The notes under the pieces are model-generated. The model saw nothing but the letters and a program-made list of their open reading frames with translations, did not search any database and was not told the origin of the DNA. From Streptosporangium sp. NBC_01755 (GTDB lineage: Bacteria; Actinomycetota; Actinomycetes; Streptosporangiales; Streptosporangiaceae): DNA of 64,000 nt. A program made the translations under genes and the position numbers. This document shows positions 1 to 64,000 of this stretch, piece after piece. Numbering within the stretch: position 1 is the first letter of the stretch; each line of letters starts with the position of its first letter. Location: NCBI RefSeq assembly GCF_035917995.1, contig NZ_CP109131.1, forward strand, positions 5,332,001-5,396,000, written 5' to 3'.

Positions 1-996
1 GTCGGGATCGCTGTCGATCAGCAGCGCGCGGGCCAGCAGGCTGAGCGGGATGGCCAGCAGCGCGCCCAGCGGGCCGAGCAGGAACGTCCACAGGATGAGC
101 GAGATGAAGGTCAGAGTCGTGGACAGGCCGACGGCGTCGCCGAGGTACTTGGGCTGTATCAGCGACTGCACCACGAAGTTGATCAATATGTAGGCGATGA
201 TCACGAAGATCATGGTTTCGAGCCCGCCTGACAGGAGGCCGAGCAGGGCGGGCGGCAGCAGTCCCAGCACGAAGCCGATGTTGGGAACGTAGTTGGTGAT
301 CAGTGCCAGCACGCCCCAGAGGAGGGGGAGCGGTACGTCGAGAATCCAGAGCGCGGCCACGTCCAGCACGGAACAGATCAGCCCGAACCCCGTCGAGACC
401 AGAAGATAACGGCGGACCTCACGGCTGAAGTGATGAAGCGCATTGACGAGTAGGGGCCTGTGCGCCGCCCCCATGGCGAGAATCCGGGAGAACGCCTGCG
501 CGTCCAGGCACATGGCCAGGAGCAGGACGACGATCAGAACGAAGCTGGAGAACGCCCCCACCAGCCCGCTGAGGACTTCCTGTGCAAACGCGATGATCTT
601 TCCGGGGTAGAAGGAACTGATCGCCTCGTTTATCTGCTGTGTGCCGATGCCGAGCCTGGCCGCCAGCTGCTGGGCCTCGTGAACGAGCTGGTTGAACTGT
701 TTGTCGTAGGTGGGCACGAGGACCGCCGTCTGTGCGATCGCCACGGTCAGGATCGCCACCATGCCCAGGAGTACCAGCAGCACGATCACCAGGGGGACGG
801 CGACTAGTACCCACCCAGGAGCACCGTGCTTGTGGAGCCGGGTTCTGACCGGGGAGACCGCCAGCACCAGGACCAGGGCCAGCAGCGTCGGTCCGACGAT
901 CGAGTCGATTTCCTTGATGCCCGCGAGGGTGACCACGGCACCTGCGGTGCAGAGAAGCACGACGAGTGCCCTGGGCAACACTCTCTGGTCCGTCAT
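1..996 (-). CDS. AI-2E family transporter (permease), 3' end outside window
   Basis: Reading the minus strand from ATG at 996 gives 332 uninterrupted codons that run off the left edge. The protein is strongly hydrophobic, with two membrane spans in the first 80 residues, a central soluble stretch, and a C-terminal membrane block containing NYVPNIGFVLG and QPKYLGDAVGLS. These are the characteristic motifs of the AI-2E/UPF0118 permease family (PF01594), whose members export small molecules or act as Na+/H+ antiporters. The real substrate cannot be read from sequence. No strong ribosome-binding site is visible, only a GAGA patch. The family is usually 350-400 residues, so only a short tail is missing. 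Confidence 0.85.
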   Translation of the reverse strand, partial: MTDQRVLPRALVVLLCTAGAVVTLAGIKEIDSIVGPTLLALVLVLAVSPVRTRLHKHGAPGWVLVAVPLVIVLLVLLGMVAILTVAIAQTAVLVPTYDKQFNQLVHEAQQLAARLGIGTQQINEAISSFYPGKIIAFAQEVLSGLVGAFSSFVLIVVLLLAMCLDAQAFSRILAMGAAHRPLLVNALHHFSREVRRYLLVSTGFGLICSVLDVAALWILDVPLPLLWGVLALITNYVPNIGFVLGLLPPALLGLLSGGLETMIFVIIAYILINFVVQSLIQPKYLGDAVGLSTTLTFISLILWTFLLGPLGALLAIPLSLLARALLIDSDPD

Positions 997-1178
997 ATCG
1001 AGTCTCTACCCAACGGGCGGAAAACACGTCCGCATAGGGCACGCTTCGATTTGACGGGACCCGGTGGCGTACATAGAGTTCACAGGCCCGAGGGGGTTGG
1101 CGGAGATCGCCAGAGCCTCGGGACCCTCCTTCTGATCATCTCCCTTCGTTGGGACGCGTGCGTCACGACGGCATCCGA

Positions 1179-1208
1179 TTGGACAACAAGCGGATGTTGG
1201 AGTAAGTT
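1179..1208 (+). promoter_or_regulatory. possible upstream rrn promoter
   Basis: TTGGAC (1179-1184) is followed after 18 nt by TAAGTT (1203-1208). Actinomycete rRNA operons usually carry several tandem promoters, so a second start upstream of the good one at 1290 is expected. Neither hexamer is close to consensus, so this is a weak call. Confidence 0.3.
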
Positions 1209-1289
1209 AGAGGGGTTGCCCTGGAAACAGGGTGGTCGCAATCCTAGCGGATTCGGCGGGTTGGGGTCGATGGTCGGAAAACCGGCAAT

Positions 1290-1319
1290 TTGACACAAGC
1301 CCGGCAGATCCGATAAGAT
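1290..1319 (+). promoter_or_regulatory. rrn promoter, TTGACA-N18-TAAGAT
   Basis: A perfect -35 hexamer TTGACA at 1290-1295 is followed, after an 18-nt spacer, by TAAGAT at 1314-1319. It lies about 225 bp upstream of the 16S gene and is the best housekeeping-sigma promoter in the first 1.5 kb. The region 997-1289 holds no supportable gene. Confidence 0.75.
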
Positions 1320-1393
1320 GGTGACACGGAATGGAACGCCCTGAAGTCTGGGACACCGCGAAGGCGGGTCCGCGGACGACGGTGTACGCGTCC

Positions 1394-1417
1394 GTTTCTT
1401 GAGAACTCAACAGTGTG
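1394..1417 (+). promoter_or_regulatory. conserved rrn leader box
   Basis: The leader contains GTTTCTTGAGAACTCAACAG followed by TGTG. This element recurs upstream of 16S genes throughout actinomycetes and is thought to serve rRNA processing or antitermination. Its position between promoter and 16S fits that role. Confidence 0.6.
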
Positions 1418-1543
1418 TTAAAAGCCAGTGCATGAAGCACAACCCTGTCCGACCTGCCCTTTGGGGTGGGAGGACGGATTCCTTTGGTTGAACATCCATC
1501 ATGTGAGATGGGTGCTTTCAGCCGGGAGCAACTGTTCAGACAT

Positions 1544-6601
<5,058 letters not shown>

Positions 6602-6729
6602 AAAGCAACATGCTTGATCTGTGCAGCGCTCTGTCCCTTCGCCGGGTCCGGAGCAGCGCCAGATCAAGGTCTTGCCCGCGTCCACTATGCAATTCTGAAA
6701 CAGCAAACAGTGTTTGTGTGTTTCATAGA

Positions 6730-6849
6730 GTTACGGCGGTTATGGCGAAGGGGAAACACCCGGTTACATTCCGAACCCGGAAGTTAAGCTCTTCAGCGCC
6801 GATGGTACTGCACCGGGGACGGTGTGGGAGAGTAGGTCGCCGCCGGACA
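6730..6849 (+). rRNA. rrf: 5S ribosomal RNA
   Basis: A 120-nt segment carries the standard 5S core, including CCGAACCCGGAAGTTAAG and GGGAGAGTAGGTCGCCGCC. It lies about 130 bp after the 23S gene, giving the canonical 16S-23S-5S order. Confidence 0.95.
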
Positions 6850-6863
6850 ATTTTTCATGTGAG

Positions 6864-6899
6864 GGCCCCCACCATTCGTGGTGGGGGCCTTCATGTTTT
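6864..6899 (+). terminator. rrn operon terminator
   Basis: An 11-bp perfect stem (GGCCCCCACCA with TGGTGGGGGCC) closes on a TTCG tetraloop at 6875-6878, followed by TTCATGTTTT. Its position immediately behind 5S and its stability make it a convincing intrinsic terminator. Confidence 0.9.
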
Positions 6900-6955
6900 C
6901 CAGGGGAAGCCCCGAAAAGGAGGGGCTCGCTTGAGAATCAAGAACCGAGAAGTGA

Positions 6956-6989
6956 GAGAAGCCCCGGCCGACAAGGACCGGGGCTTCTC
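6956..6989 (-). terminator. terminator of the phosphodiester glycosidase gene
   Basis: A 12-bp perfect inverted repeat (GAGAAGCCCCGG / CCGGGGCTTCTC, 10-nt loop) lies 17 bp past the stop of the minus-strand gene that ends at 7007. On the minus strand it is followed by a moderately T-rich stretch. It may also back up the rrn terminator. Confidence 0.75.
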
Positions 6990-7006
6990 CGTTGAACCAT
7001 TGGCTG

Positions 7007-8470
7007 TCAGGGCGTGATGAAGAGAGCGTCGCCCACGGTCCGCTCCGCGCCGTCCGAGGGCCGGTTGACGGGCTTGTGGCCGACGACCATCACGCTGGAG
7101 CCGCCGCCATCGAAGTTGATGGCCTGCTTGGCGCCCAGCCACCGCATCAGCTGGGCAGCCTCCACCATCGAGGCCCCCACGGAGATACCCGGGTTGCGTC
7201 CGTCGACTGTGGCCAGGATCAGCCCGCCCGACTTGTTGACACCTACCATCGTGCGTGGGTGGCGCCGGAGCATCATGTTGATCGAGGCATGTCCGTCGGC
7301 CGCCGCGGTGATGCGCACCCGGCCGTTCCGGACCAGCCCGACCCCGCCGCCCATGATGTAGGTATCCGGGGTGAGCGGTATCGCCCGCTGCGTCCGCAGG
7401 TCGATGACCTTGGTGTCCAGCTTCATCCATGTCCCCTGTGCGTGTTCCTGGAGCCAGACGGCCGCCAGGCCGGTGCCGTGGAGCACGGAGGTGCCCCGGG
7501 CGACGATGCCGCCGGCCTGGCGGACCTTGACGACCTGGCCCTGGGCGTCGATGACGACCTCGATGCCGCCGTCGGTGGCCGTCTTGCTGCCGAACTCCTC
7601 GGTGTAGAGGACGAGCTCGTCGGTTCCGGCGGCCCGGTTGATGCCGTTGACCTCGGCCTTCGTACCGTCTGAGGAGATCGCGGTGACCTGGGTCCGCAGC
7701 TCGGTGATCCGGGCCTTGCGGCCCTGGGTGATGACGAGGCCGCTGCGTCCGGGCACGGCCTCACTGAGCAGCCTGCCGCCCACCACGGAGACACCGACCG
7801 GGTCGCCCTGAAGGGCCTTGGCGGTGTGGATGTTGAAGAAGCCGCCGTTGACCCCGGCGATGGCGCCGGTCAGTTTCGACATCGAGCCGGTGCTCTCGCG
7901 CTTGGCCACGCTCTTGCCGACGCTTGTCTTGAAGGATCCCTTGAACACCTTCGAGTCGATCATCAGCACGCGCATGTCCCATGGGCCGGTGGTCTCGGTG
8001 CCGTCGTCGCCGAGATAGTCGGTCTTGGCCCGGATGCCCTGCTCCTTGAGTTCCTTCACGACCTTGTCGGCCTCGGCTCGCTTGCCGAATGACCACAGGC
8101 CGATCCTGACCATGTATCGCTCCACGGCCGGGGCGTCCGCTGCGGCGGGCTGCATGATCCGCAGGATGCTGGGAGTGAACCCCGCCGCCTCCACGGCCTC
8201 GGCGACCGTCTGAGCGGTGTCCAGGCGGCCGTTGTCGTGGCTGTTGGGCATGAGGGCGGAGACTGTCCAGCCCTGGGTGGACTTGCCGTGCTTCACGCTG
8301 AAAAGATCAATGCCCGGTGCCACACGCTGCTGGTTTTTCACCGTGGCCATGCTCACACCCAGTGGGAACGCGGAGGAGGGAAACCCCGAACTCGCCTGTT
8401 CGGCCTCAGCGGGAATCGCTGTGGCGGTGAGTGCCAGGGCCGTGAATCCGGCGACAAGACGTCGCGACAT
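7007..8470 (-). CDS. secreted phosphodiester glycosidase family (NAGPA domain) protein
   Basis: 487 residues. An N-terminal signal peptide (about residues 1-23, ending TAIPAEAEQ) indicates export. Residues about 80-165 resemble a SPOR-like peptidoglycan-binding fold. The C-terminal two-thirds carry the phosphodiester glycosidase (PF09992) hallmarks AGVNGGFFNIHT near residue 205 and NFDGGGSSVMV near 455. The family cleaves sugar-phosphodiester links, as in the mammalian uncovering enzyme; bacterial members act on envelope glycopolymers, though the substrate here is unknown. The ATG is preceded by a good GGGGAGAG ribosome-binding site. It is convergent with the rrn operon. Confidence 0.85.
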   Translation of the reverse strand: MSRRLVAGFTALALTATAIPAEAEQASSGFPSSAFPLGVSMATVKNQQRVAPGIDLFSVKHGKSTQGWTVSALMPNSHDNGRLDTAQTVAEAVEAAGFTPSILRIMQPAAADAPAVERYMVRIGLWSFGKRAEADKVVKELKEQGIRAKTDYLGDDGTETTGPWDMRVLMIDSKVFKGSFKTSVGKSVAKRESTGSMSKLTGAIAGVNGGFFNIHTAKALQGDPVGVSVVGGRLLSEAVPGRSGLVITQGRKARITELRTQVTAISSDGTKAEVNGINRAAGTDELVLYTEEFGSKTATDGGIEVVIDAQGQVVKVRQAGGIVARGTSVLHGTGLAAVWLQEHAQGTWMKLDTKVIDLRTQRAIPLTPDTYIMGGGVGLVRNGRVRITAAADGHASINMMLRRHPRTMVGVNKSGGLILATVDGRNPGISVGASMVEAAQLMRWLGAKQAINFDGGGSSVMVVGHKPVNRPSDGAERTVGDALFITP

Positions 8471-8674
8471 GTATATCTCTCCCCGTTGGTCTCAGAGTTC
8501 GTGCACCATCGTGCCGAGATCTACGGGGCAAGGGGAGCGAAACACGCGAAACATCCCAAGAAAGTGTCGCTACTCACGCAAGATCGTGTTGCCTGCAGGA
8601 GAATTCACCTGCCCGTGACGGTCCCGACCGGGTCAACGGTCCTGGTCAATAAGGATTAGTCCCTGGCCGTTTCG

Positions 8675-8703
8675 TTGCGACAGCGAGAATGCGACGCTAC
8701 GGT
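8675..8703 (+). promoter_or_regulatory. possible promoter of the small membrane protein gene
   Basis: TTGCGA (8675-8680) and TACGGT (8698-8703) are separated by exactly 17 nt and lie about 57 bp upstream of the small ORF at 8760. Spacing is ideal, the -10 is weak. Confidence 0.4.
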
Positions 8704-8759
8704 GCAGTAGGCCGCATTTCCTCAGATCAAGCGGCACATCTTTCCGAGAGGCAGCCGTC

Positions 8760-8909
8760 ATGGGGCTGAGCATTCTCATCGTGATCATCGCAAGCGTGAT
8801 CCTCGGTGTCATCCTTGGGGCGATCCTGACGCGTCCGCGCCGCTGGGATCTCCACATCTGCGCAGATGACCCCGTTCAGATGGACATCGCATCCGACAGA
8901 CACGGTTAG
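8760..8909 (+). CDS. small single-span membrane protein (49 aa), function unknown
   Basis: An ATG at 8760 opens a 49-codon frame ending with TAG at 8907-8909. Residues 2-23 are a clean hydrophobic helix (LSILIVIIASVILGVILGAI), followed by TRPRRW, so a single span with a cytosolic basic end is likely. A GAGAGG ribosome-binding site sits 8 nt upstream and codons favour G/C in third position, as in its neighbours. I do not recognise a family. It lies between the glycosidase and cupin genes, transcribed away from both. Confidence 0.5.
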   Translation: MGLSILIVIIASVILGVILGAILTRPRRWDLHICADDPVQMDIASDRHG

Positions 8910-9019
8910 TGCAGACACAGTTGGTTCAAGTACGAAGTCGGTTCAGTAGGCCCGGAAAAGACAGATCACCGCACACGGTCGCCGCGGAAAGCGGTGACCG
9001 CGGTGAACGGGCGGACAGC

Positions 9020-9057
9020 CGTGGGTCGTACGGAACCAAGGTTCCGTACGACCCACG
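9020..9057 (-). terminator. perfect 18-bp inverted repeat behind the cupin gene
   Basis: Arms at 9020-9037 and 9040-9057 are perfectly complementary with only two central bases. The repeat lies 12 bp beyond the cupin stop codon (9070). No T-tract follows on either strand, a form common for actinomycete terminators. An operator role is less likely because no promoter is nearby. Confidence 0.7.
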
Positions 9058-9069
9058 ACCGTGATCCTG

Positions 9070-9465
9070 TCAGCCCATGCTGTGATACACCTTGCGCAGG
9101 GTCTCGTGGACGATCCAGACGGTCTTGGCCCCCTCGGCGAGCAGGCAGACCGAGCCGGGGACGAGTTCGAGGGCGGCACCCCCGTCGACCTCCAGCGTGG
9201 CGCGGCCGGACAGAACCACGAACATCTCGTCACGTTCCACATCGCCCACGGTCCCCGGCGTGATCTCCCAGATGCCCCGGCTCTGCTTGCCGTCCGGCGA
9301 GGACCACAGCTCGATGGACGAAACGCGCGGGGAGCCCGCCAGGATCTGGTCGGGTTCCAGCTCGTCGGGTGAGAGTTGTACGTCACCGGTGGGGACGGAG
9401 AACGCCCCGGCAGCGGTGATCATTCGGGTCAGGTCGGCGGGCTCGGGGACGAGAATCTCGGGCAT
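9070..9465 (-). CDS. cupin-domain protein
   Basis: 131 residues forming a single beta-barrel cupin. The core reads GDVERDEMFVVLSGRATLEVDGG (residues about 73-95), followed by the second motif LVPGSVCLLAEGAKTVW. This resembles the Cupin_3/EutQ-like group (PF05899), often found beside amine or purine catabolic genes. The ATG lies 9 bp after the stop of the PucR-type regulator upstream, with AAAGG as ribosome-binding site, so the two genes are co-transcribed. The substrate is not deducible; a small regulatory or isomerase-like role in the same catabolic pathway is an inference. Confidence 0.75.
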   Translation of the reverse strand: MPEILVPEPADLTRMITAAGAFSVPTGDVQLSPDELEPDQILAGSPRVSSIELWSSPDGKQSRGIWEITPGTVGDVERDEMFVVLSGRATLEVDGGAALELVPGSVCLLAEGAKTVWIVHETLRKVYHSMG

Positions 9466-9474
9466 GGGGACCTT

Positions 9475-11100
9475 TCAGGGGCGGGGATTGTCTCTCCGAA
9501 AGGATTCCAGCGCCAGAAGGGCGACATGGAGGGAGAGACAGGACTCGACATCGTCCAGATCGGTGTCGAGGACGCGTTCCAACCTGTGGAGACGGTCGTA
9601 GAAGGCGGGGCGTGACAGATGCGCTCTCTGCGCGGCGAGGGCCTTGTTACGGCCCGCGTTGAGGTAGACCCGGAGGATCCTGGTGAGATCGCCGCCGCGC
9701 TGGGCGTCGTGGGCGAGCAGCGGGCCAAGCTCGCGCTCGGCGAAGGTCTGCAGCCGGGCGTCGTCACGCAGGAGGTGGAGCAGGCCCCTCAGCCGGAGGT
9801 CGGGAAGCCGGTAGAAAGCGCGGCCGTCAGGTTGCCTGACGGCCACGTCGGCGACCTGCTCGGCCTCCAGGAAACTCCGCCGCACGTCGCGGACCGACTC
9901 GACCACGGAGCCGGCGGCGAGGACGAAGGGGGTCGTGAAGGCCCCGCGCAGGTGGTCGGCGAGCAAGGTCAGCGCGGACTCGGGGAGGACACGCGGTGGC
10001 AGGGGGAGTAGGACACCGACCCGATTCTGGTCCAGGGCGCCGATCAGGGCGGGAAGGCGGGCCTCGCGGCAGGCGGCGGCGGCCGTGTCGCCCAGCTCGG
10101 CGAGCTGGGCGAGCTGCTCCTGGCCGTCCAGCGGCTTCTCCGCCGCCTCGGTCAGACGCAGCACCACGCTCATGAGCCTGCGACCGGTGAGCGGCACGCC
10201 GACCGCGCGGGCGCGGGCCGCCGCCTCCTCCGGGTCCGCGTACGCGTGGGTCAGGATTCCGGTGATGATCGTGCCGTGTGCCTGACGTTCCAGTGACTCC
10301 TGGTGGCGTTCCAGCAGGCGGCCCAGGGCGAGGGTGGTCGCGGCGCGTTCGGCGAGCACGATGTCGCGCGGGCTGGGCTCGGTGTCGCAGAGCAGGATCA
10401 GACGGCCCCAGTCCTGCCCCCGGGCGCCGACCACGGTGACCAGCCAGCCGGAGGTCGCGTCGTAGGCGGTGCGCGGCTGGGGTGCCACCGCGCGGGAGCG
10501 GGTCTCCCAGCCGGCCAGTAGCGTGCCGGTGTCGTGCCCGGCGGTGTCGCATGCCAGGACCTGATGGGCAAGGTTCTCCAGCATCGCGGGGCGCCCGGAC
10601 AGCCGGGTGACCTGGCCGAGCACCCTGGCGGGGGAGGCGCCCTCGACCGACAGCTCGGTGAAGACCTCGTGCAGTTGCTCGGAGGCGCGGAGCTCCTCCA
10701 GCTGGATGTCGATGATCCGGGCGTGCACCGACTCGGTGATCTGCACGAACGGCGTCTCCATGGCCAGGGTCACCAGGGGCAGGCCGTGCACCTCGGCGGC
10801 GTTGATCACGGCATGGGGTAACTCCCCGATGAACTTGCGGCCCAGCTCCACGATCAGCCCTGACGCGCCCACGGCGGCCAGTTCGGCGACATAGTTGGCG
10901 AGCTTGCCGGGGTCGTCAGGGAGGGCTATACCGGTGGTGAGCACGAGTTCGCCCCCGCGTAGCAGGTGGGCGATATCGGTGACCTCGCCCACGTGCACCC
11001 AGCGCACCCGGCTGTCCAACCGGTCGGCCCCCGCTACGACCTGTGGATTGCCCCGGCGGACGGTGTCCAGGGCGAGGACGTCGGCGACAGTAGGGAGCAC
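9475..11100 (-). CDS. PucR family transcriptional regulator
   Basis: 541 residues in the usual order: N-terminal PucR domain (about 1-125, with RWVHVGEV and GGELVLTTG), a central GGDEF-like CdaR segment (about 280-400), and a C-terminal HTH_30 domain (about 465-535) with LSRPAFYDRLHRLERVL. Family members activate or repress purine, GABA or amine catabolism genes in response to pathway intermediates. It heads a two-gene unit with the cupin gene. The nearby aminotransferase and semialdehyde dehydrogenase at 13.6-16.4 kb are candidate targets. No effector can be inferred. Confidence 0.9.
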   Translation of the reverse strand: MLPTVADVLALDTVRRGNPQVVAGADRLDSRVRWVHVGEVTDIAHLLRGGELVLTTGIALPDDPGKLANYVAELAAVGASGLIVELGRKFIGELPHAVINAAEVHGLPLVTLAMETPFVQITESVHARIIDIQLEELRASEQLHEVFTELSVEGASPARVLGQVTRLSGRPAMLENLAHQVLACDTAGHDTGTLLAGWETRSRAVAPQPRTAYDATSGWLVTVVGARGQDWGRLILLCDTEPSPRDIVLAERAATTLALGRLLERHQESLERQAHGTIITGILTHAYADPEEAAARARAVGVPLTGRRLMSVVLRLTEAAEKPLDGQEQLAQLAELGDTAAAACREARLPALIGALDQNRVGVLLPLPPRVLPESALTLLADHLRGAFTTPFVLAAGSVVESVRDVRRSFLEAEQVADVAVRQPDGRAFYRLPDLRLRGLLHLLRDDARLQTFAERELGPLLAHDAQRGGDLTRILRVYLNAGRNKALAAQRAHLSRPAFYDRLHRLERVLDTDLDDVESCLSLHVALLALESFRRDNPRP

Positions 11101-11176
11101 CCACAGAGAGTATCTGATCAGATTGTAAGTACGTATGGCCCCCCATTTACATGCTGCTTACCTCCCGTCCGTGTCC

Positions 11177-11941
11177 TTACGACAACGGGCCCGCGACACC
11201 GTCTTCGCGGGTCGGCGCCGGAGCCTGGGCCGCGCGGTTCAGCCGGGCCTCCAGGCCGTCGAGGAGGCAGGTAAGGCCGAACTCGAAGTTGAGTGCCCTG
11301 GTGGTGTCGACGTCGATGTTCCTGAACTCGATGTAGCGGGCGGCCAGATCGGGGTGGCCGGCCGCGGCCTTCTCCACCGCCGGCTGGAGTGCCGAGTTCA
11401 GCTCGTTGGAGTCGAGGCCCGTCCGTTCCATCATGGTCCGCCAGGAGAGCTCGGGCGTGGTGACCCCGGCCACGTAGGCCATGAGCGTCGAGGCCGCGTA
11501 GTCCTGGTCGAGGCCGCGGAAGCCGGCGTGGTCGAAGGTGGCGACCAGCCGGGTCATCAGCAGTATCGCGTTGGGGCCGATGCCGGGGACGGTCCCGATG
11601 AGGTTGATCACCCAGGGGTGCGTGAAGAGTATCTGGCGCATGCTGTAGGCGAAGGAGGCCGCGGAGTTGCGCCAGGTGGTCTCCTGGACGTCCAGGACCG
11701 TGAGCTCGCCGTAGACCTCGTCGAGGACCAGTTCCAGCAGTTCGTCCTTGTTGGCCACGTGCCAGTAGATGCTGGTGGCCCCCGAGCCGAGCCTGGCGCC
11801 CAGGCGGCGCATGCTCAGCGCGTCCAGCCCTTCGCTGTCGAGCAGTGCCATCGCCTCTCGCACGATCTGGGCGCGGCCGAGCCCCGGGCTCTTGGTGGTG
11901 CGCGGCTCGCGTGTCCAGACGGAGCTGAAGTGCTGTTTCAC
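11177..11941 (-). CDS. TetR family repressor with TetR_C_1-type domain
   Basis: 254 residues starting at GTG 11941. The N-terminal helix-turn-helix covers about residues 22-70 (MRRLGARLGSGATSIYWHVANKDEL). The C-terminal half resembles the ligand-binding domain of the tetracycline-repressor branch (PF02909). It is transcribed divergently from a DHA2-type multidrug exporter only about 55 bp away, the classical repressor-exporter layout, so it very probably controls that exporter and itself through the palindrome at 11968-11988. Confidence 0.9.
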   Translation of the reverse strand: MKQHFSSVWTREPRTTKSPGLGRAQIVREAMALLDSEGLDALSMRRLGARLGSGATSIYWHVANKDELLELVLDEVYGELTVLDVQETTWRNSAASFAYSMRQILFTHPWVINLIGTVPGIGPNAILLMTRLVATFDHAGFRGLDQDYAASTLMAYVAGVTTPELSWRTMMERTGLDSNELNSALQPAVEKAAAGHPDLAARYIEFRNIDVDTTRALNFEFGLTCLLDGLEARLNRAAQAPAPTREDGVAGPLS

Positions 11942-11967
11942 GCTTCAAGCATAAATCTGGTAGTACG

Positions 11968-11988
11968 CCGTACGAGCTTGTCGTACAG
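11968..11988. promoter_or_regulatory. putative TetR operator between repressor and exporter
   Basis: CCGTACGA at 11968-11975 and TCGTACAG at 11981-11988 form an 8-bp inverted repeat with one mismatch around a 5-nt centre. It lies in the 54-bp gap between the divergent tetR and MFS genes, where a TetR protein would block both promoters. Confidence 0.6.
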
Positions 11989-11995
11989 TGTGCGA

Positions 11996-13507
11996 GTGAA
12001 ATCGAACGCTGTACGAGTCGAACGCGATCCGAGGCGCTGGTGGATCCTCGGAGTGCTCTGTCTGAGCCTGCTGGTCCTGGTGGTGGACAACACGGTCCTG
12101 AACCTGGCCATCCCGGCCCTGATGGTCGACCTGGGAGCCACTCCCGCGGACATTCAGTGGATCATCGACGCCTACGTCCTGGTCTTCGCCGGGCTACTGC
12201 TCACCTCGGGCAGCCTGTCGGACCGTTACGGCCGTAAGCGTTTCCTGATCATCGGCCTGGTGCTGTTCGGCGGCGCCTCGCTGGTCGCCGTGCTGGTCAC
12301 CGAACCCTGGCACCTGATCGGCGCCCGCGCGCTGATGGGCGTCGGCGGCTCCATCCTGATGCCGAGCACCCTGTCGATCCTGATCACCGTCTTCGACGAG
12401 GAGGAGCGCCGTAAGGCGATCGCCGCGTGGAGCGCGGTGGCCATGGTCGGTGTGATCGCCGGTCCCACGTTGGGCGGTTTCCTGCTGGAACACTACTGGT
12501 GGGGATCGATCTTCCTGCTCAACGTGCCCGTCGCGATCGTCGCCGTCATCGCGGCGGTGCTGCTGATGCCCGAGTCACGCGGTCCGGCCAGGCGGCTCGA
12601 CCCGGTCGGCGTGGTGCTGTCCACGGTCGGCATGAGCGCACTGGTCTACGTGGTCATCTCCGCGCCGACGGCGGGCTGGAGTTCGGCGGAGTCGCTGGCC
12701 GCCGCGGGTGTGGCGGTGGTCGCGCTGGGGGCGTTCGTGATCTGGGAGCTCAGGTCGGACCACCCGATGCTCCCGCTGGAGCTGTTTCGCGACCGGAACT
12801 TCAGCGGCGCCTCGTTCTCGATCGTGCTGATGTCGTTCGGCACGGGCGCGCTGCTGCTGATGCTCACCCAGTACCTGCAGTTCGTGCTGGGCTACGGTCC
12901 CATGCAGGCCGGTCTCGCGCTGCTGCCGTACGCCGTGGCCGCCGCGCTGTTCAACGGGGTCGGCGCCGGGCTGGGACAGAAGGTCAGCAACCGGGTGCTG
13001 GTCGCCGTCGGCCTCGCCGTGATGGCGTCCGGCTTCGGGGTACTCGCCTTCATGACCGCCGACACCGGGTACGGCACGTTGATCACCGGTCTCATGCTCA
13101 TGGGAGTCGGCGGGGGGCTGGCGGGTCCCGCGGCCTACGCGACGCTGATGGGCGCGGTGCCGCCCGCGCACGCCGGTGTCGGGTCGGCGCTCAACGACAC
13201 GGTCCAGCAGGTCGGCATGGCGCTGAGCATCGCCGTGCTGGGCAGCGTGCTGGCCGGGGTCTACACCTCGTCGATGCCCGCGGACGCCCCGGCCGCCGCC
13301 AGGAGGTCGATCGGGGAGGCGCTGAGGCTGGGGGATCCGGGGGTGATCGGGACCGCGCGCGAGGCGTTCGTCTCCGCCATGTCGTTCGGCTCCTGGGTGG
13401 GTCTCGCCTTCACCCTGGCCGCCGCCACGCTGGCGTTCCTGGTGCTGCGGCCCGCACCTGTGGCCACGGCCGTTTCGGACACCGACCTGGTGAAGGCCGA
13501 GGGCTGA
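11996..13507 (+). CDS. MFS drug exporter, DHA2 (EmrB/QacA) family
   Basis: 503 residues with about 14 predicted membrane spans. N-terminal motif D1, LVVDNTVLNLAIP, and motif A, GSLSDRYGRKR, identify the DHA2 branch of proton-coupled multidrug exporters. The start is taken at GTG 11996; GTG 11990 is an in-frame alternative and no good ribosome-binding site separates them. Divergent from a TetR repressor, so induction by an exported compound is expected. The spectrum of substrates cannot be read from sequence. Confidence 0.9.
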   Translation: MKSNAVRVERDPRRWWILGVLCLSLLVLVVDNTVLNLAIPALMVDLGATPADIQWIIDAYVLVFAGLLLTSGSLSDRYGRKRFLIIGLVLFGGASLVAVLVTEPWHLIGARALMGVGGSILMPSTLSILITVFDEEERRKAIAAWSAVAMVGVIAGPTLGGFLLEHYWWGSIFLLNVPVAIVAVIAAVLLMPESRGPARRLDPVGVVLSTVGMSALVYVVISAPTAGWSSAESLAAAGVAVVALGAFVIWELRSDHPMLPLELFRDRNFSGASFSIVLMSFGTGALLLMLTQYLQFVLGYGPMQAGLALLPYAVAAALFNGVGAGLGQKVSNRVLVAVGLAVMASGFGVLAFMTADTGYGTLITGLMLMGVGGGLAGPAAYATLMGAVPPAHAGVGSALNDTVQQVGMALSIAVLGSVLAGVYTSSMPADAPAAARRSIGEALRLGDPGVIGTAREAFVSAMSFGSWVGLAFTLAAATLAFLVLRPAPVATAVSDTDLVKAEG

Positions 13508-13627
13508 GGGGGGTTTGGCCGGCTCGGCGACGTGGGCGCGCTGATCTGACAGTGTGATGGGTTTGGTGACTATCTGACGACATGTTGATGGTATGAGTAG
13601 GTGGCTCCGAGCGGCGATACTCGATGT

Positions 13628-14926
13628 ATGTCGGACCTCCTTGCGCGCCATCGCGCGGTAATGCCCAACTGGCTGGCCCTTTACTACGACGAGCCCATCG
13701 AGATCGTCTCGGGCAAGGGCAACCGGGTAGTCGACGCGTCGGGCAAGAGCTACCTTGACTTCTTCGCGGGCATCCTGACCAACATGATCGGGTACGACGT
13801 GCCCGAGGTGCGGGAGGCCGTGGAGCGGCAGCTCGCCACCGGCGTCGTGCACACCTCCACCGTCTACCTGCTGCGCGGCCAGGTCGAGCTGGCCGAGAAG
13901 ATCGCCAGGCTCTCCGGCATCCAGGACGCGAAGGTCTTCTTCACCAACTCCGGTACCGAGGCCAACGAGACCGCGCTGCTGCTGGCGACCTACGCGCGCA
14001 GGTCCGACCAGGTGCTCGCCATGCGGCAGAGCTACCACGGCCGCTCCTTCGGCACGATCGGCGTCACGGGCAACCGCTCCTGGAAGAACAGCTCGCTGTC
14101 GCCGCTGAACGTGCACTTCCTGCACGGAGCCGACCGGCACCTCACCCAGTTCCGCGGTCTGTCCGACGCCGGTTACATCGAGGCCTGCGTCAACGACCTG
14201 CGCCACGTGCTCTCCACCGCCGTCTCCAGTGACGTGGCGGCGCTGATCGCCGAGCCGATCCAGGGTGTGGGCGGCTTCACCATGGCCCCCGACGGGCTGT
14301 TCGCCGCCTACAAGGAGGTCCTCGACTCCGAGGGGATCCTGTTCATCTCCGACGAGGTGCAGACCGGCTGGGGCCGTACCGGCTCGGCCTTCTTCGGTAT
14401 TCAGAACCACGGCGTCACGCCCGACATGATGACCTTCGCCAAGGGGCTGGGCAACGGCTTCGCGGTGGGCGGCGTCGTCGCCCGCGGTGACCTGATGGAC
14501 AACCTCCACGCCGTCGGGCTGGCCACCTTCGGCGGCAACCCGCTCTCCATGGCCGCGGCCAACGCCACCCTGGACTACGTTCTCGACCACGACCTGCAGG
14601 CCTCCGCCGCCAGGACCGGCGCCCTGATCATCGACGGGCTCCGCGAGGCCGCGCCGCGCCTGCCGGTCGTCGGCGACATCCGCGGCAGGGGGCTGATGTT
14701 CGCCGTCGAGCTGGTCGACCCGGCGACGGGCGAGCCCTCCCCGGCGCTCGCCAACCGCTTCATGGAGGAGAGCAGGAAGGCCGGCCTGCTGGCGGGCAAG
14801 GGCGGGCTGCGGGGCAACGTGCTCCGTATGGCCCCGCCGCTCACCCTGACCATGGAGGAGGCCGCCGAAGGCCTCGGAATCATCGTCGGTGTACTCGAAA
14901 CCATCAATGCCGAGGTCGTCTCGTGA
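13628..14926 (+). CDS. class III PLP-dependent aminotransferase
   Basis: 432 residues. The cofactor-binding pattern of class III omega-aminotransferases (PF00202) is complete: NSGTEANE near 107, the SDEVQTGWGRTG aspartate at about 242, and the Schiff-base lysine at about 272 in FAKGLGNG. Because the next gene, overlapping by 4 bp, is a CoA-acylating malonate-semialdehyde dehydrogenase, the likely substrate is beta-alanine, 3-aminoisobutyrate or a related omega-amino acid. An ATG at 13628 has no ribosome-binding site but has GATACT seven bases upstream, suggesting a leaderless transcript. Confidence 0.9.
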   Translation: MSDLLARHRAVMPNWLALYYDEPIEIVSGKGNRVVDASGKSYLDFFAGILTNMIGYDVPEVREAVERQLATGVVHTSTVYLLRGQVELAEKIARLSGIQDAKVFFTNSGTEANETALLLATYARRSDQVLAMRQSYHGRSFGTIGVTGNRSWKNSSLSPLNVHFLHGADRHLTQFRGLSDAGYIEACVNDLRHVLSTAVSSDVAALIAEPIQGVGGFTMAPDGLFAAYKEVLDSEGILFISDEVQTGWGRTGSAFFGIQNHGVTPDMMTFAKGLGNGFAVGGVVARGDLMDNLHAVGLATFGGNPLSMAAANATLDYVLDHDLQASAARTGALIIDGLREAAPRLPVVGDIRGRGLMFAVELVDPATGEPSPALANRFMEESRKAGLLAGKGGLRGNVLRMAPPLTLTMEEAAEGLGIIVGVLETINAEVVS

Positions 14927-16428
14927 AGAACGTCACCCACTGGATCAGCGGGAGCCCCGTCGAGGGCTCCGGTCGCACCTCCGAGATCTTCAACCCCGCG
15001 ACCGGAGAGGTCACGGGGCGGGTCCACCTCGCCTCGGTGGACGAGGTCGACGCGGCCGTGGCCGCCGCCGTCGCGGCCTGGCCCGCCTGGCGGGACGCCT
15101 CGCTGGTCAAGCGCTCGCAGGTGCTGTTCCGCTTCCGCGAGCTGATGTACGCCCACCGCGACGAGATCGCGGCGCTGATCAGCGCCGAGCACGGCAAGGT
15201 CCACTCCGACGCGCTGGGCGAGGTCGCTCGCGGCCTGGAGGTCGTGGAGTTCGCCTGCGGCATCCCGCACCTGCTCAAGGGCGGCTTCTCCGAGGGCGTC
15301 TCCACCCGGGTCGACTCCTACTCGATCCGCCAGCCGCTGGGCGTGGTCGCCGGGATCACCCCGTTCAACTTCCCGGCCATGGTGCCGATGTGGATGTTCC
15401 CGATCGCGATCGCCGCGGGCAACGCCTTCATCCTCAAGCCGTCGGAGAAGGACCCCTCGGCATCGCTGCTGATGGCCTCGCTCTGGAAGCAGGCCGGGCT
15501 GCCGGACGGCGTCTTCGGCGTCGTCCAGGGCGACAAGACGGCGGTGGACCGGTTGCTGGAGCACCCGGACGTGCGCGCGATCTCGTTCGTCGGATCCACG
15601 CCCATCGCCAGGTACGTCTACGAGACCGGCACCCGTCACGGCAAGCGGGTCCAGGCGCTCGGCGGCGCCAAGAACCACATGCTGGTGCTGCCCGACGCCG
15701 ACCTCGACCTGGTCGCCGACGCCGCAGTGTCGGCGGGCTTCGGCTCGGCCGGTGAGCGCTGCATGGCGATCTCCGTCGTGCTGGCCGTGGACCCGGTCGG
15801 CGACGAGCTGGTCGACAGAATCGTCTCCCGGGTCTCGGAGCTGACCGTCGGTCCCGGCGACGACCCGTCCTCCCAGATGGGGCCCCTCGTCACCGAGGTC
15901 CACCGCGACAAGGTCGTCTCCTATCTGGACCTGGGCGTCGCCGAGGGTGCGAAGCTCGTCGTGGACGGCCGCAGGACCCCGGTCCTGGGCGGCGCCGCCG
16001 CCGAGGAGGCCCCCGGCTTCTGGCTGGGGCCCACGGTCCTGGACCACGTGCCGGCCGGCTCGCGGGTTCACACCGAGGAGATCTTCGGTCCGGTTCTGGC
16101 GATCGTCCGGGTCTCCTCGTACGAGGAGGGCCTGGAGTTGATCAACGGCGGCGAGTTCGGCAACGGCACCGCGCTCTTCACCAACGACGGCGGCGCGGCC
16201 CGGCGTTTCCAGAACGAGGTCGAGGTCGGCATGATCGGCATCAACGTGCCGATCCCGGTGCCGATGGCCTTCTACAGCTTCGGCGGCTGGAAGTCCTCGC
16301 TCTTCGGCGACACCCATGTCCACGGGACCGAGGGCGTGCACTTCTACACCCGGGGCAAGGTCGTCACCTCCCGCTGGCTCGACCCGAGCCACGGCGGCGT
16401 CAACCTCGGCTTCCCCACCAACGGCTAG
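14923..16428 (+). CDS. mmsA: CoA-acylating (methyl)malonate-semialdehyde dehydrogenase
   Basis: 501 residues, standard length. The catalytic cysteine is C280 in SAGERCMAIS. The general base glutamate of ordinary aldehyde dehydrogenases is replaced in VQALGGAKNH, which is diagnostic of the CoA-dependent MmsA/IolA subfamily. The enzyme converts malonate or methylmalonate semialdehyde to acetyl- or propionyl-CoA with NAD+. The GTG start overlaps the aminotransferase stop (GTGA), so the two are translationally coupled and act in sequence on an amino acid. The transcript ends at the hairpin at 16499-16537. Confidence 0.93.
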   Translation: MKNVTHWISGSPVEGSGRTSEIFNPATGEVTGRVHLASVDEVDAAVAAAVAAWPAWRDASLVKRSQVLFRFRELMYAHRDEIAALISAEHGKVHSDALGEVARGLEVVEFACGIPHLLKGGFSEGVSTRVDSYSIRQPLGVVAGITPFNFPAMVPMWMFPIAIAAGNAFILKPSEKDPSASLLMASLWKQAGLPDGVFGVVQGDKTAVDRLLEHPDVRAISFVGSTPIARYVYETGTRHGKRVQALGGAKNHMLVLPDADLDLVADAAVSAGFGSAGERCMAISVVLAVDPVGDELVDRIVSRVSELTVGPGDDPSSQMGPLVTEVHRDKVVSYLDLGVAEGAKLVVDGRRTPVLGGAAAEEAPGFWLGPTVLDHVPAGSRVHTEEIFGPVLAIVRVSSYEEGLELINGGEFGNGTALFTNDGGAARRFQNEVEVGMIGINVPIPVPMAFYSFGGWKSSLFGDTHVHGTEGVHFYTRGKVVTSRWLDPSHGGVNLGFPTNG

Positions 16429-16498
16429 TTGTACCGACCACCGACGGGCCGGCTCCGCCTGGCCAGGTGTGTCGTCGACGGCCGATGGCCCCTGAACC

Positions 16499-16537
16499 GT
16501 GAGGCCCGCGCCCCTCCTGCCGGGGCGCGGGCCTCAC
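16499..16537 (+). terminator. intrinsic terminator after mmsA
   Basis: A perfect 16-bp stem (16499-16514 with 16522-16537) closes over a 7-nt loop, 70 bp after the mmsA stop. No T-run follows, as often in actinomycetes. It separates mmsA from the binding-protein gene. Confidence 0.8.
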
Positions 16538-16669
16538 ACGTGCCCCGGCGCGTGCCCGGCCTGCGGGAACCGCAGGGGGGCCGGGTCACGCACGTCCAAC
16601 GGACCGCGGAGGCCGGGGATGGCCGGTAGGCTCCCGGGCAGATCGGTGGCGACGTCGGGAGGAAACCTC

Positions 16670-17953
16670 GTGGGCCTCGTGGGCAGGGACAGGTTTCGTC
16701 GCGCACGCCTCGGGACACTGCTGGGGGCGGGCGGCCTGGTGCTCGCAACCTTGACCCAGGTGGGGGCCGCGAGCGCGACCCGGCCGGTGCGGAGCCCCAC
16801 GCCCTCCGGCACGCCCTCCGCCGCTCCCGTCGCGACGCCGGGCTCCGAGTCCAGGGCGACCTTCGCCGCAACCTCCAGCCCAGCGCCGTCGGCGTCCATC
16901 GGCAAGGGCGAGGGCGTGCTCCAGGTGCTCACGTTCCAGGGGTACGTCGAGTACGGCGGGGCCAGTTCGCGGGTCAACTGGCTGGCGCCCTTCGAGCGGG
17001 AGAGCGGCTGCGTCGTCAAGCTGGACCGGGTCCGCACCAGCGAGGAGATGGCGGCCAGGTTCGCCCGGGGCGGCTATGACGTGCTCTCGGCCGCCCCCGA
17101 CCTGGCCGGTCTGCTGGTGGCGCAGGGGAAGGTGGCGCCGCTCGACACCGCGCTGGTCGCGGACTACAGGCGGATCCCCAAGCGCCTGCGCGAGCTGCCC
17201 GGCCTGCGCGAGGACGGCAAGGTCTACGGCATCCCCTACCTGTGGGGGGTGAACCAGGTGATCCGCGAGGGGAACGGCCCGCAGGGGCCCCTGGCCCTGT
17301 ACGGGAAGGCCTCGGCGGCGATCAGGAACAGCCCGCTGAGCATCGCCGACGCCGCGCTCGCCCTCAGGGAGACGCGCCCCCAGCTGAAGATCAAGGATCC
17401 GTTCCAGCTCACCCCCGCCCAGCTCGACGCCGCGGTGAGGCTTCTCGCCGAGGGCGAAGGGCCCGACCGGGTTTACTGGGACGGCTCGCTCGACCTGGTC
17501 AGGGCACTGTCGGCGGAGCAGGTGCGGATCGCCCAGGTCCTGCCCTACCACCTGGACCTCTTCCGGCGCGCGGGCCGGCCGATGAAGGCGTTGAAGGGGG
17601 TCCCGGCGACGGGGTGGGTCGATTCGTGGATGCTCGCGGCCAGGCCCGCCAGCCCGAACTGCGCCTACCGGTGGCTGAGCTGGATGAGCTCGGCGCGGGC
17701 ACAGCGCCCCGCCGCGGCCTGGACCGGTCTCGCCCCGGCCAACCCGGAGGCGTGCGACGGGCGCGGTCGCCGGATGTGCGAGGTCTACCAGGTGCGTGAC
17801 AACCGCCGGCTGCGCGACGTCCTCTTCGCCGCTCGCCCGGCGAGGGACTGCGGCGGCCTGGGCGGGGAGTGCACCGACTACGCCGACTGGGCGGAACGCT
17901 GGAAGAAGCTCCTGACGTCCGCAGAGCCCGGAAAGACCGAGATCTCCGGCTGA
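16670..17953 (+). CDS. extracellular solute-binding protein, PotD/PotF-like (orphan)
   Basis: 427 residues from GTG 16670, chosen because GGAGG lies 7 nt upstream. An export signal of about 35 residues (core GTLLGAGGLVLATL) ends near GAASA, with no lipobox cysteine, then a Pro/Ser-rich linker. The mature part has VLTFQGYVEYGG, FERESGC, YDVLSAAPDLAGLL and YGIPYLWGVN, features of spermidine/putrescine-type periplasmic binding proteins. Unusually, it carries several cysteines near the C-terminus and no permease or ATPase genes are nearby. It could supply polyamines to the neighbouring amine-catabolic genes or act as a sensor; both are inference. Confidence 0.75.
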   Translation: MGLVGRDRFRRARLGTLLGAGGLVLATLTQVGAASATRPVRSPTPSGTPSAAPVATPGSESRATFAATSSPAPSASIGKGEGVLQVLTFQGYVEYGGASSRVNWLAPFERESGCVVKLDRVRTSEEMAARFARGGYDVLSAAPDLAGLLVAQGKVAPLDTALVADYRRIPKRLRELPGLREDGKVYGIPYLWGVNQVIREGNGPQGPLALYGKASAAIRNSPLSIADAALALRETRPQLKIKDPFQLTPAQLDAAVRLLAEGEGPDRVYWDGSLDLVRALSAEQVRIAQVLPYHLDLFRRAGRPMKALKGVPATGWVDSWMLAARPASPNCAYRWLSWMSSARAQRPAAAWTGLAPANPEACDGRGRRMCEVYQVRDNRRLRDVLFAARPARDCGGLGGECTDYADWAERWKKLLTSAEPGKTEISG

Positions 17954-18098
17954 GGCCACGCACGGCCGTCGGGGGCGGAACGCGATGTGCGGGCCGGCCC
18001 GATCTGCTATGTCTGCATTTCCGGTAACGGGCTTCGATTTTCGTTGTTTTGATCGTCTTTGGCGATGGATTCGGTGGGAAAATCATGCTCTTAATGTC

Positions 18099-18114
18099 GA
18101 CTGGTCGACCAGTC
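18099..18114. promoter_or_regulatory. perfect 16-bp palindrome, probable operator
   Basis: GACTGGTCGACCAGTC is fully symmetric and ends 20 bp before the start codon of the saccharopine-dehydrogenase-like gene. TAGGCT at 18121-18126 lies 7 bp before the ATG and could be the -10 of a leaderless transcript, so the palindrome would sit in the promoter spacer, a typical repressor position. Confidence 0.55.
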
Positions 18115-18133
18115 AGTGGGTAGGCTAGCCGCC

Positions 18134-19360
18134 ATGAGAATCCTTCTTGTTGGAGCGGGCGGCGTCGGCTCCGCCGTCGTCCCGATCGCCGCACGCCGAG
18201 ATTTCTTCGAACACATCGTGGTCGCCGACTCTCAACAGAACCGGGCCGCCGCCGTCGTGGCCAGGATCGCGGATCCGCGTTTCAGCGCCATCGAGCTGGA
18301 CGCCTCCGACCGGGCGGCGGTCGAGGCCGCCCTCGCCGAGCACCGCTGCGATGTGCTTTTCAACGCGGTGGACCCCCGCTTCACCATGTCCCTGTTCGAG
18401 GCGGCGCTCAACGCCGGAGCCCGCTACCTCGACATGGCGATGTCGCTGTCGCGCCCCCATCCCCGCAGACCGTACGAGCTGACCGGTGTGAAGCTCGGCG
18501 ACGAGCAGTTCGCCCTCGGCGAGGCATGGCGGGAGCGGGGCGGGCTGGCGCTGGTCGGCATGGGGGTGGAACCGGGGCTGGCCGACGTGTTCGCGCGCTA
18601 CGCCGCCGAGCACCTCTTCGAGAGCATCGAGGAGATCGGTGTCCGCGACGGCTCCAACCTGGTGGTCGAGGGCTATGATTTCGCGCCGACCTTCTCCATC
18701 TGGACGACCATCGAGGAGTGCCTCAATCCGCCGGTGATCTGGGAGGACGGCGACTGGCACACCACCGAGCCGTTCAGCGAGCCCGAGGTGTTCGACTTCC
18801 CCGAGGGGATCGGGCCCGTCGAGTGCGTCAACGTCGAGCACGAGGAGGTGCTCCTCGTGCCGCGCTACATCGACGCCAGGCGGGTGACGTTCAAGTACGG
18901 TCTCGGCGAGGAGTTCATCGGAGTCCTGAAGACCCTGCACAAGCTGGGCCTGGATCGGGTGGGCAAGATCAAGGTAGGCGGGGTCGAGACCTCACCGCGC
19001 GACGTGGTCGCGGCCAGCCTCCCCGACCCGGCCACGCTCGGTGACCGGATGCGGGGCAAGACCTGCGCCGGGACCTGGGTGAAGGGCGTGGGCAAGGACG
19101 GGGAGCCGCGCGAGGTCTACCTCTACCACGTGGTCGACAACGAGTGGTCGATGCGGGAGTACGGCTGCCAGGCCGTGGTCTGGCAGACGGCGGTGCACCC
19201 GGTGGTCGCCCTGGAGTTGCTGGCCACCGGCGCCTGGTCGGGCACCGGGGTGCTCGGCCCCGAGGCGTTCGACGCGGTGCCCTTCCTGGAACTGCTCAAT
19301 GCCTACGGCTCTCCGTGGGGCATGCGCGACCAGGCCACCCCCGCTCTCCTGTCGGCCTGA
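18134..19360 (+). CDS. saccharopine dehydrogenase family protein
   Basis: 408 residues. A Rossmann fold opens the protein (ILLVGAGGVGSAVVP), followed by the saccharopine-dehydrogenase NAD(P) domain (PF03435) and its C-terminal partner (PF16653). Relatives reduce or oxidise imine-linked amino acids in lysine and polyamine metabolism (saccharopine, carboxynorspermidine). Given the neighbouring polyamine-type binding protein and omega-aminotransferases, a role in lysine or polyamine breakdown is plausible. The ATG at 18134 is preceded by no clear ribosome-binding site; a leaderless transcript is likely. Expression is probably controlled at the palindrome 18099-18114. Confidence 0.88.
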   Translation: MRILLVGAGGVGSAVVPIAARRDFFEHIVVADSQQNRAAAVVARIADPRFSAIELDASDRAAVEAALAEHRCDVLFNAVDPRFTMSLFEAALNAGARYLDMAMSLSRPHPRRPYELTGVKLGDEQFALGEAWRERGGLALVGMGVEPGLADVFARYAAEHLFESIEEIGVRDGSNLVVEGYDFAPTFSIWTTIEECLNPPVIWEDGDWHTTEPFSEPEVFDFPEGIGPVECVNVEHEEVLLVPRYIDARRVTFKYGLGEEFIGVLKTLHKLGLDRVGKIKVGGVETSPRDVVAASLPDPATLGDRMRGKTCAGTWVKGVGKDGEPREVYLYHVVDNEWSMREYGCQAVVWQTAVHPVVALELLATGAWSGTGVLGPEAFDAVPFLELLNAYGSPWGMRDQATPALLSA

Positions 19361-19494
19361 CGCACCGGGTCCCCTTCTGACCACCGTTCCGGCTGCGCCC
19401 CGACAGGCCGCGAGGGACGAGCCGGGAGAGTGAGGCGTCCCCTTCCTGGCCGTCGCCGTTCCGGCTGTGCCGGCTGTTCCGGCCGGGCGGAGCC

Positions 19495-19737
19495 CTAGGA
19501 GAAGGCCACGCGCCGGGGGAGGGAGTGGGTGTCGTCCTGCTGCGGCAGCAGTGCCTCGGCGCACTCGGGGCAGGCGAAGAGGGCGTTGCCATCGGGAAGG
19601 CGGCCGATCCTGATGCGCGGGCGGGGCCACTTCTTGTGACAGGCCACGCAGGCGTCGCCCTCGCACTGGGGGCGGGTCAGTCCCTCGGGATCGAAGGTCA
19701 TCGTGACGTGTGCCGTGCCAGCCGGCCGCCAACTCAT
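19495..19737 (-). CDS. small zinc-ribbon-like protein, function unknown
   Basis: 80 residues. Start chosen at ATG 19737 because GGAGGG lies 7 nt upstream. Cysteines are arranged C-x4-C-x2-C (CEGDACVAC) and, about 25 residues later, C-x2-C (CPEC), a pattern suited to one zinc ion. The rest is basic in the middle (KKWPRPRIRIGR). It may be a small nucleic-acid-binding or regulatory protein; I do not recognise a named family. It stands alone on the minus strand. Confidence 0.7.
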   Translation of the reverse strand: MSWRPAGTAHVTMTFDPEGLTRPQCEGDACVACHKKWPRPRIRIGRLPDGNALFACPECAEALLPQQDDTHSLPRRVAFS

Positions 19738-19929
19738 CTTAAATCCCTCCAGCGTGGAGACCCCTGGTTCTCTCCCGCGGCTCGGCCGTGGGGAGGATGT
19801 CGACACGTTCCCTGTCGTGATCGCGCACTTTCATATCGGAACCGTTATAACGCGGTCACGGCCCGTGATCGCTGTGGTAGGTGTCAAGCGGTGGTTAAAT
19901 CACGGCCTACATGCAGGCCGTATAACGGC

Positions 19930-19966
19930 AAATAGGGCACTCAGCATCAAGCCGGGTGCCCTATTT
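19930..19966 (-). terminator. terminator of gabT
   Basis: An 11-bp inverted repeat (AAATAGGGCAC / GTGCCCTATTT, 15-nt loop) lies 17 bp after the gabT stop and ends in T residues on the minus strand. Confidence 0.75.
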
Positions 19967-19982
19967 GGTGGGGTCTAAACCG

Positions 19983-21335
19983 TCAGACCTCGCTTATGGC
20001 CTTCTCCAGGATCGTGAGGCCTTCCTCCAGCAGGTGGTCGGGGATGACCAGCGGTGGCAGGAAGCGCAGCACGTTGCCGTAGGTGCCCGCGGTCAGCACG
20101 AGCAGGCCCTCGGCGTGGCACCTCCTGGCGATCTCGCCCGCCGCCGTGGGGTGCGGGTCCTTGGTGCCGGGGACCACCAGTTCGATGGCGATCATGGCCC
20201 CCCGGCCGCGTACGTCACCGATCATCGGGTTCCGCTCCGCCATGGCGCGCAGCCGGGGGAGCATGGTCTCGCCGATGCGGCGGGCCTTTCCGGTCAGGTC
20301 GTCGGCCTCGATGGTCTCCAGCACGCCCAGCGCCGCCTCGCAGGCGAGCGGGTTGCCACCGTAGGTGCCGCCCAGCCCGCCCACGTGAACCCTGTCCAGG
20401 AGGTCGGCCCGGCCGGTGACCGCGGACAGCGGGAGGCCGCCCGCGATGCCCTTGGCGGTGACGATGATGTCGGGCACGATGCCCTCGTCCTCGCAGGCGA
20501 ACAGGTCGCCGGTGCGGGAGAAGCCGGTCTGGACCTCGTCGGCGATGAAGACGATGCCGTTCTCCCGGCAGAACTCCGCGATCTTCGGCAGGAAGCCCTT
20601 GGCGGGCTCGATGAAGCCGCCCTCGCCCGCGATCGGCTCGATCACCACGGCGGCGACGTTCTCCGCGCCGATCTGCTTGGCGATCTGGTCGATCGCCTGG
20701 GCGGCGGCCTCCTCGGCGCAGTTCTCCGGGCCGGTGGGCCAGCGGAACGGGTAGGCCAGCGGCATCCGGTAGACCTCGGGGGCGAACGGGCCGAAGCCGT
20801 GCTTGTACGGCATGTTCTTGGCGGTCAGCGTCATCGTCAGCAGGGTCCGGCCGTGGTAGCCGTGGTCGAAGACGACGACCGCCTGGCGGCCGGTGGCCTG
20901 GCGGGCGACCTTGACCGCGTTCTCCACGGCCTCGGCGCCGCTGTTGAGCAGGAAGGTGCGCTTCTCGTGGTCGCCCGGGGTGATCTCGTTGAGCTTCTCG
21001 GCGACCTGCACGTACGACTCGTACGGTGTGACCATGAAGCAGGTGTGCGTGAAGTCGGCGACCTGCTTGCGCACCCGCTCGACGACGCGCGGGGCGGCGT
21101 TGCCGACGCTGGTCACCGCGATGCCGGAACCGAAGTCGATCAGGGAGTTGCCGTCGGCGTCGACGACGACACCGCCTCCGGCATGCGTCACGAAGACGGG
21201 CAGCGTGGTGCCGATACCCGGTGGTACCGAGGCCTGCTTACGTGCGAACAGCTCACGGGACTTCGGGCCGGGGATCTCGGTGACGATGCGGCGTTCCTGC
21301 GGAAGCGAGGGGCCGCCCTCGGTGACGGTGCTCAT
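19983..21335 (-). CDS. gabT: 4-aminobutyrate aminotransferase
   Basis: 450 residues, full length for GabT. Class III motifs are complete: NSGAEAVENA near 131, the cofactor aspartate D266 in ADEVQTGFSRTG, and the Schiff-base lysine K295 in VTAKGIAGG. GabT transfers the amino group of GABA to 2-oxoglutarate, giving succinate semialdehyde. The divergent PucR-type regulator 84 bp away is the layout described for GabR control of gabTD in Corynebacterium. The aldehyde dehydrogenase at 23.8 kb could take the next step. Confidence 0.93.
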   Translation of the reverse strand: MSTVTEGGPSLPQERRIVTEIPGPKSRELFARKQASVPPGIGTTLPVFVTHAGGGVVVDADGNSLIDFGSGIAVTSVGNAAPRVVERVRKQVADFTHTCFMVTPYESYVQVAEKLNEITPGDHEKRTFLLNSGAEAVENAVKVARQATGRQAVVVFDHGYHGRTLLTMTLTAKNMPYKHGFGPFAPEVYRMPLAYPFRWPTGPENCAEEAAAQAIDQIAKQIGAENVAAVVIEPIAGEGGFIEPAKGFLPKIAEFCRENGIVFIADEVQTGFSRTGDLFACEDEGIVPDIIVTAKGIAGGLPLSAVTGRADLLDRVHVGGLGGTYGGNPLACEAALGVLETIEADDLTGKARRIGETMLPRLRAMAERNPMIGDVRGRGAMIAIELVVPGTKDPHPTAAGEIARRCHAEGLLVLTAGTYGNVLRFLPPLVIPDHLLEEGLTILEKAISEV

Positions 21336-21419
21336 GATGTGAAGGTATGTCGCGGATGTCGGTGTGCCGATGATGCACTATGGCAAAATTGATGGGGGAC
21401 ACTGGACGTAACGTACAAA

Positions 21420-22892
21420 ATGGGGGTGGGTGTGGCGCCGACGCTGCGCACCGTCGTACGACGACCGCCGCTCGGGCTCGGCGTGCTCGCCGGAGGGGAC
21501 GCGCTCGACCGGCCGGTGCGATGGGTGGCGGTCAGCGAGCTGGAGGATCCCACCCCCTTTCTTGAAGGTGGGGAGCTGGTCCTCACCACGGGCATGCGCC
21601 TGGACGCGGGCAACGCCGGGCCTTACGTCGAGCGCCTGGTCGGCAGGGAGGTCGCCGGCCTCGGATTCGGTGTCGGGCTCGGGCACGAGACGATCCCCGG
21701 GGAACTGGTGGAGGCTGCCACGCGGGCGGGGCTGCCGCTGCTTGAGGTGCCGCGCGACACCCCGTTCGTCGCCATCGGCAAGGCGGTCAGCGAGTTGCTC
21801 GCCGCGGAGCAGTACGACGAGCTCAGCCGCGCCTTCGCCGCCCAGGGCCGCCTCACCCGCGCCGCCCTGCGCCCCGAGGGGCCTCGCGCGGTGATCGACC
21901 GGCTGGCCCGCGAGCTGGACGGCTGGGCGATCCTGCTCGACGAGGCGGGGGGCGTGCGGCATGCGGCGGGCAGGGGGTCGGCTGGAGCCGCCGACGGCCT
22001 CGGCCCCGAGCTGGAGCGGCTGAGAAAGGTCAGCAACCGTGGCGCGCCCGCGAGCGTGGCACTCTCCTCGCCCAAGGAGAACGTCATCGTGCAACCGTTC
22101 GGGGCCCGCCGCGTCAGGGGATTCCTCGCCGTCGGCCTCGGCCGGCCTTTCACCCCGGTCGCGCACACCGTGGTCAACGCCGCCGGATCCCTGCTGACGC
22201 TCGCCGTCGAGCACGGCAGGGAGCACCTGGCCGCCGAGCGCCGGGTCCGCTCGGCGGTGCTGCGGCTGCTGGTGGCCGGGCAGCCGGACGCCGGGTGCGA
22301 GACGCTGGAGCGGCTGGGGGAGCGGCTTCCCGCAGGCCCCCTGGTGGTCCTCGCCTGCGCCGGTGAGCCGGAGGCCGTGCTGGAGACCGCGGGCGAGGCG
22401 TTTGCGGCCGCCGACGGTGACCGGGTGGTCCTGCTCGTCCCGGCCTCGGGGGCCGGTGCCGTGGCCGCGGCGCTCGGCGAGCACGGCCCCGTCGGGGTCG
22501 GCGACTCCGTGGGCCTCGACGATCTACGTACCGGACTCGACCAGGCCGACCGGGCGCTCGCCGCGGCCAGGCGCGGCGCGGTGCCGGTGATGCGCTTCGC
22601 CGACCTGGCGGGCCAGGGACTGCTCGCCCTGCTCGACTCCGGCGCGGCGGCGGCGTTCTCCTCGGCTCTGCTCGCCCCGCTCAGAAAGTACGGCTCGCGC
22701 GCCGACCTGCTGGAGTCCCTGCGGGTCTACCTGGACTGCAACGGCCACTGGGACGCGGCGGCGCAGCGGCTCGGGGTGCACCGGCACACCCTGCGCTACC
22801 GCATGCGCCGGGTCGCCGAACTCGTCGGCCGTGATCTCGACGACCCGGCGGCCCGCGCCGAACTCTGGATCGCCCTGGCCGTCGCCGGGTGA
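21420..22892 (+). CDS. PucR family regulator, probable controller of gabT
   Basis: 490 residues with an N-terminal PucR domain (RWVAVSELEDPTPFLEGGELVLTTG), a central CdaR-like segment and a C-terminal HTH_30 domain (about 425-485, with AAQRLGVHRHTLRYRMRRV). It is divergent from gabT across an 84-bp gap, so it probably activates gabT in response to GABA or succinate semialdehyde. The ATG at 21420 lacks a clear ribosome-binding site; GTG 21432 is an alternative start. It is distinct from the PucR paralogue at 9.5 kb and shares little beyond domain order. Confidence 0.9.
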   Translation: MGVGVAPTLRTVVRRPPLGLGVLAGGDALDRPVRWVAVSELEDPTPFLEGGELVLTTGMRLDAGNAGPYVERLVGREVAGLGFGVGLGHETIPGELVEAATRAGLPLLEVPRDTPFVAIGKAVSELLAAEQYDELSRAFAAQGRLTRAALRPEGPRAVIDRLARELDGWAILLDEAGGVRHAAGRGSAGAADGLGPELERLRKVSNRGAPASVALSSPKENVIVQPFGARRVRGFLAVGLGRPFTPVAHTVVNAAGSLLTLAVEHGREHLAAERRVRSAVLRLLVAGQPDAGCETLERLGERLPAGPLVVLACAGEPEAVLETAGEAFAAADGDRVVLLVPASGAGAVAAALGEHGPVGVGDSVGLDDLRTGLDQADRALAAARRGAVPVMRFADLAGQGLLALLDSGAAAAFSSALLAPLRKYGSRADLLESLRVYLDCNGHWDAAAQRLGVHRHTLRYRMRRVAELVGRDLDDPAARAELWIALAVAG

Positions 22893-22913
22893 CGGGCCCA
22901 CCCGGTGAGCCGG

Positions 22914-23549
22914 TCACTTCCGGCAGGGGTCGGTGACCAGGTAGCGGGAGAGGACGGCGTAGGTGACCGTGTCGTAGGTGCTGCTGTCGCGCAGGTGTCC
23001 GGCACGTTCCAGGCTGATCGCGCCCTGGGCGGCGGCCCACACGGCGTCAGCGATCTTCCTGGGCTGGGTGGGGACGATGTATCCGGCCGAGATGCAGTCG
23101 GAGATCACTCGGTCGACGATGTTCAGTGCCGCGCGGGCCAGGGTCCTGGCCCGTTCGCTCGGTACGAAGCCGGGGATCGCGCGCTCGAACATCAGGGCGT
23201 AGTAGCCGGGCTCGTCCAGCGCGGCCTCCCGGTAGACGGGGCCGAGTGCGATGAGGTGCTCCAGGGCGTCCTTGCGCGGTGACACGGCCTCCAGGCGCCG
23301 CCGGAAGCGCTCGAAGCCTTCCAGGTAAAGAGCCTCGGCCAGGCCCTCCTTGCTGCCGAACATGGTGTAGATGACCGTCGTCGAGCATTCCGCCTCGGTG
23401 GCGATGCGGCGCATCGACAGGCTCTCCGGGCCGATGGTGACCAGCAACTGGCTGGCGACGTCGAGCAGTTTCGCACGCAGTTCGTCGTGGGAGGCCCGTT
23501 CACCGAGGAGATAGGCGCCCTGAAGGCCGCGCGGCGCCGAGGAGGTCAT
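22914..23549 (-). CDS. TetR/AcrR family regulator
   Basis: 211 residues. The helix-turn-helix lies at about 24-70 (SMRRIATEAECSTTVIYTMFGSKEGL). The C-terminal part resembles the WHG-type ligand domain (PF13305), with DEPGYYALMFERAIPGF. It is divergent from the aldehyde dehydrogenase gene across 223 bp and may regulate it. No obvious palindrome stands out in that gap. The ligand is unknown. Confidence 0.88.
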   Translation of the reverse strand: MTSSAPRGLQGAYLLGERASHDELRAKLLDVASQLLVTIGPESLSMRRIATEAECSTTVIYTMFGSKEGLAEALYLEGFERFRRRLEAVSPRKDALEHLIALGPVYREAALDEPGYYALMFERAIPGFVPSERARTLARAALNIVDRVISDCISAGYIVPTQPRKIADAVWAAAQGAISLERAGHLRDSSTYDTVTYAVLSRYLVTDPCRK

Positions 23550-23772
23550 GCGCCCACGCCCTTCCGCTCTGAGTGTCCATCCGGTGACTTAGCCACGGCG
23601 AAGATCATCTAAACCGGCGGCATGTAAGGAATATCCTCAAATGCCCCTCTTTTTGGTGCAGGGCCGGGGTGGATGAACTAGATGAACTATTGGCCGGAAA
23701 GGTGTACCGGTGCGGGGCTCTTGTGCGGAGTGGAGTAAGGCCGTGCCCGCGCCGGTGACATAGCGTCGAGGT

Positions 23773-25200
23773 ATGGACGTGCGCCCCTTCTGGCTCGCCG
23801 GACGCCCCGCCACGGGTGACGCCGAGCTCACCGTGACCAACCCGCATGACGGCCGAGTCGTCGCCGTCTGCTCCGTGCCGACCGCCGACCAGGTCGAGGA
23901 GGCCGTAGCCGCCGCGGCGGCCGTGCGGAAGGAGGCGGCCGCGCTCCCGATCCACGTGCGCGCCGATGCCCTCGCGCACGTCTCGCGCCGCCTGGCCGAG
24001 CGCGCCGACGAGATCGCCCGTCTCATCAGCGAGGAGAACGGCAAGCCGATCTTCTGGGCCCGCGGCGAGGTCGGTCGGGCGATCTCCACCTTCAGGTTCG
24101 CGGCCGAGGAGACCCGCCGCCTCAGCGGCGAGACCATGCGCCTGGACACCGAGGCCGCCTCCGCGGGCCGCCTCGCCTACATCTCGCGTGTCCCGCACGG
24201 CCCGGTCCTGGGCATCACCCCGTTCAACTTCCCGCTCAACCTGGTGGCGCACAAGGTGGCCCCGGCGATCGCGGCCGGTGCCCCGATCGTCGTCAAGCCC
24301 GCCCCGGCGACGCCGGTCTCCGCGCTGGTCCTGGGCGAGATCCTGGCCGAGACCGACCTGCCGCAGGGGATGTTCTCGGTGCTCCCGGTGCCCAACGACC
24401 GCGCCGGAGGGCTGGTGGAGGACCCGCGCCTGCCTGTCGTCTCCTTCACGGGATCGGCCCCCGTGGGGTACGCGATCCTGGAGCAGGTCCCGCGCAAGCA
24501 CGTGACCCTGGAACTCGGCGGCAACGCCGCCGCGGTCGTGCTCGCCGGCGCCGACCTCGACTGGGCCGCCTCGCGGATCGCCCTGTTCTCCAACTACCAG
24601 GCCGGTCAGAGCTGCATCGCCGTCCAGAGGGTGATCGTCGAGGCGTCGGTGCACGACGACTTCGTGGCCAGGCTCCTCCCGGCCGTCGAGGCCCTGGTCG
24701 TCGGTGACCCCGCCGACGAGAAGACGCAGGTGGGCCCGCTGGTGTCCGTCGAGGCCGCGGAACGCGTGGAACAGTGGGTCGACGAGGCCGTCGCGGCCGG
24801 CGCCCGTCTGCTGACCGGCGGCACCCGCGACGGCGCGACCGTCGCGCCGACGGTTCTCGCCGACGTGCCCGCCGACGCCAAGGTCTCCTGTGAGGAGGTC
24901 TTCGGCCCCGTGATGATCGTCCAGACGGTGTCCGGAGTGGACGAGGCGTTCGCCGCGGTCAACGACTCCAAGTACGGCCTGCAGGCCGGGGTGTTCACCC
25001 GCAGTCTCGATGCCGCCTTCCGGGCCAACCGGGAGCTTGAGGTCGGTGGAGTGATCATCGGTGACGTGCCGTCGTACCGTGCCGACCAGATGCCCTACGG
25101 CGGGGTCAAGGACTCGGGCGTCGGCCGCGAGGGCATCCGCTCGGCCATCGCCGACCTCACCTACGAGAAGGTCATGGTCCTCACCGGCCTGACCCTGTGA
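23773..25200 (+). CDS. NAD(P)-dependent aldehyde dehydrogenase (possibly succinate-semialdehyde type)
   Basis: 475 residues, complete. Catalytic cysteine C281 in YQAGQSCIAVQR and general base E247 in TLELGG are both present, so this is a hydrolytic enzyme, unlike the MmsA paralogue at 15 kb. Sequence style (FNFPLNLVAHKVAPA, FSNYQAGQSC) fits the lactaldehyde/succinate-semialdehyde/non-phosphorylating GAPDH branch. Two genes away from gabT, oxidation of succinate semialdehyde to succinate would complete the GABA shunt, but this is inferred from context only. Confidence 0.85.
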   Translation: MDVRPFWLAGRPATGDAELTVTNPHDGRVVAVCSVPTADQVEEAVAAAAAVRKEAAALPIHVRADALAHVSRRLAERADEIARLISEENGKPIFWARGEVGRAISTFRFAAEETRRLSGETMRLDTEAASAGRLAYISRVPHGPVLGITPFNFPLNLVAHKVAPAIAAGAPIVVKPAPATPVSALVLGEILAETDLPQGMFSVLPVPNDRAGGLVEDPRLPVVSFTGSAPVGYAILEQVPRKHVTLELGGNAAAVVLAGADLDWAASRIALFSNYQAGQSCIAVQRVIVEASVHDDFVARLLPAVEALVVGDPADEKTQVGPLVSVEAAERVEQWVDEAVAAGARLLTGGTRDGATVAPTVLADVPADAKVSCEEVFGPVMIVQTVSGVDEAFAAVNDSKYGLQAGVFTRSLDAAFRANRELEVGGVIIGDVPSYRADQMPYGGVKDSGVGREGIRSAIADLTYEKVMVLTGLTL

Positions 25201-25299
25201 GCCCGGCTCAATGAGCCCGGTTCTGTGAGCCCGGCGATCATCTCGCCCCGCGTGCCCGCGCTCCTCCCACCGGGGACGCGGGCCCTGCTCCTGCCGGTG

Positions 25300-26346
25300 T
25301 CACGACGTTCCGGCCACGGTATAGAGATCCTTGGCCGAGTCGCCGAAGTAGGGGCCGTACATGGTGCGGTGGTCGTCGCTGTACTTGAAACTGCTGACCG
25401 AGACGATCGTGCCGCGGCCGGTGGAGGCGTCGAAGCCGCTCAGCCACGGGCCCCCGCTGGATCCGGCGGTCATGTCGCAGCGCATCCCCTGGTCGCCGGT
25501 CTGCCCGTTCGGGTCGTCGCGGAGCGTGTCCGCGCAGTAGACCAGGTGTTCACCGTCGTAGGGCGAGTCGGCGGGGAAGCCGAAACCGCTGGTGAGGTGC
25601 CCTCTGGGGGTGCCGAAAGCGATCTGTTGACCACCGACGGCGTCGCCGAGGTGCTTGCCGTCATCGGTGTTGACCGCCACCATGCCGATGTCGTGGCTGT
25701 CGTCCCCGCCGCGCGACCAGGGACCCGCGACGAACATGCGGCGCGCGGTGTACTGCCCGTACGGGCGACGGCCCTGGGAGTAGCCGGGGACGAAGGTCCA
25801 GTTGTCGGCCCAGGCGCCGGCACCGTCCTTGACACAGTGACCGGCGGTCACGACCAGATCCCTGTTGGCACTCCTGACCGAACTCGCCGAGCACACGAAG
25901 TCGCTGCCCTTGATGGTCAGGAACACCCGCCCCGTGGTGCGTTCGACCATCCCGCCGGAGGTCCAGCGGGCGCCGGAGGTGCGTGCGGCGGCGCCGTTCG
26001 GGCTCCGGTGGGGGGTGCCCCCCCGGCCGGCCCGGGCGAAGAGGCGTCCGAGGAACCCGGTGGCCTTCGAGAGCCGGTCGACCGGGAGCGCCGAGGCCAT
26101 CCGGCGGGGGGTCCAGTAGCCGAGCACGCGCTTCCGCTCCGACGCGGTGGGAGCGGTCCTGTGCTCGACGACGTCCGGCATGCCGGACGCCGCGACTTTC
26201 GCGGTGAGAGGGTGGACGGGGATGTTCACGGCCCGCCGCCCGGGCTCGGCGGCCGTCTGCCAGGTGGCCGTCACGCCGGTCGTCGGGGCGCTCAGCAGCC
26301 CGGCGACGAGCGGGGCGGCCGCAAGCAGGGGGAGGCTTGAGGTCAT
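25300..26346 (-). CDS. secreted trypsin-like (V8-type) serine protease
   Basis: 348 residues with an N-terminal signal peptide (about 1-20) and a pro-region of about 110 residues. The catalytic triad is readable: H170 in VVTAGHCV, D219 in DSHDIGMVAV and S297 in TAGSSGGPW. Two cysteines around the histidine (CSAS and GHC) probably form the usual disulfide. The arrangement is that of the glutamyl-endopeptidase/V8 group of S1 peptidases. It is followed 80 bp away by a paralogue on the same strand, indicating tandem duplication. Confidence 0.9.
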   Translation of the reverse strand: MTSSLPLLAAAPLVAGLLSAPTTGVTATWQTAAEPGRRAVNIPVHPLTAKVAASGMPDVVEHRTAPTASERKRVLGYWTPRRMASALPVDRLSKATGFLGRLFARAGRGGTPHRSPNGAAARTSGARWTSGGMVERTTGRVFLTIKGSDFVCSASSVRSANRDLVVTAGHCVKDGAGAWADNWTFVPGYSQGRRPYGQYTARRMFVAGPWSRGGDDSHDIGMVAVNTDDGKHLGDAVGGQQIAFGTPRGHLTSGFGFPADSPYDGEHLVYCADTLRDDPNGQTGDQGMRCDMTAGSSGGPWLSGFDASTGRGTIVSVSSFKYSDDHRTMYGPYFGDSAKDLYTVAGTS

Positions 26347-26425
26347 GAGACCCGAGTTTGCACTACGGAGAGTATCTCTGTGATTACTTTTAGGGCATTC
26401 GGGTCCGTCGGGTGCTCGGTGAATC

Positions 26426-27532
26426 TCAGGGGGCGCCGGTTGTCTGGGCGGCCTCGTAGACGGCCTGCGCGTCGGTGCCGAAATACGGGCCGAACATCCA
26501 GCCGGACGCGAAGTCGTACTTGAAGCTGTTCACCGAGTTCAGGGTGCCCAGGCCGGTGCTCTCGTTGAAGCCGAGGAACCAGGGGCCGCCACTCGACCCG
26601 CCGGTCATGTTGCAGTTCAGTCCGATGTCGCGGGACATCAGGAAGTCGTCGAAGGCTCGTCCGGCGCAGTAGACCAGCTTGGAACCGTCGTAAGGACCGG
26701 CCGCCGGGTAGCCGAAGGAGTGCATCTGCGCCCGGCGCGACTGGTTGAAGGAGACGCCCTGGCCGCCGACCACGTCGGTCAGCGATCTGCCGTTCAGCGG
26801 GGCCAGCACGGCCGAGGCCACGTCGTAGTTGATGTCCTCGGTGTTGTTCCACTGCGGGGTGGTGTAGAGCGTGGTCGCCACCCACGTGCCGTAGGGCCGG
26901 TTGCCGTTCTCGTATCCCGGTACGAACACCCAGTTGCTGTGGAAGGCCCCGCCCATCCGCACGCAGTGCCCCGCGGTGATCACGGTGCTCCTGTTCTCGC
27001 TCGTCACCGCGTTCGCCGAGCACGAGGCGTTGCGGCCCTGGTAGGTGAAGAACACCCGGCCGGCGGTCTTGGCGATCGCCCCGCCGCGGGTCCACGGCGC
27101 GCCGGTGGAGGCGCGGACGGCCGCCGAGCCCCTGTCGGCCATTTCGGTGGCCGTGACGGTGTCGCCGTTCGGCACGGTCGCGGGGACGGAGACGGGATCG
27201 GCCGCGGCCTGTGCCATGATCGCCGCCGCGGTGAGGCGGGCGCCGTCCTTCTTCGGGATGAGGGTGGCGAGTGGTTGTGCCGCCTCCATCTTCGCCTCCG
27301 TCCAGTAGCGCTGGACGGTTCGCTGCTCCGCCTTGGTGTCGGCCGCCTCCTTCTCGACCGGATGGGGAACGGCCCGCGCCGCGGTGACACCCCCGCCCCC
27401 ATCCGTGCCCGTGCCCGCCGTGCCTGTGCCCGTGGCGCCCGTGCCCGTGGCGCCGTGCGCGATCGTCGCGGTGAGCAGGGTGCTTCCCGCGACGGCGGTG
27501 AGAATAGGGATGAGCCGTGTTGTGCGTCGCAT
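26426..27532 (-). CDS. secreted trypsin-like (V8-type) serine protease, paralogue
   Basis: 368 residues. Start placed at ATG 27532 because GGGAGG lies just upstream and a classical signal peptide follows (RRTTRLIPILTAVAGSTLL). A Gly/Thr-rich low-complexity stretch (about 28-48) precedes the pro-region. Triad: H189 in VITAGHCV, D237 in INYDVASAV and S314 in TGGSSGGPW. It shares the layout and the PYFGTDA-type C-terminus of the protease encoded next door, so the two arose by duplication; they probably have different pro-regions and timing. Confidence 0.9.
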   Translation of the reverse strand: MRRTTRLIPILTAVAGSTLLTATIAHGATGTGATGTGTAGTGTDGGGGVTAARAVPHPVEKEAADTKAEQRTVQRYWTEAKMEAAQPLATLIPKKDGARLTAAAIMAQAAADPVSVPATVPNGDTVTATEMADRGSAAVRASTGAPWTRGGAIAKTAGRVFFTYQGRNASCSANAVTSENRSTVITAGHCVRMGGAFHSNWVFVPGYENGNRPYGTWVATTLYTTPQWNNTEDINYDVASAVLAPLNGRSLTDVVGGQGVSFNQSRRAQMHSFGYPAAGPYDGSKLVYCAGRAFDDFLMSRDIGLNCNMTGGSSGGPWFLGFNESTGLGTLNSVNSFKYDFASGWMFGPYFGTDAQAVYEAAQTTGAP

Positions 27533-27725
27533 ATGTACCTCCCGAGGCCCGTTGCTGTTCCGGGAAGCTAGTGCGCCGTACATACGCATTTCTCAAGGTT
27601 TGCGACTATTGATATGACTAAATTTGGACTTAAATATCGCTTTTTATCGTGTGTTTCACGCCTAACAGATTTCCGTGTGGATGTGGCCGATTCGACAGCG
27701 CGGCCCGAGCCGGGAGAATGGGACG

Positions 27726-28910
27726 GTGCAGCCAGACACCGTCCGCTCCGTCGTCCTGCTCGGCTCGACCGGGTCCATCGGGACCCAGTCCCTCGACGTC
27801 ATCGCCCGCAACCCCGGCCGGTTCCGGGTGGCGGCGCTGGCCGCCTACGGTGGCCGGATCGACCTGCTGGCCGGGCAGGCGGCCGAGTTCAGGCCCGATG
27901 TGGTCGCCGTCGCGGACCCCGACGCGGTGCCGGAACTGCGCGAGGCCCTGGCCGCGCGCAGGGTGGACGCGCAGGTGCTGGCCGGTCGGGAAGGGGTGGC
28001 CGAGGCCGCCTCCTGGCCCGCCGACGTCGTGCTCAACGGCATCACCGGCGCGCTGGGACTGACCTCCACGCTGGCCGCGCTGGAGGCCGGCCGGGTGCTC
28101 GCGCTCGCCAACAAGGAGTCACTGATCGTCGGAGGGCCGCTGGTCAAGCGCCTGGCCAAGCCCGGCCAGTTGATCCCGGTCGACTCCGAGCACGCCGCGC
28201 TGGCCCAGTGCCTGTGGGCGGCGGGTCCCACGGGCCCCGACGCCTCCGCCGTGCGCCGCCTGGTCGTCACCGCGAGCGGCGGGCCCTTCCGCGGCAGGTC
28301 GCGCGCGGATCTCGCGGAGGTGACTCCCGAGCAGGCCCTCGCCCACCCCACCTGGTCGATGGGGCCGATGATCACGGTGAACTCCGCCACGCTCGTCAAC
28401 AAGGGCCTGGAGGTCATCGAGGCGCACCTGCTCTTCGACATCGGCTTCGAGCGCATCGACGTCGTCGTCCACCCGCAGTCGGTCATCCACTCGATGGTCG
28501 AGTTCGTCGACGGCTCGACCATCGCCCAGGCCAGCCCGCCCGACATGCGCCTGCCCATCGCGCTGGCCCTCGGCTGGCCCGAGCGGGTCGCCGACGCCGC
28601 ACCCGGGGTCGACTGGACCACCGCACACACCTGGACGTTCGAGCCGCTCGACGACGGGGCCTTCCCCGCCGTCGCGCTGGCCCGCCACGTCGGCGCGGCC
28701 GGCGGCACGGCACCGGCCGTCTACAACGCCGCCAACGAGGTCTGCGTCGAGGCCTTTCTGGCCGGTCGCCTGCCGTTCCTCGGCATCGTCGATACCGTGG
28801 CCTCGGTAGTCTCCGAGCACAGTGTCACCGAGGCCGACTCGGTGGCCGAGGTGCTGAATGCCGACTCCTGGGCACGCATACGGGCACGGGAGCTCACTGG
28901 GACTGCCTAG
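27726..28910 (+). CDS. dxr: 1-deoxy-D-xylulose 5-phosphate reductoisomerase
   Basis: 394 residues from GTG 27726 (GGGAG upstream), second step of the MEP isoprenoid pathway: NADPH-dependent conversion of DXP to MEP. Diagnostic motifs: [13 protein letters not shown] at the N-terminus, [11 protein letters not shown], the metal-binding [16 protein letters not shown], and [17 protein letters not shown]. Length is normal. It is followed after 35 bp by ispG. In most actinobacteria a membrane metalloprotease gene (rseP/rip1) lies between these two, but it is absent here. Confidence 0.97.
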
Positions 28911-28945
28911 ACTGGTGAGCGTCGTCGACTCTTCAAGGGCTGAAA

Positions 28946-30112
28946 ATGACTTCTGTTGCTCTCGGAATCCCGTCCGTAAGGACCAGGCCGATCGCCGAGC
29001 GGCGCATATCTCGTCAGATCATGGTCGGTTCCGTCCCGGTGGGCGGGGACGCGCCGGTCTCCGTCCAGTCGATGACCACCACGGTCACCGCCGACGTCAA
29101 CGCGACGCTCCAGCAGATCGCCGAGCTGACCGCCTCGGGCTGCCAGATCGTCCGGGTCGCCGTCCCCTCGCAGGACGACGCCGACGCGCTGCCGATCATC
29201 GCCAGGAAGTCGCAGATCCCGGTGATCGCCGACATCCATTTCCAGCCGAAGTACGTCTTCGCCGCGATCGAGGCGGGCTGCGCGGCGGTCCGGGTCAACC
29301 CCGGCAACATCAAGAAGTTCGACGACAAGGTCGGTGAGATCGCGCGGGCCGCCGCCGACCGGGGCGTGCCGATCAGGATCGGCGTCAACGCCGGCTCGCT
29401 CGACCCCCGTCTGCTCCAGAAGTACGGAAAGGCCACCCCCGAGGCGCTGGTGGAGTCGGCGCTCTGGGAGTGCTCGCTCTTCGAGGAGCACGGCTTCCGC
29501 GACATCAAGATCTCCGTCAAGCACAACGACCCGGTCGTGATGGTCCAGGCATACCGCCTGCTCGCCGCCAGGTGTGACTACCCGCTTCACCTCGGCGTCA
29601 CCGAGGCGGGCCCGGCCTTCCAGGGCACGATCAAGTCCGCTGTCGCCTTCGGGGCGCTGCTCGCCGAGGGGATCGGCGACACCATCCGGGTGTCGTTGTC
29701 CGCCCCGCCGGTCGAGGAGGTCAAGGTCGGCAACCAGATCCTGGAGTCGCTCAACCTGCGCGAGCGCGGTCTGGAGATCGTCTCCTGCCCCTCCTGCGGG
29801 CGCGCCCAGGTCGACGTCTACACCCTGGCCGAGCAGGTCCAGGCGGGGCTGGAGGGGCTGAAGGTCCCGCTGCGCGTCGCGGTGATGGGGTGCGTCGTCA
29901 ACGGCCCGGGTGAGGCACGCGAGGCCGACCTCGGTGTCGCCTCCGGCAACGGCAAGGGCCAGATCTTCGTCAAGGGCGAGGTCATCAAGACCGTCCCCGA
30001 GTCGCAGATCGTGGAGACCCTGATCGAGGAGGCCCTGCGCCTCGCCGAGGAGATGGGCGTGGAGATCGATCTCGACGACGACACCACGGGTCCCCAGGTC
30101 GTCGTCGGCTAG
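28946..30112 (+). CDS. ispG: flavodoxin/ferredoxin-dependent HMBPP synthase
   Basis: 388 residues. IspG (GcpE) turns MEcPP into HMBPP using a 4Fe-4S cluster. The N-terminal TIM barrel ([29 protein letters not shown]) and C-terminal cluster-binding cysteines ([11 protein letters not shown] and [11 protein letters not shown]) are all present. It lies 35 bp downstream of dxr and is probably co-transcribed with it, placing two enzymes of the same pathway in one unit. Confidence 0.97.
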
Positions 30113-30515
30113 TGTTCCGTTCCTCAGCAGAGGTTGCGAACGCGCTGCGGGGAAACCGAGATTGTCGGGCCTGCCTTCCTGATGCCAGGACCGAGGTGGA
30201 TCTGTACTTCCGGTGAGGAACGTCGCTAGGTCCTTCCCGGCGGATCCCGCGGTGGCGGGGATCGGGCGTACCTGTCGCGGGGTGTTCCTTCGGCGGGTGG
30301 CGCGGTATCGCTCCTTTCCGTCTTTTTCGGCCTTTATCGGCATCTGTGGTCGTTTGTGCTCTTCTGTCGCCCTGTCCGGCAGCGCTCCCGACCCAGGATC
30401 GTTACACTTGGCAATCACTTGACTACACTTTGCTAGATATCCGGTTGTGTCCCGGGTGGATCACGCCGCCCCCGGGAGACCATCGCCTCTGCCGTACGAG
30501 TAGGGGGATCGCACA
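30113..30515. other. intergenic region without recognisable gene
   Basis: About 400 bp between ispG and the secreted hydrolase. A relatively A/T-rich patch at 30405-30440 (TTACAC, TTGACT, TAGATAT) could hold the promoter of the hydrolase gene, but hexamer spacings are poor. The only open frame (30213-30422) has no family resemblance and poor start context, and I do not call it. Confidence 0.5.
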
Positions 30516-32135
30516 GTGAAGAAGAGGGTCGGCGGGATTGCCGCGAGCATCGCGATGCTGGCAGCCGCGGTGGGAATGCCGCAGGGGGCGGTGGCCCAGG
30601 AGAGGGAGGGGCTGCTCTGGGGGCCCTGCGAGGGCGGCGGGATCTCGGTGCCCGGGGTGGTGCCGCCGGTCCCCGCGCAGCGGGCGGACAGCCGGGTGGA
30701 GTGCGCCACGCTGAGGGTGCCGCTTGACTACAACAACCCATACCAGACCATCAACATCGCCCTGAATCGGATCAGGGGGCGGGCCACCCATGACCGTCTC
30801 GGCTCGCTGCTGGTCAATCCGGGCGGTCCCGGGGCGTCCGGCCGTGAACTGGTCAAGGGCGTCGTGGCGGGGCTTCCCGGCGGCCTGGCCGACCGGTTCG
30901 ACGTGATCGGCTTCGACCCGCGCGGGGTGGGGGCCAGCGAGCCCGCGCTGAGCTGCGTCGATCCCGCGGAGTATTACAAGGCGCCCCGCCCCGACCAGGT
31001 GCCGGGCACCAGGCGCGACGAGAGCGTGCTCATCGACCGGGCCCGCGAGTACGCCCAGGCGTGTGGCGAACGGTGGGGCTGGATGCTGCCCCACATGACC
31101 ACGGAGAACTCCGCCAGGGACATGGACTCGATCAGAGCGGCGCTCGGCGAATCGAAGATCAGCTTCCTGGGCTACTCGTATGGGACCTACCTCGGCGCGG
31201 TCTACGCGACGCTCTTCCCCGGCCGGCTCAGCCGGCTCGTCCTGGACAGCGTGGTGGATCCGCGCGGCGTCTGGTACCGCTCGAACCTCAGCCAGAGCAT
31301 CGCCTTCCAGAGCAGGCACCGGGAATTCCTGAAATGGACCGCCCGCCACAATCCGGTCTACCGGCTGGGCGCCACCGAGAAGGCCGTCTCCTTCGCCTGG
31401 GACGCCATGCGTGCCCGGTTGGGCAGCCGCCCCGCGGCGGGAGTGGTCGGCCCCAGCGAACTCGACGACGTCTACACCGTCGGTGGCTACTCCGACGCCG
31501 TCTGGCCGCAGCTGGCCAAGGCCTTCTCCGCCTACGTCAAGAAGGGGGAGACGGCACCCCTGCTCAGCGCGTATCGCAAGCACGCGGAGAACGACGCCAA
31601 GGATGAGAACAGCTACGCCGTCTACCTCGCGGTGCAGTGCCGCGACGCCGCCTGGCCGCGCGACTGGGCACGCTGGCGGACGGACATGACCAGCGCCAAC
31701 GTCAGGGCGCCCTTCCTCACCTGGCCCAACGCCTGGTACAACGCGCCGTGCGCGTTCTGGCCCGTGCAGGGAGGCACCCCCGTGCGGGTGCACGACAGCA
31801 CCAGGCTGCCGCCGGTCATGCTGATCCAGGGCGAGCGCGACGCCGCCACCCCGTACGCCGGGGCGCTGCGGATGCGCACCCTGTTCCAGGGCTCCCGGCT
31901 GCTGGCCGTGTCCAGCGGTAACCACGGGATCTCGTTCAACGGGAACGCCTGCGTCGACCGCCGCCTGGTCGCCTACCTGAGGGACGGCACTCTGCCCGGT
32001 AGAGCACGGCAGGACTCCGGCACCCCGGACGCCCGCTGCCCCGGCAGGCCGGTGCCGGTGCCGGTGATCGCACCCGCGTCCGTCCACGTGCCCGCCGGGC
32101 ACACGGTGAGGAGAGTCGATCCAGCAGGTAGATGA
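30516..32135 (+). CDS. secreted tripeptidyl-aminopeptidase-like alpha/beta hydrolase
   Basis: 539 residues from GTG 30516 with a GGGGGAT ribosome-binding site. A signal peptide (about 1-27, ending GAVAQ) is followed by an alpha/beta hydrolase fold: oxyanion region NPGGPGASG, nucleophile elbow GYSYGTY, catalytic aspartate in GERDAATPY and histidine in GNHGISF. The C-terminal portion corresponds to the TAP-like domain (PF08386). This is the SlpD/SlpE/Tap group of streptomycete exopeptidases, which release N-terminal peptides outside the cell. Confidence 0.9.
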   Translation: MKKRVGGIAASIAMLAAAVGMPQGAVAQEREGLLWGPCEGGGISVPGVVPPVPAQRADSRVECATLRVPLDYNNPYQTINIALNRIRGRATHDRLGSLLVNPGGPGASGRELVKGVVAGLPGGLADRFDVIGFDPRGVGASEPALSCVDPAEYYKAPRPDQVPGTRRDESVLIDRAREYAQACGERWGWMLPHMTTENSARDMDSIRAALGESKISFLGYSYGTYLGAVYATLFPGRLSRLVLDSVVDPRGVWYRSNLSQSIAFQSRHREFLKWTARHNPVYRLGATEKAVSFAWDAMRARLGSRPAAGVVGPSELDDVYTVGGYSDAVWPQLAKAFSAYVKKGETAPLLSAYRKHAENDAKDENSYAVYLAVQCRDAAWPRDWARWRTDMTSANVRAPFLTWPNAWYNAPCAFWPVQGGTPVRVHDSTRLPPVMLIQGERDAATPYAGALRMRTLFQGSRLLAVSSGNHGISFNGNACVDRRLVAYLRDGTLPGRARQDSGTPDARCPGRPVPVPVIAPASVHVPAGHTVRRVDPAGR

Positions 32136-32191
32136 GATGCTCTGTGTTGGTTCCTGCCAAAATCGAGGGGGTCGCGTAGGCTGAGCACGTG

Positions 32192-33034
32192 ATGCTGCGC
32201 ACAACGGCGTCGCGCGTGCTCGACGACAACGATCGAGACGAGGTCCTGGCGCTTCTCGACATCGACCCCGTCGGTAACGTTTTCGTCGCCTCCAGGGTCC
32301 GTTCGGTTGGGCTCAATCCGGCCAGACTCGGTGGCCAGATGTGGGGGTTCGGGCCGCGCGGTGGTCTGACCTCCCTCTGTTACGCCGGGGCGAATCTGGT
32401 TCCGGTCAACGCCGGCACGGACGCCGTCCACGCCTTCGCCGAGCGCGCGCGCAAGCAGGGCCGCCGCTGCTCCTCGATCGTCGGCCCTGCCGACGCGGTC
32501 GAGGTGCTCTGGGAACGGCTGGAACCGTACTGGGGGGGCGCCCGCGCGATCCGCTGGGCGCAGCCGCTCATGGTGACCGCTGAGCCGTCGCCCCTCCCGG
32601 CCGACCCGCTGGTGCGCCGCGTCCGGCCCGACGAGTTCGACGTCCTGCTGCCGGCCTGCGTGGCGATGTTCACCGAGGAGGTGGGTGTCTCCCCCGAACT
32701 GGGGGACGGGGGAGCCCTCTACCGCTCCCGGGTCGCCGAGCTGATCAGGATCGGCAGGTCGTATGCCCGCATCGAGGGCGGCAGGGTCGTCTTCAAAGCC
32801 GAGATCGGCGCGGTGACGCCGCACGCCTGCCAGATCCAGGGCGTCTGGGTCCACCCCGACCTGCGCGGCCGCGGCCACGCGGTGTCGGGGATGGCCGCGG
32901 TGGTCAAGCACGCGCTCGACTACTTCGCGCCGCTGGTCTCGCTGTACGTCAACGACTACAACGCCCCGGCCAGGGCCGCCTACCGCAGGGCCGGCTTCGT
33001 CGAGGTCGGCACCTTCATGTCCGTGCTCTTCTGA
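32192..33034 (+). CDS. GNAT acetyltransferase with N-terminal DUF4081 domain
   Basis: 280 residues from ATG 32192, directly after an alternative GTG. The N-terminal half corresponds to DUF4081; the C-terminal half has the acetyl-CoA motif of GNAT enzymes, QGVWVHPDLRGRGHAVSGMAAV, then YVNDYNAPARAAYRRAGF. Its orthologue in mycobacteria lies next to ispG, so its place here, one gene away, is conserved synteny. The substrate is unknown. It is not obviously in one operon with the hydrolase (53 bp gap). Confidence 0.9.
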   Translation: MLRTTASRVLDDNDRDEVLALLDIDPVGNVFVASRVRSVGLNPARLGGQMWGFGPRGGLTSLCYAGANLVPVNAGTDAVHAFAERARKQGRRCSSIVGPADAVEVLWERLEPYWGGARAIRWAQPLMVTAEPSPLPADPLVRRVRPDEFDVLLPACVAMFTEEVGVSPELGDGGALYRSRVAELIRIGRSYARIEGGRVVFKAEIGAVTPHACQIQGVWVHPDLRGRGHAVSGMAAVVKHALDYFAPLVSLYVNDYNAPARAAYRRAGFVEVGTFMSVLF

Positions 33035-33055
33035 GCTCCGCCCCGACCCGGAGCC

Positions 33056-33427
33056 CTAGAGGACGCGGACCAGGCGGGTCACGAGGTGTTCCAGCTCCGC
33101 CTCCGGGTCGGCGGTGAGACCGGCGTGGACCGGGCCCGTCTGCACGATCGTGCTGCGCGGCGCGGTCAGCCAGCGGAACCGGTTGCCCAGCGGCTCCTCG
33201 GTCAGCGGTCCCTCGCCGACGCAGGAGCGCCGGTAGACGTCGAGCGCGTGCCGTACGCCGTCGAGGTCCACCTGGGAGTCGAGGGCGCTCAGGCGTGCCT
33301 CGTCCAGCTCCACGTGGGCACACAGGTAACCGCGCGGCTGGCAGTAGAGCAGCACGCCGGCGTTGATCAGCTCGCCGCGCTCCACCCGGGGGATGACTCG
33401 GATGATCGCGTACTCGTAGACGTCCAT
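33056..33427 (-). CDS. DUF3037 family protein
   Basis: 123 residues. The opening YEYAIIRVIPRVERGELINAGVLLYC is typical of DUF3037 (PF11236), small proteins of unknown function. Its ATG overlaps the TGA of the upstream HipA-like gene (TGATG), so the two are translationally coupled. This pairing recurs in actinobacteria, suggesting a shared role. Nothing in the sequence indicates catalysis. Confidence 0.88.
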   Translation of the reverse strand: MDVYEYAIIRVIPRVERGELINAGVLLYCQPRGYLCAHVELDEARLSALDSQVDLDGVRHALDVYRRSCVGEGPLTEEPLGNRFRWLTAPRSTIVQTGPVHAGLTADPEAELEHLVTRLVRVL

Positions 33428-34251
33428 CACCGGGTGTCCTTCCAGAACGCGCCCACCGAGCCGGGCTTTCCCTGCTGAGCCGCCGAGTCCTGGCCGGAGG
33501 CGGCCGAGGGAGCCGGCAGCCAGGTGCGCGGGCCCTGGGCCCGGGTCAGCAGGTGCTCGACGTATGCCTGCCGCACGGCCTGCGCCCCGTCGAACCCCGG
33601 CTCGTCTTCCAGCCACTCGTCGGGGACCTCGTCCACCACCCCGTCGAGCAGGTCCCTGGTGATCTTCTCGCTGAACTCGGCGTCGGCCTCGGCCATCCGG
33701 GTGGCGAAGGGGGCCAGCACGTGGTCGCGTGCGTCGAAGCCGCGCAGCGGGTCGGCCGAGGGCCAGTTGTGGTGGAACCAGAGCGCGGCGCCGTGGTCGA
33801 TCAGCCAGGTGTCGCCGTGCCACAGGAGCAGGTTCGGGTTGCGCCAGCTCCGGTCGACGTTGTGGATCAGCGCGTCGAACCAGAGCAGCCGGGAGGCGAA
33901 ATCAGCGGTGGGAGGCCAGGCCAGCGGTTCGAAGCCCAGCGCGCCCGGCAGGAAGTCGACGGCCAGGTTGTTGCCCTCGCTGGCCTTGAGCAGGTCCTGG
34001 ATCTCCTCGTCGGGCTCGCGGGCGCCGAGCTGCGGATCGACGTCGATCACCTTCAGCTCGGGCGTGCGGAAGCCGAGACGCCGGGCCAGCCCGGCGGACA
34101 CGATCTCCGCCACCAGGACCCGGCGGCCCTGTCCCGCGCCGCGGAACTTCACGACGTATGTGCCGAGGTCGTCCGCCTCCATGACCCCGGGGAGCGAGCC
34201 GCCCTCCCGCAGGGGCGTCACGTAACGGGTGGCTTTGATCTTTTCGAGCAC
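33427..34251 (-). CDS. HipA-like kinase family protein (HipA_2 type)
   Basis: 274 residues. The N-terminal part has TYVVKFRGAGQGRRVLVAEIVSAGLARRLG, a glycine-rich loop and beta-strand lysine of the HipA kinase fold. Further on, RLLWFDALIHNVDRSWRNPNLL supplies the catalytic Asp and Asn, and TWLIDHGAAL provides the metal-binding DHG. It is shorter than HipA toxins (about 440 aa) and no hipB antitoxin gene is adjacent. Instead it is coupled to the DUF3037 gene. A Ser/Thr or small-molecule kinase role is likely; toxin activity is uncertain. Confidence 0.85.
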   Translation of the reverse strand: MLEKIKATRYVTPLREGGSLPGVMEADDLGTYVVKFRGAGQGRRVLVAEIVSAGLARRLGFRTPELKVIDVDPQLGAREPDEEIQDLLKASEGNNLAVDFLPGALGFEPLAWPPTADFASRLLWFDALIHNVDRSWRNPNLLLWHGDTWLIDHGAALWFHHNWPSADPLRGFDARDHVLAPFATRMAEADAEFSEKITRDLLDGVVDEVPDEWLEDEPGFDGAQAVRQAYVEHLLTRAQGPRTWLPAPSAASGQDSAAQQGKPGSVGAFWKDTR

Positions 34252-34325
34252 CCGGCCAGGCTACCGGCTCGACCCGCCGGACGTGGTGCTCGGCCGCGCC
34301 CGGTGAACGCCTCGTCTTCGGTGAC

Positions 34326-34556
34326 GTGAGCAAGCTACCCAGGAATGATAATCAAGCAATCGCTTGGTTTGCCAAACGGATCCGCCCGGTCGGACGTGAG
34401 ATGGCCAAGGTCATCCCCTTCGGGACGCTCCCCAACGCGGAGAAACTCGACTACTACCTCGAACTGGGCATCGAGGAGGTCGTACTCAGCCTCCCCAGCG
34501 CCGGCGCCGACCGGGTACTCCCCCTTCTCGACGAGTACGCGACCTATCTGCGCTGA
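34326..34556 (+). pseudogene. luciferase-like (LLM) oxidoreductase stub, C-terminal end only
   Basis: The frame encodes 76 residues. The last about 50 (FGTLPNAEKLDYYLELGIEE, then VVLSLPSAGADRVLPLLDEY) match the C-terminal end of F420/FMN-dependent LLM-class oxidoreductases, enzymes of about 290 residues. The first about 25 residues do not fit the family and overlap a CAAGC-N4-GCTTG palindrome (34353-34366), so promoter DNA of one gene appears joined to the tail of another. No barrel or cofactor site remains, so it cannot be an active enzyme. Confidence 0.7.
34353..34366. promoter_or_regulatory. CAAGC-N4-GCTTG palindrome, putative TetR-type operator (site A)
   Basis: CAAGC and GCTTG flank AATC in perfect symmetry, extending to ATCAAGC and GCTTGGT. 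Four further copies of this design occur at 42198, 49864, 63233 and 63289, beside gene stubs or beside the KstR2-like regulator gene. Confidence 0.6.
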
Positions 34557-34708
34557 CCGGGCGTCGGCGATTCGTACGGTGTGTTGGGTCTTGCCCTGAC
34601 CTGAGCATCACATGAGTGTCACGGTGAGGGTGACAAGACCTTCCTCCCCGTTGACTGTCGGCGATGCTTCTTCTTGAGTGAGAAGGGTGGCGGCGAGGGG
34701 AGGCTCGC

Positions 34709-36748
34709 GTGCCGTATGCGCAGCCGCTCAAGACGGGGGATCCGGCGGGGCTCGGTGAGTACGAGATCATCGGGCGTCTCGGAGAGGGAGGCCAGGGGGT
34801 GGTCTATGTCGGGGTGCGCCCCGACACCGGATCAGAGCCCTACGCGGTCAAGCTTCTGCACGGTTCGGTGGGGGAGGACCCGGAGGTCTTCCTGCGCGAG
34901 GTCGAGCTGGCCAAGCAGGTGGCCCGGTTCTGCACGGCCCAGGTGATCGACGCCGGGCTGGACGGCGACCGGCCCTACATCGTCAGCGAGTACGTCGACG
35001 GCCCGTCGCTCCACCGCGAGGTCGCGGTCAGCGGGCCCTACGAGGGAGGCAGGTTGGAGCGCCTGGCCATCGGCACGGCCACCGCGCTCGCGGCCATCCA
35101 CCGTGCCGGGATCGTGCACCGCGACTTCAAGCCGCAGAACGTGCTGATCGGCCCCGACGGGCCGAGGGTCATCGACTTCGGGCTGGCCAGGGCCCTGGAC
35201 GCGGCGGCCACCCAGAGTGGGCGCGGCGCGGGCACCCCGGCCTACATGGCGCCCGAGCAGGTGGAGGGCGCCGAGATCAACCCGGCGGCCGACGTCTTCG
35301 CCTGGGGCGCCACGATATGTTTCGCCGCCAACGCCCAGGCGCCCTTCGGCCAGGACTCGATCGCGGCGGTCCTGAACCGGATTCTCACCGCCGCTCCGCA
35401 GCTGGGTCGTCTCGACGGGCTGCTCGGCGCGCTGGTGGTCGACTGCCTGGACAAGAATCCCCGTAACCGCCCCAGCAGCCGGGAGTTGATGCTCGCGCTG
35501 CTCGGCAACGACGGGCACAGGTCGGTGCTCGACTCCCGGACCCCTCCGGTACCCGGCGGTCTCGCCCTGCGGGCCGACTCCGGCGAGCCTGACGTCTCGG
35601 GGCCATCCGGCGTGTCCGGTCCTTCCGATTCCTCGGGTACGGCAGGTTCCTCTGGCGTGTCGGGCCTGGCGGGGAGGTCGGGCACGTCCGGGTCCGCCCG
35701 GTGGGCGAGGTCCGGTGGGCGCGGGTCCCTCACCGAAGGCGAGGACTTCGACGAGCCCCGCACTCACCCGGGGCGGGCGGCCACCAGGGCATCGGTGGCG
35801 GTCTCCGGGGCGCTGCTGGTGAGCGCCGCCGTGCTGGTGGGGGTGCTGGTCCCGGCACTGAGCGGTGTCGCCCCCGGAAGTGCGGGGGCACCGCCGTCGG
35901 CTGTTCCGGTGGTGGAGACCAGTCCCCAGGTCGAGACGGAGCCGCAGGCGAGCAGGACGAGCCCGCCGGTCAGCCCCCTGCCGACGACCCCGGCCAAACC
36001 TCCGCGCGCGGAGGGCGTCAGATCCTCCCCGCTGCCGCCACCCGCGGCCACGACCGTCGTGCCGGCGCTCGTCGGGCTGGATCGTTCCGGAGCGGCGCGT
36101 CTGATCAAACAGGCCGGGCTGGCCACCGGGACCGTCCGAGCGGTCGACTCCGACCGGCCGGTCGGGGAGGTGCTCGCGAGCAGCCCGGTGGCGGGGACCA
36201 CGCTGCCGAAGAAGGGCAGGGTCGCTCTGGAGGTCTCCGCGGGGTTCCAGGTGCCCAAGCTGGTCGGCCTCGCCAGGAGTGCTGCCCGGGCGGCGCTTGC
36301 CCAGGCGGGGCTGGTCGCCGGAGGGGTGAGCACGCGCTGCTCGGACCAGCCGGCCGGGCGGGTGCTGGCGAGCACCCCGGGCGCGGGCAGCCGCGTCTCG
36401 CCGGGCAGCGCGGTGGCGCTCGTCATCTCCAGGCACGGCGTTCCGGTGCCGTCGATCACCGGCCAGAGCGCGGCCGATGCCTCGAACACGCTCGGCGGGG
36501 CGGGTTTCGCCGTACGGACACGGGCGCGGCTGGTCACCAACGAGGCTCAGGACGGCGTTGTGCTGGCGCAGAGCGTGGCGCCCGGCACCTGCGCCCGGCC
36601 AGGGGCGACGGTCGTGATCACGGTCGGTGTGGGGGGCCAGAGCGGGCCGGGGCCGGGGCCGAGCCAGGGGCCGGGCGAGACCATCGCGCCTACCGATCCT
36701 TCCGACCCGCCGGATCCCGTTCCCGGGGAGGCGGCTCCCTCGGGATGA
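34709..36748 (+). CDS. membrane Ser/Thr protein kinase with three PASTA domains
   Basis: 679 residues from GTG 34709 (GGGGAGG upstream). N-terminal kinase: GRLGEGGQGVVYVG, the lysine in YAVKLL, the catalytic HRDFKPQN and DFG, and the TPAYMAPEQ activation segment. A Ser/Gly-rich linker carries tandem variants of SGVSG, one membrane span follows at about 355-380, then a Pro-rich stem and three PASTA repeats (about 448-645; VPALVGLDRSGA, VPKLVGLARSAA, VPSITGQSAADA). The layout is PknB-like: peptidoglycan or muropeptide sensing outside, phosphorylation inside. It stands alone, without the usual cell-division neighbours of pknB. Confidence 0.93.
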   Translation: MPYAQPLKTGDPAGLGEYEIIGRLGEGGQGVVYVGVRPDTGSEPYAVKLLHGSVGEDPEVFLREVELAKQVARFCTAQVIDAGLDGDRPYIVSEYVDGPSLHREVAVSGPYEGGRLERLAIGTATALAAIHRAGIVHRDFKPQNVLIGPDGPRVIDFGLARALDAAATQSGRGAGTPAYMAPEQVEGAEINPAADVFAWGATICFAANAQAPFGQDSIAAVLNRILTAAPQLGRLDGLLGALVVDCLDKNPRNRPSSRELMLALLGNDGHRSVLDSRTPPVPGGLALRADSGEPDVSGPSGVSGPSDSSGTAGSSGVSGLAGRSGTSGSARWARSGGRGSLTEGEDFDEPRTHPGRAATRASVAVSGALLVSAAVLVGVLVPALSGVAPGSAGAPPSAVPVVETSPQVETEPQASRTSPPVSPLPTTPAKPPRAEGVRSSPLPPPAATTVVPALVGLDRSGAARLIKQAGLATGTVRAVDSDRPVGEVLASSPVAGTTLPKKGRVALEVSAGFQVPKLVGLARSAARAALAQAGLVAGGVSTRCSDQPAGRVLASTPGAGSRVSPGSAVALVISRHGVPVPSITGQSAADASNTLGGAGFAVRTRARLVTNEAQDGVVLAQSVAPGTCARPGATVVITVGVGGQSGPGPGPSQGPGETIAPTDPSDPPDPVPGEAAPSG

Positions 36749-36781
36749 CAGGCCCGTTCGGGCATCCGGTGCGGCGGCGGA

Positions 36782-36898
36782 CCGGGAACTCGGGCGTGGT
36801 GCTCGTGGAGGGCAGGAAGGGACGAGGAGATCCGGCGGAGGCCAGGGGAGCCGCCCGCGAGGGAAGCGGGGAAGGGTGTGCCGGGAACTCGGGCGTGG
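36782..36898. repeat. 18-bp direct repeat, two copies 99 bp apart
   Basis: CCGGGAACTCGGGCGTGG occurs at 36782-36799 and again at 36881-36898 in the gap between the kinase and the TetR gene. It may be a remnant of a local duplication. Confidence 0.6.
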
Positions 36899-36926
36899 CG
36901 CTGATGGGGGGCGGGCGGGAAAGCGG

Positions 36927-37460
36927 TCAGATGGAGGCCAGGGCGGTGGTCAGGAGGGTCCTCCTGACGTCCTCCTGGGGTAGGTCGATCGTCTTGACCA
37001 CCGCGTACTGGAGCGACCCCAGCAGGGCCCAGGCCCGGACCCGGCGGGCGGGGTCGGGGTCGGGGCCGGCCAGACGGTGGTAGATCTCGTCGCGGAAGGC
37101 GCGGATGATCTCGCCGGGGGAGCCGGGGGGCGCGTTGTCGGCGCCGCTGATGTCCTCCATGATCAACCGGATGATCGCCCGGTGCCTGACCACGAAGGTC
37201 ACCAGGGCCTCGACGAAGGCCCGCTCGCTGTCGAAGTCGCCCTCGAACAGGGCTATGACGTCCTCGGCGGCGGGCGCGATCAGTTCGGTGGCCAGCCGGT
37301 CCTTGGGGTGGAAGTGGTAGGCGACGGCGGTCTTCGTCAGGCCGACCTCCGAGGCGATGTCGGCCAGTGAGGTCGCCGCGTAACCGCGTTCGGCGAACAG
37401 CCGGCGGGCGGCGTCGAGGATCCGATCGCGCGTATCGTGTCCGTGCTCAAGTGTGGTCAT
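36927..37460 (-). CDS. TetR family repressor of the MMPL transporter
   Basis: 177 residues, short but complete. The helix-turn-helix covers about 12-58 (YAATSLADIASEVGLTKTAV and FHPKDRLA). It is divergent from an MMPL gene, with 126 bp between them packed with inverted repeats, the usual arrangement for auto-regulated lipid-export control. The ligand domain is not assignable to a named subgroup. Confidence 0.9.
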   Translation of the reverse strand: MTTLEHGHDTRDRILDAARRLFAERGYAATSLADIASEVGLTKTAVAYHFHPKDRLATELIAPAAEDVIALFEGDFDSERAFVEALVTFVVRHRAIIRLIMEDISGADNAPPGSPGEIIRAFRDEIYHRLAGPDPDPARRVRAWALLGSLQYAVVKTIDLPQEDVRRTLLTTALASI

Positions 37461-37479
37461 CGTCTCATTCCCACGCTAG

Positions 37480-37557
37480 TGAGAGTATTTCCCAATTTGC
37501 GGGCCTACTCTCATACCGTAGGGTCTGTACGACCGTACAGTACGGTGTTTCGAACAC
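37480..37557. promoter_or_regulatory. nested palindromes in the tetR-MMPL intergenic region
   Basis: Four symmetric elements lie between the genes: TGAGAGTA (37480-37487) with TACTCTCA (37506-37513); CTGTACG-AC-CGTACAG (37525-37540); ACCGTAC-A-GTACGGT (37532-37546), overlapping the previous one; and GTGTT-TCG-AACAC (37545-37557). The GTACG half-sites resemble those in the operator at 11968. At least one is probably the binding site of the adjacent TetR protein. Confidence 0.6.
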
Positions 37558-37586
37558 ACCTCAGATTTTAATAGGGCGGTCACCGA

Positions 37587-39830
37587 ATGTCTGGTTTGCT
37601 GGGGCGGCTGGGGAGCTGGTGCGCTCGGCACGGCAGGGCGGTGCTGGCACTGTGGGTGGTCGTCGCGGCACTGCTGACGGCGGGCTCGGTGCTGTTCCCC
37701 GGACCGGCCACCAACGACACCAGCCTCCCCGGCACCGACGCCCAGCGGGCGATGGACCTGCTGCAGGACGGTTTCGGCCCCGGTTACAAAATGGGTGGTG
37801 CGGTCCAGCTCGTCCTTTACTCTCCCGCCGGCTCCCTCATCACCGAGCCGAGGAAGAGCGCGGTGAAACGTGCCGCGGAGCAGATCCGCAAGGTCCCGCA
37901 CGTGGTGGAGGTGACCCCTCCCTCCCGGACGGGCGGGCTCGCGCCCAGTCTGGAGGTCGGTTTCATCGCGGTCAAGCTTGAGGGGCACGACACCACCAAG
38001 ACGGTCGAGACCGCCAAGCTCCTCGTCGAGGCGGCCGAGCCCGCGCGGGCGGCGGGCCTGGAGGTCGTGCCCGCCGGCTCGTCGAGCCCGGCGAACAAAG
38101 AGATCAAGACCGGGACGAGCGAGATCATCGGAGTGATCTGCGCGCTGCTGGTCCTGCTGTTCGCGTTCGGCACCCTGGTCGCCGCGATGATTCCGATCTT
38201 CGTCGCACTGGTCAGTATCGCGACCGGGCTCGGCACGATCGGCCTGCTCGGCCACCTGGTGGACGTGCCCAAGCAGGCGCCGATCCTGGCGACGATGATC
38301 GGTCTCGGCGTCGGCATCGACTACGCGCTCTTCCTGCTCAGCAGGTACCGCAAGCTGCTGGCCGACGGCGTGCCCGTCCACGAGGCGGTCCGCCGGATGG
38401 TCGCCGGCTCCGGCGGCGCGGTGGTGTTCGCCGGCGGCACGGTGATCATCGCGCTCAGCGCGCTCCTGCTCGCCGACTTCCCCATGCTGCAGACGCTCGG
38501 CTGGATCACCGGCATCTCGGTGGTCTGCGCGGTGCTCACCGCCGTCACGCTGGTTCCCGCGCTGCTCGGCATGCTCGGACATCGGGTCAACGCGTTCCGC
38601 CTGCCGTTCGTGGGGCGCCGAGGCAGCCGCGGCTCCTCCGGCTGGGCCTCGCTGGGCAACTGGGTGGCCAGGCGTCCATGGAGCGTGCTCGCGCTCAGCC
38701 TTGTGCTCCTGGGCGCGCTCACCGCCCCCGCCCTGGGACTCAAGCTGGGCACGCTCGACAACGGCTACGGCGACCGCGGCACCGACGCGCGGCGCTCCTA
38801 CGAACTGCTGCAGGCCGGGTTCGGACCCGGCATGAACGGCCCGCTCGTCGTGGTGGCGGATCTGGAGACCCCGGTCGTCGACCGGAAGCCCGCCCCGGCC
38901 ATATTGCGGAACCTGAAGGAGCGCGTCGCGGACGTCGAAGGGGTGGCCCACGTCGGCGACCCGGTTCTCAACGAGCGCGGCACGGCGGCCCTGGTCCAGG
39001 CGATCCCCGACTACGCCCCCAGCGACCCCCGGGCGCTGGAGGTGGTCAAGGCGGTACGCGCGCTCGAGATCGAGGGGGCCAAGGTCCACGTGGGCGGTGA
39101 GGTCGCGGGCATGGCCGACGCCAACTCCAAGATCGCCGCACGTACCCCGCTGGTCGTCGGCGTCGTGGTCCTGCTGAGCGCACTGCTGCTGCTTCTGGCG
39201 TTCCGTTCGCCGGTCGTCGCGATCAAGGCCGCGGTGATGAACCTGATCTCGCTCGGGGCCGCGTTCGGCGCGCTCTCGCTGGTCTTCTCCCTGGGCCTTG
39301 GCAGTGGTCTGGTCGGCATGGACCCGCCGGTCAACGTGGACGCCTCCTATCTGAGCACGATCTTCTTCACGGTGCCGATCGACAGCTACATCCCGCTGAT
39401 GCTGTTCGCGATCCTGTTCGGCCTGTCGATGGACTACGAGGTCTTCCTGCTCACCGCGGTGCGGCAGGCGTACCTGAGGCACGGTGACAACCGCAGGGCG
39501 GTGGCCGAGGGGCTGGGATCGACCGGCCGGGTCATCACCTCCGCCGCCCTGATCATGGTCTCGGTCTTCGTCGCGTTCATCGCCTACCCCGACCCGATGG
39601 TAAAGATCTTCGGTGTCGGCCTGGCGGTGGCCATCGCGGTGGACGCCACGATCATCAGGGGCCTGCTGGTCCCGGCGACCATGGTCCTGCTCGGCAGGTT
39701 CAACTGGTGGTGCCCCGCCTGGCTGGACCGTCTCCTGCCCAACCTCTCCATCGAGGGCCAGGAGGAGGACGAGGAGACCGAGGAGCCCGAGGAGCCGAGC
39801 AGGGAACTCGTCGGCGCGGGTCGCGGCTGA
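37587..39830 (+). CDS. MMPL family transporter
   Basis: 747 residues. Two halves of the RND/MMPL fold, each with a membrane helix, an extracytoplasmic domain and a block of five or six helices. Proton-relay signatures are seen in GLGVGIDYALFLLSRYRK (first half) and LFGLSMDYEVFLLTAVRQ (second half). The acidic tail (EEDEETEEPEEPSRE) is cytosolic. MMPL proteins export lipids or hydrophobic compounds. Under control of the divergent TetR gene. Length is about the norm for the short actinomycete group lacking the large loop of mycobacterial MmpL proteins. Confidence 0.93.
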   Translation: MSGLLGRLGSWCARHGRAVLALWVVVAALLTAGSVLFPGPATNDTSLPGTDAQRAMDLLQDGFGPGYKMGGAVQLVLYSPAGSLITEPRKSAVKRAAEQIRKVPHVVEVTPPSRTGGLAPSLEVGFIAVKLEGHDTTKTVETAKLLVEAAEPARAAGLEVVPAGSSSPANKEIKTGTSEIIGVICALLVLLFAFGTLVAAMIPIFVALVSIATGLGTIGLLGHLVDVPKQAPILATMIGLGVGIDYALFLLSRYRKLLADGVPVHEAVRRMVAGSGGAVVFAGGTVIIALSALLLADFPMLQTLGWITGISVVCAVLTAVTLVPALLGMLGHRVNAFRLPFVGRRGSRGSSGWASLGNWVARRPWSVLALSLVLLGALTAPALGLKLGTLDNGYGDRGTDARRSYELLQAGFGPGMNGPLVVVADLETPVVDRKPAPAILRNLKERVADVEGVAHVGDPVLNERGTAALVQAIPDYAPSDPRALEVVKAVRALEIEGAKVHVGGEVAGMADANSKIAARTPLVVGVVVLLSALLLLLAFRSPVVAIKAAVMNLISLGAAFGALSLVFSLGLGSGLVGMDPPVNVDASYLSTIFFTVPIDSYIPLMLFAILFGLSMDYEVFLLTAVRQAYLRHGDNRRAVAEGLGSTGRVITSAALIMVSVFVAFIAYPDPMVKIFGVGLAVAIAVDATIIRGLLVPATMVLLGRFNWWCPAWLDRLLPNLSIEGQEEDEETEEPEEPSRELVGAGRG

Positions 39831-39927
39831 GCCGCAGCGGCGACCGGGGGGTCGTGCGTCACCTGGACCGGCCCCCGCACCGAGGTGGACGGCGCCAGGC
39901 TCACCGCCGCCTACGCGACCTCGTCAC

Positions 39928-39992
39928 GGATCAGGGGCACGGATCAGGGGCGCGGGCCAGGGGCGCGGGCCAGGGGTGCGGATCAAGGGCGC
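39928..39992. repeat. 13-bp tandem repeat, about five copies
   Basis: Variants of GGATCAGGGGCGC / GGGCCAGGGGCGC follow each other head to tail five times downstream of the MMPL gene. They are non-coding and G/C-rich. The remainder of 39831-40249 holds no gene. Confidence 0.7.
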
Positions 39993-40071
39993 GGGCCGGG
40001 CGTCGGGTGAGATCCCGGGGCGATCTCCGGGCGCGCGCCGCACGCGGATTCGGCGCTCGGCGTTGTGGGCA

Positions 40072-40077
40072 TATACT
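40072..40077 (+). promoter_or_regulatory. candidate -10 TATACT, about 170 bp ahead of the membrane protease
   Basis: TATACT is the only good -10 in this gap; 17 nt upstream TTCGGC is a poor -35. If used, the protease mRNA has an unusually long leader of about 165 nt. Confidence 0.35.
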
Positions 40078-40249
40078 CGCCCGTACCTTGATCGCGTACC
40101 GGTGCCGGGCCGTCCTGCCACTTGATCGCCGGGAAGATCGGGCAGGTCGTCGGGTGTTCCCGGCGGCCTACCAGTCGCTTCCAAGTCCTCCCCAAGTGTC
40201 CCCCGTCATGCTCTCGCCTCGGGAAGCAAGTTTTGGGGAGAGTACGCAG

Positions 40250-41983
40250 ATGTGGGGAAGAATCAGCGCCGTCGCGGGCCTGGTACTGGCGAGCACGCTG
40301 GCACTGCCGGGTACAGCGATGGCCAAACCCAAAGAGGTCGATGTCCCCGTCGGGACGTGGCTGGCGGCCAGGACGCACCCGTCCGTCCAGTTGACCTCGG
40401 TGTCCTACACGGCGGACGTGGCCGTGCCGACGCCCGAGGCGAACCTGGAGGCGATCAGGACCCTGACGCAGCAGGGGATCAACGCCGTACAGAGCGGCAA
40501 GATCTCCTCTGACGAGAACAGCATCTACCGCTGGGTCGTGCAGCAGATGGCCAAGAATCCGGGCCGCTACTTCTCGCCCGGCGGGCAGGAACGGGTCGTC
40601 GAGGCGACGGCGGGCGGGCTGTGCACCGGCTGGTGGGTCACGCCGGACGGTTACATGGTGACCGCGGCGCACTGCGTCGGCCAGGAGGACGCCGAGCTGG
40701 CCCAGACCTTCGCGGCACAGGCGCTCACGAAGATCAATGAGAAGGACGCCGCCGACCTGGTCGCCAGCCTCGGCGACATCGCCTCCGACGAGGAGATCCT
40801 CCGGAACGCGGCGAAGATCTTCCAGATCTGGAACGCGGAGAACATCAAGATCCGTAATGTCCAGAGCTCGCTCTCGCTGCTGCAGAGCCTGCCGGGCGGC
40901 GGCGTCGACAAGACCACCAAGACGGTGCCGATCGAGCTGGTCGCCAAGGGCACGGTCTACCCGGGCAAGGACGTCGCGATCCTCAAGGCCAACGGGCAGA
41001 GCAACCTGCCGACCGTGCCGCTGGGCGAGGACTCGGACGTGCGTGTCGGCGACACCCTTTACATCAGCGGGTTCCCCGGCACCGTGACGCAGACCTCGAT
41101 CTTCAACCTTGAGTCCAAGCTCGACCCGGCGTTCACCGAGGGCCCCTACAACGCCAGCCGCCAGACCCCCGAGGGGGTGCCGTACATCCAGACCCAGGCA
41201 CCCTCCTACCCGGGCAACTCCGGCGGTCCGGTGTTCAGCAAGGACGGCAAGGTCATCGGCATCCTGGTCGGCGGTCTGATCCAGCAGGACGGCGGCTCCA
41301 CCGAGGGTGAGAGCTTCGTGCTGCCGGTCAGCATCGTCAAGGAGAAGCTGAACGAGAAGAACATCAAGCCGGCCGAGTCGTCGACGACGAAGGCCTACAA
41401 CGAGGCGCTCGACCTGTTCTTCCAGAACAGATACTCCGACGCGCTGCCCAGGTTCCGCGAGGTGCAGGCGCTGCAGCCGAACCACCCGTACGTCGCCAAA
41501 TACATCAGCGACTCCCAGCAGGCCATCACCGCGGGCAAGGACGAGAGCGGCACCCCGATCCTGCCGTGGCTGCTCTGGGGCGGCGGCGGCCTGGTCGCCG
41601 CGTTCGTGATCGGCACGATCGTCGCGGTCGCCAGGGGAAAGCGCCGCGCCAAGGGGCCTGCCTCCTTCCCGCCCGCTCCCTACGGGGCGCAGCCCGGCTA
41701 CCCGGCGCAGTTGCAGGGGAGCCAGCCACAGTACGGCCAGCCACAGTACGGCCAGCAGGGGCAGCCGTACGGGGCGCCACAGCAGCAGTACCAGCAGCGG
41801 CAGCCCTACCCGCTCCCGGCTGGGCCGGAGACCCGGGCGGTCCGCACGCAGTCGCCGTACGGCCCGCCTCAGCCCCAGCAGGGGGCTCCGGGGCCCGGGG
41901 CGAACACCCGGATCGCCGGTCTGGAGGCGGAGCTGGAGCAACTGCGCCGGAACATGGGGAAGCGCCCGCCCGAGCAGCGCTGA
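40250..41983 (+). CDS. membrane-anchored trypsin-like protease with disordered cytosolic tail
   Basis: 577 residues, GGGGAGAG upstream of ATG 40250. Signal peptide (about 1-25, ending GTAMA), then an S1-type protease domain with H141 in VTAAHCVG, D241 in PGKDVAIL and S324 in YPGNSGGPV. An alpha-helical insertion of about 80 residues (145-225) separates H and D. Residues about 381-428 look like a TPR-type helix pair, followed by one span (438-462), a basic stop and a Gln/Tyr/Pro-rich tail with QYGQPQYGQ repeats. A short coiled coil (GLEAELEQLRRNMG) ends the protein. The protease faces outside, the tail inside. Confidence 0.88.
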   Translation: MWGRISAVAGLVLASTLALPGTAMAKPKEVDVPVGTWLAARTHPSVQLTSVSYTADVAVPTPEANLEAIRTLTQQGINAVQSGKISSDENSIYRWVVQQMAKNPGRYFSPGGQERVVEATAGGLCTGWWVTPDGYMVTAAHCVGQEDAELAQTFAAQALTKINEKDAADLVASLGDIASDEEILRNAAKIFQIWNAENIKIRNVQSSLSLLQSLPGGGVDKTTKTVPIELVAKGTVYPGKDVAILKANGQSNLPTVPLGEDSDVRVGDTLYISGFPGTVTQTSIFNLESKLDPAFTEGPYNASRQTPEGVPYIQTQAPSYPGNSGGPVFSKDGKVIGILVGGLIQQDGGSTEGESFVLPVSIVKEKLNEKNIKPAESSTTKAYNEALDLFFQNRYSDALPRFREVQALQPNHPYVAKYISDSQQAITAGKDESGTPILPWLLWGGGGLVAAFVIGTIVAVARGKRRAKGPASFPPAPYGAQPGYPAQLQGSQPQYGQPQYGQQGQPYGAPQQQYQQRQPYPLPAGPETRAVRTQSPYGPPQPQQGAPGPGANTRIAGLEAELEQLRRNMGKRPPEQR

Positions 41984-42030
41984 TCACACTCGCTCGGGTG
42001 GAGCCGCACCCCTGGGGAGCGCCGGCGGCG

Positions 42031-42118
42031 CTCGCCCGAGCGGAATCAGTGAACACCCGAGTGGCGCTCCTCGCCCGAGCGGAATCAGTGAACACCCGAG
42101 TGGTGCCTCTCGCCCGAG
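42031..42118. repeat. 39-bp direct repeat, two full copies and one partial
   Basis: A unit beginning CTCGCCCGAGCGGAATCAGT starts at 42031 and 42070, with a truncated copy from 42109. CTCGGG/CCCGAG inversions within it can also pair as small stems, so it could contribute to ending the protease transcript. Confidence 0.75.
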
Positions 42119-42197
42119 GGGCACCGCTCGGGTGTGGAAGCCCGGAGTGAACTTACCGCTCCGGGCCTTTCGCCGTACGGCCCACTGTACGCTTACC

Positions 42198-42211
42198 CAA
42201 GCGTGCGCTAG
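42198..42211. promoter_or_regulatory. CAAGC-N4-GCTAG operator-like site (site B)
   Basis: CAAGC-GTGC-GCTAG lies 10 bp upstream of the GTG of the acyl-CoA dehydrogenase remnant. TAGGTT (42209-42214), six bases before the GTG, could be the -10 of a leaderless transcript overlapped by the operator. Confidence 0.55.
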
Positions 42212-42220
42212 GTTGGTGTA

Positions 42221-42433
42221 GTGGACCTGGACTTCACCCCCGCGGAGCGGGAATTCCGGGCCGAGGTGCGGGACTGGCTGGCCCGGCACGTCCCGGAGGT
42301 CCCGCTGTCCTCGATGGACACGCGGGAGGGCTTCGAGGCGCACCGCGAGTGGGAGCGCCTGCTCGCGGCCGACAGTCTGTCGGTGGTCTCCTGACCCATC
42401 GAGTACGGCGGGCGGGGGGCGAGCCTCGTCGAG
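42221..42433 (+). pseudogene. acyl-CoA dehydrogenase, N-terminal remnant with in-frame TGA
   Basis: From GTG 42221 the frame reads like an acyl-CoA dehydrogenase N-terminus (DLDFTPAEREFRAEVRDWL, EGFEAHREWERLL, LSVVS), then meets TGA at 42392-42394 exactly where the family has Trp (VVSW followed by P and EYGGRGASLVE). Translation past the stop continues as PIEYGGRGASLVE, showing a recent TGG-to-TGA nonsense mutation. Similarity then ends, so over 80% of a 380-residue flavoenzyme of fatty-acid or steroid breakdown is missing. Confidence 0.8.
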
Positions 42434-42489
42434 CGGCCATTTCTAGCCGACTTGTCATGATTTATGGGGAGGAATCCCTCGGTAGATCC

Positions 42490-43488
42490 CTAGGCCGGCA
42501 CCTTTTCCCGGCGGCGGCGTCCCCGGTAGCCGCTGTGGACCAGGACGTCGCCTGGTTCGACGGGTGAGCTGCGGGAACCGGCCGGTACGGCGGGACCGTT
42601 CCGACCGTTCCGACCGTTCCGACCGTTCCGACCGTTCCGGGCCACGGGGCGGGCGGCGGAGACAGAGATGGGCGCAGGGACGGTTGCCGTTCTCGGGCTG
42701 ACGGCCGAGTGGGCGGGCATGGTGGAACGGGCGGGGCGGGCGGAACGGGCCGGGGTGGCTCCGCCGTCGTCTCCCGACGGGGCCTCTCGGCCGTTCCCCG
42801 CCGCTGTCCCGGCGGCGTGCTTGGGTGCCTGCCTGGCCTTGCCGGGTCCCGCGGACGCCGGGGTCTTTCTCGCCGGGATGGGGGCGGGGACCAGGGCGAG
42901 CAGGTTGGGTCCGGGGTCGACCGCCACCAGGTTGCCCCCGCACGCGGTGGCGGGATCGAGAATCAGCTGCTTCTCGGTGGCCTCCCGATCCAGCCGGGCC
43001 TTGATCTTCTCCGGATACCCGTAGCCGACGACCTTGCCGGTGTCGCGCTCCTTGCGCTTGGCGACGCCGCCGTCGATGTTGCCCTCGATCGTGTGGATCC
43101 TGTTCCCCTCGACCCGGGTGACGATCCCCACGTGGTCGATACCGTCGATCTTCTTCGAACCGCTCCAGTCGAAGAAGACGATGGCCCCGGGCTTGGGAGT
43201 GGCGCCCCAGGCATCCTGCTGCTGGAACCACCGGGCGTGGTAGACGGTGTAGGCGAACTGGCCGATCCACTCCTCGTAGCCCAGCTTGCCGGCAGCCCAC
43301 GAAAGGTACATGTCGCACCAGGGGGCGGCGGTGTAGTCGGCGTCGAACTCGACGGTCCTGCCGTACCAGTCGCCGAACTTGGTGTAGCCGCCGCTCTTCT
43401 CGGAGTATCCGAGCTGGCTCTCCAGCAGCTCGACGAACTTCTGCATCTCAGGGGTCATATGAGGTTTCAGGGGACCCCCGGCGGCCAT
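42490..43488 (-). CDS. CHAP-domain protein (amidase-like) with disordered C-terminus
   Basis: 332 residues from ATG 43488; ATG 43458 is an alternative. The CHAP fold occupies about 15-165, with the nucleophile cysteine in AAPWCDMYLSWAAGK and histidine in GIDHVGIVTRVEGNRIHTIEGN. CHAP enzymes cleave peptidoglycan peptides or amides. No signal peptide or membrane span is seen, so export or lysis-dependent action is unclear; endolysin-like use is possible. The last about 130 residues are Ala/Pro/Arg-rich and include a repeated NGR motif encoded by a 9-bp minisatellite. Confidence 0.82.
   Translation of the reverse strand: MAAGGPLKPHMTPEMQKFVELLESQLGYSEKSGGYTKFGDWYGRTVEFDADYTAAPWCDMYLSWAAGKLGYEEWIGQFAYTVYHARWFQQQDAWGATPKPGAIVFFDWSGSKKIDGIDHVGIVTRVEGNRIHTIEGNIDGGVAKRKERDTGKVVGYGYPEKIKARLDREATEKQLILDPATACGGNLVAVDPGPNLLALVPAPIPARKTPASAGPGKARQAPKHAAGTAAGNGREAPSGDDGGATPARSARPARSTMPAHSAVSPRTATVPAPISVSAARPVARNGRNGRNGRNGRNGPAVPAGSRSSPVEPGDVLVHSGYRGRRRREKVPA
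42596..42640. repeat. 9-bp minisatellite, five units, inside the CHAP gene
   Basis: CCGTTCCGA repeated about five times in tandem encodes an NGR repeat on the minus strand. Such repeats change copy number readily, giving length variation in the tail. Confidence 0.8.
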
Positions 43489-43970
43489 GCGGGGATGGTC
43501 GCTCCGCCTTGCGACCTGGCCACCGGGAGACGGGGTAGGGCGATGGCGCGTTCACGCGAGCCTCCCGGGGACGGGTAGGACGCGTGCGGCGGCACCACTG
43601 GCCGGTTGTCTTCCGTGACGAGGGAGGTTACCCGGCCCCAAGGATAGGTCACAACAGTCTAAAGTGCACGCAAAGTCACTTGGCGTCATATACCTAGATA
43701 AAAGACGACGTCATGGGCTTCTGTGTGATCCTTCGCGAGTAGAGCATTTAGCGAAAAGATCTACTGGACGGCCGCAACCGGAGCCAGGGCCGCTGTCACC
43801 GCGCGGGTCGATCTTGTTGACCATCTTCATCCCTGGGGGCCGACCTCTTTACCATCGGCGAAATAGGTATGGATATGGGTATTTATCCCGATATGCCGGT
43901 ATCGGCTCTGGGAGAGGCTGGTCACATCGAAGGCTCAACTGCAACCGATGAAGGATTAAAGGTACGAGCC
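43489..43970. other. intergenic region, locally A/T-rich, regulatory leader of DUF5999 gene
   Basis: About 480 bp between the CHAP gene and the DUF5999 gene. The stretch 43665-43760 and 43850-43900 is far more A/T-rich than its surroundings, with TATACC, TAGATA and a cluster of GATATG/GGTAT words at 43866-43906. Promoters for both divergent genes probably lie here, but I cannot fix hexamers. Confidence 0.45.
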
Positions 43971-44180
43971 ATGTGTCAGCACCAGCCGCGATGCCCTCTC
44001 GCAAGCGCCCCCGATCATGAAGCCGCGTCCCTCGTGGCCTTCCACCCCGAGCAGGGGTGGGGTCTGCTCTGCAACGGCGTCGTGGTCTTCGAGGACACCG
44101 GAGCGCTCCTGCCGGACGGGCGTAGCACTCCCGTCCACAGCATGCCCGCCCACCGTGTTTCGTGGAGGCAGGCGGCATGA
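43971..44180 (+). CDS. DUF5999 family protein
   Basis: 69 residues. The start MCQHQPRCPLASAPDHEAAS and the core HPEQGWGLLCNGVVVFEDTG are the hallmark of DUF5999, a small actinomycete family of unknown function. Start chosen at the conserved ATG 43971, although an upstream in-frame ATG exists at 43869. Its stop overlaps the start of the anti-sigma-like gene (ATGA), so both are made together. In-family cysteines (CQHQPRC, LLC) might bind metal. Confidence 0.88.
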   Translation: MCQHQPRCPLASAPDHEAASLVAFHPEQGWGLLCNGVVVFEDTGALLPDGRSTPVHSMPAHRVSWRQAA

Positions 44181-44719
44181 GTTCGGTTCGGGTTCCCGCC
44201 GGCAAGGGCAAGGGATCGAGCACGCCGGGCGGGCAGGTTGCCCAGTCGTGGCCGATCGCCGCGGGCAACGGTCCCGTGCGTGAGCCGAACCCGCCCATGA
44301 CCGCCCTCCTCGGGGAGCCGGACTTCCAGGAGACGTCGTTCTCCTTCACGCCCGAGTCGTCATCCGTGCCCCGGGCGCGCCGGGTGACCCGCGCCTGCCT
44401 GGCGGACTGGGGGCTGCACGAGGAGCACAGCACGGTCGCCGAGCTGCTCGTCAGCGAGCTGGTCACCAACGCGCTGCGCCACTCGCGAGGGACGATCAGG
44501 CTCGCCCTCTCCTTCGAGGAGGGCCTGCTGCGCTGCGAGGTCGAGGACGCGGACGCGGACCCCTCACAGATCCGCGTGCACCGGGCGCATGAGGACGACG
44601 AGCGGGGACGCGGGCTGCACCTGCTCGACCTGCTGTCCTGCTGCTGGGGTAGCGACCGTACCTCCGAAGGCAAGGCCGTCTGGTTCGAGCTCCCCGCGCA
44701 CGTCGCCGCCGGGTGCTGA
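44177..44719 (+). CDS. ATP-binding anti-sigma-factor-like protein (HATPase_c_2)
   Basis: 180 residues starting at ATG 44177, overlapping the DUF5999 stop. After about 50 disordered residues comes a GHKL ATPase domain: N-box ELLVSELVTNALRHS, G1 box EVEDADADP and G2 box ERGRGLHLLDLL. This is the RsbW/SpoIIAB-like group (PF13581) that phosphorylates anti-anti-sigma factors and holds sigma factors. Streptomycete relatives govern stress or developmental sigma factors. The partner sigma factor is not in this window. Confidence 0.9.
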   Translation: MSSVRVPAGKGKGSSTPGGQVAQSWPIAAGNGPVREPNPPMTALLGEPDFQETSFSFTPESSSVPRARRVTRACLADWGLHEEHSTVAELLVSELVTNALRHSRGTIRLALSFEEGLLRCEVEDADADPSQIRVHRAHEDDERGRGLHLLDLLSCCWGSDRTSEGKAVWFELPAHVAAGC

Positions 44720-44828
44720 CCATGGGCCCGCCACACGCGCCGGTCACACCCGCCCCCGCCGGGGGCTGAACCCACACACCACCTCCGAAGGCCGGATGCC
44801 GAGTCCCCCCGACTCGCCTTCCGCCATA

Positions 44829-44869
44829 CGCCGGAGCCGACGAGATCGCCGCACTCGTCGGCTCCGGCG
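44829..44869. terminator. bidirectional terminator
   Basis: A perfect 16-bp stem (44829-44844 with 44854-44869) and a 9-nt loop, followed on the plus strand by TTCCTCTTTCC, lies between the anti-sigma gene and the convergent LuxR gene. Confidence 0.85.
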
Positions 44870-44882
44870 TTCCTCTTTCCCG

Positions 44883-47273
44883 TCAGGTGCCGGATGCGCG
44901 GTTCCCGTTCACGTCCCGGTTGCGCTCGCCGATCCAGACGGCGATCTGGGCCCGCGAGTGGAAGCCCAGCTTGGTCATGATGTGCTCGATGTGACCCTCT
45001 GCGGTGCGCTGGGCGATCGTCAGCGAAGTCGCGATCTCCTTGTTGCTCAGCCCCTGGGCGACGAGCTGGGCGATCTCGGTCTCTCTGCGGGTCAGCGGGG
45101 ACGGCGACGGCGCGGCCCTGTCCGGGGGCCCGCCGGAGCGAGTGCCCTCGTCGAGGGCGAAGGCCAGTGCCTCCTCGCCAGGCAGCTTCGCGCCCCGCCT
45201 GGCGGCCGCGTCGAAGGCGGTTTTTCCGAGAGCCTCGCGCGTACGGGCCTCGCACTCGTCGTGGTAATACATCAGGTGCCCGAACCCGGACATCGGTGCC
45301 CCGACCGCCTGCCAGATCGTCTCCAGGATTCCCAGCAGTACGGCCGCCCGCCGATGGTTCCCCTCCGCGGCGGTGATCCAGGCCAGCACCTCCAGATTGA
45401 CGCCGACGCCCAGCAGATCGTCGAGCGAGCGGTTGAACCTCAGGCTCTCCTTCTCCAGTTCGGTCGCGCGCCGGGCGTCGCCCTGGGCCCAGACCCCGAC
45501 ACCGAGCGCCATCATCGCGTACGCCCTGTGCCAGCTCTCCCCGTGGGCGTCACAGAGCGTGAGGCACTCCTCGCCCGCGGAGATGGAACTCGCCCAGTCA
45601 CCCAGGAAGGAGTGGGCGAGGCAGAGCCGGATGAGCGTCAGGGCCAGGCCCGTCGGATCGTCGTCGGCGAGGTGGCGCGCAGCCGCCTCCCGGTAGAGCT
45701 CGATCGCGGCTTCGACGTCTCCCCGGAACATGGCGATCATCCCCGAGTAGAGCGTGACGTAGGCCAGGACCGGCTCGTGCCCCGGCAGGTTCCCCAGCGC
45801 CCTGGCCTCCTCCAGCATCGCCGTGGCGGAGACGACATCGGCCTGGATGATGGCCAGCCAGCTGTTGGACCAGAGCGCACGGCCCCGGATCTCGTCGGGC
45901 CCGGTGACGGCGAGCAGGCTTCGGTCCAGCCAGTGTCGTCCCTCGCTGAGATAGTGGCTGGTGATCCAGTGGTAGAGCAGGTCGGTGGCCATGCCGAGGG
46001 CGGCGGAGGTCTCTTCAGGGTCGGTGAAGCAGTACTCCAGCGCGGTGCGCAGGTTGGCGTGTTCGAGATCCAACCTGCCGAACCAGGCCACCTGGGACGG
46101 GCCGAACCGCTGCGCGTACGCCTTCGCCGACAACCGCCGGTAGTGGTCGCGGTGCAGCCGCCGGAGTCTGGTCTCCTGTCCCAGGGCCGCCAGCCGCTCC
46201 CGGCCGTACTGCCGGATCGTCTCCAGCAGCCGGTAGCGGGTGACCGAGGGGGTGGCGGGGGGATTCTCCTTGATCAGGATGGACTTGTCCACCAGCCCGA
46301 TCACCAGGTCGATCGCCTCCTCGCGATCGATGCCCGCCCCCGAGCAGACCGCCTCGGCCGCCTCAAGGTCCAGACCGTCGGCGAACACCGAGACGCGCGC
46401 CCACAGCAGTTGCTCCTTCTCCGTGCAGAGGGCATAGCTCCAGTCGATCAGCGCGCGCAGCGTCTGCTGGCGGGGCAGCGTCGCGGGTGAACCGCCGGTG
46501 AGCAGCCGGAACCGGTCGTCCAGCCTGGCCAGCAGCTCTTCGGGGGAGAGCGCGCGCAACCGCGCGGTCGCCAGCTCGATCGCGAGCGGAATGCCGTCCA
46601 GCCGGCGGCAGATCTGCTCCACGGCGGACCGGTTGGCGTCGGTGACCGTGAAATCCGGTATGACGGCGGCGGCCCGCTCGGCGAACAGCCGCACCGCCTC
46701 GGACTGCGTGGCGGGCTCCGCAGGCAGTCTCGGACGGTCGGAGTCCGGTACCGGTGGCGGCAGCGGCAGCGTCGGCACGGCCAGCGTCTGCTCGGCGGCG
46801 ATGCCCAGCGCCTGCCGGCTGGTGGTGAGGATCCGCAGGGAGGGGGCCGAGCGCACCAGGATCTCCGCCAGCACGGCGCAGCCCCGCAGGAGGTGCTCGC
46901 AGTTGTCGAGGATCAGCAGCGCCCGCTTGTCCCGGAGGTGGTCGACGAGCACCTCCATCAGGGGTCGGCGAGAGGTATCCCTGATCGCCAGGGCCTCGTT
47001 CACCGACGCGCCGAGCAGCTCGGGATCCTTCAGTCCGGCGAGCTCGACCAGCCACACCCCGTCGGGGAAGGCGCGCTGGACATCGGCCGCGACGCGCAGG
47101 GCCAGCCGGGTCTTGCCGACACCGCCGGGGCCGGTGAGGGTCACCACACGGGCCTTGGACAGCAGGCGCCTGACCTCGGCCATCTCATGCCGACGTCCTA
47201 CGAAACTGGTCACCTCGAGTGGCAGCCCCGGTGTCTGCCACCGTTTCGGGGTGGCCGGTGCCACCTCATCCAT
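44883..47273 (-). CDS. LuxR-family regulator with NB-ARC-type ATPase and TPR-like region
   Basis: 796 residues. An N-terminal P-loop ATPase (LTGPGGVGKTRLAL; Walker B LLILDNCEHLL; LTTSRQALGI) is followed by a winged-helix segment, about 300 residues of TPR-like helical repeats, and a C-terminal LuxR helix-turn-helix (LTRRETEIAQLVAQGLSNKE). This is the ATP-dependent signal-integrating class common in actinomycetes (related to AfsR/LAL proteins). A preceding TTG codon is a possible start; ATG 47273 is preferred. Targets and ligand are unknown. Confidence 0.92.
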   Translation of the reverse strand: MDEVAPATPKRWQTPGLPLEVTSFVGRRHEMAEVRRLLSKARVVTLTGPGGVGKTRLALRVAADVQRAFPDGVWLVELAGLKDPELLGASVNEALAIRDTSRRPLMEVLVDHLRDKRALLILDNCEHLLRGCAVLAEILVRSAPSLRILTTSRQALGIAAEQTLAVPTLPLPPPVPDSDRPRLPAEPATQSEAVRLFAERAAAVIPDFTVTDANRSAVEQICRRLDGIPLAIELATARLRALSPEELLARLDDRFRLLTGGSPATLPRQQTLRALIDWSYALCTEKEQLLWARVSVFADGLDLEAAEAVCSGAGIDREEAIDLVIGLVDKSILIKENPPATPSVTRYRLLETIRQYGRERLAALGQETRLRRLHRDHYRRLSAKAYAQRFGPSQVAWFGRLDLEHANLRTALEYCFTDPEETSAALGMATDLLYHWITSHYLSEGRHWLDRSLLAVTGPDEIRGRALWSNSWLAIIQADVVSATAMLEEARALGNLPGHEPVLAYVTLYSGMIAMFRGDVEAAIELYREAAARHLADDDPTGLALTLIRLCLAHSFLGDWASSISAGEECLTLCDAHGESWHRAYAMMALGVGVWAQGDARRATELEKESLRFNRSLDDLLGVGVNLEVLAWITAAEGNHRRAAVLLGILETIWQAVGAPMSGFGHLMYYHDECEARTREALGKTAFDAAARRGAKLPGEEALAFALDEGTRSGGPPDRAAPSPSPLTRRETEIAQLVAQGLSNKEIATSLTIAQRTAEGHIEHIMTKLGFHSRAQIAVWIGERNRDVNGNRASGT

Positions 47274-47339
47274 CAACGCCTCACGCCGGCTTCGGCAGGC
47301 GGACCGCCTAAGGTTCGAGTCCGGCCGACACCACCCACA

Positions 47340-47483
47340 CTATGCGCAGACGGTTTCGCCCCCGTACGCGCCGTGACCGGGGCCGTGACCATGACCATGA
47401 CCATGACCGGGACCGGGACCGGGGTCGTAATCGGGACCGTGGCCGGGTGGGCGGGTGGGCGCCGGCCGTCGGCGGCGAGAGGG
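47340..47483 (-). other. possible 3' remnant of a Gly/His-rich coding region
   Basis: The minus strand is open from the TAG complement at 47486 to a stop at 47340-47342. It ends in P-G-H repeats (GPGHGHGHGHGPGHG) and GETVCA before the stop. Third codon positions are nearly all C or T, as in a real gene. But no ATG, GTG or TTG start exists within the open stretch, and GACCAT/GACCGG microrepeats (47385-47420) create the pattern. It may be the tail of a deleted metal-binding protein. Confidence 0.3.
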
Positions 47484-47538
47484 CTATGGATCAGTAGCCG
47501 GCGTCCCAGTAGGCGAGCGTGTCACCGGTCATCGATCG

Positions 47539-47558
47539 CCAAGCTGGCGCACGCTTGG
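47539..47558 (-). terminator. small hairpin behind the second kinase gene
   Basis: CCAAGC (47539-47544) and GCTTGG (47553-47558) form a 6-bp stem with an 8-nt loop immediately after the kinase stop at 47564. Weak as a terminator. Confidence 0.4.
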
Positions 47559-47563
47559 TTACC

Positions 47564-49729
47564 TCACAAGATGCCGTCCACACCGGTTCGCTCGGGGCCG
47601 GGTTCGTCCACGGTGGGCCGTTCGGAGTTCCGCGGCCTCTCCGGGGCCGGGCCCTGGTCCGGGTCCTGCTCGGGAGCACAGGAGGGCAGGTCGATCCGGA
47701 CCGTCCGGGAGGGCATGTCGCCCGAGGGGACCGTACTGATCGTCACCAGCCGCGTGACGTGCTCCCCGCACCGGGGCGGCTCGGCGAACTCTCCCCTCAC
47801 CTCCCGCGCGTACTCGGTGGCGCCGGACAGTTCCAGCTCCCGCGTGCCGCTGGTCACCGCGCCGTCGAGCTTCTGGGCGAACCCGAGTCGCACGGTCACC
47901 GGCGAGGTGCCCGAGGTCCTCACCAGGAAGCCGACGGTGGTGCCGTCGAAGGCGGTGATGGAGACCGAGGGCGGTGAGCACGGCTCGCCGTGGACCTCCT
48001 GGGTGCGGCTGGAGGTCCCGACGGAGGAGCGGGGCGAGGTCGCGACCGTGACCCGGCGATAGAGGGTCTGCCCGCAGGCGGGGGCCGCGAAGGTGTGCGG
48101 GACGGTGTGTGAGTAGGCCGAGGACCCGTCGAGCACCGAGGTCTGCGGGGGCGCCTGGACGAGCCGGTCGCGCGTCGGACCCTCGGCGAACATGACGGTC
48201 ACCACGACGTCCGCCGGGGTGGAGGCGCGGAAGGCGACAGTGGTCCCGTTCGAGTCGATTCCCACGACCCTCAGGCCGCTGACCGTGTGCGCGGGCTCCG
48301 GTGGCGTCCCCGTCAAGATCGGCGTGGGTGTCGGAGGGCGTGTGGGGGTGGGCGTCGGCGGCTTCGGTGTGGGGGTTGGTGTGGGCTTTGGCGTGGGCGT
48401 CGAGGTGGGCGTCGAGGTGGGCTTCGGTGTGGGCGTCGGGGTGGGGGGTGTGGGGCTCGGGCGCTGAGGCCGCGAGCCGGTCGGCGCGGGGGTCGCGGTC
48501 CGGCTCGGGACCGGTGAGGGGAACGTGACAGGAACGGAGTCCGTGTCCTCCGAGGGCGGCACGGGCCGCCCGACGGCGGCGCCTCGCGAGAGGCTCGGCC
48601 CGACGGACGGCTCCGGCGGCTCCGGCACCTGGCTCCGTCGCGCCGGTGTCCCCTCGATGATTGCTGAGCTGGGTGGCGGGGTGAAGATCGTGTCGGCGGA
48701 GAGCCGGTCGTGCGGCCGGTTGGCCGCGATCACACCGGCGGTCATCGCGACGGTGACCACCCCGAGTCCGGCCAGCGTCCTGGGGCCCAGCCGGGGACGG
48801 CGCACCCGGCGCACCCTCCCCATCCGGCCGAGCACGGTCTGGGCCACCGAGGAACTCGCCCTCGGCGCGGGTTTGGCCAGCGGGAACGCCAGCGCCAGCA
48901 GCGTGGCGAGCTCGGCCAGGTGCCGCCGCCCGCGCTGCTCCCACTCCGGCCCGTACGCCGACAGCGCCGCGGCCTCCAGCTCCTCCAGGAACGCCCGCGC
49001 GTTCTCCGGCCGGTCATGCGGGTCCTTGGCCATGCCCCGGACGACCAGAGCGCGGACCGAGCTGGGCACCTCCGCCACCGGGATCGGCGCGGTCAGGTGC
49101 CCGTGCATCAGCGCCGCGCGGTGATCCGCCTGGTACGGCCTGTGTCCGGTGAGGCACTCGAAGAACACGCACGTGGCCGCGTAGACGTCGGTCGCGGTGC
49201 TCGCCGACGCCCCCTCCCACTGCTCGGGAGCCATGTAGGCGGGGGTGCCGGCGGTGATGCCGGTCTCCCCGACGTGGGCGGCGATGCCGAAGTCCGCCAG
49301 CTTGCTGCCGCCGTCGGCCTGGATCAGCACGTTCTCCGGCTTGTAGTCGCGGTGCACGACCCCGGCCGCGTGCGCGAAGGCCAGGCCCAGCAGCGAGCCC
49401 TTGAGCACGGTCAGCGCGGCCTCCGGGCTCGTGCTGCCGTGCTCGGCCAGGATCCGCCTGAGCGCGACCCCGTCGACCAGCTCCATCACGATCGCGGCTT
49501 CGAGCACGTCCTCGTAGTACTCGTACAGCTGGACCACGTTCGGGTCCTGCAACTCCACCATGACGCGCGCCTCCGCACGGAAGCGCGCCAGGAAGCGGTA
49601 ATCGTCCTTGAGTGTCGCGTTGAGGTATTTGATGGCCACGTAGGCACCGGTGGCGGCGTACGTGGCCAGCACCACGCGCCCGCCTCCGCCGACGCCGAGT
49701 TCCCGAATCTCGCGGTATCCCGGAACCAT
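47564..49729 (-). CDS. membrane Ser/Thr kinase with Thr-Pro stem and extracellular beta domains
   Basis: 721 residues. Kinase domain at about 5-270: RELGVGGGGRVVLA, the lysine in VAIKYL, HRDYKPENVL, ADFGIAAH and TPAYMAPEQWEG. One span (about 319-337, TLAGLGVVTVAMTAGVIAA) leads into a Pro/Ser linker and a TPTP repeat stem (about 425-485). Two extracytoplasmic beta-sandwich-like segments follow, each with a cysteine pair (C563/C599-type positions), suggesting disulfides. No PASTA domain, so it senses something else than the kinase at 34.7 kb. Promoter and start codon (ATG 49729) lie in a 164-bp gap. Confidence 0.9.
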   Translation of the reverse strand: MVPGYREIRELGVGGGGRVVLATYAATGAYVAIKYLNATLKDDYRFLARFRAEARVMVELQDPNVVQLYEYYEDVLEAAIVMELVDGVALRRILAEHGSTSPEAALTVLKGSLLGLAFAHAAGVVHRDYKPENVLIQADGGSKLADFGIAAHVGETGITAGTPAYMAPEQWEGASASTATDVYAATCVFFECLTGHRPYQADHRAALMHGHLTAPIPVAEVPSSVRALVVRGMAKDPHDRPENARAFLEELEAAALSAYGPEWEQRGRRHLAELATLLALAFPLAKPAPRASSSVAQTVLGRMGRVRRVRRPRLGPRTLAGLGVVTVAMTAGVIAANRPHDRLSADTIFTPPPSSAIIEGTPARRSQVPEPPEPSVGPSLSRGAAVGRPVPPSEDTDSVPVTFPSPVPSRTATPAPTGSRPQRPSPTPPTPTPTPKPTSTPTSTPTPKPTPTPTPKPPTPTPTRPPTPTPILTGTPPEPAHTVSGLRVVGIDSNGTTVAFRASTPADVVVTVMFAEGPTRDRLVQAPPQTSVLDGSSAYSHTVPHTFAAPACGQTLYRRVTVATSPRSSVGTSSRTQEVHGEPCSPPSVSITAFDGTTVGFLVRTSGTSPVTVRLGFAQKLDGAVTSGTRELELSGATEYAREVRGEFAEPPRCGEHVTRLVTISTVPSGDMPSRTVRIDLPSCAPEQDPDQGPAPERPRNSERPTVDEPGPERTGVDGIL

Positions 49730-49863
49730 CCAGTCCCCTTCCGAGTGCCGTCGACTTGTTCGACGGTCTCACCCATGGGGTTGGTTGTCACGGTTGGTCA
49801 ACTTTTATGAATGAATCGCGCTCGGTAGTCGATGCGGCCGTGTGTTAACCTCCGAAAGGTAAT

Positions 49864-49877
49864 CAAGCAAGCGCTCG
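49864..49877. promoter_or_regulatory. CAAGC-N4-GCTCG operator-like site (site C)
   Basis: ATCAAGC-AAGC-GCTCGGG lies 17 bp upstream of the cyclase remnant start. It shares its first half-site and spacing with sites at 34353 and 42198. Confidence 0.55.
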
Positions 49878-49893
49878 GGTTAGTAGAGGTCGC

Positions 49894-50280
49894 ATGCCCG
49901 TCGATCTGGGTGCGCTCGCCGCGCTCGGGGCCAGGATCGTCGTGGCGGACGTGGACGAGCCCGCCGCTGTGGACCGTCTCGGGGCCGCCTGCCGTGCCGT
50001 CACCGGCCAGGTGATCAGCCTGGCCATGCCGATCAGGGGGGCCACATCCTCGCCCGCCCCCACGACGGTCCCGCACCTGCGGGGCCGCCCGCTGCCGCAG
50101 CACTTCATGTCCGTGGACGGCGACGACTACGCGGCCGGCACCCGCCCGATCGGGGCCGGGCTGCGGATGGCCGACGACGCCCTGATGGTCACCCACCACG
50201 GCACCACGACTCATGTGGACGCGCTCTGCCACATGTGGGCGGGGGAGGAGCTCTGCAACGGGCGGGAGTGCGCTCGATGA
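49894..50280 (+). pseudogene. cyclase-family (kynurenine-formamidase-like) N-terminal remnant
   Basis: 128 codons resemble the first third of an approximately 310-residue cyclase-family metal hydrolase (PF04199). ISLAMPIRG is followed by the metal-binding VTHHGTTTHVDALCHMW and AGEEL, where the family continues YNGH. Here it ends CNGRECAR and stops. The other half of the active site is absent, so the protein should be inactive. ATG 49894 is preceded by AGAGG. It may still be transcribed from the operator-bearing promoter. Confidence 0.7.
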
Positions 50281-50348
50281 GCATTGGCCGTGAGTGGCTA
50301 GAATAATAGTTGTACTAACATTTGAAATTACTTCCCCGGGGGAGAAGC

Positions 50349-51578
50349 ATGAGCCGTCCACAGCGGGGGACCCTCCGTGACGTGCGGAAGGGCAACCGGT
50401 CCGTGGTCCTGTGGACGTTGTATTTCGCCAACGAGCTGAGCAGGCACGACCTGGCCCAGACGACCGGTCTCAGTGCCGCGACGGTCAGCAACGTGATCGG
50501 CGACCTCGTCGCGGACGGCATCGTGGTCGAGACCGGTTCCGTCGACTCCGACGGCGGGCGGCCGCGGATCATGCTCAGGGTCGATCCCTCGTACGGATAC
50601 GTGGTCGGGATGGGGGTCGGGGAGACACACGTCCGCGTCGAGCTGTACGACCTGGCGATGAAGGAGCGGGCGAGGAAGGAGTTCGCCCTCGACCCGAGCC
50701 GCCACGAGCCCGCCGTGGTGGCCCGTCACATCCTCGACGGGCTGGAGGCGGTCCTGTCGGAGGCGGGGGCGGACGAGTCCGAGGTGCTCGGCATGGGGCT
50801 GGGCGTCCCAGGTGTCGCCGAGCAGGGGCCCGACCTGCTCATCCACGCCCGCGCGTTCGGCTGGGACGGCGTACCGCTGGGCGCGCTGCTGCGCGAGGGC
50901 ACCTCGATCCCGGTCTTCGCCGACAACGGGGTCAAGACCACCGGCCAGGCCGAGCTCTGGTTCGGGGCGGGCAAGGGCGCCCAGCACCTGGTCATGACCT
51001 TCATCGGCACCGGCGCCGGGGCGAGCGTCATCACCGGCGGCGTCACCTACCGGGGAACGGCGAACGGCGCGGGGGAGTGGGGCCACACGAAGATCGTCCT
51101 CGACGGGCGCCCCTGCCGCTGCGGCAGCCGGGGCTGCCTGGAGGCGTACGTCGGCGCCGAGGCGATCCTCGCCGGCGCGGGAAGGGGCCTGGGGGACGAC
51201 GACGAGGAGGGCGTCTTCGCCGCGCTTCTCGCCGACCCGCTGGCCAGGCCCGCGTTCGAGGAGGCCGTCCGCTGTCTCGGGGCGGGGCTGGCCAACCTCA
51301 TCAACCTGGTCAACCCCGAGCGTGTCATCCTTGGCGGCTGGGCCGGGTCCCTGCTCGGGCGGGAGTTCCTCAGCGAGATCCGCGCCGCCGCCGCCAGGTA
51401 CGCCCTGCCCCTGCCCTTCTCGCAGGCGTCGATCGAGCTGGGCAGGCTCGGCCCCGAGGCGGTCGCCCTGGGCGCGGCCACCCTGGTCGTCGAGGACTTC
51501 CTGCTGCGCAGCCACGCGGTGCGTCCCGCGGGCCGGGTCGCGACCCCGGCGCCGGCGGCCGGGCCCGCGCACGCCTGA
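50349..51578 (+). CDS. ROK-family transcriptional regulator
   Basis: 409 residues, GGGGGAG ribosome-binding site before ATG 50349. An N-terminal winged helix (about 20-75; SRHDLAQTTGLSAATVSNVIGDLVADG) precedes a ROK sugar-kinase-like domain with GLGVPGVAEQGPD, FIGTGAGASVITGG, and zinc cysteines in CRCGSRGCLEAY. ROK regulators sense sugars, and relatives repress glycoside hydrolases. The gene converges with a fragment of a GH1 beta-glucosidase (51592-51727), a plausible former target. The ROK-type palindrome before the GH3 gene at 63.7 kb is another potential site. Confidence 0.92.
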   Translation: MSRPQRGTLRDVRKGNRSVVLWTLYFANELSRHDLAQTTGLSAATVSNVIGDLVADGIVVETGSVDSDGGRPRIMLRVDPSYGYVVGMGVGETHVRVELYDLAMKERARKEFALDPSRHEPAVVARHILDGLEAVLSEAGADESEVLGMGLGVPGVAEQGPDLLIHARAFGWDGVPLGALLREGTSIPVFADNGVKTTGQAELWFGAGKGAQHLVMTFIGTGAGASVITGGVTYRGTANGAGEWGHTKIVLDGRPCRCGSRGCLEAYVGAEAILAGAGRGLGDDDEEGVFAALLADPLARPAFEEAVRCLGAGLANLINLVNPERVILGGWAGSLLGREFLSEIRAAAARYALPLPFSQASIELGRLGPEAVALGAATLVVEDFLLRSHAVRPAGRVATPAPAAGPAHA

Positions 51579-51591
51579 CCGGCCTCCGGCG

Positions 51592-51727
51592 CCGATCAGC
51601 TTCTCGTCGCCGTCGGCGATGTGCTCCAGAGTGGTGAAGCGGGCCATGTGCTCAAGCATGTCGGCGGGGTAGCGGCCGTTGAGAATCGGGTCGAGGAAGA
51701 TCCGGTTGTGCAGGCCGTCGACGAGAC
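51592..51727 (-). pseudogene. GH1 beta-glucosidase internal fragment
   Basis: About 45 codons match the GH1 segment preceding the second half of the barrel: VDGLHNRIFLDPILNGRYPA and DMLEHMARFTTLEHIADGDE. Both ends are missing. It is joined at its 5' side to the acyl-CoA ligase fragment and stops 14 bp from the ROK gene. No active-site glutamate remains. Confidence 0.7.
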
Positions 51728-52987
51728 GAAGTCCACATGCCGCGGCTTCTTGTACGAGGCGAGTCCGCCCCGCACGTGCTCGACGATCTCCTCGGCGGAG
51801 GCCGTGGCTCCGTCCCCGAGGACCACGACGGCCTTCACCGCCTGCCGCCACCGCTCGTCGGGGACGCCGATGACCGCGGCGTCGGCGACGGCGGGATGGG
51901 TCTTCAGCACCCGCTCGACCTCGGCCGGATAGATGTTCTCGTTGCCGGACTTGATCATGCGGAGCCTGGGGCCGATGAAGGTGATCGTGCCGTCGGCCTC
52001 GCGGCGGCCGAGGTCACCGGTGTGGTGCCAGCCCCCGCGCGTCTTCGCCTCGTTGAGTTCAGGTTTGTTGAAATATCCAGAAAAAAGAGACTTGCCGCGG
52101 GCGCAGATCTCGCCCACCTCTCCCGTGGGCACCTCCTCGCCGTCAGGGGAGAGGATGCGCACCTGGACCAGCGGCGACGGCCGTCCGGCGAACCTCGTGG
52201 CGCCCGGGGCGAGCCCGAGGAAGGTCAGCATCCCGGCCACCTCCGTCTGCCCGTAGCCGCCCATCTTCGACCGGCACCAGGGGGAGTCGTCCACGCTCGT
52301 CATGGCGTCCCATTCGGCCGGGTGGGAGACGAAGTGGAGCGACGTCAGGTCGTACCCGCCGTCCTCGTTGGCCTTCGCCACCGCGTCGATCATCTGTCCG
52401 AACAGGAACGCCTGGGTGACCTTCTCCGCGTCGACGAGGCGGCAGACCTCGCCGGCGTCGAAAGCCGGAGTGAAGACGTTCGTCCCGCCGATCTGCAGCG
52501 TGGCCAGGCAGAACATCATCGTGCCCACGTGGAAGAGCGGGCCGCTGTTCAGGAAGGTGAAGCCCGGCTCCATCTGCCGCACCACCAGCAGCGAGGTGCT
52601 GTGCGCGATCAGGGCGGCGCTGCTAAGCAGCGCCGCGTTGGGGCGGCCGTCGAAGGCGGCGGTGTAGAGCGCGAGCACCGGTGCCGTGTCGTCGGCGTCG
52701 TCGGCGTCGTCGGCGTCGTTGGCGTCGTCGGCGTCGTCGCCGACGTCGCCGACGAACCCGCCGGGCAAGGTATCCGGGGACCCTGCGGCCAGGAACGCCT
52801 AATAGTCCGCTCCCGCCAGGATCCAGCCCTCGCCGCTCAGCGGGGCGGCGACCTCGGACTCCTCCCAGACGACGACCTTCGGAGCGAGGTCCGAAAGGAC
52901 GAAGGAGAGCTCGCCGGTCGACTGCCGCCAGTTGGCCGGGCAGAGGATCGCGCCGAGGTCGCGTCCACGGACACGGTGTACGAGCAT
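51724..52987 (-). pseudogene. acyl-CoA synthetase (AMP-binding) pseudogene
   Basis: Reading right to left, an N-terminal piece from about 52975 (LGAILCPANWRQSTGELSF, LAPKVVVWEE) reaches an in-frame TAG at 52799-52801. Then comes an Asp-rich insertion from a 9-bp minisatellite, then a long intact ligase core: LYTAAFDGRPNAALLS, GGYGQTEVAGML, GWHHTGDLGRREADG and the C-terminal hinge ENIYPAEVE. The catalytic lysine region is lost where the frame passes into a GH1 fragment near 51726. Such ligases activate fatty or steroid-derived acids. At least three lesions make it inactive. Confidence 0.8.
52687..52738. repeat. 9-bp minisatellite (GTCGTCGGC) in the ligase pseudogene
   Basis: Five to six tandem units encode a run of Asp and Ala on the minus strand, where related ligases have a short DD-containing loop. 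Likely slippage expansion in a non-selected gene. Confidence 0.75.
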
Positions 52988-53034
52988 CCGAATCCGGTGA
53001 GCCGGTCACGGTGGAAAAGCGCGGCGTCGTCCGT

Positions 53035-53175
53035 GGGGAAAAGCGCGGCGAGGGTGGTGGAGTGCTTCAGGACCGCTCGTTGGTGTCGTGTCGTGCGGGG
53101 TGGAAGGTCAAAAGCGCGCCGAGGACCGTGGAGTGGCCCCAGACCGCCCATCGGTACGGGTCCGCCGCGGTGCGG
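53035..53175 (-). repeat. 71-bp repeat, two diverged copies in inverted orientation
   Basis: Copies near 53035-53103 and 53106-53175 are reverse complements of the units at 53517-53655; shared words include AAAAGCGCGGCGAGGG and GTCGTGCGGGGTGG. Together with the downstream pair they form a long imperfect inverted repeat around 53180-53515. That central region has no supportable gene. Confidence 0.65.
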
Positions 53176-53516
53176 AAGAATTCGGGCCGCTCCTCGCCGC
53201 CGCCTCGTGCGAGGCTCTCGCCGTGCGGGGTACGAAGGTCCGCGGGGCGTCCGGTCAGGGGTCTCCCTCGGCCGGGTGCGGGGACGAATCGGGCCTTCCA
53301 CCACGAAAGGCGGCCCATCCGAGGGGGCGGGAGTGGCGCTTTCCTTGATCTGGGTGAATCCGCACGCCCCCAGCGTGCCAACTCATCCAGATCATGGAAA
53401 ATCCCCGATCGTCACCGCCACGGCCCCGCCTCCACGCCCGCCATGACCCGCTTTGCCCCCTCCCGGAGCTCCACCGGCCCGCCCCCGGTCACCCACACCC
53501 GGCCAACGCCCGCCAC

Positions 53517-53655
53517 CACCCCGCACGATGCGTTGCCGGTGAGCGGTCCCGAGCGACTCCGCCGCCCTCGCCGCGTTTTTGATCTTCCACCCCGCACGAT
53601 GCGTTGCCGGTGAGCGGCCCCCAACCACTCCACCGCCCTCGCCGCGCTTTTCCCC
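53517..53655 (+). repeat. 71-bp direct repeat, two copies
   Basis: Units start at 53517 and 53588. Their first part is identical (CACCCCGCACGATGCGTTGC and the next bases) and each ends CTCGCCGCG followed by a T-rich patch. They mirror the copies at 53035-53175. A transposon-derived or cruciform element is possible. Confidence 0.7.
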
Positions 53656-53845
53656 ACGTACATCGTCGTCCACGCGAAGAGATCTTCGGGACATGAAGCC
53701 GGTCCGGGGATGTGATGATCCGGGGTCGGCGTGCAAAAAGCCGCGCCCCGGGCGGCATGCGAAGCAGAGGCGGGCCCGGGGCGTACGCGTTCACTCTACC
53801 CGTTGGTACCGGTCCCTAACAGTCGATCCCCCAGAGAGAGCGGTC

Positions 53846-54502
53846 GTGACTTCCGAGTTGCCTGAATGGTTCCAGCGGGTGTTCTCCACACCGCGATTCG
53901 CGCCTTACCTCGACGCTTCCGGACGGAATGTCACGCGAGCCTGGCAACTGTATCGCTGGAATGTTGAGGTGTCGGAGGCCTTTTACGGCCCTCTGCACTG
54001 TCTGGAGGTGGGCCTGCGCAATGCGGAACACGATCAGCTCCGTGCTAAGTACGGCCGGGCCGACTGGTGGGAGACGGCACCACTGCGGAAGCACGACGCC
54101 GGGAAGATCGCCAAAGCCCAGGACGATCTGCGTCGCAAGAACCGCGGCCCTTTCACCGCAGATGACGTGCTCGCCGAGCTGTCGTTCGGCTTCTGGGTAT
54201 CGCTCCTGAGCCAAGCCTATGACCGGCACTTCTGGGTTCCGGCGTTGCACAGGGCTTTCCCGCACTATTCGGGTCGTCGTGACGAGCTGCGCGACCAACT
54301 CCAGGCGATGGTGCTGTTCCGCAACAGGATCATGCACCACGAGCCCATCCATCATCGACACCTGGTGGCCGACCACGCGAAGATCTACCGCCTTCTGGGT
54401 TACCTGGAGCCTGAGGTCGCACCGTGGTTGCGGCGGTTCGATCGGGTGCCGGAGGTGCTCGCCCGGAGAGTAAAAGAGGACCATGGTGATGAGCAGGCCT
54501 GA
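53846..54502 (+). CDS. Abi-family (HEPN) abortive-infection-like protein
   Basis: 218 residues from GTG 53846 (AGAGAG upstream). The actinomycete Abi_2-like pattern is clear: RAWQLYRWNVEVSEAFYGPL, LEVGLRNAEHDQL, LSFGFWVSLL and the HEPN-type motif R-N-R-I-M-H-H near residue 167 (RNRIMHHEPIHHR), an Rx4H RNase signature. Such proteins (AbiD/AbiF relatives) are linked to phage defence by RNA cleavage or growth arrest. It overlaps the start of a DNA methylase gene by about 14-20 bp, so both were a defence unit. The methylase is now broken; the Abi gene itself appears intact. Confidence 0.8.
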   Translation: MTSELPEWFQRVFSTPRFAPYLDASGRNVTRAWQLYRWNVEVSEAFYGPLHCLEVGLRNAEHDQLRAKYGRADWWETAPLRKHDAGKIAKAQDDLRRKNRGPFTADDVLAELSFGFWVSLLSQAYDRHFWVPALHRAFPHYSGRRDELRDQLQAMVLFRNRIMHHEPIHHRHLVADHAKIYRLLGYLEPEVAPWLRRFDRVPEVLARRVKEDHGDEQA

Positions 54503-55727
54503 TGGTTACGTGTCTCGGTCCGATATCGCACGGCTCGCAGAGGTGCGACGTCCGGCCGTGACCAACTGGGAACGTCGGCACCGCGATTTCCCGACGCCCA
54601 GGTCGATCGAAGGTGAGGAGCTTTTCGAGGTGTCGGCCATCGGCGCATGGCTCGATCGCCGCAGGATCGCGAGCAACGCGCTCATGACAGGGGAACGGAT
54701 CGGTTCCACGTACGGTGGCCGTTTTCATCGGAACCTGGTGATGCGATCCGGTGAGGAGAAATCGGTGCCCGCCCCCCGTTCTTCCCAGTGCTTCTCCCCG
54801 TCCTTCCAGCGAGAAGAACGCCCTGTGGGAAAAGCTCCTGAGGCTGCGCGGCGCCGTTGACGCGGCCTCTTATCGGGATCTCGTGCTCAGCCTGGTCTAC
54901 CTGCGCGCGCGTGAGAGCGACAGCTGGGCTGCCGTGACACGTGGTCTCCGGGAGGAGCACGGCCCGTATGCCCTGTCGCGCCTGGCCGCACAGCTCCAGG
55001 CGATCCTGCCGGACTCCTGGAGGTTCGACCGGTCCGGCTTCGGGATGCCGCACCAGTCCGGTCACGGGCTTGCCGACATCGTGGACGTCATCGATCGGGC
55101 GATCGACGCTCAGGAGGGCGCGGTGGTCTTCCACCAGCTGCTGGAACAGTTCGCCGTGCTGGAAGGCCGCAAGGGCGGAGAGTTCCACACACCGGAATCC
55201 GTGGCGCGCGCACTGGTCGAGGTCCTGTCGCCGGACCTGCCACGAGCGATCTACGACCCGGCCTGCGGAACGGGCGGACTGCTCGTCGCGGCGGCGGCCC
55301 GTCGACGGGCATCGCCGTCACCATCTGGCTGCTGACGCCTCCGAACGAGTTTCGCAAGGAGCTTCTTTTCATCGACGCCTCGGATATGGGACGGATGGTC
55401 ACCCGTACCCATCGGGAACTCGGCGCCGAGGAGATCCATGAGATGGGCGCCGTCGTCGCCCGTTGGCGGCGAGGTGAAGAGCTGGACTCGGCCTTGGCCA
55501 TGTCGGTATCGCTCGGGAACGTTCGCGGTCAGGACTACAACCTGAACCCCCGGAAGTACGTCGTGCCGCCCCCTGCAGACGTGTCCGGTGACAAACAGAT
55601 GGTTGAAGACCTGTGGGGGAAACTCGGCCGCCTGCACGCGCGGGCGGCGGAGGCGATCGTGAGCCCATGTCCCGGGCTGGCCGCCGTTCCTCACGAGGGA
55701 CGAGGACCATGGCGCGAGGTCCGGTAG
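54489..55727 (+). pseudogene. N6-adenine DNA methylase with HTH domain, frameshifted and internally deleted
   Basis: The N-terminus carries a helix-turn-helix (SRSDIARLAEVRRPAVTNWE), as in actinomycete HsdM-type methylases. The frame shifts near the C-run at 54764-54774, then continues KNALWEKLLRLRGAVDAASY through GGEFHTPESVA to motif I DPACGTGG (about 55255-55285). At about 55300 it jumps, out of frame, to the protein's C-terminal part (TGIAVTIWLL, then FRKELLFIDAS and NLNPRKYVV). Motif IV (NPPF/Y) and most of the catalytic domain are gone. No hsdS or hsdR is present. Confidence 0.8.
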
Positions 55728-55737
55728 TTTTCCGGGG

Positions 55738-56997
55738 GTGACTGTCCTTCTGCCCGGTGTGGCGCTCACCGACCACGTGTTCACCGTTCCGCTCGACCAC
55801 GCCGACCCCGGCGGCGAGACGATCGAGGTCTTCGCCCGGGAGGCGGTGGACCCGGCCAGGCAGCGGGAGGACCTGCCGTGGCTGCTCTTCCTGCAGGGCG
55901 GTCCCGGCGGCAAGTCGCCGCGCCCGGCCGCCGCGGACGGGTGGCTGGGGCAGGCGCTGAAAACCCACCGCGTCCTGCTGCTCGACCAGCGGGGGACCGG
56001 CCGCAGCACACCCATCACCGCGAAGACGGCGTGCGGCACGGACGCCGAGCTCGCCGCCCGCCTCGGGCACTTCAGGGCCGACTCGATCGTGGCCGACGCC
56101 GAGCTGATCCGGCGCGAGCTGGCCGGCGACCGGCCCTGGGAGACCCTCGGCCAGAGCTACGGCGGCTTCATCACGCTGACCTACCTCTCGCTGGCCCCCG
56201 AGGGCCTGGCGACCTGCTACGTGACCGGTGGTCTGGCCGGGCTCGACGCCACCGCCGACGACGTCTACTCCCGCACCTACCCGCGCGTCCGGGGCAAGGC
56301 GCGCCGCTACTTCGCCCGCTATCCGAACGACTCGGGCCGCCTGGACGAGATAGCCGCCCACCTGCGGCTGCGCGAGGTCTCGCTCCCCGACGGCGACCTG
56401 CTGACCGTACGCCGCCTGCAGACCCTCGGCATGTGCCTGGGCATGAGCGACGGCGCCGAGTACCTGCACTGGTTGCTGGAGGAGGCCTGGACCGGCGACA
56501 GGCTCTCCGACCTGTTCCGGTACGAGGTCATGATGGCCACCGGCTTCGTCGGCAACCCGCTCTACGCGGTCCTGCACGAGTCGATCTACGCCCAGGGCGC
56601 AGCCACCGGCTGGGCCGCGCACCGGCTGCTGCCCGAGGAGTTCCACGAGGACGCGGGGCCGACGCTCCCCACCGGGGAGATGATCTATCCCTGGATGTTC
56701 GACGAGATCGCCGCGCTCCGCCCCTTCAGGGGCGCCGCCGAGATCCTCGCCACCGCCTCCGGCTGGCCGGCCCTCTACGACCCGGTCCGGCTGGCCGCCA
56801 ACCGGGTCCCGGTGGTCGCCGCCGTCTACTACGACGACATGTACGTCGACGAGGGCCTGTCCATGCGCACCGCGCGCGCGGTGGGCAACGTGCGGACCTG
56901 GGTGACCAACGAGTGGGAGCACGACGGCGTCCGGGTCTCCGGCGGCAAGGTCCTCGCCCACCTGATGGACATCGCGGGCGGCGTCCACGGCTCCTGA
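55738..56997 (+). CDS. proline-iminopeptidase-like alpha/beta hydrolase
   Basis: 419 residues from GTG 55738. TAGTTT ends seven bases before the GTG, so the message is probably leaderless. Signatures: FLQGGPGGKSPRP oxyanion loop, DQRGTGRSTP, and the nucleophile elbow LGQSYGGFITL. The lid region and late histidine (NEWEHDGVRVSGG) fit the S33 aminopeptidase group, which removes N-terminal proline or other residues in the cytosol. No signal peptide. It follows the methylase ruin by 10 bp but is probably an independent core gene. Confidence 0.9.
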   Translation: MTVLLPGVALTDHVFTVPLDHADPGGETIEVFAREAVDPARQREDLPWLLFLQGGPGGKSPRPAAADGWLGQALKTHRVLLLDQRGTGRSTPITAKTACGTDAELAARLGHFRADSIVADAELIRRELAGDRPWETLGQSYGGFITLTYLSLAPEGLATCYVTGGLAGLDATADDVYSRTYPRVRGKARRYFARYPNDSGRLDEIAAHLRLREVSLPDGDLLTVRRLQTLGMCLGMSDGAEYLHWLLEEAWTGDRLSDLFRYEVMMATGFVGNPLYAVLHESIYAQGAATGWAAHRLLPEEFHEDAGPTLPTGEMIYPWMFDEIAALRPFRGAAEILATASGWPALYDPVRLAANRVPVVAAVYYDDMYVDEGLSMRTARAVGNVRTWVTNEWEHDGVRVSGGKVLAHLMDIAGGVHGS

Positions 56998-57057
56998 ACG
57001 TCTCGGGGAGAGGGCTGGAGCGTGCCGTCCAAAGCGTCCGCTCCGGACGGCATGGGC

Positions 57058-57201
57058 TCAGGTGGGGGCGGACGCCTCGGTGACGGGGAGGCGCACCTGG
57101 AAGCGGGTGTCGCCGGGCTTCGACTCCACGCGCAGGTCGCGTGCGATGGACCGTGATACACCTGGATCGTCGTCGACGGTCATGATGACCGTTTTGTCCA
57201 T
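57058..57201 (-). pseudogene. fused ends of a response-regulator/oxidoreductase gene and a histidine-kinase gene (47 aa)
   Basis: ATG 57201, with GGGGGAAG upstream, starts TVIMTVDDDPGVSRSIARDL, the phosphoacceptor-containing N-terminus of response-regulator/thioredoxin-reductase-like proteins. Without a frame break it becomes RVESKPGDTRFQVRLPVTEA, the last residues of GHKL histidine kinases (G2 tail). In intact actinomycete loci these genes form one operon with a small zinc-finger gene between. An about 3-kb deletion inside the operon would produce exactly this fusion. The 47-residue product has no complete domain. Confidence 0.7.
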
Positions 57202-57270
57202 GTGCTGTCTTCCCCCGGGATGGCGGCACTCGATATGGGGACAATCTCTCTGCAGGATGTCACTTTTGCG

Positions 57271-58191
57271 TTAAAGCAATCGTTCGTCGGGCGCGGTTGT
57301 GCGGGCCGGATCGGTCCCGCGGGGGCGGGGGCCGGGCATCCCCGTGGTGCGTAGCAGGGCGGCCGCGTAACCGTGGTCGCTGAGGAAGCGCTTGAGCTCG
57401 GGGTCGCGGGCACAGAGTTCGCTCATGCCCTCGTGGCCGACCCGGTCGGCGATGATCTGCAGGGCGATGTCCTGCCTGACGTACTCGACGGCCATAGCGG
57501 CGACGGCCGGGTCCTCGGTGTAGACGCCCCACGCGGTGCCGCCGGCGAAGCCGCCGACCAGGGCCTCCCGCCGGTCGCCCACGACGACCAGCAGCCGATG
57601 CTCCGGGCCCTGCCCCTCCTGGGCCTCCGTGGTCGCGCACGGAGGGGGGAAGCGGCGCTCGTAGAGATTCCCGACCGGTTTCCGCACCGCCCCGAAGTGC
57701 ACCACCGAGGTCTCGACCCCGCGCTCGACGGCTCGTTCGACCAGTGCGGAGAGCCGCCCCATCTCCTCGGGCCAGATCGACAGGAACAGGTCGGTATGCG
57801 CCTCGGCCACCACGTCCTCGGCCCGCGCGAGCAGCGCCTCCGCGTCCTTGAGGCTGTGGATCAGGTGGGCCCCGGGGGACGCCACGATCACGGGCAGCGA
57901 GACCTCCAGCGACTCGATCGAGTCGTCGAACTCCCGGCGCATGCGCTCCAGCAGGGAACGCGGTGGCAGAGGCAGGTAGTCGACGGTGTCGCCGGTGCCA
58001 CGCAGCTCATAGGCCGCGCCCTTGGCCACCAGCTTGCCCAGTGTCGCGTAGACCATGCTGCGTGGCACGCCTGAGCGCTTGGCGACCTCATAGCCGTTGA
58101 GGGGCTGCCCGGCACCGACCAAGGTGACGTACGCCTTGGCCTCGTAGCCCGACATCCCCAAACGCTGTAATTGCTCCACTACGTCCCGCAT
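57271..58191 (-). CDS. TrmB-family transcriptional regulator
   Basis: 306 residues from ATG 58191 (a farther in-frame start at 58212 exists). N-terminal TrmB helix-turn-helix (QRLGMSGYEAKAYVTLV and KRSGVPRSMVYATLGKLV), a coiled stretch, then a PLD-like effector domain (about 110-270) as in PF11495. TrmB relatives sense sugars. TACCAT seven bases before the start suggests leaderless transcription. Its regulated genes are not evident; the deleted operon at 57.1 kb was adjacent on the same strand. Confidence 0.85.
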   Translation of the reverse strand: MRDVVEQLQRLGMSGYEAKAYVTLVGAGQPLNGYEVAKRSGVPRSMVYATLGKLVAKGAAYELRGTGDTVDYLPLPPRSLLERMRREFDDSIESLEVSLPVIVASPGAHLIHSLKDAEALLARAEDVVAEAHTDLFLSIWPEEMGRLSALVERAVERGVETSVVHFGAVRKPVGNLYERRFPPPCATTEAQEGQGPEHRLLVVVGDRREALVGGFAGGTAWGVYTEDPAVAAMAVEYVRQDIALQIIADRVGHEGMSELCARDPELKRFLSDHGYAAALLRTTGMPGPRPRGTDPARTTAPDERLL

Positions 58192-58284
58192 CGCAGTTAT
58201 GGTACGGCGCAAGCTACCCCTTTAGCGCTGTCCTAAAGCAGCTGTTTGGTGGGATTTTCGTCACGCGCTCGAGATGGAGGCCGT

Positions 58285-58360
58285 GTGGCTCCTCGGGAAA
58301 CGGGAAAGAAGTGGCTCCCCGGGAAACGGGAAAGAGGTGGTTCCCCGGGAAAGCGGAAGG
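58285..58360. repeat. 26-bp direct repeat, three copies
   Basis: Units starting GTGGCTCCTCGGGAAACGGG at 58285, 58311 and 58337, the last one diverged. They lie just behind the glnII terminator. Non-coding. Confidence 0.75.
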
Positions 58361-58397
58361 CCGCGGACGCCCCCGGCAGGACGTTCGCGGCCTTCCG
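58354..58397 (-). terminator. terminator of glnII
   Basis: 12-bp perfect stem (CGGAAGGCCGCG / CGCGGCCTTCCG) with a 20-nt loop, 15 bp beyond the glnII stop codon, followed on the minus strand by CTTTCCC. Confidence 0.75.
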
Positions 58398-58411
58398 TTC
58401 TTCGGTCGGGA

Positions 58412-59425
58412 TCAGACCTGTTCGGCCTTCTCCAGAGCGGCGCAGCAGGTGTTCACGATGAGGCGGGTCACCAGGTAGGGGTCGACGTTGGCGTTCGGAC
58501 GCCGGTCCTCGATGTAGCCCTTCTTCTCCACCTCGACCTGCCACGGGATGCGGACCGAGGCGCCGCGGTCGGAGACGCCGTAGCTGAACTCGTTCCAGGG
58601 GGCGGTCTCGTGCAGACCGGTGAGGCGGTCCTCGATGCCGGAGCCGTAGTGCTTGACGTGCTCCAGGGCGTTCGCCGCGAGGGCCTCGCAGGCGGTGATG
58701 ATCGGGTCGTAGCCCTCGCGCATCGCCTTGGTGGAGAAGTTGGTGTGCGCGCCCGCGCCGTTCCAGTCACCCTTCACCGGCTTGGCGTCCAGGGTGGCGG
58801 CGATGTTGAAGTCCTCGGCGATGCGGTAGAGCAGCCAGCGGGCGATCCACATGTGGTCGGAGACCTCCAGCGGACCGGCCGGGCCGATCTGGAACTCCCA
58901 CTGCCCGGGCATGACCTCGGCGTTGATGCCGGAGATGGCCAGGCCCGCCTCGATGCAGTAGTCGAGGTGCTTCTCGACGATCTCGCGGCCGAAGACCTCG
59001 TCGGCGCCGACGCCGCAGTAGTAGCCACCCTGCGGGGCGGGGAAGCCGCCGAGCGGGAAGCCGAGCGGGCGGCCCTCCTTGAAGAAGGTGTACTCCTGCT
59101 CGATGCCGAACCACGACTCCTGGTCGGCGTACTTCTCCGCGACATCGACGAGGGCCGCGCGGGTGTTGCTGGTGTGCGGGGTCATGTCGGTGTTGAGAAC
59201 CTCGCACAGCACCAGCACGTTGCTGCCGCCGCGGATCGGGTCCAGGCAGGTGAACACCGGCTTGAGCACGCGGTCGGAGGAGGAACCGTCGGCCTGGTTG
59301 GTGCTGGACCCGTCGAAGCCCCAGATCGGGAGTTCGGCACCGTCCGCCATGACCTTGGTCTTTGAGCGGAGCTTGGCGGTCGGCTCGGTGCCGTCGATCC
59401 AGATGTATTCGGCCTTGAAGGTCAT
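58412..59425 (-). CDS. glnII: type II glutamine synthetase
   Basis: 337 residues from ATG 59425. GSII (eukaryote-like) enzymes are about 340 residues, far shorter than GlnA (about 470). Markers: PIWGFDGSSTNQADG, the GIEQEYTFFKEG metal-binding segment, NAEVMPGQWEFQIGP, KGDWNGAGAHTNFST and the arginine-rich GASVRIPWQV. It condenses glutamate and ammonium with ATP and serves under nitrogen limitation. A GlnR-type box lies 57-94 bp upstream, supporting nitrogen control. Terminated by the hairpin at 58354-58397. Confidence 0.97.
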   Translation of the reverse strand: MTFKAEYIWIDGTEPTAKLRSKTKVMADGAELPIWGFDGSSTNQADGSSSDRVLKPVFTCLDPIRGGSNVLVLCEVLNTDMTPHTSNTRAALVDVAEKYADQESWFGIEQEYTFFKEGRPLGFPLGGFPAPQGGYYCGVGADEVFGREIVEKHLDYCIEAGLAISGINAEVMPGQWEFQIGPAGPLEVSDHMWIARWLLYRIAEDFNIAATLDAKPVKGDWNGAGAHTNFSTKAMREGYDPIITACEALAANALEHVKHYGSGIEDRLTGLHETAPWNEFSYGVSDRGASVRIPWQVEVEKKGYIEDRRPNANVDPYLVTRLIVNTCCAALEKAEQV

Positions 59426-59481
59426 CGGCGGAGTCCTTGAGGGTGGAGGGGTCTGCTGCCCCCAAAGGTTCGCAAGTCGCG

Positions 59482-59519
59482 ATTTCACAACTGTTGCCCG
59501 TATGTGAACAGGGTGTTAC
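59482..59519 (-). promoter_or_regulatory. GlnR binding box of glnII
   Basis: On the minus strand GTAAC-N6-TTCAC-N6-GCAAC-N6-GAAAT shows four 5-bp boxes with three exact 6-nt spacers, matching the alternating GTnAC/GAAAC architecture of streptomycete GlnR sites. Its place upstream of glnII matches the known target in Streptomyces. The rest of 59426-59782 holds no gene I can support. Confidence 0.8.
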
Positions 59520-59782
59520 CCGGCATCGTCTGGGCAGGCAGTGGCCGCGCCGGAAACCGCACATTCCACTCTCGACCCCTGTGAGCTGCCCTTTTGTGGG
59601 ACGATTGGAACGATGTAGACATCCGTCGGGGAGGGGACGGCGGGTCGCGGGGCGCCGGGCGGACATCGGGGTGGACGTCGTCCGTCCCGACTGAGGCCAC
59701 GACGCGCGCGGGGGGTGGGCGAGTGCCGACCACGCCGGGTCGATCACCCGACGGGACACGACGCGTTCGGGGCCGGGCGGGC

Positions 59783-60166
59783 TCAGCTGGACTCGTCCCA
59801 GTCATCCTCCCGCGACCTGGCCAGCTCGGCCTCCATCTCCTCCAGCTCCCGCATGAACCCCTGAAACCCCCTCGGGCCCAGACGGCGCCAGACGAGCAGC
59901 TGCAGAGAGCGCGTCTCCTCGTCCACCGGCGGTTCCTCGTGGCGCGGCGCCTGCGTCTCCTGAGCCTGCGTCTCCTGAGCCTGCCGGTCCGCGGCCTGGA
60001 GCTCCTCGACCGTGAGGCGGACTCCGTGCTCGCGTTCGAGTAGCCGGATGTGCGGATCGTTGCGCAGTCTCTGGTCCCGGGCGCGCCGGGCGCGCCGGGC
60101 GGCCAGCTCGTCGTGGACGTGCGCGCTGGAAACCTGGTGGGGCGTGTCGGCCGGACGTCGAGTCAT
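59783..60166 (-). CDS. hypothetical charged protein
   Basis: 127 residues from ATG 60166; GGAGG about 11 nt upstream. Extremely rich in Arg and Glu (ARRARRARDQRLRNDPHIRL, ELEEMEAELARSRED), with a QETQAQETQ repeat. Likely helical, possibly coiled-coil at both ends. I recognise no family. Longer upstream frames are open but lack start signals. Confidence 0.55.
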   Translation of the reverse strand: MTRRPADTPHQVSSAHVHDELAARRARRARDQRLRNDPHIRLLEREHGVRLTVEELQAADRQAQETQAQETQAPRHEEPPVDEETRSLQLLVWRRLGPRGFQGFMRELEEMEAELARSREDDWDESS

Positions 60167-60334
60167 CGTGGGGTTCGCCTCCGTCGGGCGGCTCCTTTTC
60201 TGGAACCTCTGCCATGAACGACGCTCGAAAGGCGGCAGAGGTTGTCGGAGTTCTTCCGCGGGCTCCGGCGACACGGGCGTCACGCCCTCCACCATGCCCC
60301 GATGGTCTTGACGCGGCCTCGGGTTGAGAATAAT

Positions 60335-60360
60335 TTTCATCCAGATGATGGTTGATGAAA
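60335..60360. promoter_or_regulatory. inverted repeat before rpiR-type gene
   Basis: TTTCATC (60335-60341) and GATGAAA (60354-60360) form perfect 7-bp arms with a 12-nt gap, overlapping TAATTT (60331-60336), a possible -10. Likely an autoregulatory site. Confidence 0.5.
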
Positions 60361-60369
60361 GGAATGCTT

Positions 60370-61260
60370 GTGGCCGCAGGTGCGCTCGGACGTATCCAGA
60401 CCGAGACACCCGCGCTGCCGGAGGCGCTGCGCCGGGTGGGTGAGGCGATCCTGGCCGACCCCGCGGAGGCGGCGCGATCCACGATCATCACGCTGGCCGA
60501 GCGGAGCGGCAGCTCGCCCGCCACGGTCACCCGTTTCTGCAGGGTGTTCGGTTTCATGGGATATGCCGGGCTACGGGTCGCGCTGGCCACCGAGACCGGC
60601 CGCGCGGCGCAGGCCAACTGGGACATGGGGGTGGGCCACGAGATCGGCCCCACCGACCCGCTCGACGCGGCGATCGGCATGATGGCCGCCGCCGACTCGC
60701 GGCTCATCCAGGAGACCGCGGCCCAACTCGACGCGACCACCGTCGCCAAGGTCGCCGAGGCCATCGTCGCGGCCCGCCGCATCCTCATCTTCGGGGTCTC
60801 CACCAGCGGGGCGGTGGCCGGGATGATGGGCGGGCGGTTGCGCCGCATCCGGATCCCCTGCTGGAGCCACGCCGACGCGCACGAGGCGCTCGCCGACGCC
60901 GCGCTGCTCGGTGCGGGCGACGTCGCCATCGGCATCTCCCACCAGGGCCGCACCCGCGAGGTGCTGGAGTCCCTCGGCGAGGCCGGAGACCGGGGCGCGC
61001 TGACCGTCGCGGTCACCTCCTTCGCCCGTTCCCCGCTGGCGGAGCTGGCGGAGCTGGTGCTGACCACCGCCAGCCGCGAGACCACCTTCCGGCTGGGCGG
61101 CCTGGCCGCCGTCCACTCCCAGCTCTTCGTCCTCGACACCGTCTATGTCGCGGTCGCGCAGCGCACCTACGAGCAGACGAACGAGGCGTTCGAGCTGACG
61201 ATTGGTGAAGGTCCCCGCGCGGGGGACCTCGCAGACCTGTCACCGGTGCGGCCATCGTGA
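60370..61260 (+). CDS. MurR/RpiR-family regulator with altered C-terminus
   Basis: 296 residues from GTG 60370 (GAAAGGA 7 nt upstream). HTH_6 domain at about 10-80 (LAERSGSSPATVTRFCRVFG), then a SIS sugar-phosphate domain at about 115-250 (FGVSTSGAVAGMMGGRL, GAGDVAIGISHQGRTREVL). The family senses phosphosugars such as MurNAc-6-P. After AQRTYEQTNEAFELT the normal end is replaced: the last about 20 codons (IGEGPRAGDLADLSPVRPS) lie over a TnpB remnant in another frame. The essential domains are intact, so it may still work. Confidence 0.85.
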   Translation: MAAGALGRIQTETPALPEALRRVGEAILADPAEAARSTIITLAERSGSSPATVTRFCRVFGFMGYAGLRVALATETGRAAQANWDMGVGHEIGPTDPLDAAIGMMAAADSRLIQETAAQLDATTVAKVAEAIVAARRILIFGVSTSGAVAGMMGGRLRRIRIPCWSHADAHEALADAALLGAGDVAIGISHQGRTREVLESLGEAGDRGALTVAVTSFARSPLAELAELVLTTASRETTFRLGGLAAVHSQLFVLDTVYVAVAQRTYEQTNEAFELTIGEGPRAGDLADLSPVRPS

Positions 61261-61438
61261 CCTGGCGGCCCGGGAGGGGATACGGTACGTCTGCGCCAAC
61301 CCCGCGTGCGGTTGGGGCGGGCATGCCGACACCAACGCCGCGATCAATATCAAGAACGCCGTCGGAACGCCGGTATCAGGACGTGGAGACCTCGGGGTTA
61401 CCCGGTCTGCGAAGCGTCAACCCCCGCGCGCCGCTTAA
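61202..61438 (+). pseudogene. TnpB (IS200/IS605 OrfB) C-terminal remnant
   Basis: 78 codons with no proper 5' end. They contain the TnpB zinc ribbon and last RuvC residue: SQTCHRCGHRD, CANPACGWGGHADTNAAINI. The rest of the about 400-residue RNA-guided nuclease is missing. The remnant overlaps the 3' end of the RpiR gene in another frame and is followed by an IS605-type right-end hairpin, so the element's right end is preserved in place. Confidence 0.85.
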
Positions 61439-61458
61439 CCGCGACGCGACGGGAGAGT

Positions 61459-61487
61459 CTCCGGCCTTCGGGCCGGGGAGGAGTTCA
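61459..61487 (+). mobile_element. IS200/IS605 right end with omegaRNA-like 3' hairpin
   Basis: CTCCGGCC-TTCG-GGCCGGGG (61459-61478) forms an 8-bp hairpin, then AGGAGTTCAA. This layout, hairpin plus short single-stranded TTCAA, marks the right terminus of many actinobacterial IS605-group elements and the scaffold end of TnpB guide RNAs. Bases after about 61487 would be the guide. No left end is visible because the 5' part is deleted. Confidence 0.65.
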
Positions 61488-61753
61488 AACGCTCTTCCAG
61501 AGCCAGATCCAGAAGGGCCTCACCGCGGGCGCCCTCACGTAGCGCCCGCCGGGGGCCGGTACCGGCCCATGCCGCCCCCGATCGGCGTCGTCGACGCTCT
61601 CGGACGACGAGAGCCGTGGTCAGCCACATGAGTCGGCCACATGAGAACGTGGGCTCCCGAGCTCATGCCCGTATTCCATCCGGGAGATTGCGAACGGGCC
61701 GACGGTCACCGTGGAGGTCCGGAGGGAGATCGGCGGTGCGGGTGGAACGCGGG

Positions 61754-62437
61754 TCAACGCACCGGAAGGTTCTTCAGGGCCTCGCGGCGGCTCAGGCCGC
61801 TGATGCCGGTGTGGTCGACGTAGCGGACGACCTCGCCGGGGTTGGTCTTGGCGTACTCGCGCAGGGCCCAGCCGATCGCCTTGCGGGCGAAGAAGTCGTT
61901 GTCCGACAGGCTCGGCTCGATGCAGGCGTACAGCAGGCCGGTGTCGGTGGCGGACTTGAAGCGGTTCTGGGAGAGGATGGCCGTCCGGCGTTTCCACAGG
62001 TCGGTGCCGTGGGCCCAGCGGAGCATGAGGGGGCGCATGGTGTCGGGGAAGGCCGCCAGCAGGCCGCCGACGCGGTGGACGGCGAGGTCGTCGACATAGT
62101 CCCACCAGGCTCCGGTGACGATCATCTCCTCGTACATCGGCAGCGCGTCGAGCGTCTGGAAGCCCCGGTAGAGGCGGAAGCCGGTCAGTTCGATCGCCGC
62201 GTAGCGCTCCTCGCGGTACTCGGCCCCGTGCCACAGGGCAAGCGCCGCCTCCCGCCACGCGGGCGCCGTCTCGACGTAGTACTCGATGAAGACCCGCTTC
62301 AGCGCCGCGCGGCGGGGGGCGGCCTGCACGCCGAGGAAGGGCATCTCCGACTTCATGTAGGCCCGCATGACCGGAGCCTTGGCGGGGTCGGCCACCTCGG
62401 TGAGCGCCATGCGCACGGCCTTCTGCAGTATCTCCAT
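61754..62437 (-). CDS. DNA alkylation repair protein (AlkD-like)
   Basis: 227 residues from ATG 62437; in-frame GTG 62517 is possible. All-helical HEAT-like repeats characteristic of AlkD (PF08713), with PVMRAYMKSEMPFLGVQAAP, ALWHGAEYREERYAAIELT, WWDYVDDLAVHRVGGLL and FFARKAIGWALREYAKTNP. AlkD glycosylases remove 3- and 7-alkylpurines from DNA by stacking rather than base flipping. It lies downstream of the KstR2-like regulator on the same strand, but I see no functional link. Confidence 0.92.
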   Translation of the reverse strand: MEILQKAVRMALTEVADPAKAPVMRAYMKSEMPFLGVQAAPRRAALKRVFIEYYVETAPAWREAALALWHGAEYREERYAAIELTGFRLYRGFQTLDALPMYEEMIVTGAWWDYVDDLAVHRVGGLLAAFPDTMRPLMLRWAHGTDLWKRRTAILSQNRFKSATDTGLLYACIEPSLSDNDFFARKAIGWALREYAKTNPGEVVRYVDHTGISGLSRREALKNLPVR

Positions 62438-62523
62438 GCTTGCCCACCACTTCCCGTTCGCTTCGCGGACGGCTCGATTCTCACAGGCCGCGTCGCTCGC
62501 CGCGCGGGGTTCGCTCACGGGCG

Positions 62524-63213
62524 TCAGGCCTTCTGGCTGCTCCGCTCGCCGGTCGCCAGGCCGTCGAACAGGACGGTGATGTAGTGCTCGGCGAGGCCGG
62601 CGGTGTTGAGGCGCCCCCCTGGGCGGAACCAGCGCACCGCCACCCAGATGGTGTCGCGGATCATGCGGTAGGTGAGCTTGGGGTCGACGTCGGCGCGGAA
62701 CAGGCCGGCGGCCTGGCCGAGCTTGATCTGCCCGACCCACATCCGCTCGACCTCGTCCTCGGCTTTGACCAGGTAGTCGAAGCGGTCACCGGGGAGCGAC
62801 CGCAGGTAGTTCCAGTCGTTCTGCATGACGGTGATCGCCGCGCGGTGGGGCTCCAAAGTGCTGAACCCGATGCGCACCATCTCTGAGAGGATCGTGCGGG
62901 GGTCGCCGTCCTGTTCGAGGGCGGCGCGGTAACGGCCGACGAGGTCGTCGAGGAAGGTGGCCAGCACCTCGTCGACGATCGTCTCCTTGGAGTCGAAGTG
63001 GTGGTAGAGGCTTCCGGAGAGGATGCCGGCCTCTTCGGCGATCTCCCGGACGGTGGTCGCCTGGAAGCCCTTGCGGGCGAAGAGTTCGGCGGCGAGTTTG
63101 ACGAGATGGTCGCGGCGCTCTGACGCGGAGCCGGAGGCGGCCGCGCGCTTGGTCCCGCCCTGGCGCTTGACCGAGGTCGTGGTCGTGCCGCCGGAGTTCT
63201 TTCGCGTGTTCAC
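62524..63213 (-). CDS. KstR2-like TetR regulator
   Basis: 229 residues from GTG 63213 (ATG 63222 is possible). CATAAT lies seven bases ahead of the GTG. HTH: ATTVREIAEEAGILSGSLYHHFDSKETI. C-terminal RDTIWVAVRWFRPGGRLNTAG matches KstR2, the repressor of the cholesterol HIP (CD-ring) genes, far beyond general TetR similarity. KstR2 targets include fadA6, fadD3 and acyl-CoA dehydrogenases; here a fadA6-like stub lies divergent, 124 bp away. It also has CAAGC half-sites at its promoter. Confidence 0.85.
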   Translation of the reverse strand: MNTRKNSGGTTTTSVKRQGGTKRAAASGSASERRDHLVKLAAELFARKGFQATTVREIAEEAGILSGSLYHHFDSKETIVDEVLATFLDDLVGRYRAALEQDGDPRTILSEMVRIGFSTLEPHRAAITVMQNDWNYLRSLPGDRFDYLVKAEDEVERMWVGQIKLGQAAGLFRADVDPKLTYRMIRDTIWVAVRWFRPGGRLNTAGLAEHYITVLFDGLATGERSSQKA

Positions 63214-63232
63214 GCCTCTCATTATGAGCCCT

Positions 63233-63247
63233 TGCGCAATCGCTTGT
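63233..63247. promoter_or_regulatory. CAAGC half-site before the KstR2-like gene (site E)
   Basis: On the minus strand ACAAGC-GATT-GCGCA has one good half-site and a poor second. It lies about 20 bp before the regulator's start, suiting autoregulation. Confidence 0.45.
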
Positions 63248-63288
63248 TCACCTGAACGCGCCAGCTCGTTCCATCCCCTGCCTGCAAC

Positions 63289-63302
63289 CAAGCGCTTGCT
63301 AC
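63289..63302. promoter_or_regulatory. KstR2-type operator before the thiolase stub (site D)
   Basis: ACCAAGCGCTTGCT (63287-63300) fits the published mycobacterial KstR2 consensus AnCAAGnnCTTGnT exactly. Read with a 4-nt spacer it is CAAGC-GCTT-GCTAC, like sites A-C. Confidence 0.65.
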
Positions 63303-63336
63303 GCCTGCTGTCAGGCGAACACCGAAGGGATCAGGC

Positions 63337-63576
63337 ATGACCGAGGCGTACATCGTCGGCGCGGTCCGTACCCCGGTGGGCCGCAGGAACGGCGGCCTCG
63401 CCGACGCACACCCCGCCGACCTGGGCGCCCACGTCATCCGCGAGCTTGTCGGGTGCACCGGCGTGGCCCCGGAGGCCGTGGACGACGTCGTGTTCGGGTG
63501 CGTCGACACCGTCGGCCCGCAGGCCGGCGACGAGGGCGGCGGCCAGGCCAACGTGACGATCATCGAACGGCTCTGA
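63337..63576 (+). pseudogene. fadA6: fadA6-like acetyl-CoA acetyltransferase with about 310-codon internal deletion
   Basis: 79 codons. Residues 1-65 (TEAYIVGAVRTPVGRRNGGL to CVDTVGPQAGD) match the N-terminus of steroid-type thiolases, and the last 14 (EGGGQANVTIIERL) match the very end of the same enzymes, joined without a frame break. The catalytic cysteine (about 90), both histidine motifs and the substrate loop are deleted. Full length would be about 385 residues. ATG 63337 follows AGGGATC. The operator at 63289 is intact. Confidence 0.85.
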
Positions 63577-63688
63577 CCGCCTCGGGCGAGGCCGCCCCAC
63601 CCGCCGTCCCCGTCGGCCGATCTTCAACCCACCCTCGTCGAGACCTGTAGACCTTTACTCGAAGGCCAATGGTCAGCCCACTAGCAAT

Positions 63689-63703
63689 TAGGAAACTTTC
63701 CTA
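63689..63703. promoter_or_regulatory. palindrome TAGGAAA-C-TTTCCTA, ROK-type operator
   Basis: Perfect 7-bp arms about one base, extended to TTAGGAAAC on the left. A/T-edged palindromes like this precede glycoside-hydrolase genes controlled by ROK regulators. It lies 113 bp before the GH3 start. Confidence 0.5.
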
Positions 63704-63816
63704 TTAGATTTGCGCCAAGCCGCCGTGGGAGCGCTTTCCCCGGAGGTTCGGGACAACGTGGGGTCTGCGCGCCTTCGGCATGGGACGCCGACCGGTCGTC
63801 AGGCGAGGAGTGGTGA

Positions 63817-64000
63817 ATGAAGCGCGGCCCAGAGCTGCTCCGTCTGGCGGAGACCGTCGTCTTTCCCGGTTTCGAGGGCAAGACCCCGCCCGACTGGGTG
63901 CGGCGCAGACTCGGTGAGGGGCTGGCCGGGGTGGTGCTCTTCTCCAGGAACATCGCCACCCCCTCCCAGGTCGCCGACCTGACGGCCGCGCTCCGCGAGG
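63817..64000 (+). CDS. glycoside hydrolase family 3 protein (N-terminus only)
   Basis: 61 codons up to the window edge. ELLRLAETVVFPGFEGKTPP, LGEGLAGVVLFSRNIATPSQ is the opening of the GH3 barrel in NagZ-like beta-N-acetylhexosaminidases. GAGGAG ribosome-binding site. NagZ recycles muropeptides or trims chito-oligosaccharides. The remainder is outside the window. Control by a ROK protein is inferred from the upstream palindrome; the MurR/RpiR gene at 60.4 kb may belong to the same metabolism. Confidence 0.8.
   Translation, partial: MKRGPELLRLAETVVFPGFEGKTPPDWVRRRLGEGLAGVVLFSRNIATPSQVADLTAALRE

Follow-up and report, generated by a model that had tools for sequence, protein, structure and literature searches.

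A 47-codon fusion frame in Streptosporangium sp. NBC_01755 as the very probable scar of a deletion between two 10-bp direct repeats in a lost RR-TrxR–HK operon

Introduction

In the reductive evolution of Streptococcus agalactiae, RecA-independent (illegitimate) recombination deletes DNA between short direct repeats (PMC3637634), and gene fusions made by deletion have been described from experimental evolution of Pseudomonas fluorescens (PMC4395868). The locus considered here lies on the minus strand of a window of 64,000 nucleotides from the chromosome of Streptosporangium sp. NBC_01755. As in S. agalactiae (PMC3637634), a gene-losing lineage has cleanly shed kilobases between words shorter than RecA requires; in Streptosporangium, however, the breakpoints sit in two different genes of a single operon, and a translatable fusion is left behind. 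As in the P. fluorescens fusions (PMC4395868), an upstream gene has been joined to a downstream one by deletion; the fusion there preserved a complete catalytic domain and was favoured by selection, whereas the Streptosporangium relic keeps no domain. Both ends of the relic come from an actinobacterial gene pair encoding a response regulator/thioredoxin-reductase-like protein (RR-TrxR) and a cNMP-binding histidine kinase (HK); no literature was found on this receiver-TrxR/kinase pair. The relic is very probably the scar of a deletion between two 10-bp direct repeats within the lost RR-TrxR–HK operon, and its product has very probably no function. Such a scar is of an ordinary, known kind, and it is unusually clear and well preserved here. 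The features of the locus are collected in Table 1.

Table 1. Features of the fusion frame and its surroundings (positions in the window)
Feature	Position	Strand	Basis or remark
Fusion ORF (relic), 47 codons	57058..57201	-	both halves in one short frame only in this genome among the matches listed
Part derived from the lost RR-TrxR gene (codons 1-24, native start)	57130..57201	-	
Part derived from the lost HK gene (final 23 codons, native stop)	57058..57129	-	
10-bp word GCGACCTGCG, deletion junction, common to both parent sites	57131..57140	-	split alignment
Retained upstream region with TGACATCCT...TTGTC motif and GGGGGAAG ribosome-binding site	57202..57270	-	alignment of ten Streptosporangium genomes
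Terminator-like hairpin past the stop, 13-bp stem	57023..57052	-	
TrmB-like regulator, next to the operon on its upstream side in each of the 14 genomes that keep it	57271..58212	-	
Alpha/beta hydrolase, convergent, flanking the locus on its other side	55738..56997	+	

The parent operon in Streptosporangium

In the nearest relative, Streptosporangium amethystogenes NRRL B-2639 (G008), the RR-TrxR gene (L046:3580-5244) encodes a 554 aa protein with a receiver domain (PF00072) and a pyridine nucleotide-disulphide oxidoreductase domain (PF07992); the protein is related to thioredoxin reductase, yet scores far under the TRX_reduct equivalog cut-off. The HK gene that follows (L046:5279-6700) encodes 473 aa with a cNMP-binding domain (PF00027) and an HATPase_c domain (PF02518). 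The pair is kept in 14 of the 16 Streptosporangium genomes, downstream of the TrmB-like gene, and in most of the genus the TrmB-like gene and the hydrolase bracket the operon; the gap from kinase to hydrolase is several kilobases in G009 and G012. In S. violaceochromogenes (G007; L099 / L105) the TrmB-like gene and the hydrolase are separated by ~40 bp that hold neither the RR-TrxR–HK operon nor an ORF remnant; this loss is separate from that in NBC_01755 and is complete. The remainder of the NBC_01755 genome holds no full-length homologue of the two lost genes.

The fusion frame

The fusion frame was compared first with 100 relatives and then with all 16 Streptosporangium genomes. It translates to MDKTVIMTVDDDPGVSRSIARDLRVESKPGDTRFQVRLPVTEASAPT*, with an ATG start and a TGA stop. 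Residues 1-25 are 88% identical to the RR-TrxR start of G008, G015 and others, and match the starts of frames of ~550-580 aa in 14 of the 15 other genus genomes at 80-88% identity; residues ~20-46 match the ends of kinase frames, again in 14 of 15, at 69-89% identity. The HK-derived part is 89% identical to that of G008, and its stop is common to G008 and to G004, the other of the two nearest relatives. The second match lies ~3 kb downstream of the first, and 4.8 kb downstream in one genome, G001. The initial annotation had derived the 24 start codons from a response-regulator/thioredoxin-reductase-like gene and the 23 end codons from an operon-closing histidine kinase gene, with the whole operon removed and its ends fused; both parents, and the operon itself, are indeed found intact and syntenic in 14 of the 16 genus genomes.

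Little of either parent survives, as the frame keeps 24 of 554 RR-TrxR codons and 23 of 473 HK codons; the receiver phospho-acceptor, the FAD/NAD domains and the cNMP domain are gone, and hardly anything remains of the kinase ATPase domain. The 47-aa product has no Pfam match at E ≤ 0.1, and the receiver, oxidoreductase and kinase domains are all missing from it. No second short fusion frame occurs among the matches listed from 343 family genomes, nor do those matches contain a conserved independent 47-residue ORF, the observation that the initial annotation had named as counting against its own reading. One other short frame is present among them, in G249 of another genus (L193 5595-5804); it belongs to an RR-TrxR gene whose frame is disrupted past the start region. 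Parents, synteny and the absence of the fusion from the other matches listed are observed directly, as is the repeat described below.

The junction and the route of deletion

In the split alignment the left and right aligned blocks overlap by 10 bases, GCGACCTGCG, at the junction. This word is exact in both junction arms of G008 and of G004, while the scar has one copy. When 300,000 breakpoint pairs were drawn at random from the two G008 genes, 0.011%, or about 1e-4, shared a word of at least 10 bases. Measured against G008 the deletion spans 2,977 bp, and with G004 as reference 3,002 bp; the intact syntenic operons thus bear out the earlier estimate that about 3 kb was lost in one event. Short identical words had also been proposed as the cause of the deletion, and this part of the proposal stands; the word then given, GACCTGCGC, does not, as it is one base off to the right of the correct GCGACCTGCG: its last C fits the kinase arm only, and the RR-TrxR arm reads GACCTGCGG.

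The deletion was probably recombination-independent, via replication slippage or end annealing between the two GCGACCTGCG direct repeats, one at RR-TrxR codons 21-24 and the other near the HK end. One repeat copy and all that lay between would have been removed (2,967 bp plus one copy giving 2,977 bp against G008), and the RR-TrxR and HK ends would have been joined in frame. The deletion is probably recent.

Mis-assembly, in which the strain would still carry the full operon and the assembler would have collapsed it across the 10-bp word, is scarcely credible; 10 bp is much less than an assembly collapse would need, the chromosome is one contig of 8.15 Mb, and the same lineage has several further clean deletions whose junction words are quite unlike this one. 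Ku/LigD end joining of a double-strand break, with the short word used for annealing, is considered very unlikely. Some other junctions on the lineage do have words of 0-2 bp, as this route would allow; however, Ku, the NHEJ end-binding protein, has no family match in this genome, G008 or G004 (it is present in G003, G007 and G015), and classical NHEJ is therefore an unlikely route. The missing Ku refutes the Ku/LigD route unless Ku disappeared only after the operon had been deleted. A missing mismatch nuclease, NucS, was also considered as a cause of the deletions and was rejected, since all six genomes tested have it.

Other deletions on the lineage

About 400 kb was compared with G008, with G004 as outgroup, and 246 kb could be aligned. 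About eight clean segments present in the outgroup are missing from this genome (G000:C1:5389131-5666411, against G008 C1), with junction words of 0-10 bp, and the deleted RR-TrxR–HK operon is one of them, although polarisation is weaker for three of the eight, where the outgroup flank spacing differs from the segment length, and two that lie side by side may be one complex event; within the 246 kb aligned, no segment is missing from G008 yet present in the outgroup. A burst of deletion on this lineage is possible. Also in this region, a 45.5-kb segment (G000:C1:5554753-5600227) is missing from both G008 and G004, and the empty site shows a 27-bp overlap; the segment is probably an integrated element, and the two 20-kb stretches containing its ends have no tRNA genes.

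The lost reductase has its nearest paralogue in a cNMP-linked TrxR (G000:C1:7617869; L194 3967-5049, minus strand), which is intact in G007 and G008. In this genome it carries a private in-frame deletion of 588 bp that shortens it from 557 to 360 aa and removes the FAD-binding GxGxxG motif. A broader reading, in which the lineage would be dismantling all of its regulator-linked thioredoxin-reductase-like genes by separate private in-frame deletions, amid a burst of clean deletions in a Ku-less clade and with one fusion still made as a small protein, is given little credence.

The shared reading frame

The two G008 parent genes have 24 exact words of at least 10 bases in common, every one of them in the same codon register, as are 130 of the 146 words shared across six genes. 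In 200 random pairs of G+C-rich ORFs drawn from a 398-kb G008 contig, 79% of 10-bp words share their register, and 72% still do so after codon shuffling. The shared frame of the fusion is thus owed to codon usage; since repeat-mediated deletion is usually in frame in such genomes, the in-frame junction is no evidence of selection or function.

Retained signals and the fate of the frame

The TGACATCCT...TTGTC motif upstream of the operon is conserved across the genus and is perhaps a promoter or operator. The hairpin stretch past the stop has a predicted energy of -31.1 kcal/mol (z = -4.49); an Rfam search of 56900-57400 gave no match. The initial annotation had described the relic as translatable with its ribosome-binding site, and GGGGGAAG, start, open frame and stop are all retained. 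As all signals remain, transcription and translation of the relic are plausible, and it is probably both transcribed and translated, judging from these sequence signals.

Relative to G008 and G004, seven changes are private to this genome, five silent and two replacement (P4T and V19I), and there is no stop or indel in the fusion frame. Neutral change would give ~70% replacements, and two in seven falls short of this (binomial about 0.03), a count that mixes constraint before and after the deletion, as most of the changes may predate it. Weak constraint on the frame is conceivable.

These signals, together with an open frame in which five of seven lineage changes are silent, are what would be expected had selection retained the fusion as a small protein with a function, such as a peptide of 47 residues acting against the partner of the response regulator that was lost. 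This is considered very improbable: the fusion is seen in a single genome among the matches listed, fusing in frame is what such a deletion does by default, the genome has lost both cognate partners, and both replacements fall at residues common to the other five compared genomes. Most likely the relic is dead, with no function for its product, and it may still be translated.

Significance

The locus offers a textbook-clear, polarised case in which a two-gene redox-sensing operon has gone in one step, and the leftover open reading frame could pass for a small gene in annotation. As about four-fifths of the 10-bp words common to two genes are in register in this G+C-rich clade, repeat-mediated deletions tend to yield in-frame fusions even without selection; this is a warning against equating 'in frame' with 'functional', and at the same time points to a simple way in which new fusion ORFs can arise.

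What the first reader, a model, noticed from the sequence alone, without database searches (positions are those of the whole stretch)
61202..61487. TnpB zinc ribbon and IS605 right end with guide-RNA-like terminus capping an RpiR gene
The element's left side is deleted, but the zinc ribbon and the hairpin-TTCAA end remain. The remnant now supplies the last about 20 codons of a MurR/RpiR regulator in another frame. The bases following 61487 would be the guide of the guide RNA, recording the ancestral insertion site or a repurposed target. A transcript from the regulator's promoter could contain this scaffold.
Basis: partly seen in the sequence, partly recalled or inferred. Interest (0 to 1): 0.55.

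Follow-up and report, generated by a model that had tools for sequence, protein, structure and literature searches.

The report
IS605 remnant fused to sugar regulator
A selfish DNA element once landed in a sugar-uptake gene of a soil bacterium, a later deletion removed the uptake genes and part of the element, and what is left caps a regulator gene and still carries a complete-looking guide-RNA scaffold whose guide points at the lost gene; it is an instructive fossil of a known kind, with no sign so far of a new function.

Summary
Window 61203-61488 is the 3' 286 bp of an IS200/IS605-type element: the TnpB zinc ribbon plus the right end, closing in TTCAA at 61488. It is 94% identical to an element elsewhere in the same genome (Streptosporangium sp.) with an uninterrupted TnpB frame. 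Its last 111 nt match a guide-RNA-like scaffold with strong covariation in the family. Relatives let the history be read to the base: the element sat in the last codons of an ABC sugar permease (site uninterrupted in 10 of 10 relatives where it could be read). A deletion from rpiR into tnpB removed about 4.1 kb (sugar isomerase, ngcE-type binding protein, two permeases) and replaced 11 conserved RpiR residues by 18 read out of frame. The 18-nt 'guide' is permease sequence. In the own genome it has no other site with 0 or 1 mismatch, and none of the 17 sites with 2-3 mismatches has TCTAC; 3 of 10 relatives keep TCTAC plus all 18 bases. Best reading: a decaying remnant, possibly co-transcribed, able in principle to load TnpB in trans, without demonstrated function.

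The parts
60308..60369 (+). Promoter-like region of rpiR: TTGACG (60308-60313), 17 bases, TAATTT (60331-60336); it would drive any transcript through the remnant
   Evidence: Block AATAATTTTCA is identical in all 11 rows aligned (own and 10 relatives; L066 was not put in); the -35/-10 reading is mine, by eye, not a tool result
60370..61260 (+). MurR/RpiR-family regulator, 296 aa as read from the GTG at 60370 (the true start is not known); HTH_6 and SIS domains kept; last 18 codons come from tnpB read out of frame
   Evidence: Pfam HTH_6 and SIS; 86-97% identical over residues 2-278 to 11 same-genus orthologues, all 11 ending in R(A/V)LESHRVER(N/S)
61202..61203 (.). Deletion junction rpiR|tnpB, no microhomology seen
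   Evidence: Own GACGAT|TGGTGAAGG; S. amethystogenes GACGATCCGGGC; intact element CAGGTGGTGAAGG
61203..61438 (+). 3' part of tnpB in the frame of 61202: zinc ribbon and C-terminus, stop TAA
   Evidence: PF07282 E 1.2e-13; 94% DNA identity to the full-length copy
61378..61488 (+). Guide-RNA-like (omega/reRNA) scaffold, overlapping the tnpB 3' end and the right end; ends in TTCAA. The 5' edge is my choice for the model
   Evidence: Covariance model 141.1 bits; 25 of 31 pairs with changes on both sides over 36 sequences
61489..61506 (+). Position of the guide: old flank of the element, the start of the surviving permease fragment
   Evidence: Same or nearly the same 18 bases in the uninterrupted permease of 10 relatives (0 mismatches in 3, 1 in 7); a guide of about 16 nt from the flank in ISDra2 per PMC8612924 passages
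61489..61543 (+). Last codons (TLFQSQIQKGLTAGALT and stop) of an ABC sugar permease (BPD_transp_1; nearest NCBIfam GlcU/UgpE/MalG, all under their cut-offs) whose remainder is deleted
   Evidence: 85-96% DNA identity over 52-66 bases to the permease 3' end in 10 relatives; families on the S. amethystogenes copy

Best explanation
An IS605-type element (tnpB, and in several sister copies a divergently read tnpA-like frame) inserted 3' of TCTAC in the last codons of the second permease gene of an rpiR-isomerase-ngcE-permease-permease gene row. A later deletion without visible microhomology joined rpiR codon 278 (counted from the GTG at 60370) to the zinc-ribbon part of tnpB and removed about 4.1 kb of that row plus the element's left part. 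What remains is an RpiR with a foreign tail and without its neighbours, a dead tnpB fragment and a structurally complete guide-RNA-like scaffold with the permease 3' end as its guide. Shown: the anatomy, the insertion site, the deletion and the conserved RNA structure of the family. Inferred: the order of events, and that the scaffold is a TnpB guide RNA (from its position and from ISDra2). Most likely it now does nothing. It may be transcribed from the rpiR promoter and could load the intact TnpB in trans, but no good target with the motif was found in the own genome.
For:: in 10 of 10 relatives where the site was in reach (L066 was not), the sequence after 61488 continues an uninterrupted permease; 7 of 10 have TCTAC just before it; 11 of 11 have the native RpiR tail; of 15 copies examined, 12 had a readable left end, preceded by TCTAC in 9, GCTAC in 2, neither in 1 (read by eye); matching full-length copies in the same genome; scaffold model and covariation; what was lost (sugar isomerase family, NgcE by TIGR03851 at 665.6 bits over a cut-off of 399.65, two permeases); only 67-74% similar stretches at 1.62 Mb and four short weak ones remain elsewhere in the genome; on the own rpiR branch 9 non-synonymous to 6 synonymous changes, on the sister branch 1 to 9 (Fisher two-sided p 0.018).
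Against: No relative with the insertion but without the deletion was seen among the 10 read, so the order of events is inferred. The sign of relaxed constraint on rpiR is weak: small counts, one outgroup, and the pairwise dN/dS of own against L060 (0.246) is no higher than that of another close pair, L062 against L063 (0.245), although own against L061 (0.155) exceeds L060 against L061 (0.068). The rpiR frame is open, so a working regulator is not excluded. The remnant keeps the scaffold hairpins in its own fold, so decay and use cannot be told apart in so young a copy. A single assembly was read; the junction was not checked on reads.
Confidence: 0.85

Rival explanations
1. The remnant is an active trans-acting guide-RNA gene: transcribed with rpiR, processed by the intact TnpB of the same genome, it cuts incoming DNA that carries the uninterrupted permease and so protects the deletion allele from being replaced.
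For: Uninterrupted TnpB frame with 94% identical right end; complete scaffold; promoter-like region conserved; TCTAC plus all 18 bases in 3 of 10 relatives; in ISDra2, TnpB and reRNA made from separate plasmids formed an active complex (PMC8612924 passages).
Against: No expression data. No target with TCTAC was found in the own genome among 17 other sites with up to 3 mismatches, so nothing there would keep the guide under selection. No independent sign of constraint on this copy.
Confidence: 0.06
2. The new C-terminus leaves RpiR working, or gives it a changed but useful function, for example on the paralogous ngc-like genes at 1.62 Mb or on other genes.
For: Frame open, HTH and SIS domains kept; paralogous genes present; pairwise dN/dS to the nearest relative is like that of another close pair (0.246 and 0.245).
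Against: The lost tail R(A/V)LESHRVER(N/S) is kept in 11 of 11 orthologues; 9 non-synonymous changes on the own branch against 1 on the sister branch.
Confidence: 0.1
3. The remnant and the deletion arose in one step, for example an aberrant one-ended insertion, and not by insertion followed by deletion.
For: No intermediate was seen among the 10 relatives whose site was read.
Against: The right junction is that of an ordinary insertion 3' of TCTAC; the left junction GACGAT|TGGTG shows no TCTAC and no element end.
Confidence: 0.08

Closest known systems
IS200/IS605 elements with TnpB and right-end guide RNA (ISDra2, Karvelis et al. 2021, PMC8612924; passages seen)
   Same: RNA that matches the 3' end of tnpB and the right end, with its last 16 nt or so from the flanking DNA; the motif needed for cutting equals the sequence 5' of the insertion
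   Different: Target motif here TCTAC (ISDra2 TTGAT); this copy lacks its left end, tnpA and most of tnpB, so it can neither make TnpB nor be expected to move; RNA and cutting were not tested here
TnpB as a retention device and gene drive in plasmids (Mears et al. 2025 preprint, PMC11870625; passages seen)
   Same: A guide that records the insertion site directs cutting of copies without the insertion
   Different: Here the favoured allele would be a deletion, the guide would come from a remnant and the nuclease from another copy; none of this was shown
Stand-alone (trans) omega RNAs, reported for IscB by Altae-Tran et al. 2021 (recalled, not read here)
   Same: Scaffold without a nuclease gene beside it while a matching nuclease is elsewhere in the genome
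   Different: IscB, not TnpB; no expression known here
TldR, RNA-guided repressors derived from TnpB (start of the abstract of PMC13418256 in a search listing; the rest recalled)
   Same: Precedent for host or phage use of TnpB-type guide RNA
   Different: TldR keeps a full-length nuclease-dead protein next to its guide (recalled); here the protein is gone and no new target was found

Membership tests
IS200/IS605 (IS605-type) element | Right end with constant last bases and unrelated flanks | tested here: met
   Of 23 rows printed (L090 and L071 are the same place; L098 and L100 are matches of 30 bases with one shared flank), 22 end in TTCAA or GTCAA and 1 (L097) does not; matches that did not reach the end of the query were dropped by the script and are not in this count
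IS200/IS605 (IS605-type) element | Insertion 3' of a fixed short target without target duplication | tested here: met
   Uninterrupted site GTCTAC|ACG in relatives, own right flank starts at ACG; of 15 copies 12 had a readable left end: TCTAC in 9, GCTAC in 2, neither in 1. The left flank of this copy itself is deleted
IS200/IS605 (IS605-type) element | tnpA of the HUH type and a left end in this copy | tested here: not met
   Absent from this copy, which begins inside tnpB; a divergent tnpA-like frame (HVHLL motif, by eye) in sisters such as L072, L123, L126
TnpB guide RNA (omega RNA / reRNA) | Conserved structured RNA overlapping the tnpB 3' end and the right end | tested here: met
   36 sequences, 95.2% of cells paired, 25 of 31 pairs changed on both sides, 0 of 500 shuffles as high (alignment fitted to the model). 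The 17 genus copies alone gave 1 of 43 predicted pairs. Own fold of the remnant z -1.72, 13 of 200 shuffles as good
TnpB guide RNA (omega RNA / reRNA) | Transcribed, processed and bound by TnpB | not testable with these tools
   No RNA data at hand
Functional TnpB nuclease at this locus | RuvC part and full length | tested here: not met
   Only profile positions 20-60 of 60 of the zinc-ribbon domain remain
MurR/RpiR regulator | HTH_6 plus SIS domain | tested here: met
   HTH_6 E 2e-14, SIS E 1.2e-18
TldR-type exapted TnpB | Full-length nuclease-dead TnpB beside a guide against a conserved genomic target (definition recalled) | tested here: not met
   No full-length TnpB at the locus; no site in the own genome with the motif TCTAC and up to 3 mismatches

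The most novel reading that the evidence does not exclude
A deletion allele that guards itself: the right-end remnant is expressed from the rpiR promoter as an orphan guide RNA, loads the TnpB made by another copy, and cuts any incoming chromosome segment or plasmid that carries the uninterrupted permease (TCTAC plus all 18 guide bases in 3 of 10 relatives), so that loss of a nutrient-uptake gene row is locked in or even spread by repair from the deleted copy.
Probability: 0.05. Interest if true: 0.7.

Novelty: new member of a known kind. Interest (0 to 1): 0.27.

Why it matters
It is a clean, base-resolved example of how an IS605 insertion can end: a gene row lost, its regulator capped by a foreign tail, and a guide-RNA scaffold left behind whose guide is a record of the deleted gene. 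Orphan scaffolds with a compatible TnpB elsewhere in the genome are the natural place to ask whether TnpB guides act in trans in nature. Taken alone it is an ordinary remnant.

Tried and rejected
Rfam on the whole window at gathering score gave only rRNA, so the scaffold reaches no curated family at that threshold. Covariation on the 17 same-genus copies alone was uninformative (1 of 43 predicted pairs changed on both sides); the family-wide set gave the signal. Single-sequence folding is weak evidence (z -1.72 for the remnant, -0.66 for L071).

Targets in the own genome: besides itself one site with 2 and 16 with 3 mismatches, 18 in all, against 28 for the reversed control pattern, so no excess. 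None of the 17 is preceded by TCTAC. The paralogous permease at 1.62 Mb has TCTAC but 4 mismatches in 18, three of them at guide positions 2-4 (counted by eye on the alignment), so I reject it as a likely target. A weak DNA match between the S. amethystogenes gene row and the scaffold region of another TnpB was followed up: no scaffold there. The model search of the 11 relatives' loci gave one weak match (L064, 24 bits, E 0.001), which I did not follow.

Literature: 0 papers held all of TnpB, right end, guide RNA, remnant, 0 held Streptosporangium and TnpB, 1 unrelated review held TnpB, reRNA, orphan. Searches gave 30, 74, 235 and 4 papers, of which I saw only the listed ones as listings. I saw passages of PMC8612924, PMC11870625, PMC10278001 and PMC12558985; no paper was read whole. 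The library holds open papers only, so this does not show absence from print.

Full report
What is there. The window lies in an 8.15-Mb single-contig genome. The nearest named relative by the regulator is Streptosporangium amethystogenes (97%; records of the own genome may be left out there), so I call it Streptosporangium sp. At 61203-61488 there are 286 bases that are 94% identical to the 3' end of an IS605-type element at G000:C1 7.155-7.157 Mb, and 61205-61488 are 95% identical to another at 6.928 Mb. The frame from 61202 gives the TnpB zinc ribbon, PF07282 E 1.2e-13, profile positions 20-60 of 60. The genome holds 22 matches to that family, one of them this remnant.

The other copies. L071 has a 464-aa open frame with TnpB homology over residues 57-438 (NCBIfam guided_TnpB 197.2 bits, cut-off 100; PDB chain 8bf8, TnpB, E 5.6e-22). 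L072 is full length but its tnpB is split by a one-base gap. L073, L074 and L075 keep only the right end and pieces. All five stop like the remnant in ...AGGAGTTCAA (remnant). The family-wide model search counts 8 scaffold matches in the own genome.

The old site. Of 16 genus genomes (own included), 12 (own included) have the regulator at 86% identity or more. I fetched the 11 others. In 11 of 11 the protein ends R(A/V)LESHRVER(N/S). In 10 of 10 where the far end was in reach (not L066), the bases that follow the remnant in the window are the 3' end of an uninterrupted permease. 7 of 10 have TCTAC just before it; 3 of 10 agree with the window in all 18 following bases, the other 7 in 17 of 18; the 3 exact ones all have TCTAC. 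The stretch between, about 4.1 kb in S. amethystogenes, reads as a sugar isomerase-domain protein, an NgcE-type binding protein (TIGR03851, 665.6 bits, cut-off 399.65) and two permeases. It is absent here. The best matches elsewhere in the own genome are two stretches, 74% and 67% identical, at 1.62 Mb, and four short ones.

Target motif. Of 15 copies examined (L071, L072 and 13 fetched), 12 had a left end that could be read: 9 are preceded by TCTAC, 2 (L122, L127) by GCTAC and 1 (L128) by neither; 3 had none (read by eye, the start extrapolated in several). L122 and L127 end in GTCAA, not TTCAA; so does L128, which does not fit a simple rule. The uninterrupted permease site has TCTAC just where expected. 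So this was an ordinary insertion.

The deletion. The window reads GACGAT|TGGTGAAGG; S. amethystogenes reads GACGATCCGGGC and the intact element CAGGTGGTGAAGG. I see no shared bases at the junction. Eleven residues of RpiR were replaced by eighteen (GEGPRAGDLADLSPVRPS) read outside the TnpB frame.

The scaffold. The last 111 bases of 17 genus copies were aligned and modelled. Within the genus, the tnpB 3' part of the scaffold (mean pairwise identity 0.944) is more alike than the tnpB stretch before it (0.865); the last hairpin is at 0.889 (the first 14 of 17 rows). A family-wide search found matches in 56 of 120 genomes. I aligned 36 matches from 36 sources: the window, L071, L072, L080, L081, L082, L092, L102 and the 28 loci L133-L160 (L132, the place of L072, left out; most matches have no locus). 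95.2% of cells pair, 25 of 31 pairs change on both sides, 0 of 500 shuffles reach this, and sliding the partners by 1-3 columns drops pairing to 36-49%. The alignment was fitted to the model, which favours the structure; in a separate MAFFT alignment the part with the first three helices lines up almost without gaps. This is what a TnpB guide-RNA scaffold should look like; the name rests on position and on ISDra2 (PMC8612924, passages), not on RNA data.

The guide. The 18 bases after 61488 were searched in the own genome with up to 3 mismatches: 18 sites, of which itself, one with 2 mismatches and 16 with 3; the reversed control gave 28. None of the 17 others is preceded by TCTAC. So there is no sign of a repurposed target.

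Is anything selected? On rpiR (277 codons), with L061 as outgroup, the own branch has 9 non-synonymous and 6 synonymous changes, the S. amethystogenes branch 1 and 9 (Fisher two-sided p 0.018). This fits a regulator released from its job, but it is weak: the pairwise dN/dS of own to S. amethystogenes (0.246) equals that of another close pair, L062 and L063 (0.245). Upstream, TTGACG, 17 bases and TAATTT (by eye) overlap a block that is identical in all 11 rows aligned, so a transcript through the scaffold is possible.

Verdict. A decayed IS605 insertion with a deletion, read to the base. The trans-guide idea is open and testable, and I give its boldest form about 5%.

Noticed in passing
L073 2243-2297 and L074 1775-1831 (minus): Two other right ends of the own genome share a 55-base stretch just upstream of the scaffold that matched no other place among the loci fetched here at E 1e-3; their homology to the remnant begins about 3 bases before the 5' edge I chose for the model, as if the scaffold were attached to different upstream sequence.
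   Followed up: partly
L074 turned, 3120-3590: A frame runs through a right-end remnant into a Pro/Thr-rich linker and a tail that looks like a carbohydrate-binding module (by eye), another candidate host-IS fusion.
   Followed up: no
L072 2651 and L079 1501: What looks like the same insertion (right flank GAGGAGTGG(G)ACATGGCGCA) is shared by the own genome and G013, perhaps an old copy.
   Followed up: no
L122, L127, L128 versus L071, L118 and others: Two copies ending in GTCAA sit after GCTAC, while nine ending in TTCAA sit after TCTAC, as if the first base of the target changed with the right end; a third GTCAA copy (L128) fits neither, its left end being uncertain.
   Followed up: partly
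window 1544-6848: rRNA genes 16S, 23S and 5S in a row at the start of the window.
   Followed up: no
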